Source of the DNA: Ferrigenium straubiae
Lineage (GTDB): Bacteria > Pseudomonadota > Gammaproteobacteria > Burkholderiales > Gallionellaceae
DNA: 64,000 nucleotides
Reading direction: 5' to 3'
NCBI GenBank assembly: GCA_019449655.1
Contig: JAHQXD010000001.1
Location: forward strand, 461,562 to 525,561
The position numbers and the translations under genes were made by a program. This document shows, piece by piece, positions 1 to 64,000 of this stretch. Positions within the stretch are counted from its first letter, which is position 1, and every line of letters begins with the position of its first letter. The notes below the pieces were generated by a model, which saw only the letters and a list, made by a program, of their open reading frames with translations, was not told the DNA's origin and searched no databases.

Positions 1-61
1 CAATCAAGCCGGCCAATCCGTCATCACAGGTGTCAACCTATTTTAGGACGGGTCATTTCGC

Positions 62-607
62 TTATTCCGCGATGATGCCCGTGGGCCTGCCGTCCAGGCT
101 TATCTGGTTTTTCTCTTCCCAGTATTTGCGTATGCCTTCCGGGCCTTTTTTCCCGGCCCATTCTTCCAGTTGTTCCCGGTCAGCCTTGAAATCGAAAAAC
201 GGCACGCCGAAGCCGCAGGAGGTCTGCACCAGGTCGATCGACATGTCGATGATCTGGCGCGCGCCGGGAAGCGCGGGGAAGAGGGTGACGAGACTGTCCC
301 ATTCCGCGTCGCGCGGGTGGAATACCTGGGCACGGCCGTACAGGCGCAGGATCAGCGGGTCGCCCTCGAAGGCGCAGAACATCAGGGTGATGCGGTCGTT
401 CTCGCGAAGGTGCGCCGCCGTCTCGTTGCTGCTTCCGGTGAGATTGAGCCAGACGACGCGGTCTTTCGTGACGACGCTCAGGGTGTCCAGGCCTTTCGGC
501 GATACGTTGACCCTGCCGTCCTCCGCGGCGGTGCCGACAAAGAAGATTTTCTGCTGCTGGATGAAGTGCGCCAGTTCGTCGTTCAACTGCGTATAGAGTT
601 TGCCCAT
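62..607 (-). CDS. Pyridoxamine 5'-phosphate oxidase-family (FMN split-barrel) protein
   Basis: The 181-residue product begins MGKLYTQLNDELAHFI and reads as a flavin-binding split-barrel protein of the pyridoxamine phosphate oxidase-like family. Family features are the early strand segment KIFFVGTAAEDGRVNVSPKG, the VVWLNLTGSSNE segment and the GDPLILRLYGRA strand. Members bind FMN, F420 or haem and often reduce small molecules; the substrate cannot be read here. The frame stays open far upstream, but MGKL at 607 matches the usual family start. The gene is divergent from rlmJ and is the only - strand CDS left of dif. Confidence 0.8.
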   Translation of the reverse strand: MGKLYTQLNDELAHFIQQQKIFFVGTAAEDGRVNVSPKGLDTLSVVTKDRVVWLNLTGSSNETAAHLRENDRITLMFCAFEGDPLILRLYGRAQVFHPRDAEWDSLVTLFPALPGARQIIDMSIDLVQTSCGFGVPFFDFKADREQLEEWAGKKGPEGIRKYWEEKNQISLDGRPTGIIAE

Positions 608-730
608 TTCGTTCACCCGGAAATTGTCCGGCAGCCAATATACCGGACATTGCGGGTGCTTTACCAGATGGCGCATTATCCGGGCGGGCGTGGCACAATC
701 GCGCCTTGCGCATTTCCGGTTTACGAATTC

Positions 731-1576
731 ATGCTGAGTTACCGCCACGCCTTCCACGCCGGCAACCATGCCGACGTGCTGAAGCACTTTATCGAGGTGC
801 AGTTGCTGCGCTATCTGGCGCAGAAAGACAAGCCGTTCTGGTACATCGACACCCATGCCGGGGCGGGCTGCTATGCGCTGGACACCGGCTATGCCGTGCA
901 GAATGCGGAATACGAGAGCGGCATCGCGCGGCTGTGGCAGCGTGACGATCTGCCCGCGCCGCTGGCGGAATATGTCGAGCTGGCGAAGCGCCTCAACCCG
1001 GACGGGCAGATGAAGCTCTATCCCGGCTCGCCGCTGGTTGCGCTGGAGTTGTTGCGCGAGCAGGATAGGCTGCGGCTGTTCGAGCTGCATCCGACCGACA
1101 GCGAAATCCTGCGGGAAAATTTTGCCGGCCACGAGGCGCAGGTGCTGATCCAGGAGGCCGATGGCTTCGGCGCGCTAAAGGCCCTGCTACCGCCCCCACC
1201 ACGCCGCGCGCTGGTGCTGATCGACCCGCCGTACGAGGACAAGCAGGATTATCGGCGCGTGGTTTCGGCCTTGCGCGAGGGGCTGAAGCGCTTCGCCAAC
1301 GGAATTTATGCGGTGTGGTATCCGCAGTTGCAGCGTGCCGAGGCGCAGCAGCTGCCGGAGCAGCTCAGGCAACTGCCGGTAAAGAGCTGGCTGCATGCCG
1401 TGCTCAGCGTGCAAACTCCCAGCGCGGACGGGTTCGGCATGCACGGCAGCGGCATGTTCATCATCAACCCGCCGTGGATCCTGCATGAAATGCTGCAGGA
1501 AAGCATGCCCTATCTGGCGCAGCATTTGGGGCAGGACGAAGGTGCGGGGTATACGCTGGAGTATCGGGAAAACTGA
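731..1576 (+). CDS. rlmJ: 23S rRNA (adenine2030-N6)-methyltransferase RlmJ
   Basis: The 281-residue protein starts MLSYRHAFHAGNHADVLKH, the hallmark N-terminus of RlmJ, which methylates N6 of A2030 in 23S rRNA using SAM. The SAM-binding segment FWYIDTHAGAGCYAL and the catalytic motif LIDPPYEDK (DPPY) are intact, and the length matches E. coli RlmJ (about 280). The frame is open upstream to 170, but that part is antisense to the neighbouring flavin protein, so ATG 731 is chosen. It is monocistronic; a TATAAT box (1590-1595) lies after its stop and probably serves the next gene. Confidence 0.92.
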   Translation: MLSYRHAFHAGNHADVLKHFIEVQLLRYLAQKDKPFWYIDTHAGAGCYALDTGYAVQNAEYESGIARLWQRDDLPAPLAEYVELAKRLNPDGQMKLYPGSPLVALELLREQDRLRLFELHPTDSEILRENFAGHEAQVLIQEADGFGALKALLPPPPRRALVLIDPPYEDKQDYRRVVSALREGLKRFANGIYAVWYPQLQRAEAQQLPEQLRQLPVKSWLHAVLSVQTPSADGFGMHGSGMFIINPPWILHEMLQESMPYLAQHLGQDEGAGYTLEYREN

Positions 1577-1635
1577 CCTTCCCACCTTGTATAATCGTCC
1601 TGCCTTCAACTCAACTCTAAGACTAAGGAGCGCAT

Positions 1636-3771
1636 ATGGCCACATCGCATACATGGAATTTTTTCCGGGCAGGCGGCTTCGACCAGGTGCAGCTCGACTG
1701 CGGCGCGGATCTGCTGGCGCTGAAGGAACTGGACCAGAAACTGTGGGTGGCGCTGGGCTGCCCGACACGCGGCCTCGAATTCGATAGCCGGACGCTGGAC
1801 CTGATCGACAGCGACACCGACGGCCATGTGCGAGCCAACGAGGTGCTGGCGGCCATCGAGTGGGCAGGGGGGCTGCTGAAGAATGCCGATCTGCTGGTCA
1901 AGGAATCGGACAGCCTGGCGTTGGCCGATATCGACGACAGTAACGAAGAGGGCAAGCAGCTGCTGGCCTCGGCGCGGCATATCTTGAGGGGCCTCGGCAA
2001 GCCGGATGCGACGGCGATCTCGCTTGCCGATATGGCGGACATCGAGAAATTCATGGCGGCACAGGAGTTCAACGGCGACGGGGTGATCTGCGCCGGGCGG
2101 ATACGCGACGCCAGCTTGCACGCGACGGTCGAGGACATCGTCAAATGCGCCGGCTCGGTGGCGGACCTGAGCGGCGAAGCCGGCATCAACCGCGAGATCG
2201 CCGACAGGTTCTTTGCCGAGGCCGCCGCCTACGCGGCCTGGCAAGCCAAAGGCGAGGGTAACGCCGCCATCCTTTTGCTGGGCGATAAGACCATGGCGGC
2301 GGCAGAGGCCTTTCACGCCGTGAAGGACAAGGTCAGCGACTATTTCACGCGCTGCCAGCTCGCGGCCTATGACGCGCGTGCAGCCGTGCCGCTGAGCCGC
2401 TCTGCCGAGGATTACCAGCGGCTCGCCGCACAGAGCCTCTCGGCAGAGAGCCGGGAGGTGGCGGATTTCCCGCTTGCGACCATAGAGGCGGACAAGCCGC
2501 TCTCCCTGACCTCCGGCACCAATCCGGCTTGGCAGGCCAGGCTGGATGCGTTGCGCGATCTGGTGATCAAGCCGCTGCTCGGCGAAAAGAAAAGCCTGAG
2601 CGCGCCGGACTGGGCCGCGCTGTGCGCGAGGTTCGCGGCCTTTGAGGCCTGGCTGGCGGAAAAACCCGCGGGCAATGTCGAGCAGCTCGGCATCGCGCGT
2701 ATCCGCGTGATCCTCGGCAACGGACACCAGGTCGCACTCGACGGCCTGATGGCGCAGGACAAGGCCATTGAGGCCGAGGTGAAGGCGGCCCGCCTGGTGG
2801 AAAAGCTGCTGCGCTACAACCGCGACCTGTTCCGGCTGGTGAACAACTTCGTTTCGTTCCGCAACTTCTACACCGGCAAGGACAAGGCGATCTTCCAGGT
2901 CGGGACGCTCTACCTCGACGGGCGCAGTTGCGAGTTGTGCGTCAAGGTCGAGGACGTGGCCAAGCATGCCGTGCTTGCCGGCATGGGCGGATTCTGCCTC
3001 GCGTATTGCGATTGCGTGCGCAGCGGCGGTACGGAAAAGATGAGCATCGCCGCCGCCTTCACCGCTGGCGATTCGGATTACCTGATGGTCGGGCGCAACG
3101 GCATTTTCTATGACCGCAAAGGCCAGGACTGGGATGCCAGCATCGTACGCATCATCGATCATCCGATCAGCATCCGCCAGGCGTTCTGGTCGCCCTACAA
3201 GAAGTTGTCCAGGATGATCAGCGAACAGTTGCAGAAGCTCGCGGCAACAAAGGCCGGCGCCGTGGACAGCCAGTTGATCAAGGCGGCAGCGGAGGGCGGC
3301 AAGGCCGCTGTCGAGGCGCCCCCAGCCGCACCCAAGCCGCCGTTCGACGTGGGCAAGTTCGCCGGTATCTTCGCGGCGATCGGCCTGGCGATCGGCGCCA
3401 TCGGCGGCATCCTCGCCTCGATAGTCAGCGGCGTGCTGGGGCTGAAATTCTGGCAGATACCGCTGGCGATAGCCGGCCTGATGCTGCTGATTTCCGGTCC
3501 GTCCATGGCGATGGCCTGGTTCAAGCTGAAGCGGCGCAACCTCGCGCCTATCCTGGATGCCAACGGCTGGGCGATCAACGCGCGGGCACGCATCAACATC
3601 CCGTTCGGCACGTCATTGACCGGAATGGCCGAGTTGCCGGAGGGCGCGAACCGCTCGCTGTTCGATCCGTTTGCGGAGAAGCAGGTACTCTGGCCTTATT
3701 ACCTGATCATCGCAGCGGGCTTTTGCGCGCTGGTTGTGCTGTGGTACGTCGGCTTCTTCGGGCACAGCTAG
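1636..3771 (+). CDS. EF-hand-containing membrane protein of unknown function
   Basis: A 711-residue protein with a textbook EF-hand loop at residues 58-69 (DSDTDGHVRANE: D58, D60, D62, G63, V65, E69) and a weaker second loop in the EFNGDGVI segment. The long middle part is soluble and helical, with few cysteines. The C-terminus has two or three membrane segments: a Gly/Ala-rich one (FAGIFAAIGLAIGAIGG onward), a second (PLAIAGLMLLISGPSMAMAW) and a last one before the stop (YYLIIAAGFCALVVLWYVGF). The start has a clear AGGAG ribosome site about 8 bases upstream, and a TATAAT at 1590-1595 may be its -10 box. The function is not recognised; calcium binding is an inference from the loop only. Confidence 0.75.
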   Translation: MATSHTWNFFRAGGFDQVQLDCGADLLALKELDQKLWVALGCPTRGLEFDSRTLDLIDSDTDGHVRANEVLAAIEWAGGLLKNADLLVKESDSLALADIDDSNEEGKQLLASARHILRGLGKPDATAISLADMADIEKFMAAQEFNGDGVICAGRIRDASLHATVEDIVKCAGSVADLSGEAGINREIADRFFAEAAAYAAWQAKGEGNAAILLLGDKTMAAAEAFHAVKDKVSDYFTRCQLAAYDARAAVPLSRSAEDYQRLAAQSLSAESREVADFPLATIEADKPLSLTSGTNPAWQARLDALRDLVIKPLLGEKKSLSAPDWAALCARFAAFEAWLAEKPAGNVEQLGIARIRVILGNGHQVALDGLMAQDKAIEAEVKAARLVEKLLRYNRDLFRLVNNFVSFRNFYTGKDKAIFQVGTLYLDGRSCELCVKVEDVAKHAVLAGMGGFCLAYCDCVRSGGTEKMSIAAAFTAGDSDYLMVGRNGIFYDRKGQDWDASIVRIIDHPISIRQAFWSPYKKLSRMISEQLQKLAATKAGAVDSQLIKAAAEGGKAAVEAPPAAPKPPFDVGKFAGIFAAIGLAIGAIGGILASIVSGVLGLKFWQIPLAIAGLMLLISGPSMAMAWFKLKRRNLAPILDANGWAINARARINIPFGTSLTGMAELPEGANRSLFDPFAEKQVLWPYYLIIAAGFCALVVLWYVGFFGHS

Positions 3772-3867
3772 GCTGGCCGCGTGTGGCCTGAACTGTCGCG
3801 CCATTTGACGCTCTATGATAGGTGCCCTTGCCAGACGCCCTGACCGCGGCGATATTCGAGGCGGCCA

Positions 3868-5697
3868 TTGAAGATATTGCGACACACCTTGAACGCTGAA
3901 AAATTCGACCCGAAACCCATCCTCGACAACCTGCCGCTGCTGCCGGGGGTGTATCGCTTCTTCGACGCCAGGGGTGAGGTGCTGTACGTCGGCAAGGCCA
4001 GGCAACTGAAGAAGCGCGTTACCTCCTACTTCCAGAAAACCAATGTTTCGCCGCGCATAGGCCTGATGGTGTCGCATATTGCACGCATTGAGACCACGGT
4101 CACGCGCACCGAAGCCGAGGCGCTGCTGCTCGAAAACAACCTTATAAAATCCTTAAAGCCGCGCTATAACATATTGTTTCGCGACGACAAGTCCTATCCG
4201 TATATCGTGCTGACCGGGCACAAATTCCCGCGCCTGACCTATTACCGCGGCGCGCCCAACCGCCGGGATCAGTACTTCGGCCCCTATCCGAATGCGTACG
4301 CAGCCAAGGAAAGCGTCCAGTTGCTGCAGAGGATTTTCCGCATCCGCACCTGCGAGGACAGCGTGTTCAACAACCGCACCCGCCCCTGCCTGCTGCACCA
4401 GATCGGGCGCTGCACCGCGCCGTGCGTGAAGCTGATTTCGGAGGAGGAGTACCAGGCCGACATCCGCAACGCGATGCTGTTGCTGCAGGGCAAGCAGCAG
4501 GAGGTCGAGCAGGCCATGCGCGCCGCGATGGAGCAGGCGGCGGAGGCGCAGCACTACGAGCAGGCCACCGTGCTGCGCGACCAGTTGCGCGCGCTGTATA
4601 CCGTGCAGCAGAAACAGTTCGTCGAATCCACCGGCGGGGCGACCGATGCCGACATCATCGCACTCGCACAACAGGATGGGCTGACCTGCGTGAACCTGGC
4701 GATGGTGCGCGGCGGGAGGCATCTGGGCGACAAGAGCTTCTTTCCGGAGCATGCCGAAGGCCTGCCGGCGGACGAGATCGTGCAGGCGTTCATCGCGCAG
4801 CATTACCTGAACCGCAGCGTGCCGCCGCTGCTGGTGCTGGATGCGGCATGTGATGACGAGACGTTGGCGCAGCTGCTCAGCGAACAGGCCGGACGCACGG
4901 TAAAGATCAGCCAGGCCGCGAGCGGCGAGCGCAGGCAGTGGCTGGAGATGGCGCAACGCAACGCACTGCTGGCATTGCAGCAGCGGAAAATGCAGCAGGG
5001 GGGGCAGAAGCTGCGCCTGGACAGGCTGCGCGAGCTGCTGGACATGCCTGACTTGCAGCGCATCGAGTGTTTTGACATCAGCCACACGATGGGCGAGGCA
5101 ACGGTGGCTTCCTGCGTGGTTTACGAGAACCTCGATATGCGTTCGACGCAGTATCGCCGCTACAACATCACCGGCATCACCGCGGGCGACGATTATGCGG
5201 CGATGCGCCAGGCGCTGACGCGCCGCTACCAGAAGCTGTCAGCGGGGGAGGGTGCGCGCCCCGACCTGATCCTGATCGACGGCGGGCTGGGTCAGTTGCA
5301 TGTTGCACTTGAGGTGATGCATGAGTTGGGTTTGAACGATCTGGCCCTGATCGGCGTCGCCAAGGGCGAGGAGCGCAAGGCAGGGCTGGAACAGCTGGTT
5401 TTTCCCGATGGCACGGCCAGGCAGTTGCGCAGCGACGATCCTGCGCTGCATCTGATCCAGCAAGTCCGCGACGAGGCGCACCGCTTTGCCATCACCGGGC
5501 ACCGCGCCAAGCGCGGCAGGGCGCGCACCGCCTCCAGCCTGGAGGAAATCAGCGGGGTAGGGGACAAGCGGCGGCGCAGCCTGCTGACCCATTTCGGCGG
5601 CTTGCGCGAAGTGGCGCAGGCCAGTGTGGAACAGTTGTCTCAAGTGGAAGGAATCAGCAAGGCGCTTGCCGAGAAGATTTACCAGCAACTCCATTAA
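3868..5697 (+). CDS. uvrC: Excinuclease ABC subunit C
   Basis: The 609-residue UvrC makes both incisions in nucleotide excision repair. The N-terminal GIY-YIG nuclease is visible ([20 protein letters not shown]), followed by the Cys-containing stretch ending [14 protein letters not shown], a UvrB-binding UVR segment, the C-terminal RNase H-like nuclease ([28 protein letters not shown]) and a helix-hairpin-helix pair at the end. No ATG fits the family start; TTG 3868 with GAGG six bases upstream is preferred, and TTG 3889 is an alternative. Its TAA stop overlaps the terminal inverted repeat of the palindromic element that separates it from pgsA, with which it is usually paired. Confidence 0.93.
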
Positions 5698-5841
5698 CAG
5701 GCTGTCGAAAAACTACTGCGGTGCTCATCTGCGGCGTTGCGCGGTACTCACAACCTCGCCTACCTACAAGGTATGTCTCGGTTGCTGCGTTCCGTGCGCC
5801 TTGCATTTGACCATCCTCGCTACGTTTTTCAACAGCCTGTT
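5696..5841. repeat. 146-bp MITE-like palindromic element between uvrC and pgsA
   Basis: The ends are near-perfect inverted repeats: AACAGGCTGTCGAAAAAC at 5696-5713 and its complement GTTTTTCAACAGCCTGTT at 5824-5841 (17 of 18 match). The interior holds further imperfect dyads and no credible ORF. The left repeat supplies two bases of the uvrC stop codon. It is probably a dispersed non-autonomous element; copy number cannot be seen from one window. Confidence 0.7.
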
Positions 5842-5887
5842 GAGAATCCTGTTGCTGAAAGGATTTATCAGCGGCTACACTGAGCGC

Positions 5888-6460
5888 ATGTTCAGCAACA
5901 TACCCAATTTGCTTACCTGGTTGAGAATCCTGCTCATTCCGGTATTCGTCACGGTTTTTTATCTACCTGACACCACCCTTGCTCCGCAACTGAAAAACCT
6001 GATCAGTACCGGCATCTTCATGCTGGCCGCGATAACCGACTGGCTGGATGGCTATCTGGCACGCAAACTGAATCAGTCTTCCGCCTTTGGCGCATTCCTC
6101 GACCCGGTGGCGGACAAGCTGATGGTGGCTGCCGCCTTGATCGTGCTGGTCAAGCTGGGGCGCGCCGACGCAATCATTGCCTTCATCATCATCGGCCGCG
6201 AAATCACCATCTCCGCGTTGCGCGAGTGGATGGCCAAGCTCGGCGAAAGCCGGAGTGTCGCGGTTTCCATGCTGGGCAAAATCAAGACCGCTTTCCAGAT
6301 GCTCGCGATATTGCTGTTGCTGTACCACGAACGCCTGCTGGGAATCGACTGCCAGATGGTCGGTTCACTGCTGCTGTATCTCGCCGCGCTGCTGACCCTG
6401 TGGTCGATGGGTTACTACCTGATGCTGGCCTCGCCCAGGCTGAAAAAATACCAGAACTGA
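5888..6460 (+). CDS. pgsA: CDP-diacylglycerol--glycerol-3-phosphate 3-phosphatidyltransferase
   Basis: The 190-residue integral membrane enzyme makes phosphatidylglycerophosphate, the first step to phosphatidylglycerol and cardiolipin. It carries the CDP-alcohol phosphotransferase signature spanning TDWLDGYLARKLNQSS, then FGAFLDPVADK (D-G-x2-A-R-x8-G-x3-D-x3-D). It starts MFSNIPNLLTWLRI, typical of PgsA. About four to five membrane helices are evident. The uvrC-pgsA-tRNA order is a classic proteobacterial arrangement, here spaced by a MITE-like repeat that may carry or separate promoters. Confidence 0.94.
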   Translation: MFSNIPNLLTWLRILLIPVFVTVFYLPDTTLAPQLKNLISTGIFMLAAITDWLDGYLARKLNQSSAFGAFLDPVADKLMVAAALIVLVKLGRADAIIAFIIIGREITISALREWMAKLGESRSVAVSMLGKIKTAFQMLAILLLLYHERLLGIDCQMVGSLLLYLAALLTLWSMGYYLMLASPRLKKYQN

Positions 6461-6461
6461 A

Positions 6462-6489
6462 TTGATTTATAAGTCTGCGCCTGTATAAT
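6462..6489 (+). promoter_or_regulatory. Sigma70-type promoter of the tRNA-Pro/Arg/His operon
   Basis: TTGATT (6462-6467), a 16-base spacer and a perfect TATAAT (6484-6489) sit 10 bases before tRNA-Pro. The discriminator after the -10 box is GC-rich, as at growth-rate-regulated stable RNA promoters. Confidence 0.7.
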
Positions 6490-6499
6490 GCGCAGCCTT

Positions 6500-6576
6500 C
6501 GGGGTGTAGCGTAGCCTGGTAGCGCGCCTGCTTTGGGAGCAGGATGTCGGGAGTTCGAATCTCTCCACCCCGACCA
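6500..6576 (+). tRNA. tRNA-Pro(TGG)
   Basis: A 77-base cloverleaf: acceptor CGGGGTG pairs with CACCCCG, and the anticodon stem CCTGC/GCAGG encloses loop TTTGGGA with anticodon TGG. The T-arm GTTCGAATC is normal and CCA is encoded. First gene of a three-tRNA operon. Confidence 0.97.
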
Positions 6577-6612
6577 GGTTCCAGTAGTAATTTACGCGCC
6601 GCGAAAAGAATT

Positions 6613-6689
6613 GTGCCCGTAGCTCAACCGGATAGAGCACCAGCCTTCTAAGCTGGGGGTTACAGGTTCGATTCCTGTCGGGCACGCCA
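6613..6689 (+). tRNA. tRNA-Arg(TCT)
   Basis: A 77-base cloverleaf with acceptor GTGCCCG/CGGGCAC, anticodon stem CCAGC/GCTGG, loop CTTCTAA and anticodon TCT. CCA is encoded. It lies 36 bases after tRNA-Pro. Confidence 0.97.
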
Positions 6690-6718
6690 GTGTCGGACAA
6701 GCAAGTTGTTTCATCAGT

Positions 6719-6795
6719 GGTGGCTGTAGCTCAGTTGGTAGAGTCCCGGATTGTGATTCCGGTTGTCGTGGGTTCGAGTCCCATCAGCCACCCCA
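6719..6795 (+). tRNA. tRNA-His(GTG)
   Basis: The gene encodes the extra 5' G(-1) opposite C73 that is specific to tRNA-His. The anticodon loop TTGTGAT gives GTG, and CCA is encoded. It is the last member of the tRNA operon. Confidence 0.97.
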
Positions 6796-6913
6796 ATATC
6801 CACGCCATCTTCCATCATTCCCCCGTATAATCGCGCGTAGCTATATTGCAGGCCATCGCCTGGCAATAACCAGTTCAAAACAAAAAACGCAATCGGGAGA
6901 GGGATTAAGAAGC

Positions 6914-8995
6914 ATGAAGCAGTTATTGCAGCGGCTGCCTGTAGCCGCCTTATTAATTGGCATGTCCAGCGGAGACGCTAGATCTGCCGACTATCCAAGC
7001 GAGCAGGATTATTTCCAGGATTTGCCCGTTGTGCTCAGCGCTTCGCGGCTTTCACAGCCGATTTCGGAGACGCCCAACGCGATCACGGTGATAGACCGGG
7101 AGATGATCGTGGCCTCCGGCGCGCGCAACATCGCTGACCTGTTCAAGCTGGTACCTTCCATGTACGTGGCATATGAGAACGGGCACACACCCATTGTGTC
7201 GTACCGCGGCATTACCGATGCTTATGCGCGCAGGATGCAGGTACTGGTCGATGGCCGCTCGATTTACCTGCCTATATTCGGGCATGTGGACTGGGCGGAA
7301 CTCCCGCTGGATATCGGGGATATAGATCGAATCGAGGTCGTGCGCGGCCCATCGGCAGCTTCGCATGGCTCAAATTCCGTGCAGGGTGTGATCAATATTT
7401 CCACACGCCATGCTTCCGATGCTCGCAAGGCAGAGGTTTCCACCAGATGGGGGGAGGCTAGTGTTTCTGACCTTGTGGCTCGTTTTGGCGGAGCGGGAGA
7501 GAACTGGGATTATCGGGTGACGCTGGCCTCACGCGGCGACAGCGGCTTTGATCCCATGTCAGATGTCGCCACTATCCCGCTGAACGATACCAGTCGCACG
7601 CAATTGATCAATACCCGAGTCAACTATCGCCCGACTGGCAGCGACAGTTTGGATATTCAGCTTGGATACAGCGACTCTTCGCGGCAACTCGGAGACCAGA
7701 ATCCAGGTTTGAATGCAACCGGGATTTTTTCCACGTTGCGCGACCAGAAGGTCAGTTCCGATTTTGAACAGTTTACCTGGCTGCACACTTTCGGCGGAGA
7801 CAGCGATCTCCAGGTCAATTACTACCATATCGGCAGAAATACGAAAGATGAGCGATACAGCAGGTCTTGCGCCACCTGCGCGTTCCCATTGAATCTGATC
7901 GCTTCGGGGCGTTACCCGGCTTTTGATGATGCCGTCATACACCGCCACGATCTCGAAATGCAGCATACGCTGAATATCTCTTCCGACAATCGTGTGGTGT
8001 GGGGGATGGGAGCGCGCCATGATTCGGCAAACGCTCCAAATAATTTGCGGTATTCGCCAACGTGGCGGGAGTATCGCCTGTTCGCTCACGACGAGTGGCG
8101 CATCACCCCGACAAACCTCATAAACATCGGGGGAATGGCGGAAAAAAATGCGCTGGGACAATCGCGCGTTTCGCCGCGCGTTTCATATAACCACCACCTG
8201 ACACCGCGAGATACGCTGCGTGCCAGCGTTTCGGTCGCCTACCGCAACCCCGAAATGGTTGAGGAGTTGGGGAATCAATCTGTTCGCTTAAACAACGTAG
8301 CCGGCAAACAATGGACGTGGCACAACGTTTCGGCGGCTGGCGGGTTGGGGCCGGAAAAAGCGATTTCCCGGGAAATCGGCTATATCGGGCAGTTGGACGA
8401 AGCCGGTTCGACGCTTGATGTCAGGGCCTATCACGACCAGATCAGCAATATCATCTGGGTAGATCTCGTTGCGGATGCCAACTCAATCGTGACCCCGAAA
8501 AGCTTCAAGAGCGATTTCAACGCTTTTTACAGCGGGCTGGAAGGCACCCTCAATTACAATCTGGGGGCACGCAGCAGACTGACCGTAAACTACGCGCATC
8601 AGGTTACCGGCGCAACTCCGTCGCGGGTTTCGCCCGTTGCGTCGGTCAATACCGCGTTGATAGATTATGCGAACAAATACTCCCAGACCGTGCCGTTGAA
8701 TAGCGCCAGCCTGCTGTTTTCCCATGATTTCCATGAGGGGTTGCAGTTCAGCACTGGGCTTTACCATACAGATCCGGTTCGATCGCTGGATGCCGGACTC
8801 ATGCAGCCATTGACGCGCTACGTGGATTTTCGGGTGGCTCAAAGTTTTGGCGGATGGCAAAGCAAAAAAAGAGGATCGGGCGGAGGAGAAATCGCCCTTG
8901 TAGTACAAAATGCGCTGAGCGACCATTATTTCGACTACAGCACACAAACCAGGCATAAGCGTCGCGCCTATCTCACCGCAACATTGGGTTATTAA
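6914..8995 (+). CDS. TonB-dependent outer-membrane receptor
   Basis: A 693-residue receptor with a signal peptide ending near residue 24 and a plug domain containing RIEVVRGPSAASHGSNSVQG and GVINI, the standard plug motifs. A TonB-box-like segment (DLPVVLSASRL) lies at the mature N-terminus. The rest is alternating beta-barrel sequence ending in an aromatic residue (TLGY). Substrate is not evident; such receptors import siderophores, haem, vitamin B12, metals or sugars. It is followed after 12 bases by a periplasmic binding protein and then a hybrid kinase, suggesting one operon linking ligand uptake or sensing to signalling. A TATAAT at 6826-6831 could be its -10 box. Base composition seems lower in GC than its neighbours. 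Confidence 0.88.
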   Translation: MKQLLQRLPVAALLIGMSSGDARSADYPSEQDYFQDLPVVLSASRLSQPISETPNAITVIDREMIVASGARNIADLFKLVPSMYVAYENGHTPIVSYRGITDAYARRMQVLVDGRSIYLPIFGHVDWAELPLDIGDIDRIEVVRGPSAASHGSNSVQGVINISTRHASDARKAEVSTRWGEASVSDLVARFGGAGENWDYRVTLASRGDSGFDPMSDVATIPLNDTSRTQLINTRVNYRPTGSDSLDIQLGYSDSSRQLGDQNPGLNATGIFSTLRDQKVSSDFEQFTWLHTFGGDSDLQVNYYHIGRNTKDERYSRSCATCAFPLNLIASGRYPAFDDAVIHRHDLEMQHTLNISSDNRVVWGMGARHDSANAPNNLRYSPTWREYRLFAHDEWRITPTNLINIGGMAEKNALGQSRVSPRVSYNHHLTPRDTLRASVSVAYRNPEMVEELGNQSVRLNNVAGKQWTWHNVSAAGGLGPEKAISREIGYIGQLDEAGSTLDVRAYHDQISNIIWVDLVADANSIVTPKSFKSDFNAFYSGLEGTLNYNLGARSRLTVNYAHQVTGATPSRVSPVASVNTALIDYANKYSQTVPLNSASLLFSHDFHEGLQFSTGLYHTDPVRSLDAGLMQPLTRYVDFRVAQSFGGWQSKKRGSGGGEIALVVQNALSDHYFDYSTQTRHKRRAYLTATLGY

Positions 8996-9007
8996 GCCTC
9001 GCCGCCA

Positions 9008-9910
9008 ATGCTCCGTCGACTTGCCATCCTGTCGTTATCAAGCGCAATTGCGCTGCTGACAGCCATGGCACAGGCGGAAACACTGGGCGTGCGCCTGATG
9101 TTGAGCGACAGCAGCCAGCCCTACCAGCAATTCTCGGCCGCCCTCAAAACGGCGCTTGCTGCAAGCAAGGCCGATGTGAAGGTTTTTGAATCACCGGCCG
9201 GCAACGGGGCTGATGCCAGGCTGGTCATTGCCGTTGGCATGAAGGCGACAGAGCTTGCTATTGCAAAATCGGATGCGCCGGTATTGGGGGTAATGGTCCC
9301 CAGGATGGGATATGAATCATTGCTCGAAAGCCCGTCCCTGCGCCATCGTAACAAGGCGGTATCGGCGATCTATCTGGATCAACCATGGGGCAGGCAGCTG
9401 AATTTTATCCAGGCTGCTCTCCCTGCCTACAAGACGGTTGGCATCCTGTATTCGTCGGATGCCCGCATCACCCTCCCTCGCTTGCCGCGAGGAATGTCGC
9501 TCAACGCTCAATCGACTTCCGTCGAAAACCTGTTTGCTACGCTGGAAAACATCCTGAACAACAGCGATGTGCTGCTGGTCATCCCCGATAGCGAAATCTA
9601 CAGCAGCAGCAATGTGCGCAACATCCTGCTGACCAGCTACCGGCACAAAGTCCCATTGATTGGCATCTCGCAGGCGTATGTCAATGCCGGTGCGCTGGGG
9701 GCCGTTTTTTCCACACCCGAACAGATTGCCGGCCAGACCGCTGATACAATCATTTCATTTTCAAGAAGCGGGCAATTGCCCGAGCCGCAGTATCCCATGT
9801 TGTTCAGTGTCGGGTTAAACCAGCAGGTTGCGCGCTCGCTCGGGATCGCCCTGGACCCGCCGGAAACAATTCGCGAACGCATGGATAAAGCCGGGGAGGG
9901 GAGGCGGTGA
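9008..9910 (+). CDS. Periplasmic substrate-binding-like protein (orphan)
   Basis: A 300-residue exported protein: signal peptide to about residue 23 (cleavage after AMAQA), then a two-lobe fold of the ABC transporter substrate-binding type (segments LVIAVGMKATELAIA, KTVGILYSSDARI, DVLLVIPDSEIYSSSNVRN, VPLIGISQAYVNAGALGAVFS). No permease or ATPase gene is nearby. Its GTGA overlap with the kinase gene indicates translational coupling, so it probably works as the periplasmic ligand sensor of that kinase rather than in transport. The ligand is unknown. Confidence 0.75.
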   Translation: MLRRLAILSLSSAIALLTAMAQAETLGVRLMLSDSSQPYQQFSAALKTALAASKADVKVFESPAGNGADARLVIAVGMKATELAIAKSDAPVLGVMVPRMGYESLLESPSLRHRNKAVSAIYLDQPWGRQLNFIQAALPAYKTVGILYSSDARITLPRLPRGMSLNAQSTSVENLFATLENILNNSDVLLVIPDSEIYSSSNVRNILLTSYRHKVPLIGISQAYVNAGALGAVFSTPEQIAGQTADTIISFSRSGQLPEPQYPMLFSVGLNQQVARSLGIALDPPETIRERMDKAGEGRR

Positions 9911-11910
9911 AACAGTTCAGCATACGCCAACAAGTCGCCTGGTTGACGCTGATCCCGCTGTTCATCATGGCGGTCAGCCTGGAATCGTTTTTCCTGCATG
10001 GCCGTTTCTCCGATCTGGAAACAAATCTGCTGGAACGCGGCAAGTCGATAGCCCGCCAGCTTGCTTCGAGCGGCGAATACGGCGTCTTTTCGAATAACCT
10101 TTCATTCCTGCAAAATATTGCCAACGGCGGCATGCAACAGCCTGACGTGCGCGGGGTGATTATTCTGGATTCATCCTTTGAAACTCTGGCCAGTGCCGGA
10201 GAATTTTCCCGCCCGCCCAAGAGTGCATTTACCGAAGTGAGTCTGGCGGCAAGCGACTATCTTGCCGGCCAGGCCGGCATGAAACAGCTGGCCGCTGGTG
10301 AAGAGGCAAATTTGCTGACGCCGGTGCGCAGCAACGAGGAAAGCGTATGGATATACCAGCCGATCATCCCTGAGCAGATCATTCTGGACGATACCGGCGG
10401 CAAGAAGCCGGCTGCCGCACAGAAGATAGGCGCAATCATCGTGGAAATGAACAAACAGCGCATCGAAGCGGCCAAGATGCGGATGCTCAAGGTTACCGTC
10501 GCGGTTACTTCTTTGGTGTTGGGATTATTTTTCTATCTGGTGTATCTCGCAAGCCGCAGCATTACCCGCCCCATCCGCAACCTCAGTAATGCCGTACAGG
10601 CGATAGGCAGGGGAAACCTTGCCACGCGCATTTCCCTGGAAACCCATGTCAGCGAGCTGAATACCCTGGAGCAGGGGCTGAACGAGATGGCTACGCAACT
10701 GCAACTCGAACATGCAATGCTGCAACAGCGGATAGAAGCGGCGACCCAGGCTTTGAGAGCCAAGAAAGAAGAGGCGGAACGCGCCAGCTACGATAAAAGC
10801 CATTTTCTGGCGGTGGCCAGCCATGATTTGCGCCAGCCGCTGCACGCCCTGGGCTTATATGTCGCCGAGCTGCAGCGCAGGGTATCCAATGCCGAGCAAC
10901 GCCATCTGGTTGAACAGGTGGAGCATTCCATCGAAGCGCTTTCCACGCTGCTGAATGCCTTGCTCGATATTTCCAAGCTGGATGCGGGCACGATGATCCC
11001 GCAGATCCAGACCTGCGCAGTAAATACCATCCTCGGGCGTATCGCGGCAGATTACCAGATGCTCGCCAGCGTCAAGAATATCCGTCTGGTTGTCCGGCCT
11101 TGCACAGGATTTGTCACCAGCGATCCGCTGCTGCTGGAGCGCATTCTGGCGAATCTGGTCAGCAATGCGATACGCTATACCTACCAGAACGGCAGCGTGA
11201 TGGTTGCATGCCGCCGTCGCGGGGATTCCTTGCGCATCGAGGTGCGTGACAACGGTGTAGGCATTTCAAAAGCCGACCAGGAAAACGTATTCCGCGAGTT
11301 TTTCCAGTTGGCGCAGCCGCAGCTGGATACCAGCAAGGGGCTGGGATTGGGGCTAGCCATTGTGGACCGCCTCGTGAAATTGCTCGGGCACCGCATCGAA
11401 TTGCTCTCCGCTCCCGGCAAGGGATCCGTGTTCGCTCTAGAAGTGCCGATTGCAGCCATCTCCGGCAGGCCTCCTGTTGCGGCTGAGCAGGTTGCCTCCA
11501 GCCAGGAGGCCGAAAAATTGCCCTTGGCCGGAAAGAGGTTGCTGATCGTCGATGACGACGCAGCGGTGTTATCCAGTACGGCCGTTATTTTGTCTTCCTG
11601 GGGCTGCCAGGTAAGCGCGGCCGCATCAATTACGCAGGTAGAGCAATTCATGCGCAACGGTGCCGAATGGGATTTGATCATCAGCGACTACCAACTGGAA
11701 AACAATACGAACGGCATTGATGTCATCGACTTGGTGCGCCGGCACCAGAATCAGCAGATGCCCTGTATTTTGATCAGCGGTGATATCAGCCAGACAGTTC
11801 TGAAGCTGGCCAGCGTCAGCGGACATCACTTGCTGCATAAGCCAGTCAGACCAGCCAAGCTCAGGTCGCTGATAGTGCACTTACTGCAGGGGAATACTAC
11901 TCAGAGTTAA
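9907..11910 (+). CDS. Hybrid sensor histidine kinase with C-terminal receiver
   Basis: A 667-residue inner-membrane kinase. Domains in order: membrane segment about 12-30, periplasmic region about 31-193, second membrane segment about 194-216, HAMP about 217-265, coiled coil, HisKA with phospho-acceptor H306 (AVASHDLRQP), HATPase with N box (LANLVSNAIRYT), G1 (DNGVGI) and G2 (GLGLGLAI), then a receiver from about 536 with phospho-acceptor D594 (LIISDYQL). The start is GTG, overlapping the preceding gene by 4 bp. There is no DNA-binding output or Hpt domain, so the phosphate must go to a partner encoded elsewhere. It ends only 39 bp before the left dif-like site. Confidence 0.92.
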   Translation: MKQFSIRQQVAWLTLIPLFIMAVSLESFFLHGRFSDLETNLLERGKSIARQLASSGEYGVFSNNLSFLQNIANGGMQQPDVRGVIILDSSFETLASAGEFSRPPKSAFTEVSLAASDYLAGQAGMKQLAAGEEANLLTPVRSNEESVWIYQPIIPEQIILDDTGGKKPAAAQKIGAIIVEMNKQRIEAAKMRMLKVTVAVTSLVLGLFFYLVYLASRSITRPIRNLSNAVQAIGRGNLATRISLETHVSELNTLEQGLNEMATQLQLEHAMLQQRIEAATQALRAKKEEAERASYDKSHFLAVASHDLRQPLHALGLYVAELQRRVSNAEQRHLVEQVEHSIEALSTLLNALLDISKLDAGTMIPQIQTCAVNTILGRIAADYQMLASVKNIRLVVRPCTGFVTSDPLLLERILANLVSNAIRYTYQNGSVMVACRRRGDSLRIEVRDNGVGISKADQENVFREFFQLAQPQLDTSKGLGLGLAIVDRLVKLLGHRIELLSAPGKGSVFALEVPIAAISGRPPVAAEQVASSQEAEKLPLAGKRLLIVDDDAAVLSSTAVILSSWGCQVSAAASITQVEQFMRNGAEWDLIISDYQLENNTNGIDVIDLVRRHQNQQMPCILISGDISQTVLKLASVSGHHLLHKPVRPAKLRSLIVHLLQGNTTQS

Positions 11911-12079
11911 GGTGGTGCTTACCGCGAACCATACTGGGCTCGACCTGAAAAACGCATAATGTATATGGAATCAAACGCATTGCGCTGTTTTTGATAGTGT
12001 TTTGTTTCGGTGAAACTGTACCGACTTCGTGCATAGTCATGATTTTCTCCCTTGCTGTCAAATGGTCTTTGCGCATCAT
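11897..12079 (-). CDS. 5' part of the att-spanning ORF, chimeric in the integrated state
   Basis: The ORF starts at ATG 12079, overlapping the stop of the upstream gene as ATGA, with GAGGGCGGA as ribosome site. It reads 45 codons to and through the left dif-like site, then 15 codons of flanking chromosome before stopping inside the 3' end of the kinase gene region. In the excised circle the same frame would continue into 13970-13662, giving a 147-residue protein. An internal ATG at 12040 has its own AGGGAG ribosome site. No homology is recognised; the N-terminal part is basic. Confidence 0.45.
   Translation of the reverse strand: MMRKDHLTAREKIMTMHEVGTVSPKQNTIKNSAMRLIPYTLCVFQVEPSMVRGKHHLNSE
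11920..11948. repeat. Partial copy of the element's right end, outside its left att site
   Basis: This flank shares TACCGCGAACC and the same stem-loop architecture with 13942-13974, just inside the right dif, with a 4-base length difference. The left hairpin is CGAACC/GGCTCG with one mismatch; the right is CGAACC/GGTTCG. It may be the remnant of an earlier element integrated at the same dif site. Confidence 0.45.
11949..11976 (+). other. Left dif-like attachment site with degenerate XerD arm
   Basis: XerC arm AAAACGCATAA (11949-11959) and centre TGTATA (11960-11965) match the right-hand dif, but the XerD arm TGGAATCAAAC diverges from TTATGTCAAAT. This is the expected outcome when an incoming att site with a poor XerD arm recombines with dif, as described for TLC-phi of Vibrio cholerae. 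Confidence 0.75.
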
Positions 12080-12540
12080 TCCGCCCTCTGTTCCGTGTTA
12101 TCCACGACCAGCCGGGGGCGTTTCGGCGGTCGCTGCTGCCGCTTCAAGGAGGGGCCACGCGTCCCGAAGGTGAACGAGTAGGGGTAGAGAACCTCCCAAT
12201 ATCCGTTTTCCTGCAAGCGCCCTTGCAGCCGTCCGGCAGCAAGCAGGGCACGGATGCGCCGGGGCGTGACGCTCCAATCCTTCGCCACGAAGGACACCGG
12301 CACGAATGAGCCGCCAAACATGCCAGGGGCGGATACGAGCTTTGCGCCTTTCGGGGTTGGCTGGCCGGCCGATTCGCTGTCCATCACTGCCCCGAGAGCA
12401 TCGAACGGCTTGGGGCATCGAGGAGCAGCCGTGCAGTCACGCCCCTGCGGGTCGAAGCCTGCCCGGCTTTGCTCCGCGATACCCGGCAAGATGCCGTTCT
12501 TCTCGGGCGCCCAGTCCATCCAGTTTTTTTCCTTGGTCAC
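12076..12540 (-). CDS. Small winged-helix/excisionase-like DNA-binding protein
   Basis: A 154-residue protein starting at GTG 12540 with GGAGG seven bases upstream; the GTG overlaps the stop of the XafT-like gene as GTGA. Its central segment (FVAKDWSVTPRRIRALLAAGRLQG, then a Gly-Tyr-Trp strand) has the pattern of MerR/excisionase-like DNA-binding domains. The C-terminus is basic (KRQQRPPKRPR). It may be a regulator or recombination accessory protein of the element; the exact role is unknown. Confidence 0.6.
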   Translation of the reverse strand: MTKEKNWMDWAPEKNGILPGIAEQSRAGFDPQGRDCTAAPRCPKPFDALGAVMDSESAGQPTPKGAKLVSAPGMFGGSFVPVSFVAKDWSVTPRRIRALLAAGRLQGRLQENGYWEVLYPYSFTFGTRGPSLKRQQRPPKRPRLVVDNTEQRAE

Positions 12541-12995
12541 TGTGCACCTCCAATGCATCTAATTTGCGCCTGCGGCTCGTTTGGAGCCTCGACAAGGGTT
12601 CGCCTAAGGTCAGGGAAGGGGATGACCCGCTCGGCGGTTCTAGCGCGTCCCGAGCGCGAATACATCAGCCGCCACAGCCGCGCCTGTTCGTAAACCATCT
12701 CCAGATTCTCCAGGTAGCTGACATCAAAAAACCGACCGTTCGGAGCAACCAAGAAGCCGCCGCGCACCGTCCAGCCTTCCCATTCCTTGCGAGGCAGGGC
12801 GTAGCCGCGCAGGATGCGGAGCATCCGGTAGGCCATCCACGGGATGCGCGCGCCGCCGTTTTCCCAGTTCTGGATAGTGCGCGGCGTAACGTCGAGAGCC
12901 ACGGCAGCTTCCCGGCGTGTCAGGCCGGATTGCTTGCGCAGATCGCGGAAGTCCTGCGGGTCGATGTAGCGGCGGGAGCGTGGCAAGCGGCTCAT
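12537..12995 (-). CDS. XafT-like Xer recombination activation factor (HTH + DUF3653-type)
   Basis: A 152-residue protein. The N-terminal half is a phage-repressor-like helix-turn-helix (residues about 14-50: FRDLRKQSGLTRREAAVALD, then TIQNWENGGARIP). The C-terminal half has the pattern W-x-GW, then GGFLVAPNGRFFD, then EQARLWRLMY, which I recognise as the DUF3653 type found in filamentous-phage proteins and in VC1465/XafT of TLC-phi, a factor that activates XerCD recombination without FtsK. The start at ATG 12995 has GGAGG five bases upstream. It overlaps both neighbours by 4 bp. The assignment fits its location between dif-like sites; alternatively it could be a plain phage repressor. Confidence 0.68.
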   Translation of the reverse strand: MSRLPRSRRYIDPQDFRDLRKQSGLTRREAAVALDVTPRTIQNWENGGARIPWMAYRMLRILRGYALPRKEWEGWTVRGGFLVAPNGRFFDVSYLENLEMVYEQARLWRLMYSRSGRARTAERVIPFPDLRRTLVEAPNEPQAQIRCIGGAQ

Positions 12996-13432
12996 GGCAG
13001 CCTCCCGTGCTGGCTCATGGCTTGGAGCTTCTGCCAGATGGAATCCGATGCGCGCTCCGGCGAGGTGAAGACGCTCGCCGCCTCCAAAACCCGACCGGCA
13101 GGAGGGCGGATGCCTTCGGCCTCGACGGGCGGCGCGTACTGACTCGACCGCCCCGACTTCGCGCCAGCTTCGACCGCCACGGCAGAACCGCACGGGAGCG
13201 AATCGAGTGAGGCGGCAACCCCCGGCGCGCCCCGCTTCCGGGGGTGCTTCAGCAGCTTGGCAGGCGGGTAGATGCTCCATTTCTTCGACCGCGCATCCTT
13301 GCGTGCGCCGAGAATCCAGCCGCTTTTCGCGTAGCGAACCACCTGCCCGAACGTCATGCCTTCGCGCTCCGCAAAGGCTTTCAGCGTCAAGGCTCCGGCC
13401 TGCTGGTGCAGGGTAACGCTGGACTCGTTCAT
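12992..13432 (-). CDS. Small DNA-binding-like protein of the dif element
   Basis: A 146-residue protein starting MNESSVTLHQQ, with GGGAGGCAGCC before the ATG. Residues about 15-60 (LTLKAFAEREGMTFGQVVRY, then GWILGARKDARSKKW) look like an excisionase/MerR-type winged helix. The rest is low-complexity and Pro/Ala/Ser-rich. It is coupled by ATGA overlaps on both sides. Function is not known; a recombination directionality or replication-control role is a guess from fold and context. Confidence 0.55.
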   Translation of the reverse strand: MNESSVTLHQQAGALTLKAFAEREGMTFGQVVRYAKSGWILGARKDARSKKWSIYPPAKLLKHPRKRGAPGVAASLDSLPCGSAVAVEAGAKSGRSSQYAPPVEAEGIRPPAGRVLEAASVFTSPERASDSIWQKLQAMSQHGRLP

Positions 13433-13665
13433 GGCTGCCTCCCTTGCGAGGGCGGCAACCGGAACAGCACTTGCCGTTGCAGTTCGCTGGCGATCGCAGT
13501 TTCGCTCTCGAGATCGGCGGCGATGCACTTGCCCAGGGAGAAGTCCCGCTCAGTGCGCTTCAAGGCCTGCTGGAAGCTGCCCATGACCAGCAGGGCATCC
13601 GACCACGACAGGATGATCGTGCACAGTTCGGCCTCGGCTTGGGGGAGCTTTTCCGGGGCGTTCAT
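13429..13665 (-). CDS. Small unknown protein, first complete gene of the dif-element operon
   Basis: A 78-residue acidic, helical protein (MNAPEKLPQAEAELCTIILS). The start ATG 13665 has GGAGG five bases upstream and beats the upstream ATG at 13689, which has no such site. Its stop overlaps the next start as ATGA. Its own ATG overlaps the TGA of the frame that comes through 13970-13662, repeating the ATGA junction style. No family is recognised. Confidence 0.55.
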   Translation of the reverse strand: MNAPEKLPQAEAELCTIILSWSDALLVMGSFQQALKRTERDFSLGKCIAADLESETAIASELQRQVLFRLPPSQGRQP

Positions 13666-13970
13666 GGGAGCCTCCGGCAGGATGGACAAACCGGCAGAAA
13701 ACGCCCCGCAAACCCATTGAAATCGTCGGCAAAAGTCGGAACAGTTGTTTTTCGGGGTCGGAAATGCGGTGAGCCGCGCGCCGTAAGGAATTGCGGGATT
13801 TTGTGGGCTGGTTTTGGTGTCCGACCCATCGGAGTTTGTCCGGGTATTACATACGACCCGGACTTTTCCAACTGGCTGGACGGGAGGGCGGCTCGACGGA
13901 TAAGCGGGATTCTGTCAAATCCGGCTTTTTGGGCGAAACCGTACCGCGAACCGTTCCGGGTTCGGTCTTT
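13662..13970 (-). CDS. 3' part of the att-spanning ORF (start-less when integrated)
   Basis: The frame is open without a stop from the XerC arm of the right dif to TGA 13662-13664, 102 codons, and ends as ATGA with the next gene. In the integrated state a TAA in the XerD arm (13992-13994) closes it immediately upstream, so no native start remains; only an internal TTG at 13871 is available. In the excised circle it would be the C-terminal 102 residues of a 147-residue protein. It is rich in Arg, Pro and Lys, with a C-x2-C near the end (CPSC). This span otherwise has no gene; whether it is coding or a regulatory/origin region is open. Confidence 0.4.
   Translation of the reverse strand, partial: KDRTRNGSRYGFAQKAGFDRIPLIRRAALPSSQLEKSGSYVIPGQTPMGRTPKPAHKIPQFLTARGSPHFRPRKTTVPTFADDFNGFAGRFLPVCPSCRRLP
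13838..13863. other. Perfect 8-bp stem-loop inside the dif element
   Basis: GTCCGGGT (13838-13845) and ACCCGGAC (13856-13863) flank a 10-base loop and are followed by TTTT on the + strand. It could be a transcription terminator reading rightwards or a single-strand origin or packaging hairpin. Confidence 0.5.
13947..13964. other. 6-bp stem-loop just inside the right dif
   Basis: CGAACC and GGTTCG enclose a 6-base loop 10 bases from the XerC arm. A one-mismatch version occurs at the same relative place beside the left site, which suggests conserved structure near the att site. Confidence 0.4.
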
Positions 13971-13974
13971 CTGA

Positions 13975-14002
13975 AATACGCATAATGTATATTATGTCAA
14001 AT
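13975..14002 (+). other. dif: Chromosomal dif site (XerCD)
   Basis: XerC arm AATACGCATAA (13975-13985), centre TGTATA (13986-13991) and XerD arm TTATGTCAAAT (13992-14002). From memory, the E. coli dif has the same centre, 10 of 11 matching bases in the XerD arm and CGCATAA in the XerC arm. It is the resolution site for chromosome dimers at the terminus, acted on by XerC, XerD and FtsK. The strand bias of genes reverses here. The rest of the gene-free stretch to 14059 shows nothing recognisable. Confidence 0.9.
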
Positions 14003-14059
14003 ACAGGATAGAGTGCTTCCAATGGATATTCAATCAGTTGGCAAATTGCTTCTCTCCTC

Positions 14060-15562
14060 TTATGGCTGATGGCCATAAGGAAACCGCTCATGCTCGGCGG
14101 ACATTCTGGACAGCCTTTGAGTATGCTCCTGCCCGACCTGCAGCCACGAAAAGCGCCATTCCCAGTTCCCCGCCGGATGTCCAGGGAAGTTCATTCGATG
14201 TTCGCTGGTCAAACCGAGGACGTCCTGCATGGGGAAAATGACAGTGTTAGCTACCGAGGCCGAGAGCGCCTGCATCATGTCCCATTGAATGGCGTGCCCA
14301 TCGCTCTTCAGGTACTGTAGCGCAAAGGCTTTTTCATTATCAGATACCGTATTCCACCAGCCTATGGTCGTGTCGTTGTCATGGGTTCCGGTATAGGCAA
14401 CAGTATTCGGAATATAGTGATGCGGCAGGAAAAGATTGGCTTCACCCTCCGCAAAGGCGAAATGAAGAACCCGCATACCAGGCAGCCCGAATTTGTCTCG
14501 AAGCTTGACTACATCGAGGGTAATCACTCCCAAGTCTTCGGCGATAATGGGCAGATACGGGAAGCTTTGCTGCAATACATTCAATAGCTTATCTCCTGGA
14601 ACGGGTACCCATTTTCCGTGGATGGCATTGGGCGCATCGGCAGGTATCTCCCAGTAGGCGGCAAACCCCCGGAAATGGTCGACACGCACGAGATCGGCAT
14701 GGTGCAGCGCATGCCGCATACGCGCCACCCACCACGCAAAGCCCGTTTCTTCGTGGGTTTCCCAGCGGTAGACGGGATTACCCCATAACTGCCCTGTCTC
14801 GCTGAAATAATCGGGCGGTACCCCGGCAACTACCAGGGGGCGCCCGTTTTCATCCAGCTTGAATAGTTCCTGATGCGCCCACACGTCGGCGCATTGGTAG
14901 GCGACAAAGATCGGCACGTCGCCAATAATCCATATACCGTGCGAGTTGGCGTATTCCTTCAACCGGGACCACTGGTGCGCGAAACGCCATTGGCAGAATT
15001 TCCAGAAACCAATCTCATCGGCATACTCTATTCTCGCCCAGCTCAATGCCGGAACGTCGCGGCGAACCAGGTCGGCTGGCCAGAGATTCCATTCCTGATT
15101 ACGATGTTCAGCGATTGCCATGAACAGCGCGTAGTCATCAAGCCATGCTTTTTCGTCCTCACAAAATTCTTCATATTCATGATGCATTTCATTGTTTAAT
15201 GAAAAGAATTTTCTTGCGGCGCGGCGCAAACGCTCCATGCGGAAGGGGAGCGTCAGTGCGAAATCAACCCGGTCAGCCCTGAATTCAGGAAGAGGCTTCA
15301 GATCCCCCTGCTCCAGCCACCCGTATTTTGCCAACTCGTCGAGGTCGATCAGCAGGACATTGCCGGCAAAGGCGGATTTGCACATGTAGGGAGAATTGCC
15401 GGGGCCGATCTCACCCAGTGGGAGAACCTGCCAGTAGGTCTGGCCCGCACTTTTCAGCCAATCGACAAATCGGTACGCATCTTCCCCCAAGTCGCCGGCA
15501 CCGAACCTGCCGGGAAGCGACGTGGGATGAAGCAATATGCCGCTTGCTCGCATGCTTAGCAT
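14060..15562 (-). CDS. malQ: 4-alpha-glucanotransferase (amylomaltase, GH77)
   Basis: The 500-residue GH77 enzyme disproportionates maltodextrins. Catalytic landmarks are intact: nucleophile Asp in LVRVDHFRGF, acid/base Glu in IIAEDLGV and the stabilising Asp in YTGTHDNDTT. N-terminal RASGILLHPTSLPG and the PWLP-like YWQVLPLGE region are typical. The start is ATG 15562, with ATG 15553 possible. It is the third gene of glgC-GH57-malQ and lies 45 bases after the GH57 gene. It probably rebuilds long glucans from short chains produced during glycogen turnover. Confidence 0.94.
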   Translation of the reverse strand: MLSMRASGILLHPTSLPGRFGAGDLGEDAYRFVDWLKSAGQTYWQVLPLGEIGPGNSPYMCKSAFAGNVLLIDLDELAKYGWLEQGDLKPLPEFRADRVDFALTLPFRMERLRRAARKFFSLNNEMHHEYEEFCEDEKAWLDDYALFMAIAEHRNQEWNLWPADLVRRDVPALSWARIEYADEIGFWKFCQWRFAHQWSRLKEYANSHGIWIIGDVPIFVAYQCADVWAHQELFKLDENGRPLVVAGVPPDYFSETGQLWGNPVYRWETHEETGFAWWVARMRHALHHADLVRVDHFRGFAAYWEIPADAPNAIHGKWVPVPGDKLLNVLQQSFPYLPIIAEDLGVITLDVVKLRDKFGLPGMRVLHFAFAEGEANLFLPHHYIPNTVAYTGTHDNDTTIGWWNTVSDNEKAFALQYLKSDGHAIQWDMMQALSASVANTVIFPMQDVLGLTSEHRMNFPGHPAGNWEWRFSWLQVGQEHTQRLSRMSAEHERFPYGHQP

Positions 15563-15607
15563 AGGCGTGTCAGGGTTAGATTATTGGAAAATGGCACCAG
15601 CCAACGC

Positions 15608-17329
15608 CTATTCGGAAGCGCGCCGCATTGCGCCCCCCGCCTCGGGAGTACCCCTGCCTTGGCTGATAGGCTCCGATAAATTCAGCGGAGGCGGCAATTT
15701 CAGCAGGCGATACAGCTCGGCCAGGTTGTGGCGGAACAAGCGGTCGAAGCTGGCCACCGAGTGTGCGGGATTGTAATCGCCAAACCACCAGAACCAGTCG
15801 GAGCTCTCGCAGGAACAAAGCTGCCTCTCGGCCGCTTCCTGTTCCGCCGGACTGAGCCGGCCGCTGGACATGACCATGTCGAAGCTCTGCTTGGCGACGC
15901 ATAGCAAGTCCCATGCACGATTTTTGTCTGGCGAGCCTATCCAGGTCGAGAAATTGCCATAGACCCAACTGCCCGCAACGATATTTCCGAGGCTGTGTGT
16001 TTGGGCATAGTCGGCCGCATGGCGAGCTTTTCCCTGTTTTTCGAGGTAATCGCTGTAGGTGGTGGTGCGTATCTGTTCATGGGTTTCGAGGGTCGTATAA
16101 AGCTCGTCAATGAAATAGAAGCCGTTGTACGGATAATATTCCCAGGCATTTTCACCATCAAGAATCACGCTCACCACGGGTGTCTCGCCTGCTGCGGCAT
16201 GCTGCGCGATGTCCACGACTTGATCGATGAAGTGGTGCGCGGCGTCCTTGCCGTGCCACCGCGAATATTCGAAGCCGATCAAGTCGGACAGGCGGTCGTC
16301 GCGGAAGAAGCATTGCAGGCCATCGCCGCCTTTTTCCAGCTGGTAAGGCCGGTACAGGTATTGGGCGCGTGCCGGAACGGTATGTTGTGTCTGGCGCAGG
16401 CTGTTGACCAGCACGTTCTCGCCGCTGGCCGCCCAGCGGCAACCCTCGGCAGCCAGCACTTCCAGCGTTTCCGAGGAAATCGATCCCTCGGCCGGCCACA
16501 TTCCCTGCGGTTCGGCGCCAAAACGTTTGTGATGGCTCTGCTTCGCCAGCCGGACATGTGCCGTCACGCGCGACCGCCCCTTGGGGTAATGCGGGGATTG
16601 GGGCAATGGCGCACCGGGCATGGCCTCCCTGGTACAGGCAAAATCGATCAGCAGCGGCGCCAGCGGGTGGTAATGCGGCGTGGCCGATAACTCGATCTGC
16701 CCTGCTTCGGCCAGCTTGCGATAGCGTGGAATGACCCCGCTGATCAGCTCGCCGACGAGTTCGAGCAATTGTTTTCGGTCTTCGTAGCTGAAGCCCGTGC
16801 CCTGGCTCATCAAACGCACTACCAGCTCATGCTCGCGGCGCACGCTCTCGCCGCACCACACCAGGTGATACCAGGTCAGCAGGTCAGCCATGTACTGCCC
16901 GGACAAATAGGATGACACGACCTCTCCGCCCTCCTGCACGTGGCTGTATAGTTCCGACAGGCGCTTGTAGGCCGGATAGGGAGCGATCATCTTGGTGTGG
17001 TTGCTGCGGAAGCACGCATCGAGTACCAGTTGCCGCTGCTCCGGCGCCAGATCATGGAGGTCCTCATGCGCCAGCAGGCGCAGCAAGGGATCGCGCAACT
17101 GTCCGGAGGCAAACTGGTCCGCATAGTCTTCCAGCTGGTCGAGCAGTATCGGCACGAAGTTCACCACGACGCGCACCTTGGGGTGCCGTTCGAGATGGTA
17201 GGCCATGTCGGTGTAATCCTTGATGGCATGCAGGTAGGTCCACGGCAGCACGAAGTCGCCAGTGGAATAGTCGCGGTAATCCGGCTGGTGCATGTGCCAG
17301 AGAAAAACCAGGTCAACGGCTTTTTTCAT
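15608..17329 (-). CDS. Glycoside hydrolase family 57 alpha-glucan-active enzyme
   Basis: A 573-residue cytoplasmic GH57 protein. It begins VFLWHMHQPDY (conserved region 1). Region 3 GMWPAEGSIS contains the nucleophile Glu and region 4 ILDGENAWEYY the acid/base Asp. GH57 includes alpha-amylases, amylopullulanases and branching enzymes; sequence alone does not separate these here. Its place between glgC and malQ (15 and 45 bp gaps) points to glycogen debranching or maltodextrin hydrolysis, and no GlgX-type debranching enzyme is seen in the window. Confidence 0.88.
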   Translation of the reverse strand: MKKAVDLVFLWHMHQPDYRDYSTGDFVLPWTYLHAIKDYTDMAYHLERHPKVRVVVNFVPILLDQLEDYADQFASGQLRDPLLRLLAHEDLHDLAPEQRQLVLDACFRSNHTKMIAPYPAYKRLSELYSHVQEGGEVVSSYLSGQYMADLLTWYHLVWCGESVRREHELVVRLMSQGTGFSYEDRKQLLELVGELISGVIPRYRKLAEAGQIELSATPHYHPLAPLLIDFACTREAMPGAPLPQSPHYPKGRSRVTAHVRLAKQSHHKRFGAEPQGMWPAEGSISSETLEVLAAEGCRWAASGENVLVNSLRQTQHTVPARAQYLYRPYQLEKGGDGLQCFFRDDRLSDLIGFEYSRWHGKDAAHHFIDQVVDIAQHAAAGETPVVSVILDGENAWEYYPYNGFYFIDELYTTLETHEQIRTTTYSDYLEKQGKARHAADYAQTHSLGNIVAGSWVYGNFSTWIGSPDKNRAWDLLCVAKQSFDMVMSSGRLSPAEQEAAERQLCSCESSDWFWWFGDYNPAHSVASFDRLFRHNLAELYRLLKLPPPLNLSEPISQGRGTPEAGGAMRRASE

Positions 17330-17344
17330 GGTGATGTTTTTGCG

Positions 17345-18670
17345 TCAACGGATGCTGTGGACTTTCTGTCCGAGCATTTCCGGGGTGATGAGCGTCACGC
17401 CGTTCGGGCTGACATGGAAGCGCTTGCGGTCTTCTTCCGGATTGACTCCTACTTCCAGTCCTTCAGGAATCCTGCAGTTTTTGTCCACGATGACGCGCCT
17501 CAGCGTAACTTGGCGCCCGACATGCACCTTGGGCAGCAGCACCGAGTCTTCGATGTTGCAATAACCGTCGATACGCACATCGGAGAACAGCAGCGAGCGG
17601 CGCACCGTCGAGCCGCTGATAATGCACCCGCCGGAAACCAGCGAGTCGATGGCCATGCCGCGCCTGTCCTCATCGTCGAACACGAATTTGGCCGGCGGCA
17701 ACTGTTCCTGATGCGTCCAGATCGGCCATTCCTGGTCATACATGTTCAGGTCGGGGATAACCTTGGTCAGCTCCATGTTGGCTTCCCAGTAGGCATCGAT
17801 AGTGCCCACGTCGCGCCAATAGGGTCCCATGCCGTCACCCATGCCCACGCAGCTTTCCCCGAAGCTTTGCGCAAACACGCGATATCTCGGCACCATGTAG
17901 GGGATCAGATCCTTGCCGAAGTCGTGGCTGGAATGGGGGTCATCGGCATCGCGGATCAGTTGTTCAAAGAGAAAGCTCGCGTTGAACACATAGATGCCCA
18001 TGCTGGCCAGCGCCTTGTCCGGCTTGCCAGGAATGCATGCGGGCTGGGCGGGTTTTTCGTCGAATTTCACGACACGGGAGTGTTCGTCGATGCCCATCAC
18101 GCCAAACGCGGTCGCATCGGCCACCGGCACTTCCAGGCAGGCGACGGTCATGTCGGCCTTTTTTTCGACATGCAGTGCAAGCAGCTTGCCGTAGTCCATT
18201 TTGTAGACATGGTCCCCGGCCAGGAGCAGCACGAAATCAGGATCGGCCTCGCGCAGGATGTCGATGTTCTGGTACACCGCATCGGCGGTTCCCTGATACC
18301 AGTGGTCTTCACTGACGCGCTGTTGCGCAGGCAGCAGGGTGATGGATTCGCCGAATTGGCCGCTCAGGAAGGACCAGCCGCGCTGGATATGCTGGATCAG
18401 GCTGTGCGCCTTGTATTGCGTCGCGACACCGATGCGGCGGATACCGGAATTCACGCAGTTGGACAGCACGAAATCGATGATGCGGAACTTGCCGCCGAAG
18501 GGAACGGCGGGCTTGGCGCGCCAGTCGGTCAGTTGATACAGGCGGCTACCGCGGCCGCCGGCCAGCACCATGGCATAGGTATTCTTGGTGATGCGGCTGA
18601 CAAAACGCGATGCCGGTTCCCCCGTGGCGAGGTGGTATTTTCTTTGCAGGTAACCCGGTTCAGCTTTCAT
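17345..18670 (-). CDS. glgC: Glucose-1-phosphate adenylyltransferase
   Basis: The 441-residue enzyme makes ADP-glucose, the committed step of bacterial glycogen synthesis. Nucleotide-binding [16 protein letters not shown] and [19 protein letters not shown] are intact, as are the catalytic-core [13 protein letters not shown] and MGIYVFN. The C-terminal left-handed beta-helix with hexapeptide-type repeats is present. The start has AGGGAGAG upstream. It is divergent from glgB across 70 bp and heads the glgC-GH57-malQ operon. Allosteric control by sugar phosphates is expected for the family. Confidence 0.95.
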
Positions 18671-18692
18671 TTGCTCTCCCTTATTTACCTTG

Positions 18693-18720
18693 TTGCCGCG
18701 CCACCATTATCGTTTACAAT
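18693..18720 (+). promoter_or_regulatory. Candidate glgB promoter in the glgC-glgB divergent region
   Basis: TTGCCG (18693-18698), a 16-base spacer and TACAAT (18715-18720) stand 20 bases before the glgB start. The 70-bp gap must also hold the glgC promoter on the other strand. Confidence 0.4.
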
Positions 18721-18740
18721 CGTTGCATTAGACAAGAACA

Positions 18741-20912
18741 ATGGTGGAACAGGTGAACATGCCGATCGAATCGCTGCTGCAAGCTCGTCTCCATGATCCA
18801 TTCGGCCTGCTCGGCCTACACCGCGAGGGTGCGGAGTGGGTGGTCAGGGTGTATGAACCGCATGCCACCGATGTCGAACTGCTGAACAACGCCGAGGCCG
18901 CGTTTAAGCGCATCCACCCTGCCGGGGTCTTCGAATGGCGCGGCAACAGCGAACCGCCCCGCCCCTACCGCCTGCGCATGCACTACGGCAGTACGACCCA
19001 TGAAGTCTTCGATCCCTACCAGTTCCCCCCGCATATTTCCCCGCAGGACCTGTACCTGTTCGGTGAAGGCAGGTTGCGTCAGGGCTACCGGATGCTGGGT
19101 TCACACAGCATCGAGATCAATGGCATTGAGGGGGTACGCTTCGCCGTCTGGGCACCGAATGCAGAGCGTGTCAGCGTGGTGGGCGAATTCAATAGCTGGG
19201 ACGGCCGCGTGCATCCGATGCGCTCCCTCGGCTCCAGCGGCGTGTGGGAACTGTTCGTCCCCGGGATACCGCAACACGCGCTGTACCGCTACGAGATACG
19301 CAACCGCCACACCGGAAACCTCCTGACCAAAACCGATCCCTACGCGCAGGGCTACGAACTGCGTCCCGGCACGGCAGCCCTCGCCGCGCCGCCCAACCGG
19401 CATTGCTGGCAGGACAACGAATGGATGGAGCGGCGCGGGCAGTGGGACTGGCTGCATAGCGCGATCAGCATCTACGAGGTGCATGCCGGTTCGTGGAAGC
19501 GCCACCCCGATGGGCGCTTCTACACCTACAGCGAGCTGGCCGCCGACCTCGTGCCCTACGTCAAGGGCATGGGCTACACGCATATCGAACTGATGCCAAT
19601 CTCCGAGCACCCGCTGGACGAATCCTGGGGCTATCAGGCCACCGGCTATTTCGCACCGACCAGCCGCTTCGGCTCTCCGGATGAGCTGCGCCATTTCGTC
19701 GATTGTTGCCACCAGGCGGGCATCGGCGTGATCCTCGACTGGGTGCCGGCGCACTTCCCCAAGGATGACTGGTCGCTGTCATGCTTCGACGGCACTGCGC
19801 TGTACGAGCACGAAGACCCGCGCCTCGGCTTCCATGAGGAATGGGGCACGCATGTCTTCAACTACGGCCGCAACGAGGTGAAGAGCTTCCTGATGTCCAG
19901 CGCACATTACTGGCTCGCCGAATTCCACTTCGACGGCCTGCGCGTGGATGCAGTCGCCTCGATGCTCTATCTGGACTACTCGCGCAAGGAAGGCGAGTGG
20001 ATCCCCAATAAATACGGCGGTCGCGAAAACCTCGAGGCGGTGGATTTCCTGCGCGAAATGAACATCATGGTGCACGAGGAATTCCCCGGCGCACTGACCT
20101 TTGCCGAGGAATCCACCGCTTGGCCTGCCGTGTCCCGCCCTGTCTACCTTGGCGGGCTGGGCTTTTCGATCAAGTGGAACATGGGCTGGATGAACGACAC
20201 GCTGAGCTATTTCCGCCATGAGCCGGTGCATCGCCGCTATCACCACAACCAGCTCACCTTCGGCCAACTCTACGCCTACACCGAAAACTTCGTGCTGCCG
20301 TTCTCGCACGACGAGGTCGTGCACGGCAAGGGCTCGTTGCTGTCCAAGATGCCCGGCGACGCCTGGCAGAAATTCGCCAACCTGCGCCTGCTCATGACCT
20401 ACCAGATGACCACACCGGGCAAAAAACTCAACTTCATGGGCAACGAAATCGCCCAGGGGCGCGAGTGGCAATCGGCTTGGGAGCTGGAATGGTGGCAGTT
20501 GGGCGAGGAAATGCATCGCGGCGTGCAGAATCTGATGCACGACCTCAACAAGCTCTACCGCAGGCTGCCCGCGCTGTACGACCTGGATTTCCAGCACGAT
20601 GGCTTCTCCTGGGTAGATTGCAACGACGCCGAGCAGTCGGTGCTGTCCTACCAGCGGCGCGCGCGTGACGGCTCCGTTGCCATCGTCGCGCTCAACCTCA
20701 CCCCCGTGCCGCGCAACCGCTACCGCATCGGCCTGCCGGCGCAGACGCGCTACCGCGAGGCGCTGAACAGCGACTCGGAACATTACGCCGGCGGCAACCT
20801 CGGTAACGCCGGCCTGATCCAGGCGGAGGCTGTCCCCTGGATGGGCCTGCCCTGCTCCGCCGAGATCGTGCTGCCGCCGCTCGGGGGAATCGTGCTCGTG
20901 CCGGAAGCCTGA
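18741..20912 (+). CDS. glgB: 1,4-alpha-glucan branching enzyme (GH13)
   Basis: The 723-residue enzyme adds alpha-1,6 branches to glycogen. Two N-terminal CBM48-type modules are present ([10 protein letters not shown] early; [20 protein letters not shown] in the second), then the GH13 barrel with nucleophile Asp in [12 protein letters not shown], acid/base Glu in FAEESTAWP and third acid in [12 protein letters not shown]. Length matches E. coli GlgB (728). The start is ATG 18741; ATG 18759 with AGGTG upstream is also possible. It is followed 3 bases later by pgi, so the two are co-transcribed. Confidence 0.95.
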
Positions 20913-20915
20913 CCA

Positions 20916-22562
20916 ATGTCGAAGCTCACGCAATCCCCCACCTGGCAGGCGCTCAAGGCGCACCATTCAATCATCGAGGCGCAGCACATGCGCCAGATGT
21001 TCCGCGACGACCCGGCGCGCTTCGACAAACTTTCGCTGCGGTTCGGCGACCTGCTGCTCGATTACTCCAAGAACCGCATCACTGAGGAAACTGTCAGCTT
21101 GCTGGTGGCCCTGGCCGGGCAGGCCGGGTTGCCTGCCGCGATCGAATGCATGTTCGGCGGCGAGAAGATCAATTCCACCGAGCGGCGCGCCGCCTTGCAT
21201 ACCGCGCTGCGCAACCGCTCAGGCCATCCGGTTTACGCGGACGGCAAGGACGTCATGCCGGGTGTGCAACGTGTATTAGGGCTGATGCGCTGCTTTTCCG
21301 ATGCGGTGCGCAGCGGGGGGCATCGCGGGTACACCGGCAAGCCGATAACGGACATCGTCAACATCGGCATCGGCGGCTCCGACCTCGGCCCGCTGATGGC
21401 CTGCGAGGCACTCAGACCATATGGCAGCCCGAAGCTGCGCGCGCATTTTGTCTCCAATGTGGACGGCACGCAGCTCGCCGAGACGCTGAAAGAACTGGAC
21501 GCCGAGACCACCCTGTTCATCGTCAGCTCGAAATCCTTCACCACTCAGGAGACCATGACCAACGCGCGCTCGGCGCGCGCCTGGCTGGTCAACAGGCTGG
21601 GCGACGAGCGCGCCGTGGCAAAACACTTTGCCGCCGTCTCCACCAACCTCAAGGCAACCACCGAGTTCGGCATCAATCCGGAAAATGTCTTCGAGTTCTG
21701 GGACTGGGTCGGCGGGCGCTATTCGCTATGGTCAGCCATCGGCCTGCCGATCGCGCTGTACATCGGCATGGATCGCTTCGAGGAGCTGCTGGGCGGCGCT
21801 TACGCGATGGACGAACACTTCCGCAGCGCGCCGCTGGAGCAGAACATGCCGGTACTGCTGGGACTGCTCGGCGTCTGGTACGGCAACTTCTTCGATGCGT
21901 GTTCCAACGCGGTATTCCCCTACGACCAGTATTTGCACCGCTTCCCGGCCTACCTGCAGCAGCTGGAGATGGAAAGCAACGGCAAGCGCGTGGATCGCGA
22001 CGGCAACGCGGTGGATTACGACACCGGCATGGTGATGTGGGGCGAACCCGGCACCAACGGCCAGCACGCCTTCTACCAGCTACTCCACCAGGGCACGCGC
22101 CTGATCCCGGCGGATTTCCTCGCGCCCCTGAACAGCCACAACCCCCTCGGCGAGCACCACGCCATCCTGCTCGCAAACTGTTTCGCGCAGACCGAGGCGC
22201 TCATGCTCGGCAAGACCGGGGAGGAAGTGCGCGCCGAACTGGAGGCGCAAGGGTTGAAAGGCGAGGAACTGGAAACCCTGCTGCCACACAAGGTGTTCCC
22301 CGGCAACCGGCCGACCAACACCCTGCTCTTCGACCGGCTCGACCCGCATACGCTGGGCATGCTGATCGCGCTCTACGAGCACAAGGTATTCGTGCAGAGC
22401 GTGGTGTGGAACATCAATCCGTTCGACCAATGGGGGGTGGAGCTCGGCAAGCAACTGGCCGGCAAGATCCTGCCCGAGCTGGGCAGTGCGGCGACATCGG
22501 CGCATGATGCCTCGACCGCCGGACTGATCGGCCACTTCCGCAATCAGATCCGGCCCGACTAA
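20916..22562 (+). CDS. pgi: Glucose-6-phosphate isomerase
   Basis: The 548-residue Pgi interconverts glucose 6-phosphate and fructose 6-phosphate. It carries the signatures [12 protein letters not shown], the [12 protein letters not shown] segment, and [13 protein letters not shown] near the C-terminus. The length matches E. coli Pgi (549). Its position directly behind glgB ties gluconeogenic carbon to glycogen synthesis, and with the nearby zwf to the pentose phosphate pathway. It converges on mlaF across a palindromic repeat. Confidence 0.96.
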
Positions 22563-22575
22563 AAGCCTTTAGCCA

Positions 22576-22654
22576 GTAGGGTGGGCACGACTTTGTGCCC
22601 ACGCGGATGCCACAAATTACGTGGGCAGACGAAAGCCTTGTCTGTCCACCCTAC
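22576..22654. repeat. 79-bp palindromic repeat between convergent pgi and mlaF
   Basis: The outer ends GTAGGGTGGGCA and TGTCCACCCTAC are inverted repeats. Inside are two hairpins: GTGGGCAC/GTGCCCAC, and GTGGGCAGAC/GTCTGTCCAC with one G-T pair. It resembles the GTAGGGTGGGCA family of dispersed repeats seen in many proteobacteria, and it may act as a two-way terminator. Confidence 0.65.
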
Positions 22655-22663
22655 GCGGCTTCT

Positions 22664-23494
22664 TCAAGCGGCCTTGACGCCGAGCTCGTTCACGTAGGGA
22701 ACTGGGCTCGGGTACTGGAAGGCGACCGGGCCGTCCGGCTGGGCGTTGAGGAACTGGCGCACGAAGGGGTTATCCGACTCGAACATTTTCGAGGTCTCGC
22801 CATGCGCTACGACCGCGCCGTCGTGGATGAAGTAAACGTAATCGGCGATCTTGAGCGATTCCGAGAGGTCATAGGTCACCACGACCGAGGTCACGCCGAG
22901 CGCGTCATTCAGCTTGCGGATCAGGTTCGCGATGGTGTTGAGCGAAATCGGGTCGAGGCCGGCGAACGGCTCGTCGTAGACGATCAGCGCGGGATCGGTG
23001 GCGATCGCCCGCGCCAGCGCCACGCGGCGCTCCATGCCGCCGGAAAGCTCGCCCGGCATGAGATCGCGGGCGTTGCGCAGTCCCACGGCATGCAGCTTCA
23101 TCAGCACCAAGTCGCGGATCATCTCCTCCGGAAGGCCGGTGTGCTCGCGCATCGGGAAGGCCAGGTTGTCGAATACCGACAAATCGGTGAACAGCCCGCT
23201 CACCTGGAACATCATGCCCATCTTCAGGCGCATCTCGAACAGTTCGTCGTTGCCGAGCTCGTGCACCACCCTGCCCATGAACTTCACGCTGCCTTTGGAT
23301 GGCCGCAACTGCCCGCCGAAATGGCGCAGCAGGGTAGTCTTGCCGCAGCCGCTGCTGCCGAGGATGGCGACGATCTTGCCGCGCGGGATGTCGAGGTTGA
23401 TGCCCTTCAGTACCTCGCGGTTGTTGTAGGCGAAATGGAGGTCTCTGACCTCGACGATGTTTTCCGTAGTCGGATTTTCCATGGGCTGATCCAA
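22664..23494 (-). CDS. mlaF: MlaF-type phospholipid ABC transporter ATP-binding protein
   Basis: A 276-residue ATPase of the Mla/MCE type, which powers phospholipid traffic between inner and outer membranes. Walker A GSSGCGKTT, signature LSGGMERRVALARA and Walker B ALIVYDEPFAGLDP are intact. The usual switch (H-loop) histidine is Tyr: VVVTYDLSES. MlaF is normally followed by mlaE, mlaD, mlaC and mlaB, but here the gene stands alone, divergent from recQ and convergent with pgi, so its partners must be elsewhere. The start is ATG 23494, with ATG 23482 possible. Confidence 0.85.
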   Translation of the reverse strand: MDQPMENPTTENIVEVRDLHFAYNNREVLKGINLDIPRGKIVAILGSSGCGKTTLLRHFGGQLRPSKGSVKFMGRVVHELGNDELFEMRLKMGMMFQVSGLFTDLSVFDNLAFPMREHTGLPEEMIRDLVLMKLHAVGLRNARDLMPGELSGGMERRVALARAIATDPALIVYDEPFAGLDPISLNTIANLIRKLNDALGVTSVVVTYDLSESLKIADYVYFIHDGAVVAHGETSKMFESDNPFVRQFLNAQPDGPVAFQYPSPVPYVNELGVKAA

Positions 23495-23524
23495 TATCTT
23501 TCCTCTTTCGAGGTTGCCGCGCGT

Positions 23525-23542
23525 TAAAATGCCGCCATTTTA
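23525..23542. promoter_or_regulatory. Symmetric -10-like palindrome in the mlaF-recQ divergent region
   Basis: TAAAATG, a 4-base spacer and CATTTTA give TAAAAT on both strands, 30 bp from the mlaF start and 51 bp from the recQ start. It could be overlapping -10 boxes or a small operator. Confidence 0.3.
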
Positions 23543-23593
23543 CGGGCAAGAGCATCTATTTGCCATGCCCGCCACCAAACCGCCCAGTTACCG

Positions 23594-25480
23594 ATGACCT
23601 CCACTCCACAACAAATCCTGCGCGACGTTTTTGGCTATGCCGCCTTCCGCGGCGAGCAGCAGGCCATCGTCGAGCATGTCGCGGCGGGCGGCGATGCGCT
23701 GGTGCTGATGCCCACCGGCGGCGGCAAGTCGCTGTGCTACCAGATCCCCGCGCTGCTGCGGTTCGGAACCGGCATCGTGGTGTCGCCGCTGATCGCGCTG
23801 ATGCAGGACCAGGTGGACGCGCTCATCCAGCTCGGCGTGCGTGCGGCCTTCCTCAACTCCAGCCTCGACGCCGCTACCGCGCGCGAGGTGCAGGGCCGTT
23901 TGCTGCGCAGCGAACTCGACCTGCTGTATGTCGCTCCGGAGCGCCTCTTGATGCCAGGATTCCTGGCATTGCTCGATCAAGTACACGCCTCCCCCTCTCC
24001 CTTGCAGGGAGAGGGCTGGGGAGAGGGTAGAAAAGTTAATCTTCCCGGCATCGCCCTGTTCGCCATCGACGAGGCGCACTGCGTCTCGCAATGGGGGCAC
24101 GACTTCCGCCCCGAATACCGCGAGCTGACGGTATTGCACGAACGCTTCCCCAATGTGCCGCGCATTGCGCTCACCGCGACGGCAGACACGCCGACGCGCG
24201 GCGAGATCGTCGAGCGGCTCGCGCTGGAGCAGGCGCGCCAGTTCGTCTCCAGCTTTGATCGCGCCAACATCCGCTACCGCGTCACGCAAAAATCCAATGC
24301 GCGCAGCCAGTTGCAGGAATTTCTTGAGGCGGAACATGCGAACGATTCCGGCATCGTGTACTGCCTGTCGCGCCGAAAAGTCGAGGAAACCGCCGCTTGG
24401 CTCAAGGAGCGCGGCTGGGATGCCCTGCCCTACCACGCCGGGCTGGATACTGCGACGCGCAGCAAAAACCAGAGCCGCTTCCTGCGCGAGGAAGGCGTGG
24501 TGATGGTCGCCACCGTGGCGTTCGGCATGGGCATCGACAAGCCCAACGTGCGCTTCGTCGCCCATCTCGACCTGCCCAAGAGCATGGAAGGCTACTACCA
24601 GGAAACCGGCCGCGCCGGGCGCGACGGCCTGCCCGCCAACGCCTGGCTGGCCTACGGCCTGGGCGACGTGGTGTCGATGCGCCAGATGATCGGCGGCGGC
24701 GACGCCCCCGAGGAACGCAAGCGGCTGGAACGCCAGAAGCTCGACGCCCTGCTCGGCTACTGCGAATCCACCGCCTGCCGCCATCAGGCCCTGCTGCGCT
24801 ATTTCGGCGAGGAACATCCGGGCAACTGCGGCGCATGCGACAACTGCCTCGAGCCGGTGGACACCTGGGATGCGACCGAGGCCGCGCAGATGGCGCTGTC
24901 CTGCGCCTACCGCACCGGCCAGCGCTTCGGTGCGGGACACCTCACCGACGTGCTGACCGGCAAGCTCACCGAGCGCGTTGAAAAATTCAACCACCACACC
25001 CTTTCCACCTTCGGCATCGGCAAGGAACTCAGCCCCACGCAATGGAGCGGCGTGTACCGCCAGCTCGCGGCGGCAGGTCTCTTGGAAGCCGACATCGAAG
25101 CCTACGGCGGCCTGAAACTAACCGAGTCCGCCCGCCCGGTGCTGCGCGGCGAACAGCAAGTCTGGCTGCGCCGCGACGCCGACCCGGCCAGGCGCAAGGC
25201 GCAGCGCGCCGAGCGCAAGGCCAAGTCGCGCGAACCGTTCGCCGGCGCGAACGAAGACCGCCTGTGGCTCGCGCTCAAGGCCAAGCGCACTTCACTCGCC
25301 CGCGAACAGGGCGTGCCGCCCTACGTGATCTTTCACGACAGCACCCTGCTGGAAATCCTCAACCAGCGCCCCGCCAGCCTGGACGAACTGGGCCGGATCA
25401 GCGGCGTCGGGCAGAACAAGCTGGCGCGCTACGGGGATGAGTTTCTCAGGGTGATCGAAGATGAGGCGAATCGGCAGTAG
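23594..25480 (+). CDS. recQ: ATP-dependent DNA helicase RecQ
   Basis: The 628-residue 3'-5' helicase acts in recombination and fork repair. Helicase motifs: Walker [21 protein letters not shown] box [23 protein letters not shown], and [15 protein letters not shown]. The RQC zinc-binding cysteines lie in YCESTACRH and NCGACDNC, and an HRDC domain follows at the C-terminus ([15 protein letters not shown]). About 15 residues around 133-147 ([13 protein letters not shown]) are foreign to the family and come from a palindromic repeat inserted in frame before the DEAH motif. The gene ends one base before the attC of a gene cassette. Confidence 0.94.
23993..24015. repeat. Palindromic repeat inserted in frame within recQ
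   Basis: CCCTCTCCCT (23993-24002), loop TGC and AGGGAGAGGG (24006-24015) form a perfect 10-bp stem; GCTGGGGAGAGGG follows. It matches the pattern of common intergenic repeats but here is translated inside RecQ. Confidence 0.75.
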
Positions 25481-25481
25481 C

Positions 25482-25581
25482 GCTTAACGTTTGAGGTAAC
25501 CGGCCGCCGGAGCGGCCGAAGCTGCGTAGGAAACTTGCAAGCGCAGCTTGCAGGCGGTCCGTGTTGACCGAAAGGTTAGGT
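25482..25581 (-). other. Integron attC site
   Basis: Read on the - strand, the site starts with R'' ACCTAAC (RYYYAAC) and ends with R' GTTAAGC (GTTRRRY), 100 bases apart. Between them, inner arms (GGACCGCC..AAGCTGCG against CGCAGCTT..) are imperfectly inverted, and the CTTTCGGTCAACACGGAC and GGTTACCTCAAAC segments are of the kind common in attC sites. The TAA of R'' is the stop codon of the cassette gene. Confidence 0.82.
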
Positions 25582-26443
25582 GCTATGTCTCGCCGCCTCT
25601 TCTTGATCTTGAAGGAGCGCATATTCCTTTTGTAGCTTTTCGAATGCGGAAATGTCTGCATCGTGATGCTTCTCCAACTTTCGATCAAACCACTCGTAGA
25701 ATGCAAGAACCCGATCACCATATGCGATGGCGATGTCTGAAATCTTGATCTGTTTGTCAGCCGCAGCAAGAAATGTTCGGCTTGGCTTGGTCCAACAACC
25801 CCATTCGAGAAGCTTCTCTCGGTCAATGCTTACGGTCGTAACAAGATCGTGAGCATTTGTCTCTGGAATTCGTGTGATTGTTAGCGACATTGAGCCGCTG
25901 GGAAGACCTCTGTGAAGCATGTAGTTTCGAAGGTCTTGGATGAATTTCATCAGAGGGTCGTTTGCCAGTTCGGCTTGAACCTTCTGCTCATAGCCTTGTT
26001 TGAATGCGGTCCCAGCGTAGTGGTCGTCGACGAAGACCCTGGTATGGTCTACCAAACTTTTGGCGGACGCGAGGAAGTTATGGAACAGCCGCATCACTTC
26101 CATATGTGCCTGAACGCCAGCTCCTTTCATTGGTTCGGACATAAGCTTGAGTCCGATTTCAGGATTCTCAACGATTTCGCACGCCTTCTTTAGCTCCAAA
26201 TAGTTGCCACTGAAGATGTTGAAAGTGAACGCTCGAAGCTTTCGACGGTTGAGGTAGTTCATTCCCGGCGAGGCGTGTAGCTGTTTGAATAGCTCGTAGG
26301 ATGGGCGAGCGGAAAGTATGATGGCACCTAACCTAAAGTAGGTGGCAATAACGCCGTATATTCTGGTAAGACTCTCCAGATAAGCTGGAACATCGCTTTT
26401 CTCCCCTTGTTGCTGGCAGTCTAGCATGGTGGGGATATTGCAA
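25488..26443 (-). mobile_element. Lone integron gene cassette between recQ and glgA
   Basis: One ORF followed by a complete-looking attC is wedged between the convergent recQ and glgA stops. Expected junctions are G|TT at 26444/26443 and in R' at 25488. The left boundary base sequence TTGCAA does not fit TTRRRY well, so that junction is less sure. No intI or other cassette is present. Lower GC than the neighbours supports acquisition. Confidence 0.65.
25576..26427 (-). CDS. Cassette-encoded protein with a HEPN-like RNxxxH motif
   Basis: A 283-residue soluble, mostly helical protein of no family I can name. Residues 167-172 are RNYMLH, matching the R-N-x3-H catalytic motif of HEPN RNases, in the context FIQDLRNYMLHRG. 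HEPN proteins are often toxins or anti-phage effectors, and integron cassettes commonly carry such genes, so a defence or toxin role is a reasonable guess. The stop codon is embedded in attC. Codon and base composition are visibly less GC-rich than recQ and glgA. The ATG at 26427 has no strong ribosome site. Confidence 0.65.
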   Translation of the reverse strand: MLDCQQQGEKSDVPAYLESLTRIYGVIATYFRLGAIILSARPSYELFKQLHASPGMNYLNRRKLRAFTFNIFSGNYLELKKACEIVENPEIGLKLMSEPMKGAGVQAHMEVMRLFHNFLASAKSLVDHTRVFVDDHYAGTAFKQGYEQKVQAELANDPLMKFIQDLRNYMLHRGLPSGSMSLTITRIPETNAHDLVTTVSIDREKLLEWGCWTKPSRTFLAAADKQIKISDIAIAYGDRVLAFYEWFDRKLEKHHDADISAFEKLQKEYALLQDQEEAARHST

Positions 26444-26448
26444 CTCCC

Positions 26449-27909
<1,461 letters not shown>

Positions 27910-27912
27910 CTG

Positions 27913-30474
27913 TTAGAGCCAGTGCATCATGCCCAATTCAAACGGATGCGTCAGCATTTCGTGGCTGGGGTAGGTGCGGATGCGGTATTCCAGCTTGCCG
28001 CATTTCTCGGGCTGGATTTCGAGGGCGAACACGGTTTCGCCCGCCTCAGTCATCGCGCCGGTGGCTTCGAAGCGGTAGCGCGTTGAGCTCGACAGTTTTT
28101 CGCGCTTGGTGAACAGGCCCAGCAGCATCTCCACGACCACGTCGTTGGGCTGCAGGCCGTTCAGCCTGACTCCCACTTCGAAACGCATGCTGTCGCCATA
28201 GTTGATTTCCCTCTGCCCGGCATCCAGGCGGCGCAGCGCGACACCCGGCCAGGCGTGGCGGATGCGCGCCTTCCAGCCGGCGATGATCTGCGCATTCTCG
28301 AAGTGGTTCTGCTGGTACAGGCGGTGCTGCTGGCTGGCCGGCAGGTAGCATTTGGCGAGGTACTCGCCCACCATGCGCTTGGAGTTGAAGCGCGGCATGA
28401 TGGAGGCCATCGAGCGCTTGGACATCTTTACCCAGTCGGGCGACAGGCCCATCTTGCCGTGTTCGTAGTACAGCGGCAGGAGTTGGTCCTGCAGCAGTTC
28501 GTAGAGGGTGCGGGCCTCCTCGCGCGTGCGGGCTTCTTCGTTCAGCGATTCCGACACCGGCTTGATCGCCCAGCCGTTCTTGCCGTCGTAGCCCTCGCCC
28601 CACCAGCCGTCCAGTACCGACAGGTTGATGGTGCCGTTGATGCCGGCCTTCATGCCGGAGGTGCCGCTGGCCTCCAGCGGATAGAGCGGATTGTTCAGCC
28701 AGACATCCACGCCGGATACCAACTTGCGCGCCAGCGCCAGGTCGTAGCCTTCCACCATCAGGATCTTGCCGACGAACTCGCGCATCTTGGAAATCTGCGT
28801 GATGCGGCGGATCAGGTCCTGCCCCGGAACGTCCGCCGGGTGCGCCTTGCCGGCGAAGATGAACACCACGGGGCGCTCCTCGTGCCCCACTATTGCGCGC
28901 AGCCAGTCCAGGTCGCCGAACAGCATGGTCGCGCGCTTGTAGGTCGCAAAGCGGCGCGCGAAGCCGATGGTGAGGACATTGGGGTTTTCCGGGTTGACGT
29001 ATCTGAGCAGGCGCTCGAGGTGCGCCTCCGAGCCGTGGTTGCGGAAGTGCTGCGCGCTGATGCGTTCGCGCACCATAGTCAGCATCTTGGCCTTCAATGA
29101 CTGGGTTACGCTCCAGAACAGGTGATCCGGGATGCGATTCACGCCTTCCCAGAACTCCACGTCGTTCATGCGCGCACTCCATTCCAGCCCGAGGTGGCGC
29201 TCGAACACCTCTATCCACTCGGTGGCGAGGAAGGTCGGCGCATGCACCCCGTTGGTGATGTAGGTCATCGGGTTTTCCTTGGCCTCGATCTGCGGCCACA
29301 TGTCGCCGCAGATGTCCGCCGACACGTCGCCATGGATGCGCGACACGCCGTTGTTGAAACGCGTGCCTCGGATCGCCAGCGCCGTCATGTTGAAGTCCGG
29401 GCTGTCCTTGGCGTGGCCCAGCGCCAGGAATTCCTCGCTGCTGAGCTTGAGTTCCGGGTAGTAGTGTTCGAAATAGGTGCGCACCATGCCTTCGCTGAAG
29501 TGGTCGTGCCCGGCGGGCACCGGGGTATGTGTGGTGAAAACGGTGTTGACCGCCACATATTCGAGCGCAGCCTCGAAGGTCAGCCCTTCGAGGGCGATCT
29601 TCTGGCGGATGCGCTCCAGCACCAGAAAGGCCGCATGCCCTTCGTTGATGTGCCATACCGTCGGATGGATGCCGAGTTCCTGCAAGGCCAGCACGCCGCC
29701 GATGCCGAGCACGATCTCCTGCTCGATGCGCATCACCTTGTCGCCGCCATACAGGCGGTGCGTGATGTCGCGGTCGTGCACGTTGTTGCTCTCTAGGTCG
29801 GTGTCCAGCAGGTACAGCGTGATGTGCCCGATCCTCACCTGCCATATCTTGATGTTGAGCTTGCGGTTGGGCAGGTTCACCGAGATGTAGGCTTCGGAGC
29901 CGTCGGCGCGCTTGGCCGGAGCGACGGGCAGGTCTTCGAAATGGGAGTCGGTGTTGGTGGCGATCTGGTTGCCTTCGCCGTCTATGGTCTGGTGGAAGTA
30001 ACCCTGGCGGTATAGCAGGCCGACGCCGATGAAGGGCAGGCGCAAATCGCTCGCCGCCTTGCAGTGGTCGCCCGCGAGGATGCCGAGTCCGCCCGAATAG
30101 ATCGGCAGGCTCTCGTGGAAACCGAACTCGGCGCAGAAATAGGCGACCAGGTCGTCCTTGCCCAGCAGATTGGAACCTGCCGGCGGCAAGCGGTAATCAT
30201 GGTAGGTGTCGTAGGCCGCCAGCACGCGGTTGAGATTGCCGATGAACACTGGGTCTGCCGCCGCATCCTGGAGGCGTTGTTCATCGACGCGCTTCAGGAA
30301 TGCCTTGGGGCTTTGCCCGGTGGCTTTCCACAGGCCGGGATGCAGGCGCGCGAACAGCGCGCGGGTGGGGCGATCCCAGCTATACCAGAGGTTGTTTGCG
30401 AGTTCTTCGAGGCGCGCGAGACGCGCGGGAATTTTCGGGCGGACTTGCAGGATATACGAGGTGCTTTTTTCCAT
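27913..30474 (-). CDS. glgP: Alpha-glucan phosphorylase
   Basis: An 853-residue alpha-glucan phosphorylase of the shorter, archaeal/GlgP-like branch, releasing glucose 1-phosphate from glycogen or maltodextrin. The pyridoxal phosphate region is clear: PLEASGTSGMKAGINGTINL with the Lys, followed by DGWWGEGYDG. IYSGGLGILAGDHCKAASDL near residue 125 is the typical N-terminal motif. The start is placed at MEKSTSYIL (30474) rather than the upstream in-frame ATG 30507. Promoter not identified in the 90-bp gap to pgl. Confidence 0.92.
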   Translation of the reverse strand: MEKSTSYILQVRPKIPARLARLEELANNLWYSWDRPTRALFARLHPGLWKATGQSPKAFLKRVDEQRLQDAAADPVFIGNLNRVLAAYDTYHDYRLPPAGSNLLGKDDLVAYFCAEFGFHESLPIYSGGLGILAGDHCKAASDLRLPFIGVGLLYRQGYFHQTIDGEGNQIATNTDSHFEDLPVAPAKRADGSEAYISVNLPNRKLNIKIWQVRIGHITLYLLDTDLESNNVHDRDITHRLYGGDKVMRIEQEIVLGIGGVLALQELGIHPTVWHINEGHAAFLVLERIRQKIALEGLTFEAALEYVAVNTVFTTHTPVPAGHDHFSEGMVRTYFEHYYPELKLSSEEFLALGHAKDSPDFNMTALAIRGTRFNNGVSRIHGDVSADICGDMWPQIEAKENPMTYITNGVHAPTFLATEWIEVFERHLGLEWSARMNDVEFWEGVNRIPDHLFWSVTQSLKAKMLTMVRERISAQHFRNHGSEAHLERLLRYVNPENPNVLTIGFARRFATYKRATMLFGDLDWLRAIVGHEERPVVFIFAGKAHPADVPGQDLIRRITQISKMREFVGKILMVEGYDLALARKLVSGVDVWLNNPLYPLEASGTSGMKAGINGTINLSVLDGWWGEGYDGKNGWAIKPVSESLNEEARTREEARTLYELLQDQLLPLYYEHGKMGLSPDWVKMSKRSMASIMPRFNSKRMVGEYLAKCYLPASQQHRLYQQNHFENAQIIAGWKARIRHAWPGVALRRLDAGQREINYGDSMRFEVGVRLNGLQPNDVVVEMLLGLFTKREKLSSSTRYRFEATGAMTEAGETVFALEIQPEKCGKLEYRIRTYPSHEMLTHPFELGMMHWL

Positions 30475-30564
30475 GGTTTTATGCCCCGTCAATAGTCTGA
30501 ATTGCACGAATGCTCGGATTAATTATAGCGCAACTGCCCTGCTCTCCAGAATTGCCCGGGTGTT

Positions 30565-31260
30565 TTATCGCCCAGCCAGCGCCGCACGGTCGAGATACCA
30601 TTCGGCGGACAAAACACGTGCTGCGGGCAGGGACTCTCCTCGCAGAATCCGCTCCAGCGCCTCGCGTTTCCCCGCCCCGGCGACAAGAAAGATTTTATGG
30701 CGCGCCGCATTCAATGCGCCTATGCCCAACGACACTCGCTCGGGGGGCGGCTTGGGCGAGTTGAATACCGGCACGGCTGTCGCCGCGCTTTCCGTGGCCG
30801 GATTGCCTGGAAACAGGCTGGCGGTATGCCCGTCTTCGCCCATGCCCAACAGCACCATGTCCAGTGTCGCAACCTGCTCCAGCATGGCCGCATAGGCGGC
30901 GGCAGCGGCTTGAGCACCCAGTTCGGACGGGATGAAATGGATATTGGTCTGCGGAATGGAAATATGCTCAAGCAAGGTAACGCGGATCATTGTGTCATTA
31001 CGCTGGGCATCACCTTTGGGCAGGCAGCGCTCATCGCCGATATAAAGCTGGACATGCGCCCAGTCGATGGCGAGGTGGCGCAGCTTTTCATAGCAGCGGC
31101 GCGGCGTTTCGCCGCCGGCCAGTACGAGATGAAACACACCGCGTGCAGCAATCGCCTGCGCCGCCGTTTCTGCGATACGCTGAGCGGCCGCAGCGCCCAA
31201 TCCTTCCGGATCGTCGTGCACAAAGACGGCCTGCGCGTTCGGTAAGTTGGCGATATTCAT
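30565..31260 (-). CDS. pgl: 6-phosphogluconolactonase
   Basis: The 231-residue DevB/SOL-type lactonase hydrolyses 6-phosphogluconolactone, the second step of the oxidative pentose phosphate pathway. FHLVLAGGETPRRCYEKL and LLGMGEDGHTASLFPGN are the two family motifs. It is the last gene of gnd-zwf-glk-pgl; its ATG overlaps the glk stop by 4 bp. Confidence 0.94.
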   Translation of the reverse strand: MNIANLPNAQAVFVHDDPEGLGAAAAQRIAETAAQAIAARGVFHLVLAGGETPRRCYEKLRHLAIDWAHVQLYIGDERCLPKGDAQRNDTMIRVTLLEHISIPQTNIHFIPSELGAQAAAAAYAAMLEQVATLDMVLLGMGEDGHTASLFPGNPATESAATAVPVFNSPKPPPERVSLGIGALNAARHKIFLVAGAGKREALERILRGESLPAARVLSAEWYLDRAALAGR

Positions 31261-32249
31261 GTTGCCTCACCGGCTAATTGTGCGGCGCGCAAGGCCGCGC
31301 CGAACAGCGCGGCGCGGTCGTTCAGGATTACCCTGACCGGCATGGCTTCGAGCAACGGCCGCATGCGGCCCTTGTTCAGGAATGCGCCGAGGAATGCGCC
31401 CTTTTGCAGCAGCGGCAGGATTTTCGGCGCGATGCCGCCGCCCACATACAGCCCGCCTTTGCTCATCACCTTGAGCGCGAGGTTGCCCGCTTCCGCCCCG
31501 TACAGGCGCACGAACCAGTTCATCGTTTCGGCGCAGATTTCGTCGCGGCCGGACAGGGCTGCATCGGCTATGGCGGCTGCCGCATCGCCACTTTGCATTT
31601 CCTCGCTCAGCCACCGCGGTATCTCCGTGCGGCGATGCAGGCACAGAAACTGGTAGAGGTTCAGCAGCCCCATGCCGGAAACCACGCGTTCCCAGCTGAC
31701 ATGGCCGAACTGCTGTTTCAGGTAGAGGAAAAACGTCATTTCCAGTTCGTCGCCGGGGCTGAAACTGGCATGGCCGCCTTCGGTGGCAAACGGCCGGTGG
31801 CACTGCCCGTCCCAGTACAGCCCCGCCTCGCCCAGGCCGGTTCCCGCCGCGATTACGGCAGCGTTGCCGCAGGCACCCGGCACACCGGCCTGCAAGACCA
31901 GCAGATCGTCCGCGCCCAGTGCCGGCAAGCCATGGGCGTTCGCTTCGAGGTCGTTGAGCAGGTTGCAACGCGCAAGGCCGAATTGCCGCTGCAAGGCATC
32001 GGCGTCGATGCGCCACGGGAGATTGGTGGTTTGCACCGCCCTGCCCTGCACCGGGCCGGCGATACCGAAAGCCGCATAACGTGGGGTTTCAGTATCCGCC
32101 AGAAACACGCCGAGCAAGCCTTCGAGGGTGGCATAGTCGCGGCTCGGGTAAGTGGCTTCGCGCTCGATGCGCACTTGTGCGCCGTCGACTTCGACGATCG
32201 CGAGGCGCGTCTTGGTGCCGCCGATGTCGCCTGCAAGATAACGATCCAT
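31257..32249 (-). CDS. glk: Glucokinase
   Basis: The 330-residue Glk-family (not ROK) kinase phosphorylates glucose with ATP. The phosphate-binding segment YLAGDIGGTKTRLAIVE starts at residue 4, and AVIAAGTGLGEAGLYWDG and FATEGGHASFSP (sugar-binding Glu-Gly-Gly-His) are present. The start at 32249 gives the standard N-terminus. It lies four bases after zwf. Together with glgP and GH57 products it feeds glucose 6-phosphate to Zwf. Confidence 0.93.
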   Translation of the reverse strand: MDRYLAGDIGGTKTRLAIVEVDGAQVRIEREATYPSRDYATLEGLLGVFLADTETPRYAAFGIAGPVQGRAVQTTNLPWRIDADALQRQFGLARCNLLNDLEANAHGLPALGADDLLVLQAGVPGACGNAAVIAAGTGLGEAGLYWDGQCHRPFATEGGHASFSPGDELEMTFFLYLKQQFGHVSWERVVSGMGLLNLYQFLCLHRRTEIPRWLSEEMQSGDAAAAIADAALSGRDEICAETMNWFVRLYGAEAGNLALKVMSKGGLYVGGGIAPKILPLLQKGAFLGAFLNKGRMRPLLEAMPVRVILNDRAALFGAALRAAQLAGEAT

Positions 32250-32253
32250 GGCT

Positions 32254-33759
32254 TCAATAGGCCTGCAGGCTGGCGCCATCCAGATTCAGCGAATGGCGCC
32301 AGAACTGGTCGTCACGGTCGAACAGCCGGTAGGTGCCGCGCGGTCCCCAGCTTCCCGCCGGGTAGCCGTTGATGAAATCGCGTTCCATCGCCCACACCTT
32401 GAGGATCGGATCCACCACGCGCCATGCCGCTTCCACTTCGTCGATGCGCAGGAACAGCGAATGATCCCCTTGGATCACGTCCAGCAGCAGGCCTTCGTAG
32501 GCGTCGTAATCCTCGTCGCCGCCCTTGCGGTACGTCGCATCCAGGCTGATGGCGCGGGTGTGCAAGTCCAGTCCCGGCACCTTGACCTGCATTTCCATCT
32601 TCAGGCAATCGTTGGGTTGGATGCCCAGCATGATCCAGTTCGGCTGCGGCGGGCCTTGGCGCGTGTGACGCAGCAAATCCTGCGGCGGGCTCTTGAAGCG
32701 CACGCAGATTGCCGAGCTGCCCTCCGCCATGCGCTTGCCGGTGCGCAGGTAGAACGGCACCCCAGCCCAGCGCCAGTTGTCGATGAACAGCTTCAATGCC
32801 GCGTAGGTTTCCGTGGTGCTGTCCGCCGCTACGCCGGGCTCTTCCAGATAGCCGGGAACCATCTTGCCGTCGATGCTGCCGCTGGCGTACTGGCCGCGGA
32901 AGGCGTGGGCATGCACCGAATTTTGCGTGATCGGGCGAATCGCTTTCAGCACTTTTACCTTTTCGTCGCGCAAATGCTCGGCGGACATCGTCACCGGAGG
33001 CTCCATCGCCACCAGGGCCAGCAATTGCAGCAGATGGCTCTGGATCATGTCGTGCAGCGCGCCGGCGCCTTCGTAGTAATCGGCACGCCCTTCGATGCCC
33101 AGAGTTTCGGAATGGGTAATCTGCACATGGTCGATGTAGTGGTGGTTCCACAGCGGCTCCAGCAGCAGGTTGGCGAAGCGGAACACCATCACGTTCTGCA
33201 CCGTGCCCTTGCCGAGGTAATGGTCGATGCGGTAAATCTGCGGCTCGTCCAGATGCCGGTACAGACCCGCCTGCAGCGTCTGCGCACTGAGCAGGTCGTA
33301 GCCGAAGGGCTTCTCGATCACCACGCGCCGCCAGCCGTTCTTTTGCTGGAGCAGACCAACATTGCCCATCTTGTCGACGATGGCGGGATAATCCACCGGA
33401 CGCACCGCCATGTAATAGACCACATTGGGAGGGAATTTCGGGTTTTCTTCGATCAACTGCTGCAAACGCGAGTAGGCCGCATCGTCGCCGGGCGGAATGG
33501 CGAAATAATGCAACCGTGCGCAAAATCGCTGCAGCGCAGCCTCATCCATTCCCTGCGGGTGGAGCGGCCGCAATATCCCCGTAACGATGTCCAGCCATTC
33601 GTCGCGCTGCCGCTGCGCGATGTCGCAACCCAGTATCGCCATCTGCTCCGGCAGGCGCTTTGCCATTTCCAGGCGGAACAATGCCGGAATCAGTTTGCGG
33701 CGGCTGAGGTTGCCGCCCGCGCCGAATATCATCAGCGTACAAGGCTCAGAAACTTTCAT
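32254..33759 (-). CDS. zwf: Glucose-6-phosphate 1-dehydrogenase
   Basis: The 501-residue NADP-linked enzyme opens the oxidative pentose phosphate pathway. The active-site motif RIDHYLGKGTVQN contains the catalytic His, EKPFGYDL is the substrate-binding segment, and LMIFGAGGNLSRRKLIPAL is the nucleotide-binding loop. That loop reads GAGGNLS; most homologues have GASGDL[AT], so Gly and Asn replace Ser and Asp at two loop positions. Its start overlaps the gnd stop as ATGA. Confidence 0.95.
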   Translation of the reverse strand: MKVSEPCTLMIFGAGGNLSRRKLIPALFRLEMAKRLPEQMAILGCDIAQRQRDEWLDIVTGILRPLHPQGMDEAALQRFCARLHYFAIPPGDDAAYSRLQQLIEENPKFPPNVVYYMAVRPVDYPAIVDKMGNVGLLQQKNGWRRVVIEKPFGYDLLSAQTLQAGLYRHLDEPQIYRIDHYLGKGTVQNVMVFRFANLLLEPLWNHHYIDHVQITHSETLGIEGRADYYEGAGALHDMIQSHLLQLLALVAMEPPVTMSAEHLRDEKVKVLKAIRPITQNSVHAHAFRGQYASGSIDGKMVPGYLEEPGVAADSTTETYAALKLFIDNWRWAGVPFYLRTGKRMAEGSSAICVRFKSPPQDLLRHTRQGPPQPNWIMLGIQPNDCLKMEMQVKVPGLDLHTRAISLDATYRKGGDEDYDAYEGLLLDVIQGDHSLFLRIDEVEAAWRVVDPILKVWAMERDFINGYPAGSWGPRGTYRLFDRDDQFWRHSLNLDGASLQAY

Positions 33760-34676
33760 TTTCCCCCGTCCGCATGCTTGACCGCATGGCCACCGAAGGC
33801 ATTGCGCATGGTGGAAAGCAGGCGGTAGCCGTAGCCGGTTTCGCTCTGGCTGGCAAAGCGCATCTGCAATGCCAGGGTCAGCACCGGCGCAGCGACACCC
33901 TGGTCGATCGCCTCCACTGCCGTCCAGCGCCCTTCGCCGGAGTCCGGCACATAAGGCGCCACTTTTCCCAGTTCCTGGTCATGTTTCAGCGCTTCCGCAG
34001 TGAGGTCGAGCAGCCAGCTGCGCACCACCGAACCATGCCGCCACAGCTCGGTGATCTGCGCCAGGTCGAGCGCGAATTCCTGCTTGCCGCGCAACAACTC
34101 CAGCCCTTCGGCGAAGGATTGCATCATGCCGTACTCGATGCCATTGTGGATCATCTTGGTAAAGTGTCCCGCGCCGACCGGCCCGACATGCGCCCAGCCG
34201 TGTTCCGCTGATGGAGCCAGGGCTTGCAGGATGGGGGTCATGGTCTTGGCTACTTCGGGCGTTGCGCCGACCATCAGGCAATAGCCGTTCTCCAGTCCCC
34301 AGATGCCGCCGGAGGTGCCGCAATCCATGAAACCGATGCCCTGCTCCGCCAGCCATGCTCCGCGCTGCTGGCTGTCATGGTAATTGGAATTGCCGCCATC
34401 CACGATGACATCGCCTTTCGCCAGCAGCGGCGCCAGCGCACGAATCTGTTGCTCGGTGGGTTCACCGCTCGGAAGCATCAGCCACACCACGCGCGGGCTG
34501 GATAATTGCGCCACTGCGTCGGCTATCGAGGCGGCCGCCAGCATGCCCTCCTCCGCAACAAGTTGCGCGACAGCTTCCGCCGAACGGTCATAACCGACTA
34601 CCTTGATTCCGTGGCGGCGCAGCCTGCGCGCCATGTTGCCGCCCATCTTGCCCAATCCGATCATCGCCAGCCGCAT
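33756..34676 (-). CDS. gnd: 6-phosphogluconate dehydrogenase, decarboxylating (short form)
   Basis: A 306-residue short-form Gnd, likely of the NAD-preferring type, oxidising 6-phosphogluconate to ribulose 5-phosphate and CO2. It has the Rossmann motif MIGLGKMGGNMARRL, DGGNSNYHDS, and the catalytic Lys in GHFTKMIHNGIEYGMMQ. It lacks the long C-terminal domain of the 470-residue NADP form. It is the first gene of gnd-zwf-glk-pgl. The GGAGG before its ATG is strong. Confidence 0.93.
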   Translation of the reverse strand: MRLAMIGLGKMGGNMARRLRRHGIKVVGYDRSAEAVAQLVAEEGMLAAASIADAVAQLSSPRVVWLMLPSGEPTEQQIRALAPLLAKGDVIVDGGNSNYHDSQQRGAWLAEQGIGFMDCGTSGGIWGLENGYCLMVGATPEVAKTMTPILQALAPSAEHGWAHVGPVGAGHFTKMIHNGIEYGMMQSFAEGLELLRGKQEFALDLAQITELWRHGSVVRSWLLDLTAEALKHDQELGKVAPYVPDSGEGRWTAVEAIDQGVAAPVLTLALQMRFASQSETGYGYRLLSTMRNAFGGHAVKHADGGK

Positions 34677-34791
34677 AAATCCTCCTGATGAAGTAATTCA
34701 AGCCGCAGCATCGCACATATCGTACATACTGTACGGTAATAATATTGGTGCCCCAAGACGGGGAAGGCCATGGGCTTGAAAGCCCCATGAA

Positions 34792-34881
34792 TGGTGCCCG
34801 GAACCGGAATCGAACCGGTACGAGGGGTTAAGCCTCGACGGATTTTAAGTCCGTTGTGTCTACCAATTTCACCACCCGGGC
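34792..34881 (-). tRNA. tRNA-Leu(TAA)
   Basis: A 90-base class II tRNA. The acceptor GCCCGGG pairs with TCCGGGC (one G-T), the anticodon loop CTTAAAA gives TAA, a long variable arm is present, and CCA is encoded. A TATAAT on the - strand at 34992-34997 with a GC-rich discriminator may be its promoter. The rest of the 34677-35066 gap holds nothing else I recognise. Confidence 0.96.
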
Positions 34882-35035
34882 AGGTATTTGCAGGAATCAA
34901 ACCGGTATCGATGGATTTGCAATCGCATCAAATCAACCGCTTGGGTGTTTTCTGCCTTGCGATGCGGTTTTTCTTCGCCTCTCGGGGGCGCATTATATTT
35001 GAATAGCGAAAAAGACTTCTGCATAAATTCAGCAA

Positions 35036-35052
35036 GCCTGTGCCCGACAGGC
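35036..35052 (-). terminator. Candidate terminator after coxC
   Basis: GCCTGT/ACAGGC stem with a 5-base loop, 15 bases past the coxC stop, followed on the - strand by a weakly T-rich run. The stem is short. Confidence 0.3.
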
Positions 35053-35066
35053 AAGGATGGGGTGGG

Positions 35067-35921
35067 TTACAACCAGTAGAAATAAACGAATATCAGCAAT
35101 CCCGGTATCACCACCACAAAGTTCCAGTACCAGCTCACGAGGTCCAGCCCGACGCGGCTTTCGGCCTTGAAGTGCCCGTGAAAAGCGCGAAGCAGCAACA
35201 CGATCAGCATGATGAGGCCCGCCAGGAGATGCATGCCATGCACGCCGGTCAGCATGTAAAAATTCGTGCCGTAAACGCCGCTGGCCAGGGTAACACCCAG
35301 CCCGGCGGCATGGTGGTATTCCATCGCCTCTTGGAAGAGGAACGCCACGCCCAAGACAAGCGCAATCGCCAAGCCAGCAACCATCTGGCCGCGATTGGTG
35401 GTCGAAAGCCCCTTGCGCGCCCACATCATTGATGCGGCCGATGCCAGGATGAGGATGGTATTGGCTGCGGGAATGCCCCAGGCATTCAACGGGGTGAATG
35501 CCTGCGACTTCGGGCCGCCCGACGGCCATGTTTCCTTGAAATCCGGCCACAGCGTGAAGGCCGGGTCCATGGACGACAGCTCCGGCAGTGCAAAGGCGCG
35601 CACGTACATCAGCGCCAGCAAAAAGGAGGCGAAAAAAGCGATCTCGGAAAGAATGAAATAGGCCATGCCGATGCGGAAGGAGCTGTCTTCCCAAGGGCGG
35701 TAATTCCCGCTCTCGTCCTCGCAGATGATTTTCCCCAGCCAGCCGAACGCGCCATAGAGCACCACCGCCATCCCCGCAAGGATAGGGGCGACGCCGGAAG
35801 CGATGGCATTGATCCTCAGCACAAATCCCAGCACCAGGATGAAAAGCCCCAGGTTGACCGTCACCGGATAGTGGCTCGGGGGCGGCACATAGTAATGGCT
35901 GTCGCTGCGCGTTTCGCTCAT
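35067..35921 (-). CDS. coxC: Cytochrome c oxidase subunit III
   Basis: The 284-residue, seven-helix subunit III of an aa3-type oxidase. It contains the conserved membrane Glu segment YFILSEIAFFASFL and the C-terminal TGVHGMHLLAGL and SWYWNFVVVIP, all typical. It is the last gene of coxB-coxA-small-ctaG-coxC, 18 bases after ctaG. The subunit stabilises the proton-pumping core. Confidence 0.94.
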   Translation of the reverse strand: MSETRSDSHYYVPPPSHYPVTVNLGLFILVLGFVLRINAIASGVAPILAGMAVVLYGAFGWLGKIICEDESGNYRPWEDSSFRIGMAYFILSEIAFFASFLLALMYVRAFALPELSSMDPAFTLWPDFKETWPSGGPKSQAFTPLNAWGIPAANTILILASAASMMWARKGLSTTNRGQMVAGLAIALVLGVAFLFQEAMEYHHAAGLGVTLASGVYGTNFYMLTGVHGMHLLAGLIMLIVLLLRAFHGHFKAESRVGLDLVSWYWNFVVVIPGLLIFVYFYWL

Positions 35922-35939
35922 GACGGTCTCCTTAAGCGT

Positions 35940-36470
35940 TCACCCGGAAACAGGAAACAGGGTGTAGGAAAGGCTGATCTCCTGCACCTCGGCAGGCAGC
36001 TCCGGGCTGACCAGGAAAACCAGCGGCATTTCCTTCGCCTCTCCCGGCTGCAGTACTTGCCGCTGAAAACAGAAGCATTCGATCTTGTTGAAATGCTGCG
36101 CCGTCCAGCCGGGGCTCACGCTCGGCACCGCCTGCCCGGTCGCCGCCTGGTTGCTTGGATTTCTGGCCAGGTAGCTGATTCTGGTTACTTCGCCGGGATG
36201 CACCCGCATCCTGGTCTGCGCGGGACGAAATTCCCAGCTCATGCCCGGCATCACGGTGCTGGTAAATTCCACCGTCACCCAGCGCGCGGTATCCGCTTCC
36301 GACGCCTGCGCAATCTGTACTGCCCCGCCGGTCTTGCCGTTCAGGCCGGTCACCCTGCACAACAGGTCATAGAACGGCACGAGCGCGAATGCGAAGCCGG
36401 TTGCGGCGGCAACCAGGAGCAGCAGCCTGACGGTCAGCCGCCGGTTTGCCTGTCTGAGCGCTTCATTCAT
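35940..36470 (-). CDS. ctaG: Cytochrome c oxidase assembly protein Cox11/CtaG
   Basis: The 176-residue membrane-anchored copper chaperone delivers Cu to the CuB site of subunit I. One N-terminal membrane helix (LLLLVAAATGFAFALVPFYDL with the conserved FYDLLC motif) precedes a periplasmic Ig-like domain containing the copper-binding CFCF in KIECFCFQ. Placement between coxA and coxC is standard. Confidence 0.95.
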   Translation of the reverse strand: MNEALRQANRRLTVRLLLLVAAATGFAFALVPFYDLLCRVTGLNGKTGGAVQIAQASEADTARWVTVEFTSTVMPGMSWEFRPAQTRMRVHPGEVTRISYLARNPSNQAATGQAVPSVSPGWTAQHFNKIECFCFQRQVLQPGEAKEMPLVFLVSPELPAEVQEISLSYTLFPVSG

Positions 36471-36482
36471 CGCGACCGCCTT

Positions 36483-36614
36483 TCACTGCAATACCGGCAG
36501 CCATACCGGCAGCTTGATAAAAGTCACGGCATAGATGGCCGCCACGAACAGCAGCAGCGCAACCGCTAGTTGTGCCGTGCGCCGCTCCCTCTTTATCATA
36601 GGCTCGCTCATCAT
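36483..36614 (-). CDS. Cytochrome oxidase small assembly protein
   Basis: A 43-residue single-helix protein (MMSEPMIKRERRTAQLAVAL then a hydrophobic stretch), too short for common ORF cut-offs. Its ATG overlaps the coxA stop as ATGA and it ends 12 bases before ctaG. Betaproteobacterial cox operons often carry such a small membrane gene here, annotated as a cytochrome oxidase small assembly protein; its mechanism is not established. Confidence 0.75.
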   Translation of the reverse strand: MMSEPMIKRERRTAQLAVALLLFVAAIYAVTFIKLPVWLPVLQ

Positions 36615-38197
36615 TTGACCTCCGGCGGAGTTTCGAAGGTGTGGTACGGCGGCGGAGAAGGCAGGGTGAACTCCAGCCCCTGCGCGCCCTCCCATACCTG
36701 GCCTGTGGCTTTCGGCCCGTTGCGCACACACTTGACCACGATGTAGACCAGCAGCAGTTGCGAGAGCCCCAGCAGGAAGGCGCCCATCGAAGAAATGAAA
36801 TTCATGGTGGAAAACCTGAGCGCATAGTCCGCAACATGGCGCGGCATGCCGTCCAGCCCCGCAAACCATTGCGGGGCGAAGGTCAGGTTGAAGGAGACCA
36901 CCGTCAGCCAGAAATGCAGCCTGCCGAGCCTCTCGTCGAACATGCGGCCGGTGAACTTGGGCAGCCAGTAGTACAGCGCGGCCATCACTCCGAAGATACC
37001 GCCGCCGAAGAAGGTGTAATGGAAATGCGAGACGATCACGTAGCTGTTGTGGTACTGCGCATTGACCGCGACATCCGGCAGGATCAGGCCGGTCAGCGCC
37101 CCCATGCCGAAATGGGCGACGAAGCCCAGCGCGAACAGCATCGGCGTCTCGAAAGTCATGGCGCCGCGCCATATCGCACCCAGCCAGCAGAACACCAGCA
37201 CCGAGGTGGGAACGGAGATCGCCATCGTGGCATACATGAAGTACACCTCTGCGGCGAGCGGCAGGCCGGAAGTCAGCATGTGGTGCGACCACACGATGAA
37301 GCTGAGGAAACAGATCGCCCACAGCGCATAGACCTGCGCCCGATAGCCGTAGACCGGCTTGCGCGAGAAGGTCGCGAGGATATGCGGGATCAGCCCCCAT
37401 ACCGGCAACAGCACGATATACACCTCCGGGTGGCCGAAGAACCAGATCAGGTGCTGCAGCAGGATCGGGTCGCCGCCGTTGGCGGCGTCGAAGAAATGCG
37501 TGCCGAAATGCCGGTCGGTCAGCAGCATGGTGGCCGCCGCGCTGAAGACCGGCATGGCCAGTATCAGCATGAAGGCGGTGATCAGCCATCCCCAGACGAA
37601 CAGCGGCATCTTCATCAGCGTCATGCCCGGCGCGCGCATGTTGAACACCGTCACCACCACGTTGATCGCGCCGCTGATGGACGAGAGCCCCAGCAGGTGG
37701 ATCGCGAAGATCGCAAAATCGATCCCGATCCCGCTTTGCAAATCCAGCGAGGTGTTGTGCATCACCCAGCCGAGCCCGGAGGCGCCGCTGCCGATGCCGG
37801 AGAATTGCAGGAAAAACGGGATCAGCAGCAGGAGCGCGGCAAACGGCAGGATCCAGAACCCCCAGTTGTTGACCCGCGGCAGCGCCATGTCGGGCGCACC
37901 TATCATGAGCGGGATGAGGTAATTGTTGAGGCCCGTGGCGAACGGCATGATCGCGCCGAACACCATGATCAGGGCATGCAGGGTGAACAACTGGTTGTAC
38001 ATGGCGGGCGAAAAGAGCTGCAGGCCCGGCAGCAGCAACTCGGCACGCACCGCCATGATGAAAGAGCCGCCGACGAAGAACATGAGGCCGCCGAAGCTCA
38101 TGTACAGGATGCCAAGGTCCTTGTGGTTGGTGGTGGTCAGCCAGCGCATCAGGCCCGCGGGTGGATGGTCATGCGCAACTGCAGCGGTTCCAGTCAT
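36611..38197 (-). CDS. coxA: Cytochrome c oxidase subunit I
   Basis: The 528-residue catalytic subunit of an aa3-type (A-family) haem-copper oxidase with about twelve helices. WFFGHPEVYIVLLPVWG contains the CuB His and the cross-linked Tyr, SHHMLTSGL the second pair of CuB His, and the haem a and a3 ligands HFHYTFFGG near the end. The start MTGTAAVAHDHPPAG has a good AAGGAG site. The neighbouring coxB supplies CuA. Confidence 0.96.
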   Translation of the reverse strand: MTGTAAVAHDHPPAGLMRWLTTTNHKDLGILYMSFGGLMFFVGGSFIMAVRAELLLPGLQLFSPAMYNQLFTLHALIMVFGAIMPFATGLNNYLIPLMIGAPDMALPRVNNWGFWILPFAALLLLIPFFLQFSGIGSGASGLGWVMHNTSLDLQSGIGIDFAIFAIHLLGLSSISGAINVVVTVFNMRAPGMTLMKMPLFVWGWLITAFMLILAMPVFSAAATMLLTDRHFGTHFFDAANGGDPILLQHLIWFFGHPEVYIVLLPVWGLIPHILATFSRKPVYGYRAQVYALWAICFLSFIVWSHHMLTSGLPLAAEVYFMYATMAISVPTSVLVFCWLGAIWRGAMTFETPMLFALGFVAHFGMGALTGLILPDVAVNAQYHNSYVIVSHFHYTFFGGGIFGVMAALYYWLPKFTGRMFDERLGRLHFWLTVVSFNLTFAPQWFAGLDGMPRHVADYALRFSTMNFISSMGAFLLGLSQLLLVYIVVKCVRNGPKATGQVWEGAQGLEFTLPSPPPYHTFETPPEVK

Positions 38198-38206
38198 GTG
38201 TTCTCC

Positions 38207-39484
38207 TTAACGCAATGCCTTGACCAGCGAAGGCTGCACCATGTCGCCCATGTGATTGCCGAACGAATTGCGCTCATAGGTCACGATCGCGGCGATCTCG
38301 ACATCGGACAGGGTATTCTTGAAGGCCTGCATGGCGGTACCCGGCTTGCCGTTCATGACCCGGTCCAGATGGCCGTCCTTGAGCAGGCGTCCTTCCTTAT
38401 CGAGGAACGGCCCATTTTCGAGCTTGCTTCCCGCCAATGCAGGAAAAGCCCCCGGAACCCCCTTGCCGCCAGCCTGGTGGCAGGCGATGCAAATCCGGTT
38501 ATAGACTTCCTCCCCTTTCGCCATCAGCTCTTCCCTGCTCCAGGCCTTGCCGGCAGCCAGCTCTGATGTCGTGCCTTCCGTTTTTTTCTTCGCAAGCCAT
38601 TCCCTGAATTGCGGCTCGGCGACGGCCTCCACCACGATGGGCATGAAGGCATGCCCGTCGCCGCATAACTGGGAGCACTGGCCGCGGTAGGTTCCGGGCT
38701 TGTCGATGTTTACCCACATCTCGCGCAGATAGCCGGGAACGGCGTCGCGCTTGACGCCGAAGGAAGGCACCCACCAGGAGTGGATCACGTCGCTGGAGGT
38801 CAGGAGGATGCGCACCTTCCTGTTGGTGGGCAGGACAAGCGGATTGTCCACTTCCTGCAGGTAATGCTCGCCCTTGGCCTTCCTGCCATGGATCTGGTCT
38901 TGCGAGGTCGCGATGGTGCTGACGAATTTGATGTTCTCTTCCGGGTATTCATACTGCCATTTCCACTGGCTGGCCGTCACCTTGACCACCATTTCGGCAG
39001 CGGTCCCGGTATCTTCCATACGCGCGATGGCCTGGAAGGCGGGGATACCCATCCAGACGTAATCGATGAAGATCAGCAGCAGAAAGGGAGCGATTGCCAA
39101 TATCCACTGCCGTTTGCTGCGTGGGCCGGTGAATGTCCCCGGTTGAGCACCTGAGCTCTTGCGATGCTTGAAGATGGAATAAGCGAAGATGGCAAAAACG
39201 ACCACATAGATGCCCATGATGATGTGCAGAAAATCTACGCTCGCCGTCATCGAATCACGGGCCACGGGGGTAACGGGTTCCTGAAAGTCCCAGATTGATT
39301 TCGCGCATGCCGGATCGGAAGCAAAAAGGAAAAAAACCACCCCGAGCCATGGCCGCAGCTGTTTTATAGCCGGTCTTTCCTCATGGAGACTTGCAGCCTC
39401 GTGCCTTATGCCGCAACAGGGAAGCGTGCTGTACCGCTCTTGAGTGGCAGGTTCATCATGAATGGCCGCACCGGCTAATTCCAT
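38207..39484 (-). CDS. coxB: Cytochrome c oxidase subunit II with fused cytochrome c domain
   Basis: A 425-residue subunit II. After a 45-residue leader come two membrane helices, the cupredoxin domain with CuA site CSQLCGDGHAFM (Gln where Glu is usual), and a C-terminal c-type haem domain with CIACH and an axial Met later. The fused haem domain makes it a caa3-like subunit. The start at ATG 39484 is long for a signal peptide but has GGAGG seven bases upstream; no better in-frame start exists nearer the signal sequence. First gene of the cox operon. Confidence 0.9.
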   Translation of the reverse strand: MELAGAAIHDEPATQERYSTLPCCGIRHEAASLHEERPAIKQLRPWLGVVFFLFASDPACAKSIWDFQEPVTPVARDSMTASVDFLHIIMGIYVVVFAIFAYSIFKHRKSSGAQPGTFTGPRSKRQWILAIAPFLLLIFIDYVWMGIPAFQAIARMEDTGTAAEMVVKVTASQWKWQYEYPEENIKFVSTIATSQDQIHGRKAKGEHYLQEVDNPLVLPTNRKVRILLTSSDVIHSWWVPSFGVKRDAVPGYLREMWVNIDKPGTYRGQCSQLCGDGHAFMPIVVEAVAEPQFREWLAKKKTEGTTSELAAGKAWSREELMAKGEEVYNRICIACHQAGGKGVPGAFPALAGSKLENGPFLDKEGRLLKDGHLDRVMNGKPGTAMQAFKNTLSDVEIAAIVTYERNSFGNHMGDMVQPSLVKALR

Positions 39485-39582
39485 GGCATAACCTCCGCCG
39501 AGTATGCTTCTGTTTCTCCCTGACCGTCAGGCGGGCCGTCCCGCCTGTTGGATTTGAGTCCTTCACCCTGCCTGATCGGGCA

Positions 39583-40242
39583 TTATCTGGAAAACTTTCT
39601 TGGAAACTGCCTGGCAATCCCCGTAGTGAGCATGTCGGCGAATGCGAGCATGTGTGCATGCCCTTTATCGTAGGCATCGATGTCTGCGGCCCAGTCTTTC
39701 TTGAGCCTGGAAACGACCTCGGAGGTCGTGAAATCGAGATGTTTGTACAACATGTCGGTGAGCACCGCTTTCTGCCAGTTGGGGTTTGCGCTGCTCAGGA
39801 AAGCGGCGATGTCATCGGCATTCTCATGCCACTTTTTCTGTCCTGCGGCCAAGCCGTCGTTATCGCCAGCCTTGGCTGCCTTCACGACATTCGCGGCAAT
39901 CAGGATATGGTCGCGCAGCAGCGAAGCGAGCCTGTCGCCCGCCATCCCGCCATAATATGGCTTGATGGCGTTGCCGATATCGTCCTGGTTTTTGAGAAGC
40001 CGTTCGGCAACCTTCTGGGAATCTTCGAGGCCCCCAAGCCCGCTGATGATGTAGTTCCGCGTGTAAACAAGGTGGTCTTCCCACAGTTGCCGCATGCCCA
40101 GCCGCAAAGCTACGGCAGACTGCGTCACGACCACCCTCCTGTCCATCTTGTGCGCGGCGGTGCCGTTGCCTTGGGCATAGCAAACCGGCATAGATACCAT
40201 GACGGCGGTGCCAAAGAGCGCGACTGTTATCAGCTTGAACAT
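39583..40242 (-). CDS. Secreted helical protein of unknown function next to the cox operon
   Basis: A 219-residue protein with a clear signal peptide (cleavage near CYAQG, residue 24) and an almost wholly helical mature region (LRLGMRQLWEDHLVYTRNYI is a strong segment). It has no CxxCH haem site and few cysteines. It sits 98 bp upstream of coxB on the same strand with AGGAGG five bases before the ATG. A periplasmic four-helix-bundle fold is likely; no function is assigned. Confidence 0.7.
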   Translation of the reverse strand: MFKLITVALFGTAVMVSMPVCYAQGNGTAAHKMDRRVVVTQSAVALRLGMRQLWEDHLVYTRNYIISGLGGLEDSQKVAERLLKNQDDIGNAIKPYYGGMAGDRLASLLRDHILIAANVVKAAKAGDNDGLAAGQKKWHENADDIAAFLSSANPNWQKAVLTDMLYKHLDFTTSEVVSRLKKDWAADIDAYDKGHAHMLAFADMLTTGIARQFPRKFSR

Positions 40243-40408
40243 GCGAACCTCCTGAAGTTAAGGGCTAACGCTGGGCTGCGCACATTGCGGTCTTTTGCAA
40301 GTCGCCATGACTATTGGGAATCTAACTTAGGCACCCTCATGGCTCAATAGGTAATACTATGTAGATGAGGTGCAAAGCTTACCGATCGCTGCGCCCAAGG
40401 CCCAAAGC

Positions 40409-40438
40409 AGAAACCACGCCTGAAATGGCGTGGTTTCT
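40409..40438 (-). terminator. Terminator of the tRNA-Gly/Cys operon
   Basis: A perfect 12-bp stem AGAAACCACGCC/GGCGTGGTTTCT with a 6-base loop lies 12 bases past tRNA-Cys, with TTTCTGCTTT on the 3' side in the - direction. Confidence 0.7.
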
Positions 40439-40449
40439 GGCTTCTGGAC

Positions 40450-40523
40450 TGGAGGCGCGGGCCGGAGTCGAACCGACCTACACGGATTTGCAATCCGGTG
40501 CATAACCGCTTTGCTACCGCGCC
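40450..40523 (-). tRNA. tRNA-Cys(GCA)
   Basis: A 74-base cloverleaf: acceptor GGCGCGG/CCGCGCC, anticodon loop TTGCAAA giving GCA, discriminator T, encoded CCA. Second gene of the tRNA-Gly/Cys operon. Confidence 0.96.
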
Positions 40524-40586
40524 GTGCCGAGGAACACTGGCTTGAAATGATTAAGGGAAAGCAGGAGATGCTTTCCCTTAGTTGTT

Positions 40587-40662
40587 TGGAGCGGGAAAAG
40601 AGTCTCGAACTCTCGACCTCAACCTTGGCAAGGTTGCGCTCTACCAACTGAGCTATTCCCGC
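40587..40662 (-). tRNA. tRNA-Gly(GCC)
   Basis: A 76-base cloverleaf: acceptor GCGGGAA with matching 3' strand, anticodon loop TTGCCAA giving GCC, discriminator T and encoded CCA. First gene of the tRNA pair. Confidence 0.96.
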
Positions 40663-40676
40663 AAAACGAGTTGCGC

Positions 40677-40704
40677 ATTATAGGGATATTCGAATGTCTG
40701 TCAA
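40677..40704 (-). promoter_or_regulatory. Consensus sigma70 promoter of tRNA-Gly/Cys
   Basis: TTGACA (40704-40699), 16-base spacer and TATAAT (40682-40677), both perfect, 14 bases upstream of tRNA-Gly. Confidence 0.85.
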
Positions 40705-40723
40705 CATTTGCACTGGTAAAAAT

Positions 40724-41503
40724 TCACTTTTCAAATTCCCTTACCTTGAATAATCGCTCGAAATTCCCCGTGGTGCGCCGCCCCACTTCATCGACGGAGA
40801 TGCCGCGCAACGAGGCGATTTCCTCGGCGACATGCCTCACGTAGGCCGGCTGGTTGAGCTTGCCGCGGTGCGGTACGGGCGCCAGATAGGGGGCGTCAGT
40901 TTCGATCAGGATGCGCTCAAGCGGCGTGCGTTGCGCCACATCCTTGATCTGTTTGGCATTCTTGAAGGTGACGATGCCGGAAAAGGAGATGTAAAACCCC
41001 ATCGCCAGCGCGGCTTCGGCCACTTCCCAGGTTTCGGTGAAACAGTGCATGACCCCGCCCGCTTCGGCCGCATTTTCTTCCGCCATGATGCGCAGGGTAT
41101 CCGCAGCCGCCTCACGGGTATGGACGATGAGCGGCTTGCCGCATTCGCGCGCGGCGCGGATGTGGTTGCGGAAGCGCGTGCGCTGCCATTCGAGGTCACC
41201 CTTCAGCCGAAAATAATCCAGGCCGGTCTCACCGATGGCGATCACCCTGGGATGCCGCGCCAGCTCGACCAGGCGCGCAGCATCGGGCTCTTCGACGCCT
41301 TCGTAATCGGGATGCACCCCCACCGATGCGTAGATGTTCGGATGCTGTTCGGCCAGCGCCAGCACCTGCGGAAATTCCGCCAGGTTGACCGAAACACACA
41401 GCGCGCCGGCCACGTCGTTATGGCGCATCTGCGCCAGCACATCGGGGAGGTTTTCGGCCAGCCCGGGGAAATCGAGATGGCAGTGGGAATCAATGAACGA
41501 CAT
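40724..41503 (-). CDS. TatD-family metal-dependent hydrolase (YcfH type)
   Basis: The 259-residue TIM-barrel metal hydrolase of the TatD family, whose members show DNase or exonuclease activity. Metal-ligand motifs: DSHCHLDF (residues 5-12), IGETGLDYF, LIVHTREA, VMHCFTETW and ILIETDAPYLAP. The start at MSFIDSHCH (41503) is certain by family. It follows holB by two bases, as in many proteobacteria; the pilZ gene often found between them is missing. Confidence 0.92.
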   Translation of the reverse strand: MSFIDSHCHLDFPGLAENLPDVLAQMRHNDVAGALCVSVNLAEFPQVLALAEQHPNIYASVGVHPDYEGVEEPDAARLVELARHPRVIAIGETGLDYFRLKGDLEWQRTRFRNHIRAARECGKPLIVHTREAAADTLRIMAEENAAEAGGVMHCFTETWEVAEAALAMGFYISFSGIVTFKNAKQIKDVAQRTPLERILIETDAPYLAPVPHRGKLNQPAYVRHVAEEIASLRGISVDEVGRRTTGNFERLFKVREFEK

Positions 41504-41505
41504 GT

Positions 41506-42519
41506 TTAGTGGAGCATGAGCTGGCGGTAGGAGAACAGCAGCGACTCCAGAAACAGCTTGGGATTGAGTGTATGTTGCGCCTCGCGTTTCGCGCCTTGCA
41601 GGTAGCTTTGCAGTCGTGCGAGGTTCAGGGGTGCGACGGGTTCGACCAGCTTCCTGATGGCGGCCTCTTCGCTGGGATGGTAGCGCAGCTTGCCCGCCAG
41701 CTTCATCGCGCTCAGGTCGTAGCTCCATTGCTGCAGCCATTGCACGACCACCACCTGTTCGGTTTTCTGTAAGGCCTCGGCCAGCGCGAATACGTCCAGC
41801 GCGGCGGGTTGGCGCACGGCGCGCAGCAACTTGTCGCGTTCCTCGCTGCCCAGTTGTTCGTCCAGTTGGGCGGCCTGCAGCGGCGCGAAGCCGGAGGCCG
41901 CGAGGGCTTCGGCTGGGTTCTTCACGCCCTGCTCTGCCAGCCAGCGTGCGGCGCTTTCGGCATCGGGCGCGGGCAAGACGAACGACAGGCAGCGGCTCAG
42001 GATGGTCGGCAGCAATTGCTGCGGTTTGTGCGACACCAGGATGAACAGCAGGCCCGGCGAGGGCTCTTCAAGGCTCTTCAGCAAGGCATTCGCGGCATTG
42101 GTGTTCATCGCCTCGGCGGGGTGGATGACGACCACGCGCCGGCCGCCCTGATGGGCGGACATGCCGGAAAAATCGGCCAATCCGCGCACCTGGTCGACGG
42201 AAATCTGTTTGCTGGGTTTCTTGCCGGATGCGGACTTGGAATCATCACCCTCCTCGCCATCCTGGCTCAAGGCATCCGGTTGCAGCAGGCAAAAATCCGG
42301 GTGCGAGCCTTGGGAAAACCAGTGGCAGGAAGGGCATTGCCCGCAGGCAAAACCGGTTTCATCGGGGTGCTGGCACAGCAGGCTCTGGGCAAAATTCATC
42401 GCCAAGTCGAACTTGCCTATCCCCTTGCTTCCCTTGAAGAGCAGGCCATGCGGCGGGCGCTTGCGCAGCTCCTGCAAGCGCGCCCAGTCACTTTTTTGCC
42501 AAGGATATATATTATTCAT
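41506..42519 (-). CDS. holB: DNA polymerase III delta' subunit
   Basis: The 337-residue clamp-loader subunit. P-loop-like GSKGIGKFDLA, zinc-binding CGQCPSCHWF (with an earlier Cys) and the AAA+ sensor region ANALLKSLEEPSPGLLFILVSH, including SRC in ILSRCLSF, are present. The start is MNNIYPWQ at 42519, one base from the tmk stop. Essential for loading the sliding clamp. Confidence 0.93.
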   Translation of the reverse strand: MNNIYPWQKSDWARLQELRKRPPHGLLFKGSKGIGKFDLAMNFAQSLLCQHPDETGFACGQCPSCHWFSQGSHPDFCLLQPDALSQDGEEGDDSKSASGKKPSKQISVDQVRGLADFSGMSAHQGGRRVVVIHPAEAMNTNAANALLKSLEEPSPGLLFILVSHKPQQLLPTILSRCLSFVLPAPDAESAARWLAEQGVKNPAEALAASGFAPLQAAQLDEQLGSEERDKLLRAVRQPAALDVFALAEALQKTEQVVVVQWLQQWSYDLSAMKLAGKLRYHPSEEAAIRKLVEPVAPLNLARLQSYLQGAKREAQHTLNPKLFLESLLFSYRQLMLH

Positions 42520-42520
42520 A

Positions 42521-43144
42521 TCAAAGCGATAGAATGATTTCTTTGAGTTTTTGTTTAACTGCATCCATGGGCAGAGCCGCATCGATGACGACATAACGCT
42601 GTGGATTTTGTTGCACGCGCTTGTGGTAGCCGGCGCGCACCCGCTCGAAGAAATCGGCCTGCTCCTGTTCGAAGCGATCGAGCGAGGTATTGTTCGGCCT
42701 TGTGCTGTCAGGCGATCTCAGGCGTTGCTGCGCGACCTCGACCGGGACATCGAAAAACAGCGTGAGATCGGGCTGCAGGTCGGGGTGCACCCATTGCTCG
42801 AGCTGGCTCAGCTTACTCCAGTCCAGCCCCCTGCCGCCGCCCTGATAGGCGAAGCTGGCATCGCTGAAACGGTCTGAAATCACCCATTTGCCCGCGTGCA
42901 GCGCCGGCTTGATGACTTGCTCAATGTGCTCCAAGCGAGCCGCAAACATCAGCAGCGCCTCGGTGCCAATGCTCATCGGCTGGTTCAGCAGGATTTCGCG
43001 CAATTGCTCGCCGAGCGGCGTGCCGCCCGGTTCGCGAGTGACCAGCACGTCGGGGCCACGTTGGCGCAACGCCTCGGCGAACCACCCCAGATGGGTGCTT
43101 TTGCCTGCCCCATCGACCCCCTCAAAAGTTATAAATTTGCTCAT
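42521..43144 (-). CDS. tmk: Thymidylate kinase
   Basis: The 207-residue kinase converts dTMP to dTDP. The P-loop [11 protein letters not shown] begins at residue 7, [17 protein letters not shown] is the DR[YH]-type substrate region, and [17 protein letters not shown] is intact. It overlaps mltG by 4 bp, in the classic mltG-tmk-holB order. Confidence 0.96.
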
Positions 43145-44121
43145 TTCTGGTATTGATTCACCGCCCGGTTATGTTCGGCCAGGCTGGCGGAAAATTGCGA
43201 ACTCCCGTCGCCGCGCGCCACGAAGTATAGCGCGTCGGTTTTTGCCGGGTGCAGCGTCGCCTGCAACGCGGCCCTGCCCGGCAAGGCAATCGGTGTGGGT
43301 GTTAGTCCGCCGCGCGTGTAGGTATTGTAAGCGGTATCGGCCAGCAGGTCGCGCTTGCGCAGGTTGCCGTCGAATTTTTCGCCCAGCCCGTAGATCACGG
43401 TCGGGTCGGTTTGCAGCAGCATCCCCTTGCGCAGGCGGTTGATGAACACCCCGGCGATCATTCCGCGGTCGCCGGGTGCGCCGGTCTCCTTCTCGACGAT
43501 GGAAGCCAGGATCAGCGCCTGATAAGGGGTTTGCAACGGTAGCCCCGGCTCGCGCGCCGCCCATGCCTCCTGCAAATTCCGCTGCATGGACTGGTAGGCG
43601 CTCTTGATGATTGCCAAGTCGCTGCTGCCGGAGGCGAAATTATAAGTGTCGGGGAAAAACAGTCCCTCGGGATGGCTTTCCGCCGCACCGATGCGCTGCA
43701 GGATTTCCGAGTCAGTCAGGTTCATGGTGTCATGCGCGACGTCCGGGCTGGCGTCCAGCGCGGCGCGCAGCTGCCTGAATGTCCAACCCTCGATGACGCT
43801 GACCTGTCCCTGGACGACCAGCCCCTTGTCGAGAATGTTCAACAATTCCAGCGGTGAAACCGGATGCACCAGCGCGTATTTGCCGGCCTTGAGCTGCCCC
43901 GATTTACCCAAGAGGCGCGCCAGCCAGACGAACGCCCAGTCCTGTTCCAGCAGTCCGGCCTGCCCCATGTCCCGCGCCATGCCCTTCAGGCTGCTGCCCT
44001 GTTTCAGCGTAAACTCGAACGGCGTGGCGGGCAGCGGCAGCGGGCGGAGGGCGTAGTAGCCTCCTCCTGCCGTGGTGAGCAGCGCCAGCAAAACGATCAG
44101 GGCGAAGAGCTTCCGCATCAT
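43141..44121 (-). CDS. mltG: Endolytic murein transglycosylase MltG (YceG)
   Basis: The 326-residue inner-membrane transglycosylase ends nascent peptidoglycan strands. One N-terminal helix ([21 protein letters not shown]), a LysM-like middle, and the catalytic region [20 protein letters not shown] with the catalytic Glu, then [20 protein letters not shown]. Overlaps at both ends (ATGA) couple it to pabC and tmk. Confidence 0.95.
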
Positions 44122-44942
44122 GCATCCATCCGCTCAAGGTCGTGGCGGATGCGCGCGGCAACCGGAAAATGGCCCCAACTGCACTGCCCGAGCTCGCGCA
44201 CCGGCCACAGCCCGATGACGCTGTTCACGAGGAACAATTCGTCGGCTTGCAGCGCCTCCTCCAGTGCAACATCGCGCACCTGCAGCGTGACACCATGCTG
44301 CGAGGCCCAAGCCATGACTCGTTCGCGCTGCATTCCCGCCGTACCGCAGCGCGACAGATCGGGCGTAACCAGTTCCCCCTGCAACACCAGGAACAGGTTG
44401 CTGCGCGCACCCTCGATCAGATGCCCCTCGGCATCCAGCAACAGCCCCTCGGCAAGCTGGCCGTCGTGCTGTTGCGCCGCGCTCAGCTCGGCTGCGGCCA
44501 GCACGTTTTCCAGGCGGTTGAGGTGTTTGACGCCGGCAAGGCGAGGCTGTGCGGCCAGGCGCAGACTGCACACATGCGCCTTGATGCCTTCAGTCGACCA
44601 TTGCGACGGATAGTCCGGCAGCGGCGAAAAATCCCAGATACGCGTGGGCACAACATCGGCGGGCGGCGTGTATCCGCGTGTACCCTCGCCGCGCGTGACG
44701 ATCAGCTTCACCACACCGTCCGGATGCTGTGCGAGCACCTGATCCAGTTCGGCGCGAAGCAGCGCCTCGCCCGGGCAGCTTATGCCGAGCGCGGCGCAGT
44801 CATGCTGGAGTTTGAGGAAATGCAGGGGCCAGTGCAGCGCCTTGCCCTTGGCGGCACGCAGGGTGCGGAATACCCCGTCGCCGTAGAGCAGGCCCCGGTC
44901 GCGGATGCTGATCGAGTTACCGGGTACACCGTTGACCAGCAT
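44118..44942 (-). CDS. pabC: Aminodeoxychorismate lyase
   Basis: The 274-residue PLP enzyme splits aminodeoxychorismate into p-aminobenzoate and pyruvate for folate synthesis. Fold-type IV features: RGLLYGDGVFRTLR near the N-terminus, LIVTRGEGTRGY, and the PLP-binding Lys in VKHLNRLENVLA, then ARSNLFLVLQGEL. It lies between fabF and mltG as in many Gram-negative fab clusters. Confidence 0.92.
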   Translation of the reverse strand: MLVNGVPGNSISIRDRGLLYGDGVFRTLRAAKGKALHWPLHFLKLQHDCAALGISCPGEALLRAELDQVLAQHPDGVVKLIVTRGEGTRGYTPPADVVPTRIWDFSPLPDYPSQWSTEGIKAHVCSLRLAAQPRLAGVKHLNRLENVLAAAELSAAQQHDGQLAEGLLLDAEGHLIEGARSNLFLVLQGELVTPDLSRCGTAGMQRERVMAWASQHGVTLQVRDVALEEALQADELFLVNSVIGLWPVRELGQCSWGHFPVAARIRHDLERMDA

Positions 44943-44956
44943 CGCGGAGGGAGAGG

Positions 44957-46189
44957 TTAAAGCTTACGGAATACCAGCGAGCCGTTGGTTCCGCCGAAGC
45001 CGAAGTTGTTATTGACCGCGACATCAATCTTCATGTTGCGGGCGGTATTCGCGCAACAGTCCAGATCGCACTCCGGATCCTGCTCGAAGACATTGATTGT
45101 TGGCGGCGCAATCTGATGGTGTACCGCCAGGGCGCAGAATACCGACTCGATGCCGCCCGCGCCGCCCAGCAGATGGCCGGTCATCGACTTGGTGGAGCTC
45201 ACTACCAGCTTCCTGGCGTAGTCGCCGAAGGCCAGCTTGATCGCGTCGGTTTCGTTCTTGTCGCCCAGCGGCGTCGAAGTGCCGTGCGCGTTGATATACT
45301 GCACGTCCTGTGGATTCAGCCCGGCATTGCGCAATGCATACAACATGCTGCGCTTCGGGCCGTCGGTATTCGGCGAGGTGATATGGTAGGCGTCGCCGCT
45401 CATGCCGTAGCCCGCCAGTTCCGCGTAAATCTTTGCGCCACGCGCCTTGGCGTGCTCGTATTCTTCCAGCACCATCACCCCTGCGCCTTCGCCGATAACG
45501 AAGCCGTCGCGGTCCTTGTCCCAAGGGCGGCTGGCGGTGGCCGGATCGTCGTTGCGCGTGCTGAGCGCGCGTGCTGCTGCAAAGCCGCCCACTGCCAGCG
45601 GGCTGATCGTCGCTTCGGCACCGCCCGCAATCATCACATCCGCATCGCCGTACTCAATGATGCGCGCCGACTCGCCGATGCAATGCGTGCCGGTGGTGCA
45701 GGCGGAGACCATCGCCAGGTTCGGGCCCTTCAGCCCGTACATCACGGACAGGTTGCCGGAAATCATGTTGATGATCGTGCCCGGGATGAAAAACGGCGAG
45801 ATTTTGCGCGGGCCTGCGGCGAGAAAATCGTTATGCGTTTCCTCGATCATCGGCAAACCGCCGATGCCGGAGCCGATGTTCACGCCGATGCGCTCGGCAT
45901 TCTGCTCGGTGACTTCCAGCCCGGCATCCTTGAACGCCTCCATGCCGGCCACCAGGCCGAAATGGATGAAGCGGTCCATGCGGCGCGCATCCTTGGCGGG
46001 AATGTACTGCGTAACGTCAAAATCCTTCACCTCGCCGGCGATCTGCGCGGCCAGCGCGCTGGCATCGAAGCGGGTGATCCGGGTAATGCCGGGCTTACCC
46101 GCGACGATGTTCTGCCAGACAGTAGGAATTCCGATCCCGACCGGGGAAATGATCCCCAGCCCGGTAATGACGACTCTGCGTTTAGACAA
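44957..46189 (-). CDS. fabF: 3-oxoacyl-ACP synthase II
   Basis: The 410-residue condensing enzyme elongates fatty acids. Catalytic Cys in VSACTTGTHCIGE, His in NAHGTSTPLGD and Lys/His in TKSMTGHLLGGAGG. The start is TTG 46189 (MSKRRVVITGLG), with GGAG five bases upstream, rather than the upstream TTG 46207. It follows acpP by 36 bases. Confidence 0.95.
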   Translation of the reverse strand: MSKRRVVITGLGIISPVGIGIPTVWQNIVAGKPGITRITRFDASALAAQIAGEVKDFDVTQYIPAKDARRMDRFIHFGLVAGMEAFKDAGLEVTEQNAERIGVNIGSGIGGLPMIEETHNDFLAAGPRKISPFFIPGTIINMISGNLSVMYGLKGPNLAMVSACTTGTHCIGESARIIEYGDADVMIAGGAEATISPLAVGGFAAARALSTRNDDPATASRPWDKDRDGFVIGEGAGVMVLEEYEHAKARGAKIYAELAGYGMSGDAYHITSPNTDGPKRSMLYALRNAGLNPQDVQYINAHGTSTPLGDKNETDAIKLAFGDYARKLVVSSTKSMTGHLLGGAGGIESVFCALAVHHQIAPPTINVFEQDPECDLDCCANTARNMKIDVAVNNNFGFGGTNGSLVFRKL

Positions 46190-46225
46190 ACTGACTCCGT
46201 TTAACAAACGAAATAAAGGAGGGAA

Positions 46226-46459
46226 TTACTTTTGATGCGCCAAGACGTAGTCGATGGCTTGCTGGACGGTGGTGATTTTTTCCGCGTCTTCATCGGGGAT
46301 TTCGCATTCGAATTCTTCTTCCAGAGCCATCACCAGCTCTACGGTATCCAGAGAATCAGCACCCAGATCGTTGACGAAAGAAGATTCATTCTTGACTTCC
46401 GATTCGTTCACGCCAAGCTGTTCGGCGACGATCTTTTTAACGCGTTGTTCAATAGACAT
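46226..46459 (-). CDS. acpP: Acyl carrier protein
   Basis: The 77-residue acidic four-helix carrier. The phosphopantetheine Ser is in [20 protein letters not shown]. It heads the acpP-fabF-pabC-mltG-tmk-holB-tatD run, with GGTGGGAG before the ATG and a promoter about 40 bases upstream. In most relatives fabG is immediately upstream; here fabG is more than 6 kb away. Confidence 0.98.
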
Positions 46460-46499
46460 TTATATCTCCCACCTAGTTTAAGTTAAAAAAGCGGACGGG

Positions 46500-46527
46500 A
46501 TTGTATCAAAGTTGCCGGAAATTCCAA
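46500..46527 (-). promoter_or_regulatory. Candidate promoter of the acpP operon
   Basis: On the - strand TTGGAA (46527-46522), 16-base spacer, TACAAT (46505-46500), about 40 bases before the acpP ATG. The separate promoter fits acpP being detached from fabG. Confidence 0.5.
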
Positions 46528-46612
46528 ACGAAAACCGCTAAAAATCGCCCGTCCCGCCCCGCTTTTGCCGCCATCTATTTGATTAACCGGAATTCCTGCT
46601 TTCAGGTCAGGG

Positions 46613-48394
46613 CTATTCATGATCCGGCGGCGGCGCGATTTTGATGATCTCCTCCACCGTGGTCAGCCCTGCCGCGACCTTTTCCGCCCCGTTGAGGCGC
46701 AGCGGCTTCATGCCCTCGCGTCTCGCCAGCGCCTTGATCTTGGCGAGTTCGGCATCCCTGACCACCAGCTTTTTCATTTCCATGCTGAGCGGCAGCATCT
46801 CGTAGATGCCGGTGCGCCCGCGATAGCCGGTCATGCGGCATTCGAGGCAGCCGATGGCGGCATTGACCTGAGCGGGCTTGGCGGCCTTCCACGGTGAGAC
46901 CAGTTCCTGCCAGGCCTCGTCGCTGATTTCGCCCGCAGCCTTGCAATGCGGGCACAGCGTGCGCGCCAGGCGTTGCGCCATCACGCCCAGCAGCGTCGAA
47001 TTGAGCAGATAGGCCGGCACGCCCAGTTCGAGCAATCGCGTGATCGCGGAAGGCGCGTCGTTGGTATGCAGCGACGACAGCACCAGATGGCCGGTGAGCG
47101 CCGCCTGGATCGCCATCTCGGCAGTTTCCGCGTCGCGGATTTCGCCCACCATGATGATGTCCGGATCCTGCCGCAGCAGGGTGCGCACGCCGTCGGCAAA
47201 ATTCAGGCCGATGTTGTGCTGCACCTGCATCTGGTTGAACGCCGGCTCGATCATTTCGATCGGGTCTTCCACCGTGCAGACGTTCACCTCCGGCGTGGCG
47301 AGCTGCTTCAGCGTGGAATACAGCGTGGTGGTCTTGCCGGAGCCGGTCGGGCCAGTCACCAGGATGATGCCGTTGGGCTGGCTCGTCCAGCCGTTCCACA
47401 GTGCGGTCTGCTCGCGCGAAAAGCCGAGATCGGTGAAATTTTTCACCAGGATTTCCGGGTCGAAGATGCGCATCACCAGCTTCTCGCCGAAGGCGGTCGG
47501 CATCGTGGAGAGGCGCAGTTCGATCTCATCGCCCTCCGCGCTGACCGTCTTGATGCGTCCATCCTGCGGCCGGCGCTTCTCCACCATGTCCATGCGCCCC
47601 AGCAGCTTGATGCGGTTGGTGATGGCGTTGGTGACGGGCATCGGCAGCTGGTAGACCTGGTGCAGCACCCCGTCGATGCGGAAGCGCACAATGCCGAGGT
47701 CGCGGCGCGGCTCCAGGTGGATGTCGCTGGCGCGCTGCTCGAAGGCGTACTTGAACAGCCAGTCCACCAGCGTCACCACATGCTGCTCGTTGGCGTCGAG
47801 GTTCTTGTTCTTGCCCAGTTCGACCAGTTGCTCGAAGTTCTGCACCCCGATGGCCTGCCCCGCCCTGGCCTTGCTGGCAAGCTGCACCGAACTCGCGAGG
47901 CTGTATATTTCCGGCAGGTAGTGGTTGATGTCGAGCGGGCTGGCCAGCACCAGCCTGATCTTCAGGTTGAGGATGCGCTCCAGGTCCGCCACCCAGTCGG
48001 TGAGGAAGGGTTCGGCGGTGGCGATGCTCACCTCGCGCTCGCCTAGCCCGACCGGCATGATCTTGAGCCGCTCGGCGTAGGACTTGGAAATGATGCTGGC
48101 GATGCCGGCGAAATTCAGCTGCAGCGGATCGATGTGAAAATACGGCATGCCGAGATGCGCCGCCAGCCATTCGGTGAGGAACTCGGTAGTGAGCAGCTTG
48201 TTGGGCGGCAGCAGATTGCGCCATTTCTGCTCGCCGATCACCGCCAGCGGATGGATGTGGTCGGCCTTGTGGCTCCTCATGAGCCGGCTCGCATCCTCCT
48301 CCGCCACCATGCCGTCCCGCATCAGCCAGCGCAGGATGAACTCCAGCGTCAGTTTCTGCCCACGCTGTGCGGCGATGAAATTCTCTTTATTCAT
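46613..48394 (-). CDS. GspE/PilB-family secretion ATPase
   Basis: A 593-residue hexameric ATPase of the type II secretion / type IV pilus family. N-terminal GspE/PulE domain (about 1-150), Walker A GPTGSGKTTTLYS, Asp box TVEDPIE, Walker B LLRQDPDIIMVGEIRD, His box LHTNDAPSAITRL, and a zinc module CPHC...CLEC. There are no pilus or secretion genes nearby, so the partner machine (pilus or T2SS) cannot be decided. The gene lies in the 6-kb block that separates acpP from fabG. Confidence 0.88.
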   Translation of the reverse strand: MNKENFIAAQRGQKLTLEFILRWLMRDGMVAEEDASRLMRSHKADHIHPLAVIGEQKWRNLLPPNKLLTTEFLTEWLAAHLGMPYFHIDPLQLNFAGIASIISKSYAERLKIMPVGLGEREVSIATAEPFLTDWVADLERILNLKIRLVLASPLDINHYLPEIYSLASSVQLASKARAGQAIGVQNFEQLVELGKNKNLDANEQHVVTLVDWLFKYAFEQRASDIHLEPRRDLGIVRFRIDGVLHQVYQLPMPVTNAITNRIKLLGRMDMVEKRRPQDGRIKTVSAEGDEIELRLSTMPTAFGEKLVMRIFDPEILVKNFTDLGFSREQTALWNGWTSQPNGIILVTGPTGSGKTTTLYSTLKQLATPEVNVCTVEDPIEMIEPAFNQMQVQHNIGLNFADGVRTLLRQDPDIIMVGEIRDAETAEMAIQAALTGHLVLSSLHTNDAPSAITRLLELGVPAYLLNSTLLGVMAQRLARTLCPHCKAAGEISDEAWQELVSPWKAAKPAQVNAAIGCLECRMTGYRGRTGIYEMLPLSMEMKKLVVRDAELAKIKALARREGMKPLRLNGAEKVAAGLTTVEEIIKIAPPPDHE

Positions 48395-48417
48395 GGCAAG
48401 CCATCAGGATGAACGAC

Positions 48418-48573
48418 TCAAGCAGCAGGTGTCTCGCCCGCCGGCGGCTGCAGCGAGCCATCCTGGGGCTGCTCGCCCTGTGCCGCTGCCTTCTTCTGCC
48501 GCTTCTCCTCCTGCTTCTTTTTCTTGGCGAGTTCTTTCTGACGTTTCTCGTACGAGTAATTTGGTTTGGCCAT
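48418..48573 (-). CDS. Small lysine-rich conserved protein
   Basis: A 51-residue highly charged protein (MAKPNYSYEKRQKELAKKKK, then Glu/Lys/Arg and a Pro/Ala tail), too short for common ORF cut-offs. The MAKPNYSYEKRQKELAKKKK opening matches small proteins I recall in other betaproteobacteria. It has a GAGCGGGA-like ribosome site and ends 23 bp before the ATPase start. Function is unknown; RNA or ribosome binding is a guess from charge. Confidence 0.7.
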   Translation of the reverse strand: MAKPNYSYEKRQKELAKKKKQEEKRQKKAAAQGEQPQDGSLQPPAGETPAA

Positions 48574-48685
48574 TTGCGTTCCCGCTCTTTAAGTTTGAGG
48601 GGCACATGATAACAAGTCCTTCGGCCTTGTAGCGCTTTGATGTTTACGGAGCGGGTTGCGCGCAGCCCTCTGTTATCATTGAGCC

Positions 48686-50539
<1,854 letters not shown>

Positions 50540-50606
50540 CGTATCTTCTAAAGCTACGGTACCCCTACTCCCTCTACATCCCACTGCTCACCCGCAGCGT
50601 AGCTCC

Positions 50607-52019
50607 CTACAGCGCGCGCACCTTCACCGTTTTGCCCTTAACCTTGCCGGCCGACAATTTGCGCACGGCCTCTGTGGCGATGTTGCGCGCGACGGCGACA
50701 TAGGTGGAGAAGTCGGTCACGGTGATCTTGCCGACCTGCTCGCGCGTGTATCCCGCCTCGCCGGTGAGCGCGCCCAGCACGTCGCCGGGGCGGATCTTCT
50801 CCTTGCGCCCGCCGAGTATCTGCAGCGTCACCATCGGCGGCACCAGCGGCGAGTCGTCATCGTTTTGCAGCGCGCCCAGCTCATGCCACTCCGGTTCGAT
50901 GCGCATCATCTGCGCGAGGCTGACGATGCGATGCCGGTCGCTCGGGCCGCACAGGCTCAGCGCCCAACCGTCCTGATCGGAGCGGCCGGTGCGGCCGATG
51001 CGATGGATATGGACTTCCGGGTCAGGCGTGACATCAACGTTGATCACCGCTTCGAGTTGCGCGATATCCAGGCCCCGCGCGGCCACATCGGTAGCTACCA
51101 GCACCGAGCAACTGCGATTGGCGAACTGGATCAGCACCTGGTCGCGTTCGCGCTGTTCCAGATCGCCATTCAGGGTCAGCGCCTTGACGCCCTGGGCATG
51201 CAGCGCTTCCAGCAGGGAGCGGCATTGCTGCTTGGTGTTGCAGAAGGCCAGCGTGCTAACCGGACGGTAGTACTTGAGCAACATGCCGACCGCCTGCAAA
51301 CGCTGCTCGTTTGCCACCTTGTAGAAGCGCTGGCGTATTTTGCCTTCCTCATGCTGTTCCTGCAGCTTCACTTCCCGAGGATTGCGCAGGAACTGGCGCG
51401 CCAGCCGCGCGATGCCTTCGGGATAGGTCGCCGAGAATAGCAGCGTCTGGCGCTCTGCGGGGCAGCGTCTCGCCACCCAAGCGATCTGGTCGTAGAAGCC
51501 CATGTCCAGCATGCGGTCGGCCTCGTCGAGCACCAGCGTGTTGAGCGCCTCCAGGTTCAGCGTGCCGCGATCCATGTGATCCATGATGCGCCCCGGCGTG
51601 CCGACGACTATATGTGCGCCGTGCTCAAGGCTGGCAATCTGCGGGCGCATCGTGCTGCCGCCGCACAGCGTCAGTATCTTGATGTTATCTGCGGAGCGCG
51701 CCAAGCGGCGTATCTCCTGCGTCACTTGGTCGGCCAGCTCGCGCGTCGGGCACAGCACCATTGCCTGTACCGCAAAGCGGCGCGGGTTAAGGCGGGTCAA
51801 CAGCACCAGCGCGAACGCCGCGGTCTTGCCGCTGCCGGTCTTGGCCTGCGCGATCAGGTCATGCCCGGCCAGCGCGATCGGCAGGCTGGCCGCCTGTATC
51901 GGGGTCATCGTCAGGTAGCCCAGCTGCTGCAAGGTCGATTGCATGCCGGGCGACAGCGGCAGTTCGCTGAAAGAGCACCCGGCTGTGGAGGCGGAGGTGG
52001 GTGTTTGAGTATCGGCCAT
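50607..52019 (-). CDS. dbpA: DEAD-box RNA helicase DbpA
   Basis: The 470-residue helicase matures the 50S subunit at 23S rRNA helix 92. Motifs: AQAKTGSGKTAAF, PTRELADQV, LDEADRMLDMGF, FSATYPEG and HRIGRTGRSDQDG. The C-terminal RNA-binding domain (RKEKIRPGDVLGALTGEAGY) is the DbpA-specific RRM-like module. It lies eight bases after the unknown gene upstream on the same strand. Confidence 0.95.
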   Translation of the reverse strand: MADTQTPTSASTAGCSFSELPLSPGMQSTLQQLGYLTMTPIQAASLPIALAGHDLIAQAKTGSGKTAAFALVLLTRLNPRRFAVQAMVLCPTRELADQVTQEIRRLARSADNIKILTLCGGSTMRPQIASLEHGAHIVVGTPGRIMDHMDRGTLNLEALNTLVLDEADRMLDMGFYDQIAWVARRCPAERQTLLFSATYPEGIARLARQFLRNPREVKLQEQHEEGKIRQRFYKVANEQRLQAVGMLLKYYRPVSTLAFCNTKQQCRSLLEALHAQGVKALTLNGDLEQRERDQVLIQFANRSCSVLVATDVAARGLDIAQLEAVINVDVTPDPEVHIHRIGRTGRSDQDGWALSLCGPSDRHRIVSLAQMMRIEPEWHELGALQNDDDSPLVPPMVTLQILGGRKEKIRPGDVLGALTGEAGYTREQVGKITVTDFSTYVAVARNIATEAVRKLSAGKVKGKTVKVRAL

Positions 52020-52027
52020 GGTTACGC

Positions 52028-52510
52028 TCAGTCCTTGCGCCGTTTGGTAAAGAACGGCTTGCGCTGCCCCGGGCGTTTGCGGTCGGCTTCTGCCGGTTTG
52101 GGCTTGGGCACCAGCCAGCTTCTACCAGATTTTTTGGCGGCCTGATGTTCCGCAATGGCCGCAGCGAGTTGTTCCACCGTCAATAAAATGATCGCGTGTT
52201 CGCCCTTGAGATGGTAATCGGCGAGCAATTCCCTGATGCCGAAGATGCGTTCCGGGGTGTCGGCTTTCTTGCGCTGGCCTGCCATCATTTGCTGCGCATC
52301 CGGCGCCAGCGTATAGCCGCCCTCCTGCGCGCAGATCAAGCCGTATTCGGAGAGCCGATAAAACGAATCGGACAATTTTGTTTCGGAAGGAATCGTTCCT
52401 TGAGTCAGATCGGCCGCAGCAATGATCTCGACAAGACCGGCCGGCCGTCGCTTCGCAGCAAGCGACAGGGCCAGCAAAAGGATTGCATCAACATCGTGAA
52501 CTGGATACAT
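52028..52510 (-). CDS. Unknown basic protein upstream of dbpA
   Basis: A 160-residue protein beginning MYPVHDVDAILLLALSLAAK. The first 90 residues look like a small winged-helix (ALSLAAKRRPAGLVEIIAAAD, then DSFYRLSEYGLICAQEGGYT with a beta-hairpin), and the tail is strongly basic (RKRPGQRKPFFTKRRKD). The basic tail and pairing with dbpA suggest RNA or DNA binding. No family is recognised. Confidence 0.65.
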   Translation of the reverse strand: MYPVHDVDAILLLALSLAAKRRPAGLVEIIAAADLTQGTIPSETKLSDSFYRLSEYGLICAQEGGYTLAPDAQQMMAGQRKKADTPERIFGIRELLADYHLKGEHAIILLTVEQLAAAIAEHQAAKKSGRSWLVPKPKPAEADRKRPGQRKPFFTKRRKD

Positions 52511-52745
52511 CGCGTGCCTTTTCAATAAATATGGGAGATGAGCGCCAAACGGACCGGGGAGTAAGCGCGCCGTGGCGGCAGGAAACATCAGCCAGATACC
52601 AATCCGGCCCCTCGCGAGCAAGAGAGTGTAATGGTTTACGGCGTAGAACCCAGCGTAGTGCCGAGCAGTTTGGTGAATAATACGAAAGCTTCAGGTTCGG
52701 AACCGGCCATACGCCCAAGGCCGTTCCGCGGCGACGGCAGCCACC
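52511..52745. other. Gene-free gap with one hairpin
   Basis: The gap contains an inverted repeat CGGAAC-GGCC / GGCC-GTTCCG (52698-52728, 10-base loop) 18 bases past the fabG stop, without a T-run. It may end the fabG-side transcript. Nothing else is recognised. Confidence 0.4.
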
Positions 52746-53489
52746 CTACTCCATGTACATCCCGCCGTTTACATGCAGCGTGGCGCCGGTGATGTAGGAC
52801 GCGCCGGGGCCGGCGAGGAAGGCCACGGCGGCGGCGACGTCGGCGGCTTGGCCTAAGCGTTTCAGCGGCACATGTTCGACCAGCTTGGCGCGCTGTTCTT
52901 CGCCCAGGCCCTGGGTCATGTCGGTGTCGATGAAGCCGGGGGCAATGCAGTTCACGGTGATGTTGCGGCTGCCGATCTCCTGCGCGAGCGATTTGGTGAA
53001 ACCGATCATGCCTGCCTTAGAAGCGGCGTAGTTGGCCTGGCCGGGGTTGCCCATGCTGCCGACCACCGAGCCGATGCTGATGATGCGCCCGCCTCTCGCC
53101 TTCATCATCGCGCGCAGCACGGCGCGCGAAAGGCGGAACACCGACTTGAGGTTGGTCGCCAGCACGTCGTCCCATTCCTCGTCGGTCATGCGCGCCAGCA
53201 GGTTGTCTTTGGTGATGCCGGCGTTGTTCACCAAGATCGAGACTTCGCCGAACTGTTTGCGCAGTTCGCCCAGCATGTGTTCGGTTTGCGCGGCGTCGTT
53301 GACGTTCAGCACCATGCCCGCGCCCTTGATCTCGGCCGCGTCCAGATAGGCGCTGATGGCTTGCGCGCCGCTGTCGCTGGTGGCGGTGCCGATCACGGTA
53401 GCACCGTGCCTGCCGAGTTCCAGTGCGATGGCTTGGCCGATGCCGCGGCTGGCGCCGGTCACCAGTGCGATTTGTCCGAGTAGTGTCAT
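52746..53489 (-). CDS. fabG: 3-oxoacyl-ACP reductase
   Basis: The 247-residue NADPH-dependent short-chain reductase. GASRGIGQAIALELG cofactor loop, catalytic Ser in ISIGSVVGSMG and Tyr/Lys in YAASKAGMIGF. Ten bases after fabD. Last gene of the plsX-fabH-fabD-fabG run; acpP, its usual next neighbour, is displaced. Confidence 0.96.
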   Translation of the reverse strand: MTLLGQIALVTGASRGIGQAIALELGRHGATVIGTATSDSGAQAISAYLDAAEIKGAGMVLNVNDAAQTEHMLGELRKQFGEVSILVNNAGITKDNLLARMTDEEWDDVLATNLKSVFRLSRAVLRAMMKARGGRIISIGSVVGSMGNPGQANYAASKAGMIGFTKSLAQEIGSRNITVNCIAPGFIDTDMTQGLGEEQRAKLVEHVPLKRLGQAADVAAAVAFLAGPGASYITGATLHVNGGMYME

Positions 53490-53499
53490 GTCGGTCTCC

Positions 53500-54432
53500 T
53501 TATGCGAGTGCAGCCAAAGCCAGCTTCAGCGCCTCGCCGTCGTTGATGGCCAGGGCCTGCTGGTTGGTGTCGATGCGTTTGTTGAGTCCCGCCAGCACCT
53601 TGCCCGGCGCGCATTCGGCGTTGTGGGTGATGCCCTGCTTGCCGAATTCCAGCACGGTCTCGACCCAGCGCACCGGCGAATACAACTGGCGCACCAGCGC
53701 ATCCTTGATCGCCGCGCCGCCACTGTAAGCCGCAACATCGGCGTTGTGCAATACCGGGACGATGGGCGCCTGCACGGCGACATCGGCGAGGTAGCCGCGC
53801 AACTGCTCCGCTGCGTCCTTGAGCAACTGGCAATGCGACGGCACGCTCATCGGCAGCATGATCGCGCGCTTCGCGCCCTTGGCCTTGGCCAGCTCCATGC
53901 CGCGCTCGACCGCCGCGCGGTTCCCTGCGATCACTACCTGCCCCGGCGAGTTGAAATTCACCGCTTCGAGCACCTCGCCCTGCGCGCCTTCGGCACAAAC
54001 CGCGCGCACGGCGTCGTCGTCGAGGCCGAGGATCGCGGCGATGCCGCCCACGCCTTCCGGCACGGCCTGCTGCATGCATTGCGCACGATAGCGCACCAGC
54101 GGCAGCGCATCGGCAAAGTGCAACGCGCCGGCGGCGACCAGCGCGGTGTATTCGCCGAGGCTGTGCCCCGCCAGCATCGCCGGAGTTGCGCCGTTTTGCG
54201 ATTGCCAGGCACGGTACACGGCCACGCCTGCGGTGAGCATGATCGGCTGGGTGTTCACGGTGGCGTTCAGGTCGGCATCGCTGCCCTCGGCAACCAGCTG
54301 CCACAGGTCCTGTTTCAATACCTCGGAGGCTTCGGCGAAGGTGTCGCGCACCGCGGGAAAATCGGCGTAGCCGTTCATCATGCCGCGCGATTGCGAGCCT
54401 TGACCTGGAAATACGAAAGCGAATTTAGTCAT
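53500..54432 (-). CDS. fabD: Malonyl-CoA:ACP transacylase
   Basis: The 310-residue enzyme loads malonyl units onto ACP. AFVFPGQGSQSRGM at the N-terminus, catalytic Ser in LAGHSLGEYTALV, and the later catalytic His in SVPSHCQLL. It is separated from fabH by a 92-bp palindromic spacer. Confidence 0.95.
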   Translation of the reverse strand: MTKFAFVFPGQGSQSRGMMNGYADFPAVRDTFAEASEVLKQDLWQLVAEGSDADLNATVNTQPIMLTAGVAVYRAWQSQNGATPAMLAGHSLGEYTALVAAGALHFADALPLVRYRAQCMQQAVPEGVGGIAAILGLDDDAVRAVCAEGAQGEVLEAVNFNSPGQVVIAGNRAAVERGMELAKAKGAKRAIMLPMSVPSHCQLLKDAAEQLRGYLADVAVQAPIVPVLHNADVAAYSGGAAIKDALVRQLYSPVRWVETVLEFGKQGITHNAECAPGKVLAGLNKRIDTNQQALAINDGEALKLALAALA

Positions 54433-54448
54433 ATGTAGAACCTTATTG

Positions 54449-54507
54449 AGCTTGTAGCTGGTAGCCTGTAGCGGATAGCCAAGCGGTTCTGCTACTGGCT
54501 ACAAGCT
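54449..54507. repeat. Palindromic spacer inside the fab operon
   Basis: AGCTTGTAGC (54449-54458) and GCTACAAGCT (54498-54507) are perfectly inverted, with several further GTAGC/GCTAC units between. It falls between fabH and fabD and could modulate expression of the downstream genes or be a dispersed repeat. Confidence 0.55.
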
Positions 54508-54524
54508 ACGAGCTACTAGCCGAT

Positions 54525-55487
54525 TTACCATTTAATCAGCACCGCACCCCAGGTAAACCCGCCGCCCACCGCCTCGATGAGGATGTTCTGGCCGGGCTTG
54601 ATGCGCCCGTCTTGCACGGCGGTATCCAGCGCCAGCGGGATCGAGGCCGCCGAGGTGTTGCCGTGATGCGCGACGGTGACCACCACGTTGTCCATGCCCA
54701 GGCCGAGCTTCTTCGCGGTGGCTTCCATGATGCGGATATTGGCCTGGTGCGGCACCAGCCAGTCGATGTCTGAGCCTTGCAGCTTGTTTTCTTCCAGCAC
54801 TTCCTCGACGACTTCGCTCAGCACCTTGACGGCAAACTTGAACACCGCCTGCCCGTCCATCTTGATGAACGGATCGCCTTGCACCTCGCCGTTGCGGATG
54901 TGGCCACCGGCCTTCAGCATGTCGCGATGGCGGCCGTCGGCGTGCAGCTTGCTGGCGACTATGCCCGGCGTTTCGCTGGCCTGCAGCACCACCGCTCCGG
55001 CGCCATCGCCGAACAGCACGCAGGTGCCGCGGTCGGTCCAGTCCAGCATACGCGACAGCACTTCCGCGCCGACCACCAGCGCAGTCTTGGCCTGCCCGCC
55101 ACGGATGTAGAGGTCGGCGGTGTTCAGCGCATAGACGAAGCCGCCGCATACCGCCTGCATGTCGAACGCCGCGCCGCAATTCTTGATGCCGAGCTTATCC
55201 TGCAGGATGCAAGCGGTACTGGGGAAAATCTGGTCGGGCGATGTGGTTGCGACGATGATCAGGTCGATCTCGTCCGCCTTGATTCCCGCCGCCTCGATGG
55301 CGCGGCGGCTGGCGTGCAGGGCGAGGTCGCTGGTCATTTCGCCTTCCGCCGCGATATGCCGCTCGACGATGCCGCTGCGCGAAAAAATCCAGTCGTGCGA
55401 GGTCTCGACGATCTTTTCCAGATCGTAGTTGGTCAGCGTCCTGGCGGGCAGATAGCTGCCGGTGCCGATTATCCTTGAATGCATCAT
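54525..55487 (-). CDS. fabH: 3-oxoacyl-ACP synthase III
   Basis: The 320-residue enzyme starts fatty-acid synthesis by condensing acetyl-CoA with malonyl-ACP. Catalytic Cys in [13 protein letters not shown], His in [10 protein letters not shown] and Asn in HHGNTSAAS. The start [14 protein letters not shown] at 55487 overlaps the plsX stop as ATGA. Confidence 0.96.
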
Positions 55488-56521
55488 GCTGCTCCTTGCG
55501 CCGCGCCTTGACGGGCGTGGTGCCATTTTTCGATATGCTCGCTGATATGCCGCAGCATGCCCTCGCGCGCCTCCCCGGCTGCGCGCTCGATGGCGCAGCG
55601 GAAGGCGTAGGCGTCTGCCGAACCGTGGCTCTTCACCACGATGCCCTTCAGGCCGAGGAAGCTCGCGCCATTGTAGCGGCGGTGATCGACGCGGTGCTTG
55701 AAGGCCTTGAGCACCGGCATCGCGACCAGCCCGGCGAGTTTGGTGAATGCATTGCGGCCGAATTCCTCGCGCAGGAAGCCGCCCAGCATCTGCGCCAGCC
55801 CCTCGGTGGTCTTGAGCGCAACGTTGCCGACGAAGCCGTCGCACACCACGATGTCGGTGGTGCCCTTGAAGATGTCGTTGCCCTCGACGTTGCCATAGAA
55901 ATTCAGGTCGCTGTTGCGCAGCAGCCCGGCGGCCTCTTTGACCACCTCGTTGCCCTTGATGTCTTCGCTGCCGATGTTCAGCAGGCCGACGCTGGGATTG
56001 GGTTTATGCTCCAGCGCGGTGACCAGTGTGGAGCCCATGAGTGCGAATTGCAGCAGGTGTTCGGCGGTGCAATCGGTGTTCGCGCCGAGGTCGAGCATGC
56101 AGATCTGGCCTTTTTTGGTCGGCAGGTACGAGGCGATTGCGGGCCGGTCGATGCCGGGGAGGGTCTTCAGCACGTAGCGCGCCGTCGCCATCAGCGCGCC
56201 GGTATTGCCCGCGCTGACACAGGCCAGCGCCTCGCCGCTCTTGACCAGGTCGATGCTGGCGCGCATCGAGGAATCCTTCTTGCCTCGCAGCGCCGATTGC
56301 GGCTGCTCGTCCATCCCTACCACTTCGCTCGCGGGATGAATGCGCAAATGGGCGCTCGTCTGCGCACCCAGGTTGCGCAACTCGGATTCGATGGCATCGG
56401 GAATACCCACCAGGACGATGGTGTCGCCGGGAGAATGCTTCAGGTAATCGACCGCGGCGCGGACGGTGACCGCCGTGCCATGATCGCCTCCCATCGCGTC
56501 TATGGCCAATGTGACGTCCAC
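55484..56521 (-). CDS. plsX: Phosphate acyltransferase PlsX
   Basis: The 345-residue enzyme makes acyl-phosphate from acyl-ACP for phospholipid synthesis. It has the N-terminal [23 protein letters not shown], and [12 protein letters not shown], all PlsX signatures. It follows rpmF by 81 bases, the usual rpmF-plsX-fabH order. Confidence 0.95.
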
Positions 56522-56602
56522 TAGGCGATTCCTTGGAAGAAAAATCAGGAATGGAAAAGAAAACGCAGCCGGCCTTCACGGCCGGCTGCGTAACTTAAGG
56601 GC

Positions 56603-56782
56603 TTACTCGCCCTTGGTCTTGATTACCTTCTTGCCACGGTAAAAGCCGTTCGGGCTGATGTGGTGGCGCAAATGAGTTTCGCCCGTTGTCGGCTCGACCG
56701 CCGTTGCCGGGTTGGTCAGAAAATCGTGGGCGCGGTGCATGCCGCGCTTGGACGGGGATTTTTTGTTCTGCTGAACTGCCAT
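56603..56782 (-). CDS. rpmF: 50S ribosomal protein L32
   Basis: A 59-residue protein ([20 protein letters not shown]), just below common ORF cut-offs. It is the canonical L32 start and, as in betaproteobacteria, lacks the four zinc cysteines. It lies between yceD and plsX. Confidence 0.96.
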
Positions 56783-56816
56783 GTTGCCTCCTAATAAAAC
56801 CCTAAAAACAAATTAA

Positions 56817-57317
56817 TTACGCACTACGCTTCAATTTCGCCAAAGCTGCGAAAGGATTCTTTTCTGCCCCACGTTCACTCTCAAGCCCTGTTGCCTGACA
56901 AGCGCCGAACTCATGCCTGGGCGCGATTGGCAGGCTCAGCAGAATCTCTTCTTCCAGCAGATTCAGCACATCCAGGTGCGTATCTGCCAGGATGCTGTCG
57001 AGCTCTTCTTCTTCCTCATCGTCCAGCGCATCCAGGCTGGCCTGGTCGCGCAACAGCAGCCGCGTATCGATCTGCACCGCATGATCCATCGCACCGAGGC
57101 AGCGCTGGCAGCGCAACCGGCAGTTTCCGGTTATGCCGACTTCCAGCAGGGGATGGCCTTGCTTGTCTGCGCCGCCGCGTACCGTGTACTTCATGACTCC
57201 CTGAGAACCTTCCAGGGAGTCCAGCAAACGCGGCAACCCGGCAACCGGCACTTCGCCGCTTATTTGCCTGCCATTCCCGGCAAAATCCAGGCTGTCGATG
57301 AAAGGCCGTGCGGACAT
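56817..57317 (-). CDS. yceD: YceD/DUF177-family protein
   Basis: A 166-residue protein implicated in 23S rRNA accumulation. The motif CRLRCQRCLG (C-x3-C-x2-C) and the acidic DDEEEEELDSI segment are typical. The start is MSARPFIDSLDFA at 57317. It lies directly upstream of rpmF, as in most proteobacteria. Confidence 0.9.
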   Translation of the reverse strand: MSARPFIDSLDFAGNGRQISGEVPVAGLPRLLDSLEGSQGVMKYTVRGGADKQGHPLLEVGITGNCRLRCQRCLGAMDHAVQIDTRLLLRDQASLDALDDEEEEELDSILADTHLDVLNLLEEEILLSLPIAPRHEFGACQATGLESERGAEKNPFAALAKLKRSA

Positions 57318-57374
57318 GAGGCGCGCATGATATATTTTTCGCCGCTCCCTGTCAAAAATCCCAAGGAATAATAG

Positions 57375-57959
57375 TTGAATTCTCAGTTGCTTGTCCTCGC
57401 CTCCACCTCCGTTTACCGCAGCGAGCTCCTCAAACGGCTGCAACTCCCATTCGAGACCGCCGCCCCCGATGTGGATGAAACGCCCCTGCCGGGCGAGCCG
57501 GCGCGCGCCACCTCGGCGCGCCTCGCTCAGGAAAAGGCCCGCGCCGTTGCGGCCAGATACCCCGATGCGCTGATCATCGGCTCCGACCAGGTTGCCCTGC
57601 TGGAAGGCCGGCAGCTCGGCAAGCCGCTCACCCACGACAACGCGGTCAGGCAATTGCGCGCCATGCGCGGCAAGACGACCTGCTTCCATACCGCCGTGGC
57701 GCTGCTGAACGGCAGGACCGGCAACATGCAGACCGAGGTCGCGGAAAATTACGTCACGCTGCGCGAGCTCAGCGACGCCGAGATCGAGGGTTATTTGCTC
57801 AAGGAACAGCCCTACCACTGCGCCGGAAGCGCAAAATCCGAAGGGCTGGGCATCGCCCTGATGAGCAAGATGACCGGCGACGACCCGAATGCGCTGATCG
57901 GCCTGCCGCTGATCCTGCTGAGCCAAATGCTGCGCCGCGAAAACGTCCACCTGTTTTAG
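57375..57959 (+). CDS. Maf-like nucleotide pyrophosphatase (YceF type)
   Basis: A 194-residue Maf-family enzyme, probably hydrolysing 7-methyl-GTP. Motifs [38 protein letters not shown] and the catalytic region are intact. The start is TTG 57375 with AAGGAA upstream. It is divergent from yceD and two bases before the methylase gene. Confidence 0.9.
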
Positions 57960-57961
57960 CC

Positions 57962-58684
57962 ATGACAGCCAGACCTGGTACGCTCTACCTCATTCCCTGC
58001 ACGCTGGGCGACACCCCTGCCGGGCAGGTGCTGCCGCAACATGTCATCGACATCGCGCGCAGGCTGCGGCATTTCGTGGTGGAACACCCAAAGACCACGC
58101 GGCAGTTCCTGGCTGCGCTCAAGCCAGAGCAGCCGATCCAGTCGCTGCACTTCGCCTCGCTCAACGAACACACTGCGCCCAAAGAGCTGGCGGAACTGCT
58201 CGCGCCGCTGCTGGCAGGAGAAGATGTCGGCATTCTTTCCGAGGCGGGCTGTCCCGGCATCGCCGACCCCGGTGCTGACCTGGTCAACCTGGCGCACCGC
58301 AACGGCATCCGCGTCGTGCCGCTGGTCGGTCCCTCCTCCATTTTGCTGGCCTTGATGGCTTCCGGCCTGAACGGCCAGTGCTTCGCCTTCCACGGCTATC
58401 TGCCCGTCGAGGAGACGGAGAGGAACAAGGCGATCGCGGCGCTGGAAGCCGAATCGGCCAGGCGCAAGCAGACCCAGCTGTTCATCGAAACGCCGTACCG
58501 CAACGAAAAGATGTTCGGTGCCCTGTTCGCCCGCTGCCGCCCGCAGACGCTGCTGTGCGTCGCCACCGACATTACCCTGCCCGGAGAATCGATCCAGACC
58601 CGCTCCATCGCCCAATGGAGGCTGCTGCCCATGCCGCAACTGAACAAACGCCCCAGTCTGTTTTTGCTGCTGGCGGCTGGTTGA
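57962..58684 (+). CDS. RsmI-like SAM-dependent methyltransferase
   Basis: A 240-residue tetrapyrrole-methylase-fold enzyme resembling RsmI (16S rRNA C1402 2'-O-methyltransferase), but with GTLYLIPCTLGD in place of the RsmI-type LVATPIGNLGD, and SEAGCPGIADPGADLV. It may be a paralogue with another substrate; the true RsmI could be elsewhere. Probably co-transcribed with the Maf-like gene. Confidence 0.8.
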   Translation: MTARPGTLYLIPCTLGDTPAGQVLPQHVIDIARRLRHFVVEHPKTTRQFLAALKPEQPIQSLHFASLNEHTAPKELAELLAPLLAGEDVGILSEAGCPGIADPGADLVNLAHRNGIRVVPLVGPSSILLALMASGLNGQCFAFHGYLPVEETERNKAIAALEAESARRKQTQLFIETPYRNEKMFGALFARCRPQTLLCVATDITLPGESIQTRSIAQWRLLPMPQLNKRPSLFLLLAAG

Positions 58685-58762
58685 ACGCAGGGCTATTTAT
58701 TTGCATGAACAGGCGCTTTCTGGTATTAAAGCGAACTTTGATTTTCCCATTGGAGAAATTTA

Positions 58763-59185
58763 ATGCCGGTACAGCCACACAAACCCGTCGCTCCTTACAA
58801 GGCCAAAAAGGGCGAGGAGTACATGAACCCCAAGCAGCTGGACCATTTCCGCAAAATCCTGAACGACATCAAGTCCGAACTGGGTGAGGATATCGACCGT
58901 ACCGTGCACGCCATGCAAGATGAGGCGACGGTATTTGCCGACCCGAATGACCGCGCCACGCAGGAGTCAGACATGGGGCTGGAGCTGCGCAACCGCGACC
59001 GCGAGCGCAAACTAATCAAGAGAATCAATGAGATGCTTGCAAAGATTGATGCGGGGGATTACGGCTACTGCGACAACTGCGGCATCGAAATCGGCCTGAA
59101 CCGCCTCGAAGCAAGGCCGACCGCCACCCTGTGTATCGACTGCAAGACCCTGGACGAGATTCGCGAGAAACAGATAGCCAAATAA
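58763..59185 (+). CDS. dksA: RNA polymerase-binding transcription factor DksA
   Basis: The 140-residue factor acts with ppGpp in the secondary channel. The coiled-coil tip carries the conserved Asp/Ala ([15 protein letters not shown]), and the zinc finger is CDNC ... CIDC, all four Cys present. The start is ATG 58763. A strong hairpin follows about 95 bases later. Confidence 0.96.
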
Positions 59186-59278
59186 TCTTGGTTATCTGTT
59201 TTCGGAGGTTAACATGGCATAGTGCATGTTAGCCTAAGCCAAAAAACAAACTGTTTAATTACTTTGATTGAACAAACA

Positions 59279-59303
59279 AAAAGCCCCGCGATGCGGGGCT
59301 TTT
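59279..59303. terminator. Bidirectional terminator between dksA and pnp
   Basis: An 11-bp perfect stem AAAAGCCCCGC/GCGGGGCTTTT with a 3-base loop, with T-rich tails in both directions. It can end both dksA (+) and pnp (-) transcripts. Confidence 0.9.
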
Positions 59304-59322
59304 GTCTTACGGCTGATGCAGC

Positions 59323-61428
59323 TTACTCGGCCTTCGCAGCTTCAGGAGCAGCCAGCAAAGCCTTCATGCTCAGCTTCATGCGTCCCTTGTCGTCGACCTC
59401 CAGCACCTTCACCTTTACGATCTGGCCTTCCTTGAGGTGATCCGACACGCTGTTGACGCGTTCGTGGGCGATCTGGGAGATATGCAACAGGCCGTCCTTG
59501 CCCGGCAGCACGTTTACCAGCGCGCCGAAGTCGAGCAGCTTGACCACCGGGCCTTCGTAAACCTTGCCGACTTCCACGTCCGCCACGATGTCCTCGATGC
59601 GTTTCCTGGCCAACTCGCCCGCCTCGCCGCTTACGCAGGCGATGACGATATTGCCTTCATCGTCGATGTCGATGGTCGTGCCGGTTTCTTCTGTCAGGGC
59701 GCGGATCACCGCCCCGCCCTTGCCGATCACGTCGCGGATTTTCTCCGGGTTGATCTTCATCTTGATCATGCGCGGCGCATAGCTGGAAACTTCCCCGCGT
59801 GCCTGCGGCATGGCCTGTTTCATCAATCCGAGAATGTGCATGCGGCCTTCGCGGGCCTGGGTCAGGGCAGCCTGCATAATGTCGCGGGTGATGCCGTTGA
59901 TCTTGATGTCCATTTGCAGCGCGGTCACGCCGGTTTCGCTGCCGGCCACCTTGAAGTCCATGTCGCCCAGATGATCCTCATCACCGAGAATGTCGGTCAG
60001 CACCGCAAAGCGGTTGCCTTCCTTGATCAGCCCCATGGCGATGCCTGCTACATGCGCCTTCATCGGTACGCCGGCGTCCAGCAGTGACAGGCAGCCGCCG
60101 CACACCGAGGCCATCGAGCTGGAACCGTTCGATTCGGTGATTTCCGACACCACACGGATGGCATAGCCGAAATCTTCCTCGTTGGGCAGCACCGCAGCCA
60201 GCGCGCGCTTGGCCAGGCGGCCGTGGCCGATTTCGCGGCGCTTGGGCGTGCCCACGCGGCCGGTTTCGCCAGTGGAATACGGCGGGAAATTGTAGTGCAG
60301 CATGAAACGGTCACTGTATTCACCCTGCAAAGCGTCGATGCGTTGTGCGTCACGCATGCTGGCCAGGGTCGCCACCACGATGGCTTGGGTTTCGCCGCGA
60401 GTGAACAGCGAGGAGCCGTGGGTGCGCGGCAGGACGCCGTTGCGGATGGTGATGGGACGTACGGTGCGGGTGTCGCGGCCATCGATGCGCGGCTCGCCGC
60501 CCAGGATCTGCCCGCGCACGATCTTGGCTTCCAGCGCGCTGAACAGGTCGTTGACGTGGTTCTTCTGGCTGGCGTTCTCGGGTGTGATGATGGCGGCTAT
60601 CACTTGGTCGCGGATCGCATTCACCGCATCGGTGCGCGCCTGCTTGGAACGGATCGCATAGGCCTTCCCAAGTTCGGCTTCGGCGAGGCTGGCGATCTGC
60701 GCAATCAAGGCCTCATCCTTGGCTGGCGGAGTCCAATCCCAAGCGGGAGCACCGACGGCATCGGCCATCTCATTGATGGCCTGGATCACGACTTGCATCT
60801 GTTCGTGGCCGAACATCACTGCGCCGAGCATCACGTCTTCGGACAATTGCTGCGCCTCGGATTCCACCATCAGCACAGCACGTTCGGTGCCGGCAACCAC
60901 AAGATCCATTTGCGAAGTCGCGAGTTCCGATGCGGTCGGATTGAGCAGGTATTGGCCATTGGCATAACCCACGCGCGCCGCGCCGATCGGGCCGTCGAAC
61001 GGGATGCCGGACAGCGCCAGCGCGGCGGATGCGCCGATCATGGCGGGAATATCGGAATCGACTTCGCTGTCCGAAGACATCACCGTCGCGATGATCTGCA
61101 CTTCGTTGTAGAAACTTTCCGGGAACAGCGGTCGCAACGGACGGTCGATCAGGCGCGAAGTCAGGATCTCCTTCTCGCTCGGGCGGCCTTCGCGTTTGAA
61201 GAAGCTGCCGGGAATCTTGCCCGCAGCGTAGGTTTTTTCCTGATAGTCAACGGTCAGCGGGAAAAAATCCTGGTCGGGCTTGGCATCTTTCCTGCCGACT
61301 ACCGTGACCAGCACCATGGTGTCGTCCAGGCTGACCATCACCGCACCGCTGGCCTGGCGCGCGATTTCGCCGGTTTCCAGCGTGAGTTGATGCTTGCCGT
61401 ATGCTAATGTTTTTTTATAGTGACTCAA
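59323..61428 (-). CDS. pnp: Polyribonucleotide nucleotidyltransferase
   Basis: A 701-residue PNPase: two RNase PH domains, an all-helical linker, KH ([19 protein letters not shown]) and S1 ([20 protein letters not shown]) domains. It degrades RNA phosphorolytically in the degradosome. The start is TTG 61428 ([20 protein letters not shown]) with GAGG six bases upstream; the frame is open further upstream but that is not family sequence. It follows rpsO. Confidence 0.95.
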
Positions 61429-61493
61429 GATAGACCTCTCTATGGGTGGCCTGGCGCGCCATCGCGCCATGCGTTGTGACAAGACAAAACAAC

Positions 61494-61515
61494 GCGGGTC
61501 GCCTGAGCGACCCGC
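61494..61515 (-). terminator. rpsO-pnp intergenic hairpin
   Basis: A 9-bp perfect stem GCGGGTCGC/GCGACCCGC with a 4-base loop and TTGTTTTGTC after it on the - strand. It may be an attenuator for rpsO or an RNase III/PNPase autoregulation site, as known for the rpsO-pnp region in E. coli. Confidence 0.65.
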
Positions 61516-61528
61516 TGGATACTATCTG

Positions 61529-61798
61529 TTACTTGCGAATTTCCAGGCGCTGGATCAGCGCGCGGTAGCCCGCATCATCCTTGCTCTTGAGGTAGTCGAG
61601 CAGCTTGCGGCGGCGGCTCACCAGGCGCAGCAGGCCGCGGCGGGAATGGTGATCCTTGGTGTTATCCTTGAAATGGTCAGTCAGATAAGCGATGCGCGCG
61701 GTGATCAAAGCCACCTGCACTTCGGGGGAACCAGTGTCGCTCTTGGCACGTTGAAAGTCGGCGACGATTTGCGCTTTTTGCGCGGCGGTAATTGCCAT
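61529..61798 (-). CDS. rpsO: 30S ribosomal protein S15
   Basis: The 89-residue S15 (segments [36 protein letters not shown]) binds the central domain of 16S rRNA. Length is exactly typical. It is between truB and pnp in the usual order. Confidence 0.97.
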
Positions 61799-61845
61799 TA
61801 GTCTTCTCTCCTAAAAAAAGTGCGGCATTCTACCCTTGAATGCCT

Positions 61846-62787
61846 TCATTGCTCAACCCCAAAATTTTCCGCCGGGACAGCCTTGGCGGCCTGTTTTGCC
61901 ACATTGGACAATAGCCGGTCCGGGGCAAGGCGGCGGCCTTGCAGCAGCCCTACTCCGATGAAGCCCTGCGGGCCATGCAGGCAGACCCTGCCGTCCGGCA
62001 AGCCGGTGTCCAGGCCCAGCCGTTGCCCTTGCGCGAGACGCTGGGTTTGTACGGCATCCAGTTGCAGCCTGGGCATGTCAGGCATCAGCACTTCCAGCGG
62101 CAGCACGCAGGCATCGCGCTCGGCTTCGGTCATCGCCTCCAGTTGCGGCAGGCTATGGGCATTCCGCAAGTCGAAATGGGCAATGGCTGTGCGGCGCAGC
62201 CCGATCAGATGTGCACCGCAGCCGAGCGCTGCGCCGATGTCTTCGGCGAGCGTGCGTATGTAAGTCCCCTTGCTGCAGCGTACGGTGATGTCCATCTCGT
62301 TGCCGCCAAAAGCGTTCAGCACCAGTTCGTGGATCGTTACATTGCGCAGTTCGCGTTCTATGGTTTCGCCCTTGCGGATGTATTCGTAGAGCGGTCTGCC
62401 CTGATGTTTGAGCGCGCTGTGCATGGGCGGAAGCTGCCGGATCTCGCCGCGAAATTTTGCCAGCACGGCATCGACATCGGCCTGCGTAACCTCGACCGGA
62501 TGTTCCGCGATGATCTCGCCCTCCGCATCGCCGGTGCTGGTAGCTTGCCCGAGGCGCAACAGGGCGCGATAGGTTTTGTCGGCGTCCAGAAGCGCGGTGG
62601 AAAATTTGGTGGCCTCGCCGAAACAGACCGGCAGCAGGCCGGTGGCCAAGGGATCGAGGGTGCCGGTATGCCCGGCCTTCTCGGCCTGGAACAGGCGGCG
62701 GATTTTTTGCAGCGCGGTGTTGGAGCTCAGCTCAAGGGGTTTGTCAAACAGCAGCACGCCGTCAAGCGCGCGGAAAGTGCGTGCCAT
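61846..62787 (-). CDS. truB: tRNA pseudouridine(55) synthase
   Basis: The 313-residue TruB isomerises U55 in the T-loop of tRNAs. Catalytic Asp is in HTGTLDPLATGLLP, and the KP[LF]-type GVLLFDKPLELSSN start and GTYIRTLAEDIGAALG are intact. A repeat separates it from rbfA. Confidence 0.95.
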   Translation of the reverse strand: MARTFRALDGVLLFDKPLELSSNTALQKIRRLFQAEKAGHTGTLDPLATGLLPVCFGEATKFSTALLDADKTYRALLRLGQATSTGDAEGEIIAEHPVEVTQADVDAVLAKFRGEIRQLPPMHSALKHQGRPLYEYIRKGETIERELRNVTIHELVLNAFGGNEMDITVRCSKGTYIRTLAEDIGAALGCGAHLIGLRRTAIAHFDLRNAHSLPQLEAMTEAERDACVLPLEVLMPDMPRLQLDAVQTQRLAQGQRLGLDTGLPDGRVCLHGPQGFIGVGLLQGRRLAPDRLLSNVAKQAAKAVPAENFGVEQ

Positions 62788-62810
62788 GAAAGTTATCCAG
62801 AAAAAAACAC

Positions 62811-62896
62811 TTCACCACGAAGGGCACGAAGATCACGAAGGTTTTTCATGAGGCTACTAGCTTTTCTTCGTACTCTTCGTGAGCTTCGTGGTTAAA
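62811..62896. repeat. CACGAAG-type palindromic repeat between rbfA and truB
   Basis: TTCACCACGAAGGGCACGAAG at the left end mirrors CTTCGTGAGCTTCGTGGTTAA at the right, forming an imperfect long hairpin of CACGAAG units. Similar units occur as dispersed repeats in many proteobacteria. Confidence 0.65.
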
Positions 62897-62900
62897 AGAG

Positions 62901-63269
62901 TTATTCGGGTTTATCGGAATGTTGCTTATCGCTGGCCACTGCCTGGTCGATGAGCTGCGACAGGCGGCTGCCGCGCTCAACGGAGGCGTCATAAACGAAA
63001 TGCAGCTGCGGCATCACGCGCAGTTTCAGGCTGTGCGCGAGCCGGCCACGCAGGAAACCGCTGGCACGCTCCAGGCCTTGCTGCGCCTCGGCGTGCTTGC
63101 CATCCAGCCTTGTGAAAAAAATCTTGGCATGAGAATAGTCGCCTGCAACTTCGACGCCGGTGATAGTCACCAGTCGCACGCGCGGATCGTTGATTTCAAG
63201 GCGCACCAGTTCGGCCAATTCGCGCTGAATCTGCTGTGCAACCCGATCCGTTCTTGCAAAGTCCGCCAT
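62901..63269 (-). CDS. rbfA: Ribosome-binding factor A
   Basis: The 122-residue KH-type factor matures 16S rRNA 5' end and 30S subunits. RTDRVAQQIQRELAELVRLE at the N-terminus and LHFVYDASVERGSRL near the C-terminus are family hallmarks. Its ATG overlaps the infB stop by one base. Confidence 0.95.
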   Translation of the reverse strand: MADFARTDRVAQQIQRELAELVRLEINDPRVRLVTITGVEVAGDYSHAKIFFTRLDGKHAEAQQGLERASGFLRGRLAHSLKLRVMPQLHFVYDASVERGSRLSQLIDQAVASDKQHSDKPE

Positions 63270-64000
63270 TACAGCGCGCGCGCAACCTCAACGATTTCGT
63301 ACACTTCGAGCTTGTCGCCCACTACCAGATCGTTGTAGTTTTTCAGCGACAGGCCGCACTCGAAGTTGGACTTCACTTCCTTCACGTCGTCCTTGAATCG
63401 CTTCAGCGAATCCAGCTCACCATCGTGGATCACCACGTTGTCGCGCAGCAGGCGCACCCTCGCACCGCGCTTCACCATGCCTTCCAGCACATAGCAGCCG
63501 GCAATCGTACCCACCTTGGAAACAGTGAACACCTGGCGCACCTCGACCATGCCGAGGACAACTTCCTTCTTCTCGGGAGCCAGCATGCCAGAAAGCGCTG
63601 CCTTGATCTCGTCCACCATCGCATAGATGATGTTGTAGTAGCGGATATCCACGCCCGAGGTCTCGGCCAGCTTGCGCGCAGCCGCATCGGCACGGGTGTT
63701 GAAGCCGATCACGATCGCCTTGGAAGCCAGCGCCAGGTTGATGTCAGACTCGGAGATCGCACCTACGCCGCCATGGATCAGGTTGACCTTGACCTCGCTG
63801 GTGGAGAGTTTCTGCAAGGATTGTGCAATCGCCTCGGCAGAGCCCTGCACATCGGACTTCACGATCAGCGATAAGGTGCGTACTTCACCCTCGGCCATCT
63901 GCTCGAACATATTTTCCAGCTTGGCGGCCTGCTGTTTGGCCAGTTTCACGCCGCGATACTTGCCCTGACGGAACAACGCAATTTCGCGTGCCCGCTTTTC
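63269..64000 (-). CDS. infB: Translation initiation factor IF-2, C-terminal part
   Basis: The 3' 243 codons of infB run off the right window edge. Visible are the end of domain IV-V linker, [29 protein letters not shown] and the C-terminal IF2 domains. The GTPase domain is outside the window. IF-2 brings fMet-tRNA to the 30S subunit. Confidence 0.95.

Follow-up and report, generated by a model that had tools for sequence, protein, structure and literature searches.

An integrated element of 2026 bp in the window (the whole 64,000-nucleotide stretch analyzed here, from the 2.66-Mb genome of Ferrigenium straubiae) forms, when its two Xer centers are joined, a circle of five reading frames on the same strand, each overlapping the next by 4 bp, and its attachment site lies inside one of these frames. 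We put at roughly 0.6 the probability that this frame acts as a translation relay that connects a start upstream of attP with an operon carrying xafT, a gene for an Xer recombination activation factor, and that integration disconnects the two.

The Element, Its Junctions, and Its Genes

The two TGTATA centers, at 11960–11965 and 13986–13991, are exactly 2026 bp apart (Table 1). The element sits at dif, restores dif on one side, and has no recognizable integrase of its own in family and profile searches of its genes, as is characteristic of an IMEX. Its attP combines a good XerC arm and center with a degenerate XerD arm, TGGAATCAAAC, and resembles that of TLCphi from Vibrio (PMC4246890), which also integrates at dif through Xer without an integrase and has a gene of the XafT family. 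The element-side XerD arms are variable in all relatives, and among 62 genomes of the genus, 43 have the same core as the right junction at their dif. Gene 3 scores 86.3 bits against NF040522, for which the cutoff is 70, and its DUF3653 domain matches PF12375. Activators of the VC1465/XafT family support XerD-first recombination without FtsK. Because gene 3 encodes such an activator, the window element is, on its sequence, an integrated TLCphi-like XafT satellite or IMEX that would work through the host XerC and XerD at dif, with the product of gene 3 expected to have XafT activity. It differs from TLCphi, for which an autonomous replication module has been described, in that no Rep or replication gene was matched among its genes; the comparison with TLCphi rests on PMC4246890 and the TLC-Kn1 record. 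In TLC-Kn1 (L110), xafT ends with a TAG directly before att and is not downstream of a relay through att, and a short ORF at the other end is annotated as "disrupted by TLC-Kn1 phage integration."

DNA searches with the element against phage and plasmid collections gave no matches, and a pattern scan of viral contigs recovered one already known element and nothing further. Zot or G2P-like filamentous-phage genes adjoin the elements in L002, L005, L039, and L041, and in two carriers of the genus the contig that bears the element also encodes Zot. There was no match to Zot in the genome of the window, where a helper is absent or unrecognized. In L013 (4593–5156) and L037 (4748–5167), the ORF of a filamentous-prophage regulator exits through the shared att into the neighboring satellite, so that a gene of the presumed helper would also be touched by att at its 3′ end.

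Table 1. Features of the integrated element and its attachment sites, in window coordinates
Feature	Position	Strand	Basis or remarks
Xer/dif element (2026 bp), integrated at dif	11966..13991	-	Two dif-like sites 2026 bp apart
Left junction: chromosomal XerC arm, center 11960–11965, degenerate XerD arm of the element (TGGAATCAAAC)	11949..11976	.	
Right junction: XerC arm of the element, center TGTATA 13986–13991, chromosomal XerD arm TTATGTCAAAT (complete dif)	13975..14002	.	
Relay ORF, section upstream of attP	11966..12079	-	ATG 12079; also ATG 12040 with conserved Shine-Dalgarno
Relay ORF, section downstream of attP	13662..13991	-	Open to TGA 13664–13662, which overlaps gene 1 ATG 13665
Gene 1, 78 aa, cargo	13429..13665	-	Without family match
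Gene 2, 146 aa, weakly Cox/excisionase-like HTH	12992..13432	-	Only PHROG 575, E 0.0026
Gene 3, xafT, VC1465-family Xer recombination activation factor (HTH + DUF3653)	12537..12995	-	NF040522, PF12375
Gene 4, 154 aa, conserved in family	12076..12540	-	GTG start at 12540; matched by each of the ten relatives compared
DNA repeat CGGTACAGTTT, upstream of att (-58)	12013..12023	-	
Two DNA repeats CGGAACGGTTC / CGGTACGGTTT, downstream of att (+33, +45)	13936..13958	-	
Inverted repeat copy (+244)	13737..13747	+	
Hairpin GTCCGGGT-N10-ACCCGGAC, GTA in loop	13838..13863	-	10/11 elements
Second XerD-arm-like sequence (TTCTGTCAAAT), inside the element, 82 bp from dif	13910..13920	.	25-nt repeat D3, 72%

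Closure of the Ring and the Frame across attP

The initial annotation had proposed that the excised circle closes as a ring of five ORFs, and its arithmetic is exact: 237, 441, 459, 465, and 444 nt, minus the five overlaps, equal 2026. The crossing ORF is real and extends on the center-joined sequence from ATG 12079 through att to TGA 13664–13662, encoding 147 residues in 444 nt; as integrated, the crossing protein is split in every locus. Rings with overlaps of 4 or 1 bp only are closed by 6 of 11 Gallionellaceae elements and 14 of 984 control circles, and rings that may also include overlaps of 8 or 11 and a gap of 2 by 9 of 11 elements and 19 of 984 controls; closure exceeds chance, at rates that are approximate because the controls are mutually overlapping artificial circles from the window and the limits were set post hoc. 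Three members of a second group, described below, also close under the wider limits. No ring closes on the reverse strand.

Such an arrangement might reflect genome compression only, with genes packed by 4-bp overlaps, the att placed where there is room, and no regulatory effect of integration. All of the genes do overlap, and every gene examined, including those downstream of the relay, has a Shine-Dalgarno sequence of its own, which also counts against the relay because it is perhaps not needed for translation. However, the relay is not compact, as 0.4–1.1 kb is spent on nonconserved sequence, and att is upstream of the xafT operon in both groups of elements, the second of which loses the start of xafT on integration. 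Compression by itself strikes us as very unlikely.

Eleven further complete elements of the window type are present between dif-like sites (L002–L006, L014, L016–L018, L119, and L167), with carriers among iron-oxidizing bacteria, namely Gallionella, Sideroxydans, and other Gallionellaceae MAGs. One of these, L167, was selected through dif and the CGGAAC DNA repeat rather than through XafT, and it agrees on every point concerning the relay. Two incomplete elements (L023 and L122) have no long crossing ORF and were excluded from the counts. The crossing ORF is absent from two distant relatives, L120 and L121, which counts against the relay. In all 12 elements, a conserved start, consisting of a Shine-Dalgarno sequence followed by GAAAATC-ATG or a one-base variant, is located upstream of attP at 75, 86, 95, or 96 bp from the Xer center; in the window, this Shine-Dalgarno sequence belongs to the second in-frame start, ATG 12040–12038. 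The frame set by the conserved start is free of stops through att until it overlaps the start of the next gene in 12 of 12 elements, and the earlier claim that attP lies within an open frame thus extends to the relatives. Within the first 250 nt past att, the 12 elements together have 0 stops in this frame, whereas the remaining two forward frames contain 33 and 38 and the three reverse frames 32, 36, and 32. Dinucleotide shuffles give an expectation of about 40 across the tested stretch (eleven elements); because the elements share ancestry, these counts are not independent events, and multiplied probabilities would be too optimistic. In L002 and L119 an indel has displaced the frame, and in both it is the displaced frame that is open. 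The overlap between the relay stop and the next start amounts to 4 nt (nine elements), 8 nt (two), or 11 nt (one). Measured from the conserved start, the relay is 116 to 381 codons long, and in L003, L017, and L167 it has 279–381 codons. The relay of L017 contains an in-frame domain that is encoded by a separate ORF in L018 and L119.

Constraints on the Stretch Past att

The fifth ORF had been described as a gene in which a switch of protein product on integration is built in. An ordinary protein with one C terminus in the circle and another, a chromosomal tail, in the integrated form, as in integration-dependent phage immunity, would account for a frame that is open in all elements and for the conserved N-terminal MNMxKLGTV stretch with its Shine-Dalgarno sequence. 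However, family and profile searches with the crossing ORF gave no family match and no repressor match, the GC content by codon position past att is flat (mean 0.58/0.52/0.53), unlike that of xafT in the same elements, which is high at the first and third positions as usual, and the median DNA identity past about +75 from att is 45%. The length is as variable as noted above, and the conserved block just past att is read in two frames: L002 and L001 are 91% identical over the first 56 nt after att, yet are read in different frames. We regard the protein as an unlikely explanation. The part of the earlier claim that stands is that the frame is open and is cut by integration, with the TAA of the dif XerD arm directly before it; the switch of product is weakly supported, given a peptide that is not conserved, a flat GC profile, and a frame that differs in L002 and L119. 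It had also been held that shifts or stops in this frame in homologous elements, or conservation as RNA or DNA structure only, would speak against it. A frame shift and conservation at the level of DNA are both present in the relatives; openness is kept in every element.

What the elements have in common past att is not a peptide but reading that continues without interruption into the next gene. The lack of peptide conservation and the flat GC profile, together with the repeats and hairpin in the same DNA, suggest that the "fifth gene" serves as a translation relay and is not a protein whose tail is exchanged. Since it is this continuous reading, begun upstream of att and carried into the next gene, that is conserved, integration more likely switches expression of the operon behind att than a protein product.

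Repeats of the CGGAACAGTTT type are found across the elements at -58, -69, or -79, at +33, and at +45, are rare elsewhere in the elements, and have an inverted copy at about +210 to +350. The stems of the hairpin vary in sequence among the relatives, but pairing is kept in 10 of 11. These fixed positions and the pairing of changed stems, together with the spacing of 75, 86, 95, or 96 bp near helical steps, would suit a stretch with a DNA function only, as attP and origin, in which one frame stays open as a chance result of the repeats and hairpin. The repeats do not explain the lack of stops, in 12 of 12 elements, in a frame that is set upstream and has shifted twice, nor are relays of 279–381 codons and the start-stop overlap at the far end accounted for, and a DNA function without the relay seems to us quite improbable. 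With the relay, two demands would share one stretch, namely att and origin-like DNA and unbroken reading, because the repeats and hairpin lie within it.

The distances from start or repeat to center differ in steps close to one or two helical turns, a hint of a complex between protein and DNA at attP; helical phasing was set aside as the sole cause of the start-att spacing and is retained as a possible second constraint. The second XerD-arm-like sequence aligns and is loosely conserved among relatives, and may be an accessory Xer site. It was also considered as a -35 box, but this was dropped since no -10 follows it. A search for sigma-70 promoters gave no match, which is a further point against the relay. 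On the XerC side, remnants of the first bases of the element are present in the chromosome in L019 (6974–7057, 84 bp, 98.8%), where the remnant ends at the internal XerD-like arm, in L022 (from 2942, 84 bp, 82%), in the window (11920–11965, 44 bp, 75%), and in L017 (from 7013); these are taken to be left over from earlier tandem copies. At about ten dif sites of the genus with no complete element (L166 and L168–L175), an intact dif is immediately adjoined by the first 60–90 bp of one, CGGAAC repeats included, after which the chromosome resumes.

A second, distant group was found in viral contigs (L039–L042, with extra copies in L185 and L187). In L039–L042 the crossing ORF is xafT itself (MSI...YTLCEM), with its ATG at -21 from the center. 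A Shine-Dalgarno sequence precedes this ATG; the bases before it read AGGGGTG (four contigs) or AAAGGGA (one contig), and a sixth contig does not cover this end. Integrated copies retain only an ATG at +15 without a Shine-Dalgarno sequence, and the TAA in the XerD arm of dif closes the frame upstream of it; tandem copies, as in L039, restore the complete gene. Loss of the xafT start upon integration is plain from the sequence in this group, and in both groups integration parts the operon from its upstream start.

Proposed Effect of Integration and Comparison with Known Systems

The relay is favored by the bias in stops, the frames that moved with indels, the overlap with the next start, the fusion in L017, the agreement of L167, and the loss and restoration of the xafT start in the second group. 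The circle would be a closed operon with frames chained stop to start all round. A ribosome starting upstream of attP would open the relay, cross attP and the origin-like DNA without a stop, and end on, or fuse to, the first gene of the xafT-bearing operon. Integration cuts the relay: the start remains at one end of the element and reads into the chromosome, and the operon, at the opposite end, is deprived of its upstream start and possibly of coupled translation, Rho protection, or transcription. XafT and its neighbors would then come chiefly from circles and tandem copies, favoring stable integration, and excision would call for XafT supplied by a tandem copy or superinfecting circle or by leakage. 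Circularization in vivo, translation of the relay, and lower expression of the operon after integration are expected under this scheme, and the cut just upstream of the operon for the recombination helper probably turns the helper down.

The archaeal suicidal integrases of SSV1, pTN3, and pT26-2 have their own recombination site in the gene, which is broken by integration, and excision requires an intact copy elsewhere; according to a review, self-breaking integrases are found only in archaea (PMC8371274). The elements described here are similar in having their own recombination site within a set of recombination genes but differ in that they use the host XerC/D instead of an integrase, that the cut affects the start of an activator or its relay, and that they are bacterial. 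The window element has no integrase gene containing its own att; an analogous arrangement involves xafT in the second group. In mycobacteriophage BPs, attP is in the repressor gene, and integration changes the product to a shortened, active repressor (PMC4557955). The elements share an attP within a reading frame, but no conserved protein is encoded in the frame past att, the 5′ side of the operon is lost, and the split ORF has neither a repressor match nor a conserved product. Gene pairs overlapping by ATGA, with stop and start sharing 4 nt, are known to couple translation (PMC6728339). The chain in the elements differs in being closed as a circle and broken by site-specific recombination. 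To our knowledge, which for TLCphi extends to the one paper and the one record cited above, a frame-independent relay in a closed ring has no precedent.

We propose, tentatively and at somewhat less than even odds for the whole, that satellites of this type keep a gap-free circular ring of translation with the attachment site as its breaker, closing of the circle connecting the Xer activator and integration disconnecting it, and that the stop-free corridor through attP is selected regardless of frame or peptide. This would be selection for unbroken translation without selection on the peptide. If true, bacteria would have in this breaker a counterpart to suicidal integration that works at the level of expression, parallel to the self-breaking integrases of archaea. 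It offers a testable answer to how satellites without an integrase could steer Xer recombination, in which the circle would be the ON state.
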